This document shows positions 1 through 32,622 of a DNA stretch of 32,622 nt, piece by piece (position 1 is the stretch's first letter; the number at the start of each line of letters is the position of its first letter). Source of the stretch: Gemmatimonadota bacterium. GTDB lineage: Bacteria > Gemmatimonadota > Gemmatimonadetes > Gemmatimonadales > Gemmatimonadaceae. The position numbers and the translations under genes were made by a program. The notes beneath the pieces are model-generated. The model made no database searches and was not told the origin of the DNA. It saw only the letters and a program-made list of their open reading frames with translations. The DNA lies in NCBI GenBank assembly GCA_947462095.1, contig CANHNQ010000028.1:1-32622 (forward strand), in the 5' to 3' direction.

Positions 1-970
1 CATACCCAACCACGATATCCGGAAGGCCATCCGCATTGAGATCGCCGACGGCCAGCGCGTACGGCGCCGTTTGCTCCCGCCCGAAGGACGTCCCCGGTGC
101 AAAGCCGCCGTCCCGGGTACCGGCATAGAGTGAGAGGCCGTTCGCTTCGTCGATGGCAACGAGATCGACCAACCCGTCGCCATTGAAGTCGCCCGCCTCC
201 GAGGCCCGAATCGCGGCGTCGGCCGGACCGAACGGCACGCCGGTGAACGCCGGCGCCGAGCCCGTGCGCGTCTGCTGGAGGTAGACCATGCTCTGCCCGC
301 CATCGCGATGCGGCACGATGAGGTCCACCAGCCCGTCGCGGTTCACGTCGGCCGGGGTGATCGTGGTGGCCGACTCCTGCGAGAAGCGCTGACACTGGTC
401 GTCGAACCGTCCCGCCCCGCGATTCAGACACAGGTAGTTGCCGCCGGGGTTCTTGCCGTAGCGGTTCGCCACGATGATGTCGGGCAGCCCGTCGCCATTC
501 ACATCCGCCACGCTCGCGTTCCGCGTGGGCCACTCGGCCTTGCCGAAGGTCGAGCCCACCGTGAAGTGCCCCGTCCCGTCGTTGAGGTACACGAGCTTCG
601 GATCAGGACGGTCGTTACTGAGCACGACGTCGAGATCGCCGTCCCGGTCGAGATCCACCAGACGCGCCGCGTACGAGCGATCGGAGGCGGTACCCAGATC
701 ACGGGCCGGCGCGAAACCACCCGTGCCGTCGCCGATCAGGACCCGGTCCACCAACGGCCAGTGACGCCCCTTGGCGAGCATGATGTCCGGCTTGCCATCG
801 CCGTTCACATCGCCAATGCTGGCATTGGCGGAGGTTTCGGAGGTCGTCTCGAGCAGGAGCACGCGATCGAACGTCGGCAGCGTCGGCAACGTGGGCTGCG
901 CGTGCGCGCTGGGGACGGCGACGGACAGCGACATCGCCACGAGGGCGGCAGTGATTCGTGAGGAGGACAT
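1..970 (-). CDS. Exported FG-GAP/VCBS repeat protein (3' end cut by window edge)
   Basis: An open frame runs from ATG at 970 to the left edge without a stop, about 323 codons; the ORF track omits it because it is incomplete. The N-terminus has a signal peptide (MSSSRITAALVAMSLSVAV, then SAHA before QPTLP), so the mature protein is exported. The rest is a series of FG-GAP/VCBS units, each with a calcium-loop motif such as DVNGDGKPDI, DLDRDGDLDV, DVNGDGLPDI, DVNRDGLVDL, DFNGDGLVDL and DLNADGLPDI, spaced about 45-60 residues. Such repeats form integrin-alpha-like beta-propellers on secreted or surface proteins; the ligand cannot be told from sequence. A weak purine-rich stretch (CAGGTTGGGG) precedes the start. 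It is transcribed away from the copper genes. The true C-terminus lies outside the window. Confidence 0.88.
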   Translation of the reverse strand, partial: MSSSRITAALVAMSLSVAVPSAHAQPTLPTLPTFDRVLLLETTSETSANASIGDVNGDGKPDIMLAKGRHWPLVDRVLIGDGTGGFAPARDLGTASDRSYAARLVDLDRDGDLDVVLSNDRPDPKLVYLNDGTGHFTVGSTFGKAEWPTRNASVADVNGDGLPDIIVANRYGKNPGGNYLCLNRGAGRFDDQCQRFSQESATTITPADVNRDGLVDLIVPHRDGGQSMVYLQQTRTGSAPAFTGVPFGPADAAIRASEAGDFNGDGLVDLVAIDEANGLSLYAGTRDGGFAPGTSFGREQTAPYALAVGDLNADGLPDIVVGY

Positions 971-1044
971 GCCCCAACCTGCTGTCGGATGCGATCGCTC
1001 GCCAGCGCCGGTGGACGTCGCGGCGGGGGAACGCCACTCCCAGA

Positions 1045-1160
1045 TTTCTCTGCGACCTCTGCGACCTCTGCCGCTCTGCGTGATCAGGCACCCCGGGGTC
1101 GGCGGCGACCGTTGCTGAACCGATCACGCAGAGATGAGGAGAACACGGAGGCCACGGGGG
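1045..1160. repeat. Hairpin-forming inverted repeat with 9-bp periodic arms (element 1)
   Basis: The left arm (1045-1085) is a degenerate tandem repeat of period 9: CTCTGCGAC, CTCTGCGAC, CTCTGCCG, then CTCTGCGTGATC. The right arm (1122-1160), read on the minus strand, is CCTCCGTGT, TCTCCTCAT, CTCTGCGTGATC. The inner 12 bp, CTCTGCGTGATC (1074-1085) and GATCACGCAGAG (1122-1133), pair perfectly across a 36-nt loop that itself holds the palindrome ACCCCGGGGT. Outside the 12 bp the arms no longer match base for base but keep the same 9-bp register. There is no T-tract, so it is not a standard terminator. Element 2 at 19535-19680 shares the substring TCCGTGTTCT and the period. Function unknown. Confidence 0.7.
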
Positions 1161-1198
1161 GCCAGCTGACCATGACGGACTCAGCCGTGTCAACCGGA

Positions 1199-1250
1199 GC
1201 CAGTTGACATAGGGGTGGGGGGTATACAACTTGAAAGAATTTACATAGCC
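1199..1250 (+). promoter_or_regulatory. Candidate control region of the copper genes (G-tract between AT-rich flanks)
   Basis: Upstream of the HMA gene lies a TTGACAT hexamer (1204-1210) followed at once by AGGGGTGGGGGGTATAC (1211-1227) and an AT-rich stretch ending ACATAGCCCCC. The G-tract flanked by TA steps loosely resembles operators of the CsoR copper-sensor family, and GGGGGGTAT and ATAGCCCCC form an imperfect inverted pair. A -10 box at the right distance from TTGACA is not evident. The assignment is based mainly on position and composition, so it is tentative. Confidence 0.3.
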
Positions 1251-1278
1251 CCCATTCCTCATTTCAACGGGTGGATCG

Positions 1279-1488
1279 ATGGACAAGCTCACGATGCAGA
1301 TCACCGGCATGACCTGCGGCCATTGCGTCGCCGGCGTCACGCGCGCCCTCAAGGGCGTCCCCGGCGTCACCGTCGATCAGGTGGCCATCGGCACGGCCTC
1401 CGTGGCGTACGACCCGACGGCCACCACGTCGGCCGACATCACCACGGCGGTGGAAGAGGAAGGCTACCACGTCGTGTCGGCGGCCTAG
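1279..1488 (+). CDS. Small heavy-metal-associated (HMA) domain protein, CopZ-like
   Basis: A 69-residue protein consisting of one HMA domain. The metal-binding loop GMTCGHC lies at the N-terminal end of the first helix (about residues 10-16) and its two cysteines would bind Cu+ in the usual linear fashion. The fold pattern continues through [10 protein letters not shown] and ends near GYHVVSA, typical of CopZ/Atx1-like chaperones. It has no signal peptide and should be cytosolic. The gene ends 13 bp before copA on the same strand, so the two are probably co-transcribed and this protein likely delivers Cu+ to the ATPase. The domain call is secure; copper rather than another soft metal is inferred from the neighbour. 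The ATG start gives a full-length domain. Confidence 0.9.
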
Positions 1489-1501
1489 CACGGGACGCAC
1501 C

Positions 1502-3913
1502 ATGACGGCGACCGCGCCCCCGGGCACCGCCCATCGCACGATCCGCATTCCGGTCACGGGGATGACGTGCGCGGCCTGTCAGTCGCGCGTGCAGCGCACG
1601 CTGCAGAAGCAGCCGGGCGTCAACGACGCCACCGTGAACCTGATCCTCAACGACGCCACGGTCACCTTCGACCCAGCCGCCACGTCCCCCGACGCGCTCG
1701 TCGCGGTCATCCGCGACGTGGGCTACGGCGCGTCGCTCGCGGTCCCCGATCAGACGGCGCTCGACGAGCAGGACGCACGAGACGACAGCGCGACCGCCGA
1801 GTATCACACGCTCCGCCGCAAGGCGGTGGGGAGTGGCATCGCGGGGGTGATCGCGATGCTCATCTCCATGCCGCTCATGAGCCAGCTGGCCGCCACGACG
1901 CACGTGCACGGCGGCGCGTCGTCGGTGGGCGATCCGTTCATGCGCTGGACCATGACGGTGCTCGATCCGGCGTGCCGGCGCGCGGCGCCGTGGATGTACG
2001 CCGTCGACCCGCGCGTGACGACCTGGCTCCTGCTCGTGCTGACGCTCGTGGTCATGACGTGGGCGGGTCGTCACTTCTACACCGGTGCCTGGAGCGCCTT
2101 TCGGCACCACGCCGCCGATATGAACACGCTGGTGGCGGTCGGCACCGCAGCGGCCTTTCTGTACTCGCTGGTGGCCACGGTCGCGCCCGACTTCTTCATC
2201 AGCCGCGGCGTGGCGCCCGATGTGTACTACGAAGCGGTCGTCCTCATCATCGCGTTCATTCTCACGGGCAACAGCTTCGAGGCGCGCGCCAAACAGCGGA
2301 CGTCGTCCGCACTGCGGGCGCTCGTGCATCTGCAACCCAAGACGGCGCGTGTTCTGCGCGATGACGCGGAGCGCGATCTGCCGGTCGAATCGGTGATGGC
2401 CGGCGACACCGTGATCGTGCGCCCCGGCGAACGGATCCCCGTCGACGGCGAACTCCTCGCGGGACGCAGTGCCGTTGACGAAAGCATGCTGACCGGCGAA
2501 TCGATGCCGGTCGCCAAAGCCGTCGGCGACCGCGTGATCGGCGGCACCATGAACACCACCGGCGCCTTCCGTTTCCGCGCCACGACCGTGGGCAGCGACA
2601 GCGTGCTGGCGCAGATCGTTGCACTCATGCGCGATGCACAAGGCTCACGGGCGCCGATTCAACGGCTCGCCGATCGCATCTCCGGCATCTTCGTGCCCAT
2701 CGTGCTGGCGCTCGCGGTCGTGACGTTCGTGATCTGGTTCATTGCGGCGGAGCAGGCGCCGGCGGTGCGCGCTGGCGCGGCGGCCGTCGCGGTCTTGATC
2801 ATCGCCTGCCCCTGCGCCATGGGGCTCGCGGTGCCAACGGCGGTGATGGTGGCCACCGGCACAGGCGCCGAACTCGGCGTGCTCATCAAGGGTGGTGAAG
2901 CCCTGCAGCGGGCCGCTGATCTGAACACGGTGCTCCTCGACAAAACCGGCACCGTGACCGAAGGGCAACCGGCGGTCACCGATGTCATCCTCGCGCCGGA
3001 CAGCACGTTCCGACACCGCGAGACGGCGCTGCTCCAGTTGGTGGCGTCCATCGAATCCCGCAGTGAACATCCGCTGGCCGAGGCCATCGTGCGCCATGTC
3101 AAGGCGCGCGGCCTCGCCGTCGCGGAACCGGACACCTTCGCATCCGTGACCGGACGTGGTGCGATCGGCGTCGTGCGCGACGACGGCCCAGCGGTCGCGA
3201 TCGCGGTCGGCAACGCGGCCTTGATGGCCGACTACGCCGTGCACACCGCGCCGCTACATGCGGACGCGGACCGTCTCGCCGCCGATGGCAAGACGCCGAT
3301 GTTCGTGGCCATCGAGGGCGTCCTCGCCGGCCTCATCGCGGTGGCGGATCCGATCAAGGAGAGTTCGCGGGGCGCGATCGCGCAGTTGCGCGCGATGGGG
3401 CTCGACGTCGTCATGCTGACGGGCGACAATCAGCGCACGGCCGACGCCGTGGCGCGCTTGGCCGGCATCGATCGGGTCGTGGCCGAGGTGCTGCCGGCGG
3501 GCAAGGTGGCGGAGATTGTGCGACGGCAGGCGGCCGGGGGTGTGGTGGCGATGATCGGCGACGGCATCAACGACGCCCCAGCGCTGGCGCAGGCGGATGT
3601 CGGCATGGCCATGGGGACCGGCACCGACGTCGCGATCGACGCGGGCGACATCGTGCTCATGCGCGGCGACTTGCACGCGGCGGCCCAGGCCATCGCCCTC
3701 TCGCGGCGTACGATGCGCACCATCAAGCAGAATCTTTTTTGGGCGTTCGTGTACAACGTGATCGGGATTCCCGTGGCCGCCGGTGCCTTGTATCCGGCCT
3801 TCGGCCTCTTGCTCAGTCCCATTCTGGCGAGTGCGGCGATGGCGTTCAGCTCGGTCAGTGTCGTATCGAACAGTCTGCGGTTGCGGGGCTTCGCGACCAC
3901 GCGGCCGTCGTGA
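1502..3913 (+). CDS. copA: Cu+-exporting P1B-type ATPase
   Basis: An 803-residue inner-membrane ATPase that would pump Cu+ out of the cytosol. Order of parts: one N-terminal HMA domain with GMTCAAC (C23, C26); transmembrane helices; actuator domain with TGES near residue 330; the transmembrane metal site CPC (C436, C438) followed by AMGLA, where most CopA proteins have ALGLA; phosphorylation loop DKTGT (D480); the HP motif (SEHPLAEA) that marks the P1B class; MLTGDN; hinge [16 protein letters not shown]; and the C-terminal helices with YN and [15 protein letters not shown], which contribute the second Cu+ site. These signatures fit the Cu+ (P1B-1) subtype. It follows the HMA gene by 13 bp. 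Length and motifs are complete, with no sign of damage. Confidence 0.95.
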
Positions 3914-4029
3914 CACGGCCACCACGCACCGCACGTCAGCCGTAAACTGCTCACGCGACCGGCGCCAACCCGTTACCCTGCTGGTATGACGGACAGCGAC
4001 GCACACTCCGACCCGAGCAGGCGGTATCC

Positions 4030-5913
4030 GTGACCGTGTCCAGTTCCGAGGCGCTCCGACAGACGTTCCGTGATGTCGCCATCGGCATGGTGATCACGGA
4101 CGTCGACGGGCAGATCCTCCAGACGAACGAGGCATTCTGCCGTCTGCTCGGCTACGACGACGCGGTCCTGACCGGCCGCGCCATCCGGTCGCTGATTCAC
4201 GCCGACGATCAGGCGCTCGATGCACAGGTACTTCGCGACCTGTTGGCGGGTGTGCGCCGTAGTGACGTGATTACGAAACGCTTCGTACACGCCAGCGGTC
4301 GCGAAATCTGGGGGGACGTCAACTTCTCGGTCGTCCGCGACGAGCACGGCGCGCCGGCGTTCATTGTGCGCATGACCGAGGATGTCTCGGCGCGGAAGCA
4401 GGCGCAGAACGAGCGCGACCGGCTGTTCGACCTGTCGCTGGATATGTTGAGCATCGCCAACTTCGACGGCTGGTTCACGCAGGTGAACCCGGCCTGGACG
4501 CGGTGCCTGGGGTGGACGGCCGAGGAGCTCACCAGCCGTCCCCTGATCGAGTTCGTGCACCCCGACGACCGCGAGGCCACGCTGTTGGCCCGCAGCCGGA
4601 TCCTCCCCGGTCAGCCCATTCGCGGTTTCGAGAACCGCTATCTGTGCAAGGATGGATCATTCCGCTGGCTCTCGTGGAGCGTCCATCCGCAAGTGGACAC
4701 GCAGCAGGTCATCGGCGTGGTACGCGATATCACCGATCTGAAGCGAGACGAGGCCGAACGGCGGCTGCTCGAGGCGCGCGTGGTCCGGGCCCAGCGGATG
4801 GAGGGCATCGGCACGCTGGCCGGCGGGATTGCGCATGACCTGAACAACGTGCTCGCCCCGATCATGTTGTCCGTCGACATGCTCAAGGAGGAGCTGCGCA
4901 CCGAGGCCCAGCGTGAGGTGCTCGGCACGATCAAAGCGAGCACGGAACGGGGCGCTGACATGCTGCGACAGGTGCTGTCGTTCGCCCGCGGCGTGGAAGG
5001 GGAGCGCGTGGTGCTGAGCATCGCGGCGGTCATGCGCGATGTGCTGCAGCTCGTCAGCGATCGCCTCATGTCCAACGTGGAGATCCGTATGTCACTGCCG
5101 GAGAACCTGTGGGCGTTCACCGGCGACTCCACGCAAATCCAGCAGGTGTTGCTCAATCTGATCCTGAATGCCCGCGACGCGATGCCCGGCGGTGGCACGA
5201 TCACCATGTCGGCGGGCAACGCGGTCTTACGCGCGGCGGACGTGCCCACGCCCGACCTCCCCGCTGGCGCCTACCTGCAGATCGAGGTGCGCGACACCGG
5301 CCATGGCATCGCCCCCGATCATCTCGACAAGATTTTCGACCCCTTCTTCACGACCAAGGGCGTTGGCGAAGGATCCGGACTGGGTCTCTCCACCTCCATG
5401 TCGATCGTACGGAGCCATGGCGGATTTCTGCACGTCGAGAGCGCGCTCGGCGTTGGCACGACCTTCCGGCTGTCGCTCCCCGCGTCGACGGAGCCGGCCA
5501 TCCCCGTCGTCGATCCCGCGCCGACGCTGCCACAGGGGGGCGGCGAGTGCATTCTGGTCATCGACGATGAGGCGTCGATCCGTCGCCTGCTCGAGGCCTC
5601 GCTGCAGCGCGCCGGCTACCGGGTCCTCCTCGCCGCCGACGGCGCGGAGGGGGTGGCGCGCTTCACGGCGCACCGTGGCGAGATCGCGCTGGTCCTCACG
5701 GACCTGATGATGCCCGTCATGGACGGCATGGCGACCATCCGGACGATCCGCGCGATCGACCCGACCGTCGGGATCATGGCGATGAGCGGCGTGGCCACCG
5801 CCGAACGCCGCATCGAGGTGCTGGGCCAGGGCGCCTCGCACTTCCTCGCCAAGCCGTTCGCGGCCGACACGCTGCTGTCCGCGGTACGCGCCGCCATGCC
5901 GGACGTCGCGTAG
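4030..5913 (+). CDS. PAS-PAS hybrid sensor histidine kinase with C-terminal receiver
   Basis: A 627-residue soluble kinase without transmembrane segments. Two PAS domains (about residues 10-122 and 130-240; the second ends VVRDITDLKRDE) are followed by a HisKA dimerisation helix with the phospho-accepting histidine in GIAHDLNN (H269), a HATPase domain with N-box LNLILNARDAM (N380) and G-boxes DTGHGIAPD and GSGLGLS, and a C-terminal receiver with acidic pocket IDDE (511-514), phospho-acceptor D558 in LTDLMMP and the lysine of LAKPF. It probably senses a cytosolic signal and relays phosphate from H269 to D558. The GTG at 4030 is chosen because AGGCGG lies just upstream and it gives an intact first PAS; GTG at 4036 is an alternative. 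No response regulator or phosphotransfer gene is adjacent, so it is an orphan and its target is unknown. Confidence 0.9.
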   Translation: MTVSSSEALRQTFRDVAIGMVITDVDGQILQTNEAFCRLLGYDDAVLTGRAIRSLIHADDQALDAQVLRDLLAGVRRSDVITKRFVHASGREIWGDVNFSVVRDEHGAPAFIVRMTEDVSARKQAQNERDRLFDLSLDMLSIANFDGWFTQVNPAWTRCLGWTAEELTSRPLIEFVHPDDREATLLARSRILPGQPIRGFENRYLCKDGSFRWLSWSVHPQVDTQQVIGVVRDITDLKRDEAERRLLEARVVRAQRMEGIGTLAGGIAHDLNNVLAPIMLSVDMLKEELRTEAQREVLGTIKASTERGADMLRQVLSFARGVEGERVVLSIAAVMRDVLQLVSDRLMSNVEIRMSLPENLWAFTGDSTQIQQVLLNLILNARDAMPGGGTITMSAGNAVLRAADVPTPDLPAGAYLQIEVRDTGHGIAPDHLDKIFDPFFTTKGVGEGSGLGLSTSMSIVRSHGGFLHVESALGVGTTFRLSLPASTEPAIPVVDPAPTLPQGGGECILVIDDEASIRRLLEASLQRAGYRVLLAADGAEGVARFTAHRGEIALVLTDLMMPVMDGMATIRTIRAIDPTVGIMAMSGVATAERRIEVLGQGASHFLAKPFAADTLLSAVRAAMPDVA

Positions 5914-5946
5914 GCGCGGCGACGGCGCGCGGACAGGGGCGTCGCG

Positions 5947-5980
5947 CCCACCGCTAGGCGCGACGTGGGCCCATCGCTAG
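5947..5980 (+). promoter_or_regulatory. Direct repeat upstream of nuoA, possible promoter/operator
   Basis: Two copies of CCCAYCGCTAG (CCCACCGCTAG at 5947-5957 and CCCATCGCTAG at 5970-5980) lie 23 bp apart, about two helical turns, in the 148-bp gap between the kinase gene and nuoA. The second copy runs into TAGTTT, which could serve as a -10 element. No good -35 is visible. The gap also holds a small GC hairpin (GGGCG/CGCCC around 5939-5949) that lacks a T-tract. The nuo operon promoter must lie in or before this gap unless transcription reads through from the kinase gene. Tentative. Confidence 0.3.
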
Positions 5981-6061
5981 TTTCCGCACCGTAACGGCGC
6001 CATGCGCCGGTCGTGTTCGGTACCCGCCTGTTGGAACCTGTCGGTCTCCCTCGTCCCCACG

Positions 6062-6427
6062 ATGAGCCCCTACGTCACCTTCCTGCTGTATCTGCTGGCG
6101 ATCATCGGCTTTCTTGGGCTCGTGCTCACGCTGAACGCGTGGCTCGGCCCCAAGCCGGCGATGACCAGCACCAAGTTCGAGCCGTTCGAATGCGGTGCGA
6201 CCCCCGTGGATATCGTGAACGTGAAGGCCGTACCGATCAAGTATTACGCGGTCGCGATCCTCTTCATCCTGTTCGACCTCGAAACGATGTTTCTGTTCAT
6301 CTGGGCCCTTGGCGCCCGGCCGCTCTCGGGGTTTCTGATGTTCACGCTGGCGCTGTTCGTCTTTCTGCTCGTCATCAGCCTCTTGTACGTCTACAAGGCG
6401 CGTATTCTGGAAGCGGTCACGGAGTAA
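6062..6427 (+). CDS. nuoA: NADH-quinone oxidoreductase subunit A
   Basis: This 121-residue membrane subunit belongs to the proton-pumping arm of complex I. It has three predicted helices, with the conserved loop FEPFECGATPVDI between the first two and KYYAVAILFILFDLETMFLF in the second, the family signature. The ORF track starts at 6002, but those 20 extra residues (MRRSCSVPACW...) do not fit the family; the ATG at 6062 (MSPYVTFLLYLL) starts directly at the first helix and is chosen here. No clear Shine-Dalgarno sequence precedes either start. It is the first gene of the operon, 2 bp from nuoB. Confidence 0.93.
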   Translation: MSPYVTFLLYLLAIIGFLGLVLTLNAWLGPKPAMTSTKFEPFECGATPVDIVNVKAVPIKYYAVAILFILFDLETMFLFIWALGARPLSGFLMFTLALFVFLLVISLLYVYKARILEAVTE

Positions 6428-6429
6428 TC

Positions 6430-6981
6430 ATGTACGGCAAACCGCTTCCCATCGTGGACGCCCTCGGCGCCCCGGCTACGAACGCGAGCGCATCCACGCA
6501 CACCAAGCACGCGTCGTTCGAGTATCTCACGACGCGCAAGGACGAACTGGTCGGCTGGGCACGCAAGTTCTCGCTGTTCCCGTATCCGTTCGTGACGGCG
6601 TGCTGCGCCATGGAGTTCATGGCCGTCAGCGCCTCTGCGTACGACACCGACCGCTTCGGCGCCGCCCTGCCCCGCTTCTCGCCGCGTCAGGCCGACCTGC
6701 TGATGGTCGTCGGCACGGTCACGCAGAAACAGGCGCCGATCCTGCTCAAGGTGTACGAGCAGATGTGCGAGCCCAAATGGGTCATGGCCTTCGGGGTCTG
6801 CGCCACCTCGGGCGGGTTCTATCAGAACTACGCGTCGCTGCCCGGCATCGACCGCATCATTCCGGTGGACGTGTACGTGCCGGGATGTCCGCCGCGCCCC
6901 GAGATGGTGATCGACGGCATCATGCAGTTGCAGGAGAAGATCGCCAACGGCAAGCACCACATCGTCAACGAGTCGTTCTGA
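6430..6981 (+). CDS. nuoB: NADH-quinone oxidoreductase subunit B
   Basis: A 183-residue peripheral subunit that holds the terminal [4Fe-4S] cluster N2, which passes electrons to quinone at the interface with NuoD. The ligands are visible: the tandem cysteines of VTACCAMEFM (C58, C59), C124 in FGVCATSGGF and C153 in VPGCPPRPE. The quinone-site segment VDVYVPGCPPRPE is fully conserved. The N-terminal 30 residues are variable, as usual. ATG at 6430 follows the nuoA stop by 2 bp, so translation is probably coupled. Confidence 0.96.
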   Translation: MYGKPLPIVDALGAPATNASASTHTKHASFEYLTTRKDELVGWARKFSLFPYPFVTACCAMEFMAVSASAYDTDRFGAALPRFSPRQADLLMVVGTVTQKQAPILLKVYEQMCEPKWVMAFGVCATSGGFYQNYASLPGIDRIIPVDVYVPGCPPRPEMVIDGIMQLQEKIANGKHHIVNESF

Positions 6982-6983
6982 CG

Positions 6984-7484
6984 GTGACCACGCCGATTCT
7001 CGATCTCGTGGCGCAGCAGCTCGCGCCGAACGCCGGTATCGCATCGCTTGGCGTGCAGCATGGCGTCCTGGTGCTCCAGCTCGAACCGGCCGCGCTCCTG
7101 GCCGTCGCGACGCGCCTCAAGTCGGAGTTCGCCTTCGACCTCTTTCTCGATGTCACGGCGGTGGACTGGCCCGATGCCCCGCTGCGCTTTGAAGTGGTGC
7201 ACCATTTCTACTCGACCACGCACAAGGTGCGCGTGCGCCTGAAGACGCGGGTGAGTATCGACGATCCCACGGTGGACACGCTGACCTCGCTGTTCGGATC
7301 GGCCGGCTATATGGAGCGCGAGTGCCACGACATGTACGGCATCGTGTTCCGCGGCAACGACGATCTCCGCCCCATTCTGCTGTACGAAGGCTTCTCGGGA
7401 CATCCGCTGCGCAAGGACTACCCCAAGCAGCTGGAGCAGCCGCTGGTCCCCTACCGTCCGCCGCAGGGTACCCTTGTCCGCTAG
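6984..7484 (+). CDS. nuoC: NADH-quinone oxidoreductase subunit C
   Basis: A 166-residue peripheral-arm subunit of the 30-kDa family. The C-terminal signature is clear: ERECHDMYGIVFRGN followed by HPLRKDYP. It packs against NuoD and NuoB and carries no cofactor. The start is GTG at 6984, 2 bp after the nuoB stop; the longer ORF in the track (from 6600) is only upstream read-through inside nuoB. NuoC and NuoD are separate proteins here, unlike the NuoCD fusion of enterobacteria. Its 3' end overlaps the nuoD start by 11 bp. Confidence 0.94.
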   Translation: MTTPILDLVAQQLAPNAGIASLGVQHGVLVLQLEPAALLAVATRLKSEFAFDLFLDVTAVDWPDAPLRFEVVHHFYSTTHKVRVRLKTRVSIDDPTVDTLTSLFGSAGYMERECHDMYGIVFRGNDDLRPILLYEGFSGHPLRKDYPKQLEQPLVPYRPPQGTLVR

Positions 7485-8691
7485 CATCCCGAATCCGGTC
7501 CGCTCGGCCTTCACCACGCACGAGCGCGACGACACGGTCATCGTCAACATCGGCCCGTCGCACCCGGCCACCCACGGCACGGTGCAGATCATCGCCGAAC
7601 TCGATGGCGAGAAAGTGCTGCGCACCGACGTGCACTGCGGCTATCTGCACCGCGGTTTCGAAAAGGAGTGCGAGGATCACACCTGGCACAACCTGATCCC
7701 GTACGTCGACCGCCTGAACTACTGCTCCGCCCTGATCAACGACTTCGCCTACTGCGATGCCGTGGAACAGATGATGGGCATCGAGATCACGCCGCGCACG
7801 AAGTACCTGCGCACGCTGCTGTCTGAGTACATGCGCATCACCGACCACCTCACGTGCGTGGCGGCGAGTCTCATGGAGCTCGGCGCGATGACCGCGTTCC
7901 TGTATCTGGTCACGGTGCGCGATTTCATGTACGAGCATCTCGCGGCGCTCACCGGCGCGCGCGTGACGTACTCGTACGGCCGGATCGGCGGACTCGCCAA
8001 CGACGTCCCCGACGGTTGGTTCACGCGTCTGCGCGAGATCCTCGCCGAGTACGAGACGTACATCGAGCGCGTGCACGGGCTGGTCGATCGCAACCGTATT
8101 TTCATCGACCGGCTGCGCAACGTGGGCACGATCAGCACCGCCGATGCCCTGCACTGGGGATTCACCGGCGTGATCCTGCGCTCCACCGGCGTGCCCCGCG
8201 ACCTGCGCAAGGATACGCCGTACCTGGCGTACGCCGAGCTCGATTTCGATGTCCCCGTGGGCATCAACGGCGACAACTACGATCGCTATTACGTGCGCAT
8301 GCGCGAGATGGACGAATCGGTCTACATGATCCGTCAGCTCATGGACATGATGCCCGAGGGGCCGATCAACGTCGACGACCGCCGCTGCGTGTTCCCCGAG
8401 AAGACGCTCGTGTACAACGAGATCGAATCGCTGATCAATCACTTCAAGCTCGTCATGGACGGCCCGTCCGTGCCGGCTGGTGAGATCTACGTGGCGCACG
8501 AAGCGCCCAATGGCGAACTCGGGTTCTTCCTCGTGAGCACCGGCGGCGGGACGCCGCACAAGGTGCACGTGCGGTCCCCCAGCTTCGTCCACATGGGCGG
8601 CGTGCACCGCATGCTCAACGGCCATCAGCTCGCCGACGTCGTCACGACGTTCGGCTCCGTCAACATGATCGGTGGGGAGTGCGATCGATGA
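7474..8691 (+). CDS. nuoD: NADH-quinone oxidoreductase subunit D
   Basis: A 405-residue 49-kDa-family subunit that forms most of the quinone-binding pocket together with NuoB. The N-terminal quinone-loop signature VNIGPSHPATHGTVQ is present, as are GRIGGLANDVP and the C-terminal PSFVHMGGVHRML and DVVTTFGSVNMIGGECDR. The family descends from the large subunit of [NiFe] hydrogenases but has lost the metal ligands. The best start is TTG at 7474, preceded by GCAGGG and overlapping nuoC by 11 bp; no ATG or GTG lies before the conserved core. It overlaps nuoE by ATGA. Confidence 0.95.
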   Translation: MSASIPNPVRSAFTTHERDDTVIVNIGPSHPATHGTVQIIAELDGEKVLRTDVHCGYLHRGFEKECEDHTWHNLIPYVDRLNYCSALINDFAYCDAVEQMMGIEITPRTKYLRTLLSEYMRITDHLTCVAASLMELGAMTAFLYLVTVRDFMYEHLAALTGARVTYSYGRIGGLANDVPDGWFTRLREILAEYETYIERVHGLVDRNRIFIDRLRNVGTISTADALHWGFTGVILRSTGVPRDLRKDTPYLAYAELDFDVPVGINGDNYDRYYVRMREMDESVYMIRQLMDMMPEGPINVDDRRCVFPEKTLVYNEIESLINHFKLVMDGPSVPAGEIYVAHEAPNGELGFFLVSTGGGTPHKVHVRSPSFVHMGGVHRMLNGHQLADVVTTFGSVNMIGGECDR

Positions 8692-9176
8692 CCGGTCTGG
8701 TACAACGTCTGATTCCCGAATTCGAACAGTGGAAGCGCCGTTATCCGGCCGGCTTCGAGGGATCGCTGTCGATTCCTGCGCTCCGTCGCATTCAGGAAGA
8801 GCGCGGCTACATCGCCGACGAAGACATCACCGACCTCACGGCCTATCTTGGCGTGCCGCGCACGCAGATCGATGAGGTCGTGGCGTTCTACACGCAGTTC
8901 ACCCGCGTTCCGCTTGGCAAGCACCACATCCAGGTGTGCCATAACGTGAGTTGCTCGCTGCGCGGCGCCGAGGGGCTGGTGAAGCATCTGTGCGCGCGCC
9001 TCGGCATCCAGCCCGGGGAAACCACCGCCGACGGACAGTTCACGCTGACCACGGTGGAGTGTCTCGCGTCGTGCGGCACGGCGCCGATGATGATGGTGGG
9101 CGACGCGTACTACGAGAATCTGACGCCGGCCTCGGTCGATGCGCTCCTCACCGCGTGGAAAGGAAGCGCCGCATGA
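8688..9176 (+). CDS. nuoE: NADH-quinone oxidoreductase subunit E
   Basis: A 162-residue thioredoxin-fold [2Fe-2S] subunit of the NADH-oxidising module (cluster N1a). Ligands follow the family pattern: C84 and C89 in QVCHNVSCS, then C125 and C129 in ECLASCG. The N-terminal helical domain (IPALRRIQEERGYI) and VVAFYTQF are typical. ATG at 8688 is preferred over the GTG at 8679 in the ORF track, because GGTGGGGAG lies at 8671-8679 and the ATG overlaps the nuoD stop as ATGA. The end overlaps nuoF in the same way. Confidence 0.95.
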   Translation: MTGLVQRLIPEFEQWKRRYPAGFEGSLSIPALRRIQEERGYIADEDITDLTAYLGVPRTQIDEVVAFYTQFTRVPLGKHHIQVCHNVSCSLRGAEGLVKHLCARLGIQPGETTADGQFTLTTVECLASCGTAPMMMVGDAYYENLTPASVDALLTAWKGSAA

Positions 9177-10510
9177 GCACCGCCGAACTCTCGGGCACGA
9201 AGTTCTTCATGAACTTCCCGGTCACGGACACGTCGCACACGCTGGCGGAGTACCGCACGCGCTTCGGCTATCAGGCGTTGGAGAAGGCGTTGGGGATGTC
9301 ATCCACCGACGTGACCAAGGAAGTCGCGGCCGCCGGGCTGCTCGGGCACGGCGGCGCCGCGTTCCCCGCCGGCCGGAAGTGGGGCGTGGTCAAGCTGGGC
9401 GACGGTGAGCCGCACTACGTCTGCATGAATGCCGACGAAGGCGAGCCGGGCACCTTCAAGGACCGCTGGCTCATGGAGTGCGTGCCGCACATGGCGCTCG
9501 AGGGGCTGATCATCGGCTCGTACGCGCTGCAGGGACGGCATGCGTTCATCTACATCCGCGGCGAGTTCGATCTCGCGCATCGTCGGATGGCCGAGGCCAT
9601 CGAAGAGGCGTATGCGGCCGGCCTGCTCGGCGAGAACATCCTCGGCACGGGATACTCGCTCGACGTCGTGCTGTATCGCGGTGCCGGCTCATATGTCTGC
9701 GGCGAGGCCTCGGCGATGCTGGCGTCGCTCGAGGGTAAGAAGGGGTGGCCGCGCAACCGGCCGCCGCGCCTCACGGTGAAGGGGCTGTACCAGAAGCCCA
9801 CCGTGGTGAACAACGTGGAGACGCTGGCCAACGTGCCGGTGATCCTGCGCCTCGGCGCAGCCGAGTTCAAGAAGGTCGGCACGCCCAAGAGCCCCGGAAC
9901 GCAGATGATCTCGATCTCGGGCCATATCGCGAAGCCGGGCGTGTACGAGGTCGAGTATGGCTACTCGTGGAAGAAGTTCATCTACGAGGATTGCGGCGGC
10001 ATGCAGAACGGGAAAGCGCTCAAGTGCATCATCCCGGGCGGCGTCTCCACGAAGATCCTCGACGCGAACGAAATCGAAGGCGTCACGCTGGATCACAACT
10101 CGGCGGTGGCCGCCGGGTCGCAGCTGGGCTCGGGCGGCATGATGGCGGTGGCCGAGGGCACCTGCATGGTGCGGCTGGCGCAGGTGATTCAGCGGTTCTA
10201 CCACCACGAGTCGTGCGGCCAGTGTACGCCGTGCCGTGAGGGCATGGGCTGGATGGAACGCATCCTGAACCGCATCGTCGCCGGCGGCGGACGCCCCGAA
10301 GACATCGATCAGCTGTACAAGATCGGAGAAGCCAACGACGGCACGACCATCTGCAGCCTCGGGGACTCGGCAGGCTACGCCTGTTCGGCCATCCTCGATC
10401 ACTACCGGGATGAGTTCGAGTACTACATCAAGAACGGACGCTCCATGTACGACGGGAACCTGACCGTGGAAGACCCGTTCGCGAACGCCCTGGCGGGAGC
10501 CGCCTCGTGA
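9173..10510 (+). CDS. nuoF: NADH-quinone oxidoreductase subunit F
   Basis: A 445-residue NADH-binding subunit that holds FMN and the [4Fe-4S] cluster N3. The glycine-rich flavin/NADH site is seen as GLLGHGGAAFPAGRKW and NADEGEPGTFKDR (about residues 56-98), with GAGSYVCGEASAML further on. Cluster ligands are C348, C351 and C354 in ESCGQCTPCREG and C394 in TTICSLGDSAGY. ATG at 9173, preceded by AAAGGAA, overlaps the nuoE stop (ATGA); the longer ORF from 8951 is a frame extension through nuoE. With NuoE and NuoG it makes a full NADH-input module. Confidence 0.96.
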   Translation: MSTAELSGTKFFMNFPVTDTSHTLAEYRTRFGYQALEKALGMSSTDVTKEVAAAGLLGHGGAAFPAGRKWGVVKLGDGEPHYVCMNADEGEPGTFKDRWLMECVPHMALEGLIIGSYALQGRHAFIYIRGEFDLAHRRMAEAIEEAYAAGLLGENILGTGYSLDVVLYRGAGSYVCGEASAMLASLEGKKGWPRNRPPRLTVKGLYQKPTVVNNVETLANVPVILRLGAAEFKKVGTPKSPGTQMISISGHIAKPGVYEVEYGYSWKKFIYEDCGGMQNGKALKCIIPGGVSTKILDANEIEGVTLDHNSAVAAGSQLGSGGMMAVAEGTCMVRLAQVIQRFYHHESCGQCTPCREGMGWMERILNRIVAGGGRPEDIDQLYKIGEANDGTTICSLGDSAGYACSAILDHYRDEFEYYIKNGRSMYDGNLTVEDPFANALAGAAS

Positions 10511-11985
10511 GCGATGTGAACGTGGTGGGCCGGAAGATGCTCGATTTCTCGATTGACGGCGTGCCGATGCAGGCAGAAGACGGGCAGACCGTCATTCAGG
10601 CCGCGCGCGCCAACGGCGTGGACATTCCGCACTTCTGCTGGCATCCCGAGCTGTCGGTGCCGGGGAACTGCCGGATCTGCATGGTCGAGATCGAGCAGGA
10701 TGCCGGCGATCCGTGGTTCGACATTGCCTGCAACATGCCCGTGACGGCCGGGATGCGCGTGCTGCTCAATTCGGAGAAGATCGTGTCGCTCCGGAAGGAC
10801 ACCATGCAGTTCATCACGCTCAACCACCCGGTCGACTGCGGCATCTGCAACAAGTCGGGCGAGTGCATGCTGCAGGACTACCACTACGAGCACAACGGCG
10901 CCGCGTCGAAGTCGCGCGATCCGAAAACGCACGCCACCAAGTTCTTCCCGCTGTCCGACCGGATCATGCTGGACAACGAGCGGTGCATCATGTGCACGCT
11001 CTGTGTCCGCTTTACCAATGAAGTGTCGGGTTCGAAGGCGCTGGGGGCCGTGAACCGCGGTGACCACGCGCTGATCCGTCCCGCCGAAGACGCCGACTTC
11101 AATCTCGATGTCTACTCCGACAACGTGATCGATCTGTGCCCGGTGGGCGCGCTGCTCTCTACCGCGCTGCTCGATCATGCGCGCGTGTGGTACCTGACGG
11201 CCACGAAGTCGGTGTGCCCCGGGTGCGAGCGCGGGTGCAGCATCGACGTGTGGCACCGCAAGCACGAGTGGAAGCTGAACGCGCTCGACCCGCGCTTGAA
11301 TACGCGCATCGATCGCGTGACGCCGCACGAGAATCCCGAGGTGAACGGTCTGTGGGTGTGCAACAAGGCCCGCGATCTCGCGCAGCTCTTCGAACGGCCA
11401 CGCGCTGAGCAGGCGATGCAGCGGGGCGCCGCCGTGGACCTGGCGGTGGCGATCGCCACGGCCAAGCAGCTGATCGCGTCGGCCCGGAAGCCGGTGGCGA
11501 TCGTGTCGAGCTGGGGCTCCAACGAGGAGCTCGCGGCGTTCCATGCCGCGTTCGGCTCGCGCCTGCCGGGCTTCGTGAAGGCCGATCACCTGCCGCTGCC
11601 GGGCGAAGTGCTCGAAGACCACCTGCTCATCAAGCCCGACAAGAATCCCAACCGCACAGCGGCGCTGGCGCTGTATCCGGCGCTCCCCGATCGTGTGGGC
11701 GACGCACTGCCCGCCGACACCGATCTGGTGCTGGTGTGGGGCGAAGGCTTCGACCGCGCGCTCGTGCCGTCGGGGGCACGGGTGATCCGCCTCGATGCGT
11801 ACGCGCACGACCAACTCGCTGCCGCCGATGTGTTCATTCCGATCAGCGTACAGACCGAGCGCAGTGGGCACTACACAAACTTCGCCGGCGTCGTCACGCC
11901 GTTCGAGGCGTGCTTCCCCGTGAAGCCCGGCATCGTGCACGCGGAAGCGCTGTTTGCCGCCCTCTCGACCGGATCGGAGGCATGA
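10507..11985 (+). CDS. nuoG: NADH-quinone oxidoreductase subunit G, short form
   Basis: This 492-residue subunit is the electron wire of the NADH module. Residues 1-220 hold the iron-sulphur part: C44, C55, C58, C75 for the [2Fe-2S] cluster; H107, C111, C114, C120 (HPVDCGICNKSGEC) for the His-ligated cluster; and C160, C163, C166, C211 for the next. A molybdopterin-oxidoreductase-type Fe4S4 domain follows with C237, C240, C244 and C285 (CPGCERGC ... LWVCNKARD), the ligands of the extra N7 cluster. After that the molybdopterin-like domain is much shorter than in the roughly 780-900-residue NuoG of Thermus or E. coli and ends in a small ERSGHYTNFAG segment. There is no missing downstream coding sequence, since nuoH starts at the stop, so this is a genuinely short form. 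GTG start overlaps nuoF (GTGA). Confidence 0.92.
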   Translation: MSDVNVVGRKMLDFSIDGVPMQAEDGQTVIQAARANGVDIPHFCWHPELSVPGNCRICMVEIEQDAGDPWFDIACNMPVTAGMRVLLNSEKIVSLRKDTMQFITLNHPVDCGICNKSGECMLQDYHYEHNGAASKSRDPKTHATKFFPLSDRIMLDNERCIMCTLCVRFTNEVSGSKALGAVNRGDHALIRPAEDADFNLDVYSDNVIDLCPVGALLSTALLDHARVWYLTATKSVCPGCERGCSIDVWHRKHEWKLNALDPRLNTRIDRVTPHENPEVNGLWVCNKARDLAQLFERPRAEQAMQRGAAVDLAVAIATAKQLIASARKPVAIVSSWGSNEELAAFHAAFGSRLPGFVKADHLPLPGEVLEDHLLIKPDKNPNRTAALALYPALPDRVGDALPADTDLVLVWGEGFDRALVPSGARVIRLDAYAHDQLAAADVFIPISVQTERSGHYTNFAGVVTPFEACFPVKPGIVHAEALFAALSTGSEA

Positions 11986-13136
11986 ACGTGTTCATGCCCG
12001 ATCTGGTCGTCTCGCTGGTGTTCATCACCTACGCCATCGTGGTGCTGCTCAGCTTCGGTGGGCTGCTCACGTGGGTGGAGCGCAAGCAGGCGGCGGTGAT
12101 GTCGGACCGGATCGGCGCCAACCGCGCGTACATCAAGATCCCGTTCACCAACATCAAGCTGGTGTGGCTGGGACTGTTTCATGGTATGGCCGACGGCCTG
12201 AAGATGCTCCTGAAGGAGAACTTCAAGCCGAAAACCCACGATGCGCTGGGCTACTTCCTGGCGCCGTTCATCGTGTTCGCGCCGGTGCTCCTGGTGTTCG
12301 CCGTGATCCCGTTCGGCGGCACGCTCGATCCCGCGCAGCTGTTTCCGTCGCTGGCGTCGTGGTTCGGCGGGCGCACGTATCCGCTGCAGATCGCGCAGCT
12401 TGACGCCGGCATCCTGATCGTCTTCGCCTTCAGCGGGCTCACGATCATCGGCACCATGCTCGCCGGATGGAGCTCCGAGAACAAGTTCTCGCTCCTGGGC
12501 GGGCTGCGGGCCGGTTCGCAGATGATTTCGTACGAGCTGGTCATGGCCCTCACCGTCATGGGGCTGATCCTGCTCTACGGCACGGTGGATCTCGGCGCGA
12601 TCGTGCGGCAGCAGTCTGGCGTGATGCTGGGCGTCCTGCCGCGATGGGGGGTGTTCCTGCAGCCCTTCGCCGCGTTCCTGTTTCTCACGGCAGCGATCGC
12701 CGAGAACAAGCGAATCCCCTTCGACCTGCCCGAGGCGGAGTCGGAGCTGGTGGCCGGGTATTACACCGAATACAGCGCCATGAAGATGGGTCTCTTCATG
12801 TTCGCCGAGTTTATTCAGATCGCCATCGTGGGGGCGTTGTTCACCACGCTGTTTCTGGGCGGATACAACCTCCCGTTCATGAGCGACGCCGGCTTCCTGT
12901 TCCCCGGCGGCCATGCGGTGGCGCTCAGCCACGGACTGGTGGTGCCGCTGCAGATGCTCGGTTTCCTGGCCAAGGTCTTCCTGATGTGCGTGGTCCAGAT
13001 CCAGATCCGCTGGTCACTGCCCCGTTTCCGGTACGACCAGATGCTGTCGTTCGCATGGAAGATGCTGCTGCCGCTGTCGCTGGCGAATCTGGTGGTGACG
13101 GCCGTAGCCATGTGGCTGCTGGACGGTGCCAAGTGA
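11982..13136 (+). CDS. nuoH: NADH-quinone oxidoreductase subunit H
   Basis: A 384-residue membrane subunit that joins the peripheral and membrane arms and lines the quinone channel. Conserved segments include GGLLTWVERKQAAVMSDRIG near the N-terminus and AENKRIPFDLPEAESELVAGY, the acidic loop characteristic of NuoH. About eight hydrophobic helices are visible. ATG at 11982 overlaps the nuoG stop (ATGA) and follows a strong ribosome site, GGATCGGAGG. The longer frame from 11736 is read-through inside nuoG. Confidence 0.95.
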   Translation: MNVFMPDLVVSLVFITYAIVVLLSFGGLLTWVERKQAAVMSDRIGANRAYIKIPFTNIKLVWLGLFHGMADGLKMLLKENFKPKTHDALGYFLAPFIVFAPVLLVFAVIPFGGTLDPAQLFPSLASWFGGRTYPLQIAQLDAGILIVFAFSGLTIIGTMLAGWSSENKFSLLGGLRAGSQMISYELVMALTVMGLILLYGTVDLGAIVRQQSGVMLGVLPRWGVFLQPFAAFLFLTAAIAENKRIPFDLPEAESELVAGYYTEYSAMKMGLFMFAEFIQIAIVGALFTTLFLGGYNLPFMSDAGFLFPGGHAVALSHGLVVPLQMLGFLAKVFLMCVVQIQIRWSLPRFRYDQMLSFAWKMLLPLSLANLVVTAVAMWLLDGAK

Positions 13137-13777
13137 CCACGCCCGTGAAGCCTCCGACGACGCCTGTGGTGCGCACGGTGAAGTACGCGCGCAAGCAGTA
13201 CTGGAACGAGCCCACCATGACGTGGTGGGAGAAGGCCTACCTCCCCGAGGTGCTGCGCGGACTGGCGATCACGACCGGGATCTTCCTGCGCAACATGGGC
13301 AAGTGGATCACGGGCCGTCGCGGTGCCATCACCACGTACTATCCCGAAGAAAAGCGCGCGGACTTCGCCCCGGCCAACCGCGGTAAGCACATCCTCACGC
13401 AGCGCCCCGACGGGTCGCCGCAGTGTATCGCGTGCAACATGTGTGCGACCGTGTGCCCCGCCAAGGTGATCGAGATTGAAGCCGGCTTCGACATCAACGA
13501 TCCGGCGCACCCGAAGTCGCCGATCCGTTTCGAGATCGACTATTCACGCTGCGTGTTCTGCGGCCTGTGCGTCGAAGCCTGTCCGGAAGACGCCATCCGC
13601 ATGGAACAGGACGTCCCCGATCTCGTGTCGGGGGATCGCTACAACATGTGGCTCACGATGGACGAGATGCTGACCTGGAATCCGAAGCAGGACGTGCTCA
13701 AGCCGTATCCACCGAAGCCGGTCGCCCTGACGGTCAGCGACAGCATTCTGCGAGGGCGCGAGTCATCGACACACTGA
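13133..13777 (+). CDS. nuoI: NADH-quinone oxidoreductase subunit I
   Basis: A 214-residue peripheral subunit with two [4Fe-4S] clusters (N6a, N6b), passing electrons from NuoG to NuoB. Ligands: CIACNMCATVCP (C98, C101, C104, C108) and CVFCGLCVEACPE (C140, C143, C146, C150). The N-terminal helix with LRGLAITTGIFLRNMGKW lies on the membrane. The GTG at 13133 overlaps the nuoH stop (GTGA) like the other junctions; GTG at 13145 is possible. The longer frame from 12467 is read-through. The 3' end overlaps the likely start of nuoJ. Confidence 0.94.
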   Translation: MTTPVKPPTTPVVRTVKYARKQYWNEPTMTWWEKAYLPEVLRGLAITTGIFLRNMGKWITGRRGAITTYYPEEKRADFAPANRGKHILTQRPDGSPQCIACNMCATVCPAKVIEIEAGFDINDPAHPKSPIRFEIDYSRCVFCGLCVEACPEDAIRMEQDVPDLVSGDRYNMWLTMDEMLTWNPKQDVLKPYPPKPVALTVSDSILRGRESSTH

Positions 13778-14292
13778 TTCTGGGCCTGCTGGGCGCGATC
13801 GCGCTCGCATCGGCCGCGCTTATGCTCGTCATGCGTGAACCCATGCGCGTGGCGCTCGCGCTGATCACCACGATGATCATGCTGGGCGGCATCTATGGAT
13901 TGCTCGGCGTGCACTTCATCGCCGCCTTCCAGGTGCTGATCTACGTGGGCGCGGTGATGGTGTTCATGGTGTACGTGATCATGCTGCTCGAGGTCCGCGA
14001 GGCGCCCGGGAGTGCCGTGTACTCGCGCTGGCTCGTACCCGGCGTGGTCGCCTTTGCCGCGCTGGTGGGTGTCCTCGGCATCAGCGTCTACCGCAGCAGC
14101 GCGGAGGTGCTCACGGCACCGGGCGCCTCCGCGTTCAGCCTCACGCAGTTCTCGACGGCGTTCCTGTCGCAGTACTGGCTGGAGTTCGAACTCACGTCGG
14201 TGTTTCTGGTGGCGGCGATCGTGGCCGCCTTGGCCGTGATCAGGGTGAGCCGGCGCGTGCACGGCACGCTCCAGGGACGGACCGATGGATAA
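13765..14292 (+). CDS. nuoJ: NADH-quinone oxidoreductase subunit J (start uncertain)
   Basis: A membrane subunit of about 175 residues with five hydrophobic helices; the core GGIYGLLGVHFIAAFQVLIYVGAVMVFMVYVIMLLEVRE is the NuoJ signature around the third helix. There is no ATG, GTG or TTG in the right place. The reading frame before helix 1 runs GTC-ATC-GAC-ACA-CTG. Candidates are GTC at 13762 (gives IDTLILGLL after it, but is not a start codon), ATC at 13765 (8 nt after GAGGG, placed here) and CTG at 13774 (CTGA overlap with the nuoI stop, echoing neighbouring junctions). The next ATG would delete most of the first helix. The far-upstream ORF start at 13567 would add out-of-family residues encoded inside nuoI. 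It overlaps nuoK by 8 bp. Confidence 0.85.
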   Translation: MDTLILGLLGAIALASAALMLVMREPMRVALALITTMIMLGGIYGLLGVHFIAAFQVLIYVGAVMVFMVYVIMLLEVREAPGSAVYSRWLVPGVVAFAALVGVLGISVYRSSAEVLTAPGASAFSLTQFSTAFLSQYWLEFELTSVFLVAAIVAALAVIRVSRRVHGTLQGRTDG

Positions 14293-14587
14293 GGTGCACC
14301 TGCTGCTCGTGCTCTCCGGAGCGCTCTTCTCGCTTGGTCTGCTGGGCGTGATCGTGCGTCGCAATGCGCTCGTGATGCTGATGTGCATGGAGCTCATGCT
14401 GAACGGTGTGAACCTCAGCCTGGTCACCTTCTCGCAGCAACGCGGCGACGCCGCCGGCGCGGTCCTGGTGTTCCTGGTGTTCGTCGTTGCCACCGCGGAA
14501 ATTGCGCTGGCCATTCCGATCGTCCTGCTGCTCGTGCGCTTCAAGCGCTCGATGGACATCGATCGTTACGCTGATCTCACGGGTTGA
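14285..14587 (+). CDS. nuoK: NADH-quinone oxidoreductase subunit K
   Basis: A 100-residue membrane subunit with three helices, related to MrpC antiporter subunits. Helix 2 carries the conserved acidic residue in MCMELMLNGVNL, and helix 3 the second one in VVATAEIALAIPIVLLL; both acids belong to the central charged axis of the proton-pumping arm. Length is normal. ATG at 14285 lies inside the end of nuoJ (8-bp overlap), and the stop overlaps the TTG start of nuoL. Confidence 0.95.
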   Translation: MDKVHLLLVLSGALFSLGLLGVIVRRNALVMLMCMELMLNGVNLSLVTFSQQRGDAAGAVLVFLVFVVATAEIALAIPIVLLLVRFKRSMDIDRYADLTG

Positions 14588-16494
14588 GCCGCATGCCCCA
14601 TACGCTGGCGCTCATCGCCCTGCTGCCGCTTGTCGGTTTCTTGCTGAACGGCTTCTTCGCCACGGCGCTCGGTGGCCATCGCGCCAATGAGCGCACCGCC
14701 GGCCTGGTCGGTTCTGCCTTTCCGATCGCGGCGTTCGCGCTCACGATCAAGGCGTTTTTCGACCTGCAGGCCGGTGGGTACGCGCCGATCGTCGAGCCGC
14801 TCTATCGCTGGGCCCTCATCGGCACGTCGTCGTTCGAGATCGCGTTCTACTTCGATCGCCTCAGCGCGATCATGACGCTGGTGGTCACGGGTGTCGGATC
14901 GGTGATCCACATCTATTCCACCGGCTACATGCACGGCGACAAGAGCTTCGGACGCTTCTTCGCGTACCTGAATCTCTTCCTGTTCTTCATGCTGCTGCTG
15001 GTGCTCGGCCGCTCCATGCTCGTGCTGTTCGTGGGCTGGGAAGGCGTGGGCCTGGCCTCGTACCTGCTGATCGGCTTCTGGTTCGACGATCTCACCAATG
15101 CGAAGGCGGGCCGCAAGGCGTTCATCACGAACCGTATCGGTGACGCCGGCTTCCTGCTGGGGATGTTCCTGTTGTATCGCGCCTTCGGCACGCTCGACAT
15201 GGACACGATCAACAGCGCGTTCGTGAGCGGCACCGGCGCCGCGCTGCTGGTGCCGGCCAGCCTGGTGGGGCTGCTGCTGTTCGTGGGTGCCACCGGCAAG
15301 TCGGCGCAGATTCCGCTGTACGTGTGGCTCCCCGACGCCATGGCCGGCCCGACGCCGGTGTCGGCGCTGATCCACGCCGCCACCATGGTCACGGCCGGTG
15401 TGTATCTCACGGCGCGCATGTCGGGCATTTATATGATGGCGCCCGAGGCGTCGCAGGTCATCGCGATCGTCGGCGTGCTCACGGCGTTCTTCGCCGCCAC
15501 GGTGGCGCTGGTGCAGACCGACATCAAGAAGGTGCTCGCCTACTCCACCGTGTCGCAGCTGGGCTTCATGTTCCTGGCGCTCGGTGTTGGTGCGTACGGC
15601 GTGGCGATCTTCCACGTGGTTACGCATGCCTTCTTCAAGGCCTGCCTGTTCCTCGGCGCGGGCAGCGTGATTCACGCGCTCGGCGGCGAGCAGGACATCC
15701 GTAAGATGGGCGGCCTGCGCAGCAAGATTCCGCTCACCTTCTGGACGTTCGCCATCGCGACGGCCGCGATCGCCGGCATTCCGGGACTCGCCGGCTTCTT
15801 CTCGAAGGACGAAATCCTCTGGTACGCCTTCGCCAGTGCGAAGGGCGGCGCGCCGTGGCTGTGGGGCATGGCCGCGCTGACCGCGCTGATGACGGCGTTC
15901 TACATGTTCCGCCTGTTGTGGCTCACGTTCATGGGCGCCTCGCGCATGAGTCATGAGGTGGAGCACCATGTGCATGAATCGCCGATCTCCATGACCGGCG
16001 TGCTGATGCTGCTGGCGTTGTTGTCGGCGGGCGGCGGGTATATCGCGATTCCGCACTTCCTCGAGCCGCAGATTCCCCTGCCGCCGATCGTGGAAAGTCT
16101 CGAGCACTACGAGCACACGTTGCTGTACATCTCGATCGGGCTGGCCTTTGCCGGACTCGGGCTCGCGGTGTTCATGTTCGGCGGTCCGGCGTCGCGCCCG
16201 GAAGGCATCAAGCAGGCGATGCTGCCGATCCACCGGCTGCTGTCGGGCAAGTATTTCGTCGACGAACTGTACGAGCGCGTGATCGTGAAGCCGCTGGCCT
16301 GGTTCTCCGAGGTGGTGCTGTTGCGTGGCAGTGACAAGATGCTTCTGGATGGCTCGTTGAACGGGCTGGCCTCGCTGGCCCAGCGCACCGCGGGTGTGTT
16401 GAGCCGCGTACAGACCGGCAGCCTGCACCTGTACGCGTTGTTGGTGATGGTCGGCATCGTGGGCGCTTTGCTCTGGAGCTGGCGTCATGTCTGA
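14584..16494 (+). CDS. nuoL: NADH-quinone oxidoreductase subunit L
   Basis: A 636-residue antiporter-like subunit at the distal end of the membrane arm. Signature segments are MLVLFVGWEGVGLASYLLIGFW with the helix-5 glutamate, ATGKSAQIPLYVWLPDAMAGPTPVSALIHAATMVTAGVYL with the helix-7 lysine, and VQTDIKKVLAYSTVSQLGFM. The C-terminal part (KYFVDELYERVIVKPL and the final helix) matches the lateral helix extension. TTG at 14584 forms a TTGA overlap with the nuoK stop, in keeping with the other junctions; ATG at 14593 is the alternative and removes three residues. Confidence 0.95.
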   Translation: MSRMPHTLALIALLPLVGFLLNGFFATALGGHRANERTAGLVGSAFPIAAFALTIKAFFDLQAGGYAPIVEPLYRWALIGTSSFEIAFYFDRLSAIMTLVVTGVGSVIHIYSTGYMHGDKSFGRFFAYLNLFLFFMLLLVLGRSMLVLFVGWEGVGLASYLLIGFWFDDLTNAKAGRKAFITNRIGDAGFLLGMFLLYRAFGTLDMDTINSAFVSGTGAALLVPASLVGLLLFVGATGKSAQIPLYVWLPDAMAGPTPVSALIHAATMVTAGVYLTARMSGIYMMAPEASQVIAIVGVLTAFFAATVALVQTDIKKVLAYSTVSQLGFMFLALGVGAYGVAIFHVVTHAFFKACLFLGAGSVIHALGGEQDIRKMGGLRSKIPLTFWTFAIATAAIAGIPGLAGFFSKDEILWYAFASAKGGAPWLWGMAALTALMTAFYMFRLLWLTFMGASRMSHEVEHHVHESPISMTGVLMLLALLSAGGGYIAIPHFLEPQIPLPPIVESLEHYEHTLLYISIGLAFAGLGLAVFMFGGPASRPEGIKQAMLPIHRLLSGKYFVDELYERVIVKPLAWFSEVVLLRGSDKMLLDGSLNGLASLAQRTAGVLSRVQTGSLHLYALLVMVGIVGALLWSWRHV

Positions 16495-18061
16495 GTTCAC
16501 GATGGGACCGATGCTGCTGAATCTCGTGTTGTGGCTGCCGATCGTCGGCGTGGGACTGGTGCTGCTGTTGGCGCGTGCGAACGACGGCTTGGCGCGCACG
16601 ATCAGCGCCGCCGTGATGACGGTGCAGTTCGCGCTGACCACGGTGCTGTATCTCCAGTTCGATGCGACCGCGGCGGGGCTGCAGTTCGCCACGCAGCTGC
16701 CGTGGATCGCGCAGTGGGGCGTGTCGTACCTGATCGGGCTCGATGGCTTCAACATCCTGCTCGTGCTGCTCACGGCGTTCCTGGGGCCGATCGTCGTGCT
16801 CGGCGCGTGGACATCGATCAAGAAGGACGTGCCACTCTTTCACGGCATGGTGCTGCTGCTGCAGTTCGCCATGATGGGCGCTTTCGTGGCGCAGGATCTC
16901 TTCCTGTTCTATCTGTTCTGGGAAGCGATGCTGATCCCGATGTTCCTGATCATCGGCATGTGGGGCGGCGCGCGACGCGTGTACGCCACGCTCAAGTTCG
17001 TGCTGTATACTGCGTTCGGCAGCATTCTGATGCTGGCGGCGGTGATCTACCTGGTGCACGCCATGCAGCAGAGCAGCGGCGTGCTGTCGTTCGCGTTCGC
17101 TGACCTGTATCAGACGCAACTGCCGCTGTCGGTACAGACCATCCTGCTGGGCGCCTTCGCGCTGTCGTTCGCGATCAAGGTGCCGATGGTGCCGCTGCAC
17201 ACCTGGCTCCCCGACGCGCACGTGGAAGCGCCCACCGCGGGCTCGGTCATTCTGGCCGGTGTGCTGCTCAAGATGGGCACGTACGGCTTCATGAAGCTCG
17301 GCTTCCCGCTGTTTCCCGACGCCGCGCGCGCCTTCACGCCGCTGCTGATGACGCTGGCCGTGGTCAGCATCGTGTACGGGGCGTGTCTCGCGCTCGTGCA
17401 GACCGACATCAAGAAGATCATCGCCTACTCCTCAATCAGCCATCTGGGCTACGTGATGCTCGGGTTGCTCAGCCTCGAGTTGGTGGGCATTCAGGGCGCG
17501 ATCTTCCAGATGGTGAGCCACGGACTGGTGGCGGCCGGCCTGTTCCTGCTGGTCGGCATGATCTACGATCGCTGTCACACGCGCGACCTCGCGGCGTATG
17601 GCGGCCTGGCCCGCCTGCTGCCCGTGTACTCGGTGTTCTTCATGATCTTTACGCTGGCCTCAGTGGGACTACCCACCACCAGCGGATTCACCGGTGAGTT
17701 CCTGGCGCTCATGGGCGCCTTTACGGCGGCATGGCCGGCGCATCTCGACGGGAACAACCTGCCACTGGTGCTCGCCGCGGTCGCGGTGACAGGCGTGGTG
17801 CTGGGCGCGATGTACATGCTGCGCTTCGCCCTCACCTTCCTGTTCGGCGAAGTGAAAGCGCCGCACCATTCGCCGGACCATCCGTTGCTCGACCTGTCGC
17901 TGCGGGAGAAGAGCATCCTCGGCGTGCTCACGATCGCCGTGTTCGCGCTCGGCCTCTTCCCGGACGGTGCCTTGCAGAAGACCGAACTGGCGGCGAAGTC
18001 GTACCAGTCGCTGGTGACCACGTCCCGGGCTCCTGCCGCGTCGGCGGGGGTGACGCCGTGA
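16487..18061 (+). CDS. nuoM: NADH-quinone oxidoreductase subunit M
   Basis: A 524-residue antiporter-like subunit of the membrane arm. Visible signatures: QDLFLFYLFWEAMLIPMFLIIGMWGG with the helix-5 glutamate, LPDAHVEAPTAGSVILAGVLLKMGTYG, VQTDIKKIIAYSSISHLGYVMLG, and GLPTTSGFTGEFLALMG. About fourteen helices are present, as expected. ATG at 16487 overlaps the end of nuoL by 8 bp, and the stop overlaps the nuoN GTG as GTGA. Confidence 0.95.
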   Translation: MSEFTMGPMLLNLVLWLPIVGVGLVLLLARANDGLARTISAAVMTVQFALTTVLYLQFDATAAGLQFATQLPWIAQWGVSYLIGLDGFNILLVLLTAFLGPIVVLGAWTSIKKDVPLFHGMVLLLQFAMMGAFVAQDLFLFYLFWEAMLIPMFLIIGMWGGARRVYATLKFVLYTAFGSILMLAAVIYLVHAMQQSSGVLSFAFADLYQTQLPLSVQTILLGAFALSFAIKVPMVPLHTWLPDAHVEAPTAGSVILAGVLLKMGTYGFMKLGFPLFPDAARAFTPLLMTLAVVSIVYGACLALVQTDIKKIIAYSSISHLGYVMLGLLSLELVGIQGAIFQMVSHGLVAAGLFLLVGMIYDRCHTRDLAAYGGLARLLPVYSVFFMIFTLASVGLPTTSGFTGEFLALMGAFTAAWPAHLDGNNLPLVLAAVAVTGVVLGAMYMLRFALTFLFGEVKAPHHSPDHPLLDLSLREKSILGVLTIAVFALGLFPDGALQKTELAAKSYQSLVTTSRAPAASAGVTP

Positions 18062-19455
18062 ACACCGCGATGAATACACAGGACGCGTTGATGGCGATGC
18101 TCCCCGAGCATCTCCTGCTCGGCGGCATCGTGCTGCTGATCGTGATGGCCATCCTGGGACGCGGGTCGCGGTCGGCGCTGTGGGTCGCGCTGGGCGCGGT
18201 GATCGCATCGTCGGCCGCCGCATTCTGGCTGTCGAACGCGCAGTACATGGCCGCACCGTTTGCTGGACAGTTCTCCGTCACCCCGGCGGTGCTGCTGGCC
18301 AAGGGGGCGCTGCTGGCCCTGGCCGTGCCGGTGCTGCTCATGTCGCGGACCGACTTCAGCGACGGTGAGTTCTCCATCCTGCTGCTGTCGTCGCTGTACG
18401 GGCTGTGCCTGTTGCCGTCGGCCGACAGCTTCCTCGTGATGTTCCTCGGCCTCGAACTGCTCGCGATGCCGGTGTACGCGCTCGTGCTGCTGGCCTTCCG
18501 TCGCCCGCAGAGCGCCGAAGCGGCGTTCAAGTACCTCGTGCTCAGCGGCGCCGCCTCGGCCACGTTCCTGATGGGCGTGTCGCTGCTGTACGGGGCGACC
18601 GGCTCCATGAACGTCAGTGATTTCGGACCGGCGCTGGCGTCGGGCGAGTTCATGACGCGCACGGCGGTGGTGCTGGTGCTGCTGGCACTGTTCCTCAAGG
18701 CCGCCGTGGTGCCGTTCCATGCCTGGGCGCCCGATACGTATGAGGGCGCCAGCATCCCGGTCACGGCCTACATGGCCACCCTCACCAAGGGGGCGGTGCT
18801 GCTGGCCGCGGTGCGCCTGTTCAGTGGGGCAAATGCCTCCGGGCCGCTGGTCGATCTGCTGCTGGTGCTCCCGCTGGTGTCGATCGTGTGGGGCAACCTG
18901 GCCGCGATCAAGCAGCAGAGCTTCCGTCGCATGATCGCGTATTCGTCGATCGCCCACGCCGGCTATCTGTTCTACGGGTTTCTGGGTGATGCCCAGGGAC
19001 GCCTGCAGGCCGTGCTCTTCTACGTGATCGCCTACTCCGTGGTGAACCTGCTGGCGTTCGCGGTCATGCCGCAGAACGATGCCGATGAGCAGCGCGACTC
19101 ACTCGACGCGCTCAAGGGGCTGTATCATCGCAATCCGTTCGCGGCCGTGATGATCGCCATCGCGATGCTGTCGCTGGCCGGCCTGCCGCCATTTCCGGGG
19201 TTCGCGGCCAAGTTCCTGATCTTCAAGAACGTCGTGGCGGCGGGATACACCACGTACGCCGTGCTCGGCCTCGTGGGCAGCTACCTTGGCATCTACTTCT
19301 ACCTGCGCGTGATCCAGCTGCTGTTCATGACCGCCGGTGAAGCGGCGCCGACTGAGCAGCGTGCTGGCGGTATGGCGCGCGCGGCGGGTGTGCTGTGTCT
19401 GGTGGGCACGCTGGCACTGGCCGTGCTGCCGGGGTGGGTGCTGGGCCGGATGTAG
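18058..19455 (+). CDS. nuoN: NADH-quinone oxidoreductase subunit N
   Basis: A 465-residue antiporter-like subunit, last gene of the operon. Signatures: FLGLELLAMPVYALVLLAF, PFHAWAPDTYEGASIPVTAYMATLTKGAVLL, and IKQQSFRRMIAYSSIAHAGYLFYGF. GTG at 18058 overlaps the nuoM stop (GTGA); ATG at 18070 is an alternative start four codons later. The stop at 19453-19455 is followed 23 bp later by a strong intrinsic terminator, which marks the end of the nuo transcript. Confidence 0.95.
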   Translation: MNTAMNTQDALMAMLPEHLLLGGIVLLIVMAILGRGSRSALWVALGAVIASSAAAFWLSNAQYMAAPFAGQFSVTPAVLLAKGALLALAVPVLLMSRTDFSDGEFSILLLSSLYGLCLLPSADSFLVMFLGLELLAMPVYALVLLAFRRPQSAEAAFKYLVLSGAASATFLMGVSLLYGATGSMNVSDFGPALASGEFMTRTAVVLVLLALFLKAAVVPFHAWAPDTYEGASIPVTAYMATLTKGAVLLAAVRLFSGANASGPLVDLLLVLPLVSIVWGNLAAIKQQSFRRMIAYSSIAHAGYLFYGFLGDAQGRLQAVLFYVIAYSVVNLLAFAVMPQNDADEQRDSLDALKGLYHRNPFAAVMIAIAMLSLAGLPPFPGFAAKFLIFKNVVAAGYTTYAVLGLVGSYLGIYFYLRVIQLLFMTAGEAAPTEQRAGGMARAAGVLCLVGTLALAVLPGWVLGRM

Positions 19456-19478
19456 GCGCTGGCGGTACTGTGTGATCG

Positions 19479-19512
19479 AAAGGCCAGCGCGGGGTGTGCG
19501 CTGGCCTTTTTT
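19479..19512 (+). terminator. Intrinsic terminator of the nuo operon
   Basis: A perfect 12-bp inverted repeat, AAAGGCCAGCGC / GCGCTGGCCTTT, with the 7-nt loop GGGGTGT, is followed directly by a run ending in six T. It lies 23 bp after the nuoN stop. The stem starts with A bases, so it could also stop transcripts arriving from the minus strand, though the nearest minus-strand gene ends about 200 bp away. Confidence 0.93.
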
Positions 19513-19534
19513 GTTGTGATCCGGCGAGCGTTCA

Positions 19535-19680
19535 AACAGCCAGCACACGGATCACACCGATGGACGGAACCAACACGGATAAGCAAAAGCTTGGACCGTC
19601 GGCGGGCACCATCCTTGGATGTGCACACTGCTTATCCGTGTTGTTTCGGTGTGATCCGTGTCATCCGTGTTCTGGCTGTT
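19535..19680. repeat. Long hairpin-forming inverted repeat with 9-bp periodic arms (element 2)
   Basis: The left arm (19535-19585) and right arm (19629-19680) are imperfect inverted copies of about 51 bp separated by a 43-nt loop. The outer 22 bp match with two differences (AACAGCCAGCACACGGATC against AACAGCCAGAACACGGATG), and the inner 14 bp, AACACGGATAAGCA, match perfectly. Within the arms the motif ATCCGTGTN repeats with period 9 (TGATCCGTG, TCATCCGTG). The element lies between the nuo terminator and the 3' end of the nitroreductase gene and encodes no plausible protein. It has the same design as element 1 at 1045-1160 and shares TCCGTGTTCT with it. Function unknown. Confidence 0.8.
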
Positions 19681-19715
19681 CGCGATCTTGCCAGCACGCC
19701 CCGATCAGCGACAGA

Positions 19716-20276
19716 TCAGTCGCGCCAGTGCGTCACCTCGGCCGCCGCGCGACGCGGCTTGGCCTCGGGCGTTTCCATCGGCTCACCGACCGTCAGCACA
19801 GCGATGATACGCTCGCCCTCGGGCACACCACCCGCGGCGCGCGCGGCCGGGTCGTCCATGATCGCGCCGGAACGGATGTGCGTGCCAAGTCCGATGGCGG
19901 TCGCCGCGAGACAGATGTTCTGCGTGGCCATCATCGTGGATGCATAGTCTTCTTCGCGAATTTCAGCGTTCTCGTTAAGCACCATCGCCACCAACAGCAT
20001 GCACGGCTGTGCGCGATGTTCATCGCTGGTGCTGCGACGGATCGTCTCGGCCTGCGCGTCGTCGGTGGCTTTCTTCGCCTTCCGGTTACCCAGGGCGAGA
20101 CCGTACGCCGCGCGGGCCTCAGGGCCGAGCACGTAGAAGCGCCACGGATTCGTGAGACGATGGATCGGCGCCAGGACGGCGGCCTGCAGCAGCTGCTCCA
20201 GTTCCGCCTGCGTGGGCGTGCGGTCGGTGAACTTGCGGATGGAGCGGCGGCCGGAAATGGCGTCGAAAACGTTCAT
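19716..20276 (-). CDS. Nitroreductase-family FMN oxidoreductase
   Basis: A 186-residue protein of the nitroreductase fold, which binds FMN and uses NAD(P)H to reduce nitro compounds, quinones or similar substrates in the cytosol. The N-terminal FMN-phosphate motif RRSIRKFTDR, the helix ELEQLLQAAVLAP, the segment NPWRFYVLG and the mid-protein MMATQNICLAATAIGLGTHI are typical. ATG at 20276 (MNVFDAISGRRS) is chosen because family members begin right before this motif; the ORF track start at 20357 adds 27 serine-rich residues with no counterpart. It lies downstream of the DUF5916 gene on the same strand with a 77-bp gap. The true substrate cannot be told. Confidence 0.88.
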   Translation of the reverse strand: MNVFDAISGRRSIRKFTDRTPTQAELEQLLQAAVLAPIHRLTNPWRFYVLGPEARAAYGLALGNRKAKKATDDAQAETIRRSTSDEHRAQPCMLLVAMVLNENAEIREEDYASTMMATQNICLAATAIGLGTHIRSGAIMDDPAARAAGGVPEGERIIAVLTVGEPMETPEAKPRRAAAEVTHWRD

Positions 20277-20353
20277 AATGGGCAACGAAAGAAGTGGCAT
20301 GTCTGCGAACGAGGAAGATCCGCTATCGCGGGCGCTTTCGCTATGGCTGCCGA

Positions 20354-22669
20354 TCAACCGCCCGTGCCGAACTGGCGCGTAAACTTCAGGAACACCGAGC
20401 GTTGCTGTGGTGCGCCCAGGTCGAAGAAGCTGTTCGCCGCGCGTCCGTCATTCAGCACGATGAACAATCCAGTTCCCGCTGTGTTCAGCCAGCCGAACCG
20501 CACGTTCGACGAGAAGATCGCCTGCTGATTGTTGTACTGCGTCAGCGTCTGCACGAACACGCGCGGCGTGAAGAAGTAGTTCAGGCGTACGGCTTCGAGT
20601 GAGCGAATGAAATTTCCTTGCGGCAGCCGCACGTCGTTGTAGTCGGCGGTAAACGAACCGGAGAACGTGGCACCGCGACGCACCGTGATCGTCCCACTGC
20701 CGCCGCTGCGACGGCCGGTCCAGAACTGCCCCACGTCGAAGCGGCCCGTGGCGGAAATGTTTTCGCTGGGATCGGTCGTGTAGTCCCAGCCGAACGTGCC
20801 CCAGTCATACTGACCAGCGGGGATCACCACACCGGTCGCGATCGTGAACGGCGCCTGCAGCCCTTCGTGCGAGATGTTGTATTCCGGGCCGAACTTCGTG
20901 CTGTTCGCCAGTTCGATCTCGGTGAGGTCGATGTGCCAGTAGCCCGACTGATAGAACCCGTCGTTGATGCCGTAGGCGCTGCGGTAACTCACATGCGGAT
21001 TCCACTGCCGGAACCAGGCCCACTCCGGCTTGCGCACCAGACGCATGAGCGACACGTCGTACGCACGGTAGCCACCCGGACGGCTCATGAAGCCGACTTC
21101 CGGATTGAAGTCCTCACCGATCTGCGCAATCCGTGCATTATGGTTCCACACGTTGGTCTGATACGCGATGCGCCCGCTGAAGGCGTTGGCATCGCCGGTG
21201 AGATCACGGGTCGTGGTGCGCGCCGCCCAGAGGTCGCTCGTCCAGCGCTGGCCGAGTCCGATGCGGCTGTCCACGGCGAAGGTACGGTTCACGTCGCCGC
21301 CGTCCTCCGTGGACATGCGCTGCACCACCATGGCGCCCACGCGCGATCGCGCCGAGAGCTCGCGTGTGGCGCGTCCCACCGTGAAGGACTGTCCCGAGCT
21401 CTGCGCATCGGAGGCGTCCGTGACCATCTGCAGCAAGCCGACCGTGGTGCCGCCCACGCGTCCCGACAGACGACCGCCGCCAAGAATGGGCTGTGGCGTG
21501 CCGTTGTCGGAAATGCCGATGCGGCGCGTGAAGAATAGATCGACCGCCTGCGGCGTGCCCGCCGAGAATACGCCCGCATTCTCGAGGAAGAACGGACGCT
21601 TTTCCGGGAAGAAGATCGGGAAGCGCGGGAGATTCACGCGCTGGTCATCGACCTCGACCTGCGCGAAGTCGGTATTGACCGTGAGGTCGAGCGTGAGCGC
21701 CGGCGTGACGCCGTACTTGAGTTCACCGCCGAACTCCGTGGGGCGCTTGCTCTCCTGCTTGACGCCGCTCGTCCAGCGCTCCTGCGACGACGTGAGCACA
21801 TAGGGCGTGACCGTGCGAATGCGGCGCACCGGCAGCGTGAGGTTGGACAGATTCCCGGCGATCGACAGGCGGTACAGGTTGAACTGCCGCGGAATGAAGG
21901 CCCAATACAGCTCCTCGTTCTTGCGACGGATGTTGCGCGAGACGTTCATGCCCCACGTCTGCTCGGCGCTGCCAGACTGATAGCGCAGCGTCGAGAACGG
22001 GATGCGGAACTCCGCCGTCCACCCGAGTGAGTCGACCGTGGTGGACACCGTCCAGCTGGCGTCCCAGTTCACGTTGAAGCCGCCCATGCCGCCGGCCTGC
22101 ATGCGGTTCTGGCCGGCCACCTGTGCGCCTCCGCCCTCGCCTTCACGAATCACCTGCCCGTCGTACTCCACACCGGCGGGCGTCGTGGCGAACACGAAGC
22201 CGTTTTGGTTGTCGTGGTACGTGTCGAACACGAAGGCGATGTGATCACTGTTGGCCAGCTGCACGTCGCGGATTTTTTCGCCGGGCACGATCAGATGCGG
22301 CTCGCGGTCATACATGCGCGCGCCGATATAGAGGTTCACGCCATCGGTGGCCAGTCGCACTTCCGTGCGCTCGGAGGCGGGGACGCCCTCGTTGAGCTCG
22401 CGCTGCACGAAATCACGGATCGGCGTGCCCTGCGACCACATCGCTTCATCGAGCTTGCCGTCGATCGTGGGCGCCGTCGTCACGCGCAGCGTGCTGAACG
22501 ACGGGCGGGGACGGGCGCGGGCCGCGCGGGCAAACGAATCGGCCACGGCGGCATCGAGGCGCACCGGAGTTCCCGCCGGCGGCGTGACCTGCGCGTACGC
22601 CGTCGTGGCGGTCGCGACGAGGGTGATGGCCGTGACGAGAGCCATCACGGTTTCGGACGTACGAAGCAT
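20354..22669 (-). CDS. DUF5916 outer-membrane protein with CBM9-like N-terminal domain
   Basis: A protein of about 771 residues with a signal peptide (MLRTSETVMALVTAITLVA ... TAYAQ). After it comes a CBM9-like beta-sandwich domain (APTIDGKLDEAMWSQGTPI, about residues 60-250, ending WTAEFRIPFSTLRY), followed by a long beta-rich region typical of DUF5916 (EKRPFFLENAGVF, NPEVGFMSRPGGYRAYD) that probably forms an outer-membrane barrel. Proteins of this kind are numerous in Gemmatimonadota, Acidobacteria and Bacteroidota; the role is unknown, possibly surface binding or uptake of saccharides or peptides. ATG at 22669 is chosen; the track start at 22699 (GTG) has no ribosome site, and ATG at 22645 is also possible. 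It is divergent from the hydroxy-acid dehydrogenase gene. Confidence 0.87.
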   Translation of the reverse strand: MLRTSETVMALVTAITLVATATTAYAQVTPPAGTPVRLDAAVADSFARAARARPRPSFSTLRVTTAPTIDGKLDEAMWSQGTPIRDFVQRELNEGVPASERTEVRLATDGVNLYIGARMYDREPHLIVPGEKIRDVQLANSDHIAFVFDTYHDNQNGFVFATTPAGVEYDGQVIREGEGGGAQVAGQNRMQAGGMGGFNVNWDASWTVSTTVDSLGWTAEFRIPFSTLRYQSGSAEQTWGMNVSRNIRRKNEELYWAFIPRQFNLYRLSIAGNLSNLTLPVRRIRTVTPYVLTSSQERWTSGVKQESKRPTEFGGELKYGVTPALTLDLTVNTDFAQVEVDDQRVNLPRFPIFFPEKRPFFLENAGVFSAGTPQAVDLFFTRRIGISDNGTPQPILGGGRLSGRVGGTTVGLLQMVTDASDAQSSGQSFTVGRATRELSARSRVGAMVVQRMSTEDGGDVNRTFAVDSRIGLGQRWTSDLWAARTTTRDLTGDANAFSGRIAYQTNVWNHNARIAQIGEDFNPEVGFMSRPGGYRAYDVSLMRLVRKPEWAWFRQWNPHVSYRSAYGINDGFYQSGYWHIDLTEIELANSTKFGPEYNISHEGLQAPFTIATGVVIPAGQYDWGTFGWDYTTDPSENISATGRFDVGQFWTGRRSGGSGTITVRRGATFSGSFTADYNDVRLPQGNFIRSLEAVRLNYFFTPRVFVQTLTQYNNQQAIFSSNVRFGWLNTAGTGLFIVLNDGRAANSFFDLGAPQQRSVFLKFTRQFGTGG

Positions 22670-22766
22670 GCGGTTCCGCGGTGCGGACAAGAAAGGCACG
22701 GGAAGAGGAGCTGCAGGTGGAAAAGGCGTGGTATTGGCAATCTACGGCGCTGGACAATGGCGCGGC

Positions 22767-24062
22767 ATGAGTGCCTTTTTCGGCATGTCCATCGACCCCT
22801 CACGCCGTCACTTTCTTACGTTTCTGGCGGGCAGTCCGCTGCTGGCCGCCGCCGGACTCGACGAATCCGTGTTCACCCGCCTGCTGCACGCCAGCGACGG
22901 GGCGCGCACGCGCCTCGACGACAGGGCCCTGCAGCTCGCGCAGCAGATCCGCACCGCCGGCGAGGCCCTCGACGTGTTCGACTTCGAGCCCGTCGCGAAG
23001 CAGAACATCCCCGTGGCCCACTGGGGCTATCTGGCCACCGGCACCGATGACGACGCCACCATCCAGGCGAACCGTCAGGGCTTCGACCGCTGGGCGATGC
23101 GCCCACGGCGCCTCATCGACGTGAGCCGGCTCGATACCCGCGTGAACTGGTTCGGCACCACGTACCCCACGCCGATCGTGGTCAACCCGCTGGGCAGCCA
23201 GAAGGCGTTCCACCCGCTCGGCGAGATCGCCACCGCGCGGGCCGCCAAGGCCAAGGATCACCTCATGGTGCTCTCCACCGTGGCCACCACGTCCATCGAA
23301 GACGCCATCGAGGCGCGCGGCGGGCCGGTGTGGTTCCAGCTGTATCACCAGTCCGACTGGGCCATCACCCGGCAGATGGTGAAGCGCGTCGAGAAGGCGG
23401 GGGCACCGGCCATCGTCTTCACCGTGGATCTACTGGGCGGCAGCAATCGCGAAACCATGATCCGCGAAGCGCGAAAGGACACGCGCACCTGCACCAAGTG
23501 CCATCTGGGCGGTGCGCCGCTGCCGGGGGTGAGCGGCCGGGTGGATGACCGTGACAACCGGCGCAAGCCGAATCTGGTGGGCTATGAGAAGGCGACACCG
23601 ATTCCAGAGGTGGGAACGCCCACCTGGGAGTTCATCGATCGCCTGAAACAGTCCACCAGCATGAAGGTGCTGATCAAGGGCATCGTGACCGCGGACGACG
23701 CAGAGCTCGCCGTGCAGCACGGCGTGGACGGCCTGTTTGTGTCCAATCACGGCGGTCGCGCCGAGAACTCGCATCGCGCCACGATCACGTCGCTGCCGGA
23801 GGTGCTGCTCGGCACCCAACGTCGCATCCCCGTGATCTGCGACGGCGGATTCCGCCGCGGCACGGACGTGTTCAAGGCGATGGCCCTGGGTGCCACCTCC
23901 ATCGGCATCGGCCGCCCCTACGTGTGGGGGCTCGGCGCCTTCGGGCAGGAGGGGGTCGAGGCCGTGCTCGGCATCCTCCGCAAGGAATTCGAAGTCGCGA
24001 TGAAGCAGAGCGGCACCCGCTCACTCGCCGAGATCACGCTCAGGCACATTACGCCGGCATAA
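22767..24062 (+). CDS. Tat-exported FMN-dependent alpha-hydroxy-acid dehydrogenase with CxxCH motif
   Basis: A 431-residue protein of the lactate dehydrogenase/glycolate oxidase (FMN) family. The N-terminus carries a twin-arginine signal, SRRHFLTFLAGSPLLAAAG, so it is probably exported folded to the periplasm. The TIM-barrel core shows the expected sites: WFQLYHQSDW, the lysine of VLIKGIV, the catalytic histidine and substrate arginine in SNHGGR (H328) and the FMN-phosphate region ICDGGFRRGTDVFKAMALGA. In the variable loop, where flavocytochrome b2 and mandelate dehydrogenase have a disordered or membrane-binding segment, it has CTKCH (C242, C245, H246), the form of a heme c attachment site. 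Substrate could be lactate or another 2-hydroxy acid. ATG at 22767 is chosen; ATG at 22785 is possible. The gene converges with the multicopper oxidase gene, 5 bp apart. Confidence 0.87.
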   Translation: MSAFFGMSIDPSRRHFLTFLAGSPLLAAAGLDESVFTRLLHASDGARTRLDDRALQLAQQIRTAGEALDVFDFEPVAKQNIPVAHWGYLATGTDDDATIQANRQGFDRWAMRPRRLIDVSRLDTRVNWFGTTYPTPIVVNPLGSQKAFHPLGEIATARAAKAKDHLMVLSTVATTSIEDAIEARGGPVWFQLYHQSDWAITRQMVKRVEKAGAPAIVFTVDLLGGSNRETMIREARKDTRTCTKCHLGGAPLPGVSGRVDDRDNRRKPNLVGYEKATPIPEVGTPTWEFIDRLKQSTSMKVLIKGIVTADDAELAVQHGVDGLFVSNHGGRAENSHRATITSLPEVLLGTQRRIPVICDGGFRRGTDVFKAMALGATSIGIGRPYVWGLGAFGQEGVEAVLGILRKEFEVAMKQSGTRSLAEITLRHITPA

Positions 24063-24067
24063 CGGGA

Positions 24068-25591
24068 CTACGCGATCGCGTAGTTCATCATCATGCCCAT
24101 GTCCTCATGCACCATGTTGTGGCAGTGCATGAGGAAGCGTCCGCGGTAGCTGTCGAAGGTGGCGGCCACCGACACGCGCTCGCCGGGGTACACGAGGACG
24201 GTGTCCTTGAGGCCGCGCTCCCACGGCATGATGCGGGCGCGGCCACCGATACGTTCGACGACGCGGAACTGCACTTCGTGCATGTGGACGGGATGTGGAA
24301 ACGGGCTGTCGTTCACGAACGTCCACACTTCGGTATCGCCGAAGCGCACGGTTTCGTCGATGCGCTCCATGTCGAACTCGCGCCCGTTGATGGTGTGCTG
24401 CATCATCGCGCTGTTGAACTGAAACGTGCGGGTGCGCTTCGCCGTGCGCGGATCGGGTGTGACAAGGCGCGGAAGCGGGCGCGGCTTCCACGACACCGGC
24501 GTGACCGCGCGGTCGACGGTGAACTCCACGAGCGCCATCGCGGCCCCCTGTGCCACGCCGCCGGCGCCCATGCGCCCCATGCCCATGCCGCCACCCATCC
24601 CGCGGCCCATGCTCATGCCGCCCATGCGCGCGGGCGACTCGAACGCCGCCGACATCAGCATCACGCGTGAACCCACCGCGACGGTGCCGAAGTCGATCAG
24701 GAGGTCAACGCGCTCGCCCGTGCCCATGTCGATATGCGTGAGCGTTGCCGGTGCGGGCAGCAGGCCGCCGTCGTTGCCGATCAGCGTGAACGGCTGCCCG
24801 TTCGACAACGCGAGGCGCAGGATGCGCGACGTGGTCCCGTTCACCACGCGTACGCGGTACGTCGTCGTCTCGACCGATTTCGACGGCAGACGAATGCCGT
24901 TCGCGAACACCGCGTCGCCGAAGAAGCCTTCCATCTGTTCATGCATCGCGGGCTCGTACGCGAATGTGCTATCGGCCGCGAGCCTTCGGTCCTGAATGAA
25001 CAGCGGCAATTCGTGCTCGCCCTCCGGCAACCCCAGCGCATCCTCCGCCGCATCGCCGATCACGAGCAGACCGGCCATGCCGCGATAGACCTGCACGCCG
25101 GTGCGATGATGCGGATGGGCATGATACCAGTAGGTGCCGGCGCGATCGATCACCGGGAACTCATACTGGTAGGTGGCGCCGGTCGGTATCGCGAGACGCG
25201 GATGTCCATCGGCCATCTCGGGGACGCGCAGGCCATGCCAGTGCAGGATCGTCGGCTCGCTCAACGCATTCGCGAGGGTGATCCGTGCCGAGTCGCCGGT
25301 GCGCACGCGAATCGTCGGCCCCACCGGACCGTCGCCCGGGCTCCACGCCTCCACGGCGACCCCCGGTGCAATCTCGACACGGCGGGCGGCGGCCCGAAGC
25401 GTGAGGCCGTCGGCGGACACGCTGGCCGGCATCCGCAGCGGCGCCCGCTTAAATCGCGGCGGCAGCTCCGGCAGACCGAGCGCGCGGCGCAGACGGCCGG
25501 CGGCGGTGGGCATGGCGGCGACCGCTGGGTGAGAAGCAAGCGTGACGAGTCCCGCGACGCTGGCGTGGGCGATGAATCGGCGACGGTCCAT
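24068..25591 (-). CDS. Tat-exported multicopper oxidase with Met-rich segment (CueO-like)
   Basis: A 507-residue three-domain multicopper oxidase. The start at 25591 gives MDRRRFIAHASVAGLVTLA, a twin-arginine signal; the track start at 25627 adds twelve residues before it. All four copper-binding motifs are present: HWHG (H117, H119), YHAHPH (H157, H159), HPVHMHEVQF, and HCHNMVHEDMGM, which supply the trinuclear centre and the type 1 site with an axial methionine. Near residues 320-345 lies a glycine/methionine-rich segment (GGMSMGRGMGGGMGMGRMG), like the methionine-rich region by which CueO binds Cu+. The likely role is periplasmic Cu+ oxidation, though metal or phenol oxidation in general is possible. 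A structured leader precedes the gene. The PLC-like gene lies upstream on the same strand. Confidence 0.93.
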   Translation of the reverse strand: MDRRRFIAHASVAGLVTLASHPAVAAMPTAAGRLRRALGLPELPPRFKRAPLRMPASVSADGLTLRAAARRVEIAPGVAVEAWSPGDGPVGPTIRVRTGDSARITLANALSEPTILHWHGLRVPEMADGHPRLAIPTGATYQYEFPVIDRAGTYWYHAHPHHRTGVQVYRGMAGLLVIGDAAEDALGLPEGEHELPLFIQDRRLAADSTFAYEPAMHEQMEGFFGDAVFANGIRLPSKSVETTTYRVRVVNGTTSRILRLALSNGQPFTLIGNDGGLLPAPATLTHIDMGTGERVDLLIDFGTVAVGSRVMLMSAAFESPARMGGMSMGRGMGGGMGMGRMGAGGVAQGAAMALVEFTVDRAVTPVSWKPRPLPRLVTPDPRTAKRTRTFQFNSAMMQHTINGREFDMERIDETVRFGDTEVWTFVNDSPFPHPVHMHEVQFRVVERIGGRARIMPWERGLKDTVLVYPGERVSVAATFDSYRGRFLMHCHNMVHEDMGMMMNYAIA

Positions 25592-25610
25592 CTGCTGATC
25601 ATCGCGCAGA

Positions 25611-25663
25611 CCGACACAGCCGTGCATCGGGAAATCGCCCGGCTGTGTCGGGTGATTCCCCGA
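25611..25663 (-). promoter_or_regulatory. Structured leader of the multicopper oxidase gene: two interlocking inverted repeats
   Basis: Read on the minus strand, this leader holds TCGGGGAATC, then CCGACACAGCCG, then GATTTCCCGA, then CGGCTGTGTCGG, ending 19 nt before the oxidase ATG. The second and fourth segments form a perfect 12-bp stem (25640-25651 with 25611-25622). The first and third pair over 10 bp with a single G.U wobble (25654-25663 with 25627-25636). The stems interlock, so they are either alternatives or a pseudoknot. No T-tract follows, so a simple terminator is unlikely. A regulatory RNA or attenuator is an inference. Confidence 0.55.
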
Positions 25664-25686
25664 CGGTGCGATGTTCGGCGGCGGCG

Positions 25687-26679
25687 CTAGCGCCGCAACG
25701 CCATGAAGTCGGCGTACTGATCCGTCGCCACGAAGTCGACACCAGTCGCGATCGTGGCGCGCCAGCGGGCCGCCGCCGCGGCGCGTGATCCGAAGTTATA
25801 CGCGGCGGTAAACCCGCGGTCCTGGTCGGCAGCGAATCCGTCGAGCGTGTAGAAGCGGATCCAGAAGCCCTGCGCGTGTGCCCGCCGCACAAACGCGTGC
25901 AGTCGGATGGAATCGGCCGGCACCCACGCACCAGCGGTCGCCTGACCGCCCGCCTCGATCACGCTCCACGGAAAGTTCACCCATCGCGCGTAGTTGTCGG
26001 CGCGCGCCTCGATGTGCTGGGCGGGGGTCATCCGAATGGCGCGCCGCGCCCGCAACGCTTTCGTCGCGCCACGTACCGGCACGGGTGCCATCGCGCCGAA
26101 GGCGCGCAGCGAGGCCCCCACGGGCACGTCATCGTGAAAACGGCGGCGCTGCGCCGTATCGGAGCCGGTCAGCACCAACAGCGGCCCCACGCGAAACGGG
26201 GCGGGGGCGGCCGGTGTCGCGGTGCGCGGCGCGGTGGTGAGCCACGCCTCGTACTTCCCCAGCAGCGCCCACACGGCGTCGAGATGTGCGGGGGTGTTGT
26301 CCTTGAAGTCGAGATTGAGCGTGATCAGCGGCCACGTGTCACGCCGGTTCTCGGCGAGCGCGCGCTCCATCACGGGACGGATCGTCGCGAAGAAATGTGC
26401 ATCCAGCGTGGGGGCCCCATCCAGCGCATCATCGTCGTGCGCCACCACGGATACCGGCCCGGCCGCGCCAGCGGTCTGCCAGTGCAGATCCTGTTCGATC
26501 GCGACAGGCAGTCCGGTGGCGAGCGCCTCGTGGAGGCGGGTGCTCCACTGGCCCCGCTCGGGGTAGGCATTGTGAGCATCCAGCAGCACGCGGGCGCCTG
26601 GACCGAAGCCGTCGCCGGACTGCGCCACCATGAACGTGAGCGCCAACAGGGCCGCATATCGGAGGTGCGCGCGTGGCAT
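25687..26679 (-). CDS. Exported PLC-like phosphodiesterase (AIM6/PI-PLC-like TIM-barrel)
   Basis: A 330-residue protein starting MPRAHLRYAALLALTFMVAQS, a signal peptide. The mature N-terminus DAHNAYPERGQWSTRLHEALATGLPVAIEQDLHW and the following VSVVAHDDD and ITLNLDFKDN match the PLC-like phosphodiesterase superfamily: a histidine after strand 1, an acidic E-x-D pair after strand 2, then a second histidine. The C-terminal part (GFWIRFYTLDG ... GVDFVATDQYADF) closes the barrel as in glycerophosphodiester phosphodiesterases. It resembles the AIM6/Ca2+-dependent PLC-like branch more than classical GDPD. The substrate is unknown, perhaps a phosphodiester released from lipids. The track start at 26721 adds 14 residues ahead of the signal. 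It is divergent from the DUF4159 gene. Confidence 0.75.
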   Translation of the reverse strand: MPRAHLRYAALLALTFMVAQSGDGFGPGARVLLDAHNAYPERGQWSTRLHEALATGLPVAIEQDLHWQTAGAAGPVSVVAHDDDALDGAPTLDAHFFATIRPVMERALAENRRDTWPLITLNLDFKDNTPAHLDAVWALLGKYEAWLTTAPRTATPAAPAPFRVGPLLVLTGSDTAQRRRFHDDVPVGASLRAFGAMAPVPVRGATKALRARRAIRMTPAQHIEARADNYARWVNFPWSVIEAGGQATAGAWVPADSIRLHAFVRRAHAQGFWIRFYTLDGFAADQDRGFTAAYNFGSRAAAAARWRATIATGVDFVATDQYADFMALRR

Positions 26680-26763
26680 ACGGGAACAGGAAGGGGAGGT
26701 AGCCGAAGCGGGGGACCGCACACAAGTTACCCATCTCCCTTGGCCACGACAGCGTGAGGCAGC

Positions 26764-27522
26764 GTGACCCTATTCCCGCGGTTCCGTCCGTCGGTCCGTT
26801 CCGCGCTCTTTACACTCGCACTGCTGCTGATCGCGGCGCCGATCGCGTGGTCGCAACGGCAGCGCTTCAGGATCGAACCGAACGTGCCGTACGACGGGCG
26901 CTACACGTTTGTGCGGCTGCGCTATACGCAGGGCTATCGCATGGCCTGGAGTGCGGACTATCCGCAGATGGAGCGCAACTTCATGACCATCCTGGGCGAT
27001 CTCTCCACGCTGCGGCTGCACAAGAAGGGCAGCAATGTGCACGTGCTCGACGATCCGGCGCTCGGTCACTATCCGATCGCATATCTCACGGAGCCGGGCT
27101 ACTGGTATCCCACGCCGCAGGAAGCGGAAGCGCTCCGTCGCTGGATTCAGAAGGGCGGCTTCCTGATCGTCGACGACTTCTATTTCGACCGGCAGTGGGA
27201 TGTGTTCGAGCAGGCCATGATGGCCGTCCTGCCGAACGCGCGTATCATGCCGATGGACGTGTCACACCCGATCTTCAATACGTTCTTCCACATCAAGACG
27301 CTCGACGGGATGACCCACCCAGCCACGCCGCTGGCAAAGGCGGAGTACCTCGGCATCTACGAGGACAACGACCCCACGAAGCGGCTCCAGGTGATCATCA
27401 ACTACAACAACGACATCGGCGACTACATGGAGTGGTCGGGAGAAGGCTGGTATCCCGTGAACTTCTCCAACGAGGCGTACAAGTTCGCGACGAACTACGT
27501 GGTGTACGGGCTCACGCACTGA
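26764..27522 (+). CDS. DUF4159 domain protein, exported
   Basis: A 252-residue protein with a signal peptide (SALFTLALLLIAAPIAWSQ). The mature part is one DUF4159 domain: FTFVRLRYTQG-like start (seen as YTFVRLRYTQGYRMAWSADYP), YPIAYLTEPGYWYPTPQEAEALRRWIQKGGFLIVDDF and SHPIFNTFFHIKTLDG. The domain resembles a class I glutamine-amidotransferase-like fold, and in Bacteroidota and Gemmatimonadota such proteins often sit beside MoxR ATPase and von Willebrand A genes, but none is visible here. Function is unknown. GTG at 26764 follows GAGG by 4 nt. Its 3' end converges with the CxxCH protein gene, 24 bp apart. Confidence 0.83.
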   Translation: MTLFPRFRPSVRSALFTLALLLIAAPIAWSQRQRFRIEPNVPYDGRYTFVRLRYTQGYRMAWSADYPQMERNFMTILGDLSTLRLHKKGSNVHVLDDPALGHYPIAYLTEPGYWYPTPQEAEALRRWIQKGGFLIVDDFYFDRQWDVFEQAMMAVLPNARIMPMDVSHPIFNTFFHIKTLDGMTHPATPLAKAEYLGIYEDNDPTKRLQVIINYNNDIGDYMEWSGEGWYPVNFSNEAYKFATNYVVYGLTH

Positions 27523-27546
27523 CGCGGCCACCGTCGCGCTGCGGCT

Positions 27547-28881
27547 CTAGCGCGGAAAGTCGGGCTTCGTTGCGTGCAGGATCTCCAGAATGGCGGCGCG
27601 ATCACTCGCGTGCAGCTGCTTGAACTCCGTACTCGCATCGGCACCGGTTAGCACGTCGCGCAGCTGCCGATAGACTTCGCGCTTGGCCAGATCAGGCAGT
27701 GCATTGAAGCTGTCGGAATAGATCAGGAAGCTCAGCGGATACCGGAAGAGGCGCGTCTCGAGATCGAGATCCCGCAACGACCGGCCCTTCGCATCACGCG
27801 GCCCCGCTTGCACGAAGTCCTGCGCGTAGGTGGTGGTACCCGTCACCGGGCCATCCAAGGTAGCCTCGCCGACAAACAACATCGCGCGCACCAGCTTCTC
27901 CACGTCGCGGCGCAACCGGGCAGCGGGCCCGCCGCCCAGCTGCATACGCGCCGTGGTGTCGCGGCCACTCACGCGCGACATCGAGTCTTCGAGCACTGCA
28001 TCGGGCGCCGATTCGTGCACGGCCGTGATGAGGTTATGTACGACGGTCTGGTGCACGAGCACCATCAGCGCCACAATGTCGCTGTGCGCCGAGAGGTATG
28101 GCGCGGAATCGAACTTGCCGGTGAGATCGGTGCGCGCACTTTCCGCGTTCATGTTGAGCTGCGCGCGATACGCCGGCTTGTCGGTGATCTCGTGCGCCAA
28201 CTTCGGCGAGTACACGTTGCCGGCATGTCCGGCGGGACCGGCCGACCCGGTCACATACCAGCCCGCAAAGCGCTGCGTCATTGGGGTGGCGTCGGTGGTG
28301 CTGCCCTCATGCACGCCCACGACGGGATAGCCGTACCGATCGGTGAGTGTCGAGATCACCATAAACCCCGGCACGCCTCCGGTCGCCGAGCGCGACTGGT
28401 GACACATGAGGCAGGTGGTTGTCTCGCGCGAGAACACGGGACGGGCACGGGGCTCCTGACTCAACGTATAAAACACCGCGCCGCGCACCGGATCGACCGC
28501 CGCGACCTCGAGAAACGTGCTCTCCTGCACGTAGCCGATGTACGCATCGTCGTTGAAGTAGATCGCACGCGGCGACCACGGCGTGATCTTGTCGGTCTGC
28601 AGGCTGGTGCGCGAGAACACGAGCCCCTGCGACGACACAGGGATGTGCAGCGCCGTGAGCACCGCCGGCAGGTAGCCCAGGAGCGAGTCGTGGGCCATGA
28701 CCACCTCGCCGGCATCGATCTGCGCCTGCAGCCGCGCGATCGGATCGTGCGTGACCGGTGCCGACCGGCGCGACGGCCGCGTCACTGACGTCGGTGAGCC
28801 GCCGAGCGTGGCCGTTCCGGCACCGATCAGCGCAACGACGGCCGCGAAGGCGCCCAAGGGGCGCCACAATCTGCTATGCAT
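27547..28881 (-). CDS. Exported single CxxCH heme-motif protein of unknown function
   Basis: A 444-residue protein starting MHSRLWRPLGAFAAVVALIGAG, a signal peptide or anchor. One heme c attachment motif is visible, TTTCLMCHQS (C157, C160, H161), placed after a conserved-looking block: LPAVLTALHIPVSSQGLVFSR, PRAIYFNDDAYIGYVQ and AVDPVRGAVFYTLSQ. I recall similar proteins as uncharacterised in Acidobacteria and Planctomycetes; I know no assigned function. The long C-terminal half (about 200-444) is mostly helical, with further histidines that could act as the sixth heme ligand. It is the last gene of the six-gene minus-strand run, 73 bp after the MetX-like gene. The track start at 28920 adds 13 residues before the signal. 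Periplasmic electron transfer or sensing is an inference. Confidence 0.78.
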   Translation of the reverse strand: MHSRLWRPLGAFAAVVALIGAGTATLGGSPTSVTRPSRRSAPVTHDPIARLQAQIDAGEVVMAHDSLLGYLPAVLTALHIPVSSQGLVFSRTSLQTDKITPWSPRAIYFNDDAYIGYVQESTFLEVAAVDPVRGAVFYTLSQEPRARPVFSRETTTCLMCHQSRSATGGVPGFMVISTLTDRYGYPVVGVHEGSTTDATPMTQRFAGWYVTGSAGPAGHAGNVYSPKLAHEITDKPAYRAQLNMNAESARTDLTGKFDSAPYLSAHSDIVALMVLVHQTVVHNLITAVHESAPDAVLEDSMSRVSGRDTTARMQLGGGPAARLRRDVEKLVRAMLFVGEATLDGPVTGTTTYAQDFVQAGPRDAKGRSLRDLDLETRLFRYPLSFLIYSDSFNALPDLAKREVYRQLRDVLTGADASTEFKQLHASDRAAILEILHATKPDFPR

Positions 28882-28954
28882 CGTACCAAGAACGGTGGGA
28901 CCGCGTTCGTCCCCCCGCAACCAGCGATTCCCTCACAACGCGCAGCGCGCGCGA

Positions 28955-30079
28955 CTACGGACGCCGAGCGGGGGCGATCACACCGCCGGCCAGGAACGTC
29001 GCGATCGTTTCGTTGAGGAACCGTTTGTCCTCGGGGTTCGCCGCCGCGCCGGCGGGATGCCCCCACAGCGACGGGATCGGGACCAGCTGCACCTTCGGGA
29101 TGAACTGGGCTTCGTACCGCGCATCGCCGACCGGGAAATACAGGTCGGTTTCCGACGGCATGTACAGCACGGGCACCGTGATCGACCGCAGCGCCTGCTC
29201 GGTGTCACCGTTGAAGCCCGGCGTCGTGCCGACATCGTGCCGTTCCCACGTGTGGGCCTGCAGGATGTAGTTGTTCGCATCGGCCGAGAACCGCGTGCGC
29301 CATGACCGTACGAACTGATCGAACGTCGTGCCCGGACGCGCACTGCCCCGCCACAGTTCCTTACGCCACCATTCCTGCGAGTACAGCCACGCCGCCCACA
29401 CCATGCCGAACGCTTCCAGACCCGCCTTCGGCGGCGCCGTATAGTCACCGTTGTTGAACGAAGGGTCGGCGGTGATCGCGGCGATCTGCCCCTCGAGGCG
29501 CATGATGCCGTGTCCGTAGGTCTTCGCCGTACCCGACGTGGCCACGATGCGATCGGCAAAGGCGGGATAACTCACCGCCCACTGAAACGCCTGCTGCGCC
29601 CCCATCGAAAAGCCGATCACCGCGCGCAGGTGCGTAACCCCGAGCTGCTCGGTGAGGAGACGATGAACGATCTGCACATTGTCGCGGATCGTAGTCACCG
29701 GAAACCGCGGCCCATGAAACGGTTCCGGGGTATTGCTCGGCGATGACGACGCGCCGTTCCCGAACAGCTCCGTGGCCACCAGGAAGAGCGTGGCGGTATC
29801 GAGCGCCAGCCCCTCGCCGATCAGCCACTCGTAGCCATGATGATTGGCCATGTAGTGCGACGGCAGCAGCACCACGTTGTCACGCGCGGCATTGAGTCGA
29901 CCGTAGGTGCCGTACACGATCCGCGCCTCGGGCAACGTGACGCCGCTCTCGGTCGTGAAGTTCGTCACGACGAACTCGCCATGCGCGGCTTTGTGCAGCG
30001 GTGCGGCCTGAGCCGCGAGCGGCGAGGGGAGGAGCGCGGCCCCGAGGGCCAGCAGCACGGTCAGCGTGAGTCGTTTCAT
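28955..30079 (-). CDS. Exported alpha/beta hydrolase of the homoserine O-acetyltransferase (MetX) type
   Basis: A 374-residue protein with a clear signal peptide (MKRLTLTVLLALGAALLPSPLAAQA), followed by an alpha/beta-hydrolase domain like MetX: nucleophile elbow GFSMGAQQA (S158), the acid in PSETDLYFP (D312) and the histidine in WGHPAG (H341). MetX enzymes are cytosolic and use acetyl-CoA, so an exported member probably acts as a hydrolase or esterase rather than in methionine synthesis, and I give no gene symbol. ATG at 30079 is chosen because it begins the signal peptide; the track start at 30124 is upstream. It begins 7 bp after the SnoaL-like gene. Confidence 0.85.
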   Translation of the reverse strand: MKRLTLTVLLALGAALLPSPLAAQAAPLHKAAHGEFVVTNFTTESGVTLPEARIVYGTYGRLNAARDNVVLLPSHYMANHHGYEWLIGEGLALDTATLFLVATELFGNGASSSPSNTPEPFHGPRFPVTTIRDNVQIVHRLLTEQLGVTHLRAVIGFSMGAQQAFQWAVSYPAFADRIVATSGTAKTYGHGIMRLEGQIAAITADPSFNNGDYTAPPKAGLEAFGMVWAAWLYSQEWWRKELWRGSARPGTTFDQFVRSWRTRFSADANNYILQAHTWERHDVGTTPGFNGDTEQALRSITVPVLYMPSETDLYFPVGDARYEAQFIPKVQLVPIPSLWGHPAGAAANPEDKRFLNETIATFLAGGVIAPARRP

Positions 30080-30086
30080 CGTGGAG

Positions 30087-30611
30087 TTATGGCACCGCCG
30101 TGAGCGAACAGCCAGCCCCCGCACACGTCAGCGCCACGAACACTTCGGAGCGGATCAGCCAACGCCCGTCGCGCTTCACCCACTGCGCCGAGAATTTCCC
30201 ACCGATGATAACGGGGCCATTGGGGGTCCCCTCGCGTCCTTCCCACACACCGGTCTCGAACGCGAGCGGCCACTGTGCGCTCACCTCGACCTCGTTCGGG
30301 ATACGCCGGTACACGATCCGCGGCGTCGTGGCCGCGGCGCCGGAGGCCGGCGCGCCGGCGGGCGGCTCGAACGCCGCGCGGGCGGCCGCGCGGCCGGACA
30401 CCGGCGCGCCGAGGGCGCGGCGCACGGTGATGTCGTCGGTCCAGAACGCCGTGACCGCGTCGAGATCACCGGCAGCGATCGCGTCGTTCTGCGCGGCGCG
30501 TGCCGCGCGCACCGCTTGTGCGTCGGGCGCGACCGATTGGGCCGCGGCATCGGGTGCGCCGGTGTGCATCACGACCACACCCAGCAGCATGCAAGCAAGA
30601 GAAAGGCGCAT
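30087..30611 (-). CDS. Exported SnoaL/DUF4440-like (NTF2 fold) protein
   Basis: A 174-residue protein starting MRLSLACMLLGVVVMHTGAPDAAAQS, a signal peptide. The mature part starts with a helix, VRAARAAQNDAIAAGDLDAVTAFWTDDITVRRALGAPVSG, the usual opening of SnoaL-like/DUF4440 cone-shaped NTF2 folds, and ends with SAQWVKRDGRWLIRSEVFVAL, the matching final strands. Members bind or convert small hydrophobic compounds, but many have no known activity. The longer ORF from 31064 reads through the ABM gene in another frame. It starts 11 bp after the ABM gene and ends 7 bp before the MetX-like gene. Confidence 0.85.
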   Translation of the reverse strand: MRLSLACMLLGVVVMHTGAPDAAAQSVAPDAQAVRAARAAQNDAIAAGDLDAVTAFWTDDITVRRALGAPVSGRAAARAAFEPPAGAPASGAAATTPRIVYRRIPNEVEVSAQWPLAFETGVWEGREGTPNGPVIIGGKFSAQWVKRDGRWLIRSEVFVALTCAGAGCSLTAVP

Positions 30612-30622
30612 CGCACGGCGCG

Positions 30623-30982
30623 TCAGCGGTGGAATCCGGCAGCCTGCCCCAGATACGTGGGGCGCAGCACCGAGAGCGCACGCTGCACCGCCGCGTCGGG
30701 CGAGCCATATACGGTGCATCGCGTCGGGGTGAGCAGCGACATGAACCGGCCGGCGAATCGTGCACCGAAGGTCGTGCAGTGCGCGAGCGCCGCCGCGGAA
30801 TCGGCATAGCGCTCCACCAGATGACACGTACTGCCCTCGGCATTCATGTACCACTCGTACGCCACCGTTCCGGGCTCGTTGGCGTGGGTGTTGGATACCA
30901 TCTCCTCCATCAGGGTGCGGAGCTCGTCCGAGCGCCCCGGCTGCACCTGCATCTCCATCACCCAGCTCACCGGTCCGCCCAT
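30623..30982 (-). CDS. Antibiotic biosynthesis monooxygenase (ABM) domain protein
   Basis: A 119-residue protein with a ferredoxin-like ABM fold: MEMQVQPGRSDELRTLMEEMVSNTHANEPGTVAYEWYMN, then TCHLVERYADSAAALAHCTTF. Quinol monooxygenases and heme-degrading enzymes share this domain, but many members are of unknown activity. It has no signal peptide. ATG at 30982 follows CAGGGAG, a good ribosome site. It lies 45 bp after the NRAMP-like gene and 11 bp before the SnoaL-like gene, so it is probably in the same transcript. Confidence 0.87.
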   Translation of the reverse strand: MGGPVSWVMEMQVQPGRSDELRTLMEEMVSNTHANEPGTVAYEWYMNAEGSTCHLVERYADSAAALAHCTTFGARFAGRFMSLLTPTRCTVYGSPDAAVQRALSVLRPTYLGQAAGFHR

Positions 30983-31027
30983 AACGCTCCCTGAGAAAGA
31001 GTCCGCGATGCCGTTGGTGCATCCGCG

Positions 31028-32335
31028 CTAGCGGATCCAGCTCCACGCCATGCCGCCGAGACACGCCATCACGAGGGCAAAGCTGATCCAGCCCAGCACC
31101 CGGGCGCGGAACGACGAGCGCGCTGCTCCCATAATCTCGGCGTTCCCGGCCAACAGCAGCAAGGCGGCGATGTGCAGCGGCAAGACGGCGGCGTTCAACA
31201 CCTGACTGCTGTAGATGAGCGGAATCAGCGGTAGTCCCGGCAAGGCCACCACGCTGACACCGGCGACGGTGAGACCGACGAATGCCGCGTAGAACCAGTG
31301 GAAGTGCTTGGAGTCCAGGCTCAGCGATGCCGGCTCTCCAACGCCCTCGGCGATGGAGTACGACGTGGCAATCGGCACGATGGCCGCCGCCAACAGCGAC
31401 GAACCCAACAGGCCGACACCAAAGAAGAGCGTTGCGAACGATCCCGCCAACGGACGCAGCGCCGCCGCCGCATCACCGGCATCGACGATATGCACGCCGG
31501 CGCGGTGCAGCGTGGCCGCACAGGCGATTGCAATCGCGAGCCCTACCACGCCGGTGAGCACCGAGCCGACGACCACATCCACCCGTTCCCAGCGCAGCGA
31601 GTTGAGCGTGATCTTCTTGTCGACCGCGTACGACTGAATGAACGCCAGCCCCCACGGGGCCAGTGTCGTCCCCAGCGATGCCGCCAGCGCGATCCATCCG
31701 TCGCGGGTCAACGGCATACGCGGGACGAGCGCACCGCCGGCGACGTCCGCCCACACCGGGCCGGCAAGAATCCCATCGACGATGTACAACGCGAGGGTGG
31801 CCGAGATGGCCAGCAGCACGCGTTCGACGCGCGCGAACGAGCCGAGCACCACGACCAGCGTGATCAGTGTCCCCGCAGCGATCGCGCTGAGCCACGCCGG
31901 CAGCCCGATGAGTGAGCCGGCGGCGGCCACACCGGCATATTCGGCGCAGATGGTGCCGAAGTTGGCGAAGAGCAGCCCGAGCACCGCCGCGTAGCCCCAG
32001 GCGCGTCCCCAGCGCGCGCGCACAATGGCCACGAACCCTTTCCCCGTCGCCGCGCCAATGCGGACCGCCACGAGGTGGAACTGCACCAGCAGGATCGTGG
32101 ACGCCGGAATGATCCAGAGCAGCCGATAGCCGTGTTCCGTACCGAGAATCGAGTACGTGGTGATGCCGGCCGGGTCGTCATCGGAGAGCCCCGCCAGCAG
32201 CCCCGGCCCGAGCACCGCGAGGAACGACGCCAACGCGCCGGCTCCCGCCACCCGCATCGCCGCGAAGCGCGCCGTGATGCCTCGCCGGTGATGCGCGACG
32301 GCAGGGGCAGGGGCGCGCTTCGCGCGGTGTGTCAC
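31028..32335 (-). CDS. NRAMP-superfamily divalent metal transporter with altered metal site
   Basis: A 435-residue membrane protein with about eleven helices. Helix 1 carries GPGLLAGLSDDDPAGITTYS, which aligns with the NRAMP motif DPGN: the aspartate (D54) and proline are kept, but the metal-binding asparagine is glycine (G57). Helix 6, where NRAMP proteins have MPH with a metal-binding methionine, reads LGTTLAPWGLAF with alanine (A226). These two changes resemble those reported for NRAMP-related magnesium transporters (NRMT), so a hard-metal substrate (Mg2+ or Mn2+) is possible, but sequence alone does not settle it. GTG at 32335 overlaps the upstream stop (TAGTG), so translation is probably coupled; ATG at residue 27 is an alternative. 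Confidence 0.87.
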   Translation of the reverse strand: MTHRAKRAPAPAVAHHRRGITARFAAMRVAGAGALASFLAVLGPGLLAGLSDDDPAGITTYSILGTEHGYRLLWIIPASTILLVQFHLVAVRIGAATGKGFVAIVRARWGRAWGYAAVLGLLFANFGTICAEYAGVAAAGSLIGLPAWLSAIAAGTLITLVVVLGSFARVERVLLAISATLALYIVDGILAGPVWADVAGGALVPRMPLTRDGWIALAASLGTTLAPWGLAFIQSYAVDKKITLNSLRWERVDVVVGSVLTGVVGLAIAIACAATLHRAGVHIVDAGDAAAALRPLAGSFATLFFGVGLLGSSLLAAAIVPIATSYSIAEGVGEPASLSLDSKHFHWFYAAFVGLTVAGVSVVALPGLPLIPLIYSSQVLNAAVLPLHIAALLLLAGNAEIMGAARSSFRARVLGWISFALVMACLGGMAWSWIR

Positions 32336-32622
32336 TATTTGGCGGCGGCGGTGGGTTTGCGGTTGTCCGGCACAAAGTGATCGCGCGCCGGCATGCGCAC
32401 GGCGCGAAGCGCCGCAGCATCGAGCGTGGCCGTATCGGGGATGATGGCATTGGCCGACAGCAAGTACGCCGTGACCGCGTACACGTCGTCGTCAGTCATC
32501 GAGCCCGGTGCAGCAAACGGCATCGCCCGCTTGATGTAGTCGAACACCGTCGTGGCGTATGGCCAGTAGTTGCCGATCGTCTTGGTCTTGTTCGTCGTGG
32601 CAAACTGAAACTCCGGTGTGGA
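32335..32622 (-). CDS. c-type cytochrome, C-terminal part (5' end outside window)
   Basis: An open frame enters from the right edge and ends at TAG (32335-32337), giving 95 residues. The visible part, TKTIGNYWPYATTVFDYIKR, AMPFAAPGSMTDDDVYAVTAYLL, is the C-terminal half of a class I cytochrome c, with the methionine of AMPF as the probable distal heme ligand; the CxxCH motif would lie beyond the edge. This form, with the WPYATT block and a C-terminal RMPARDHFVPD, is typical of the cytochrome partner of SoxC/SorA-type sulphite or sulphane dehydrogenases, so a molybdenum enzyme gene may lie just upstream. The track shows only its last 70 residues. Confidence 0.8.
   Translation of the reverse strand, partial: STPEFQFATTNKTKTIGNYWPYATTVFDYIKRAMPFAAPGSMTDDDVYAVTAYLLSANAIIPDTATLDAAALRAVRMPARDHFVPDNRKPTAAAK

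Follow-up and report, generated by a model that had tools for sequence, protein, structure and literature searches.

The palindromic element described here lies between the intrinsic terminator of a nuo operon and a convergent nitroreductase-family gene, in agreement with the first-pass annotation of this DNA, which had placed it after the nuo terminator. The features of the window (the whole stretch of 32,622 nucleotides that was analysed) are as follows.

1045..1160, no strand: element 1, a periodic hairpin of the CTCTGCG type, with polarity opposite to that of element 2 (the element at 19534..19681)
18058..19455, + strand: nuoN-like gene (Proton_antipo_M), left neighbour, start uncertain
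19478..19510, + strand: intrinsic terminator of the nuo operon, separate from the element and upstream of it
19534..19681, no strand: whole palindromic element, matched by the R1 model on both strands
19535..19585, + strand: left arm, AACAGCCAGC ACACGGATC ACACCGATG GACGGAACC AACACGGAT AAGC
19535..19540, + strand: outer end motif AACAGC, common to several word types at orthologous gaps
19586..19628, no strand: loop, a long variant; many family copies have a short AAAAGCGCTTTT centre instead
19629..19680, + strand: right arm, GCTTATCCGTGTTG TT TCGGTGTG ATCCGTGTC ATCCGTGTT CTGGCTGTT
19675..19680, + strand: outer end motif GCTGTT, the inverse of AACAGC
19716..20357, - strand: nitroreductase-family gene, convergent right neighbour, start uncertain

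The arms of about 51 bp were said to pair with few differences, and they do, with a complementarity of 89% over 27 nt and 91% over 22 nt; some 43 nt separate them, close to the loop of about 40 nt first estimated. The element has a minimum free energy of -87.1 kcal/mol (z -5.85, RNA), and 0 of 200 shuffles fold equally well. Its right arm, which can be read as ATCCGTGTT.. TTCGGTGTG ATCCGTGTC ATCCGTGTT, has a lag-9 self-match of 0.58 (p < 5e-5), and lag 9 is the clear maximum across 15 family copies (self-match 0.46), but the left arm alone gives a weak 0.41 (p = 0.08), so the period of 9 ascribed to both arms is strong in the right arm, weak in the left arm by itself and clear over the family. 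Likewise, the 9-nt phase is strict in the outer part of the element, but the innermost unit is shifted by 2 nt.

The window element belongs to a dispersed family of non-coding intergenic palindromes, and as an observation this is real. The genome that carries it is a MAG of the genus Gemmatimonas, 82% complete, in which copies were counted with search tools. A count of phased units, as suggested in the first-pass annotation, was made with ATCCGTGTNATCCGTGT (at most 2 mismatches) and returned 43 matches, whereas the reversed word returned none. With a covariance model, about 28 copies are recognised (56 matches over the two strands), and an alignment of 15 copies yields a consensus of 118 bp, CAACAGCCAGAACACGGATnnCACnGATnnCACGGAAACAACACGGATAAGC-loop-GCTTATCCGTGTTGTTTCCGTGTnATCCGTGnnATCCGTGTTCTGGCTGTTG. 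The arms of the family are made of 9-nt words, NACACGGAT in the 5' arm and ATCCGTGTN in the 3' arm, its ends in the genus read AACAGC...GCTGTT, and the loops vary from copy to copy. Covariation between paired bases of the arms exceeds that obtained with slid partners or with shuffled letters (none of 500 shuffles scores as high), and two-sided pair changes are in excess. Outside the 9-mers, 10 of 23 copies carry mirror-oriented hexamer arrays, GCAACA on the left and TGTTGC on the right, and these hexamers are 134-fold enriched beside elements; together with the 9-mer arms, this outer layer makes the element a nested palindrome with two periods.

Every Gemmatimonas copy examined falls between called genes, the calls coming from a simple codon-usage gene finder written for this analysis, and a coding origin of these copies is thus not supported. 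Among 22 classifiable sites, including that of the window copy, 10 are convergent, 11 tandem and 1 divergent, which is an enrichment between convergent genes (10/22 element sites versus 15/95 remaining gaps in the same regions, Fisher p 0.004). In two complete congeners, copies gather within 0.4 Mb of dnaA (14 of 29 in G041, 4.5 expected, p 3e-5; 9 of 22 in G020, 3.8 expected, p 0.008). Scanned de novo for hairpins, two samples of 400 kb gave few long ones, one of them of the element kind, in G020; two intergenic long hairpins of another kind, near 1,102,620 and 1,347,619 of C1 in the same genome, both contain TACCTGCAGGAT. The convergent bias, the clustering near dnaA and the excess of two-sided pair changes would also be expected of an element selected by the host for its structure. 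Such an element could be a bidirectional hairpin that stabilizes or terminates mRNA 3' ends, or an array to which a topoisomerase or nucleoid protein binds, and it would be retained at the ends of genes and around the origin. We consider such a role unlikely: a U-tract or T run was sought at the window element and none was found, the separate terminator of the nuo operon being the only one there, G042, with only 8 copies, shows no clustering at the origin, and many relatives have no matches to the periodic pattern.

Comparison between species bears on the same question. The covariance model matches 23 of the 25 same-genus genomes searched (own genome counted), but gave no match in the 16 genomes searched that belong to the order but to other genera. 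At homologous gaps, whose comparison had been proposed from the sequence alone, the element is present or absent as a unit, with clean empty sites, G024 having them at two gaps; thus the gaps do not show gradual divergence only, and other copies exist. An element lies 3' of nuoN in G000, G016, G019, G023, G024 and G045, with most of its right arm deleted in G024 and only its left arm present in G045, and in the same place G014 and G041 carry a palindrome of the CCGCGGAT type. In G019, the element and about 50 bp of its flank stand in tandem at this gap, with two full units and the start of a third visible. A palindrome persists here in eight species, both arms differing together in word type, which would suit selection by the host and resembles a long-settled copy more than an element still on the move. 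On the other side of that argument, most of the distant congeners have no such element 3' of nuoN, where another gene comes next, and the clean empty sites also speak against a structure kept by the host; these empty sites could themselves be deletions, which would be a point against mobility. Four further gaps compared across eight congeners gave a mix of clean empty sites, shared copies and other word types in the same gap. For example, G041 has a CTTCGCG word type at site 1 and another ACACGGAT variant at site 2, and a GGGAACACGGATTCAAAAAG.. word type occurs in G041/G024 at site 3. At this third site, G014 and G011 have a periodic palindrome on ACTCACGTGAG / GAGTTGAAGTTCGGAGT where their sisters have the ACACGGAT type. 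The paired outer ends AACAGC...GCTGTT are common to several word types, local decay through arm deletion is seen in the family, and one word type may give way to another either because a new copy inserts or because both arms are rewritten. A possible target duplication, CGTAA, is seen at site 1 in G000 against a single copy in the empty G024, but not in G023 or G016. Copies at about 28 sites in one genome, carriage by nearly all genus members searched and several types at orthologous gaps agree with the dispersed family of several sequence types that the first-pass annotation had proposed.

The same annotation had described element 1 as sharing the design of element 2 with a different core word. 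The core word indeed differs, element 1 being another word type, but the common design holds just loosely and comes down to kinship of word class, because element 1 carries CTCTGCG in its left arm and is thus inside-out relative to element 2; its hairpin is also far weaker (z -1.98) than that at 19534-19681. The inner GTGATC..GATCAC of element 1 is the outer end in a CTCTGCG element of G041, and element 1 may be a junction of two elements.

Across Gemmatimonadota, matches to a degenerate pattern of three units were found in 62 of the 249 genomes, and their number per genome ranges from 0 to 286 within one family, the reversed control being near zero with few exceptions that have other repeats. 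Reversed-control matches are many in G215 (66+78) and G112 (23+31), which points to another 9-nt-periodic repeat in these two genomes. The dominant word per listed genome is ATTCGCG, CTCTGTG, CTCCGTG or CTTCGTG, and the neighbouring pairs listed mostly have the polarity CRCRRAK-loop-MTYYGYG, reversed in G252 and in element 1 of the window.

An early impression that similar words recur between genes in other phyla is borne out, the same words being found in many phyla and in archaea. The exact 24-letter core ATCCGTGTNATCCGTGTNATCCGTGT, scanned in 84,980 species genomes (257 Gb, where about 0.002 matches are estimated by chance), occurs in at least 117 stretches from about 18 phyla by record title, including Bacteroidota, Planctomycetota, Verrucomicrobiota, Chloroflexota, Desulfobacterota, Pseudomonadota, Acidobacteriota, Bacillota and Actinomycetota, as well as Spirochaetota, Chlamydiota, Hydrogenedentota, Poribacteria, Caldithrix, Ignavibacteria and Gemmatimonadota, and, among archaea, Methanoperedens, Methanolobus and Nanoarchaeota. 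An inverted partner lies within 350 bp at 58 of the 117 loci listed (0 in shuffles), upstream in 54 and downstream in 4, that is, with one polarity, and the end types ..GTTCTA, ..GTCTA and ..GTGGTTA recur; some matches in other phyla consist of one arm only, and 38 of the 117 stretches listed overlap an ORF of 100 aa or more. The 36-nt arm ACACGGATGACACGGATYGGACGGATTTACACGGAT is found, with one variable base, in the Bacteroidota isolate Pinibacter soli and in the MAG of an uncultured archaeon, near-identical arms occur in Methylobacter, Ca. Methanoperedens and Ignavibacteriaceae, and the arm seen in Gemmatimonas is a variant of this one that also has its odd third unit, GGACGGA. Single taxon labels may be wrong, since many records are MAGs, and the gene content flanking two archaeal records, scanned as a check of their domain label, did not settle it; a wholesale artefact is unlikely given the isolates and the repeated end motifs. 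Plasmids and E. coli, searched with consensus forms, gave no match, and in phages the type-B form was matched in part, for the most part by faecal phage contigs that carry no annotation. The ATCCGTGT core was found in one stretch of viral contigs; a CTCTGCG-type core, unlike it, was found in 20 stretches of viral contigs (IMG/VR), possibly as proviral flanks or real phage carriage. With these counts, phages are no obvious main carrier.

The cross-phylum arms bear on a second alternative, in which the palindromes would be home-grown: short hairpins would expand in situ as units of 6 and 9 nt slip and as template switching corrects one arm against the other, with no mobility at all. Periodic and nested arms, tandem growth at the nuoN site of G019, loops that differ among copies and types that differ at a fixed place are all what such a process would leave; it does not explain why unrelated phyla have identical arms of 24 to 36 letters, or why one genome has some 28 similar copies at sites unrelated to each other, and we hold it to be improbable, somewhat more so than selection by the host. 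Our preference, held with moderate confidence, is for a mobile repeat family of the hairpin type, non-autonomous and similar to REP/BIME or MITE elements, of which mobility, a recognising enzyme and horizontal spread are the parts that we infer. It draws on the many copies, their unit-wise presence or absence and the different types at the same gap, on the patchy, species-specific amplification, the cross-phylum identity and the 54:4 polarity, and on the intergenic, convergent-enriched sites, the outer hexamer layer and the covariation of the arms. Copies of such a mobile family would arise when a single strand that forms a hairpin is inserted, or when the hairpin is copied via template switching, with an enzyme acting in trans that would recognise the fold and its 9-nt-spaced words. 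They would survive where harm is small, chiefly downstream of stop codons and in gaps that separate convergent genes. Each genome would amplify its own word variant, so that word types would differ between species, and the family would also move between lineages, which would account for equal arms in different phyla.

The co-occurring transposase suggested in the first-pass annotation was looked for in the own genome, near elements and at Y1 loci, and none was found. It is very improbable that these are REP elements of a RAYT/IS200-like Y1 transposase, a reading to which intergenic palindromes of species-specific sequence and the presence of some Y1 gene in 28 of 32 cross-phylum host genomes would lend themselves. 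The own genome (82% complete) has 0 Y1 (PF01797) genes, Y1 is present in 3/15 element-rich versus 2/19 element-free Gemmatimonadota, 12 of the 15 element-rich ones, the complete G041 among them, being without it, 9-mers lie within about 1.5 kb of only 1 of 30 Y1 loci checked, and arms of 51 bp far exceed REP length. No recurrent transposase-like gene lies within 3.5 kb of the 117 cross-phylum loci listed (the largest cluster covers 6/117), and no long "parent" element was found at these loci. Y1 presence, the flank tests, the lack of a recurrent transposase-like neighbour and the plasmid, E. coli and viral searches all disfavour RAYT, and membership in REP/RAYT fails.

A bolder possibility, put forward tentatively and with less assurance than mobility as such, is that the family represents an undescribed class of hairpins, with 9-nt-periodic arms of mostly fixed polarity, spreading in Bacteria and Archaea by its own non-Y1/RAYT machinery, with its own word variant amplified in each genome and an origin-proximal convergent bias. 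The family is unannotated: Rfam gave 0 matches above the gathering score for the window and five cross-phylum loci, and the literature searched by word and concept holds no description of the words, papers with a searched word being unrelated. RepRanger (PMC12306157) is without Gemmatimonas, and where CGGAT/ATCCG matches in it, the match is to consensus strings of E. coli REPs. Provided that the family is what this description makes it, with 24-36 letter identity across distant phyla and archaea and up to hundreds of matches per genome, it would be either a mobile element of unusually broad range or a trace left by some process of DNA handling that many lineages share, and what makes or moves intergenic palindromes in bacteria without RAYTs would become directly testable.

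Among known systems, intrinsic terminators also place a strong hairpin between convergent genes, but the window element has no U-tract, the dispersed copies have a common sequence and the terminator of the nuo operon stands just upstream. REP/BIME elements with RAYT (TnpA-REP) are likewise short, intergenic, palindromic and multi-copy, with species-specific words and mostly 3' of genes, whereas the present family has much longer arms and a 9-nt internal period, most of its Gemmatimonadota carriers have no Y1 and its elements do not flank Y1 genes. REPs are about 20-40 nt long and conserve a GTAG/GGAG tetranucleotide at the base of the hairpin, and the consensus of about 118 nt has no such base motif. 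In the BrickBuilt MITE of Porphyromonas gingivalis, the tandem unit is 23 nt long and the terminal repeats are IS-like (PMC4596501). The family differs from BrickBuilt in having a 9-nt unit in both arms, with no parent IS and no firm target duplication found, but MITEs such as this one are likewise non-coding, multi-copy inverted repeats with internal tandem units, and the family shares with MITEs its terminal inverted repeats, non-coding nature and dispersed copies.
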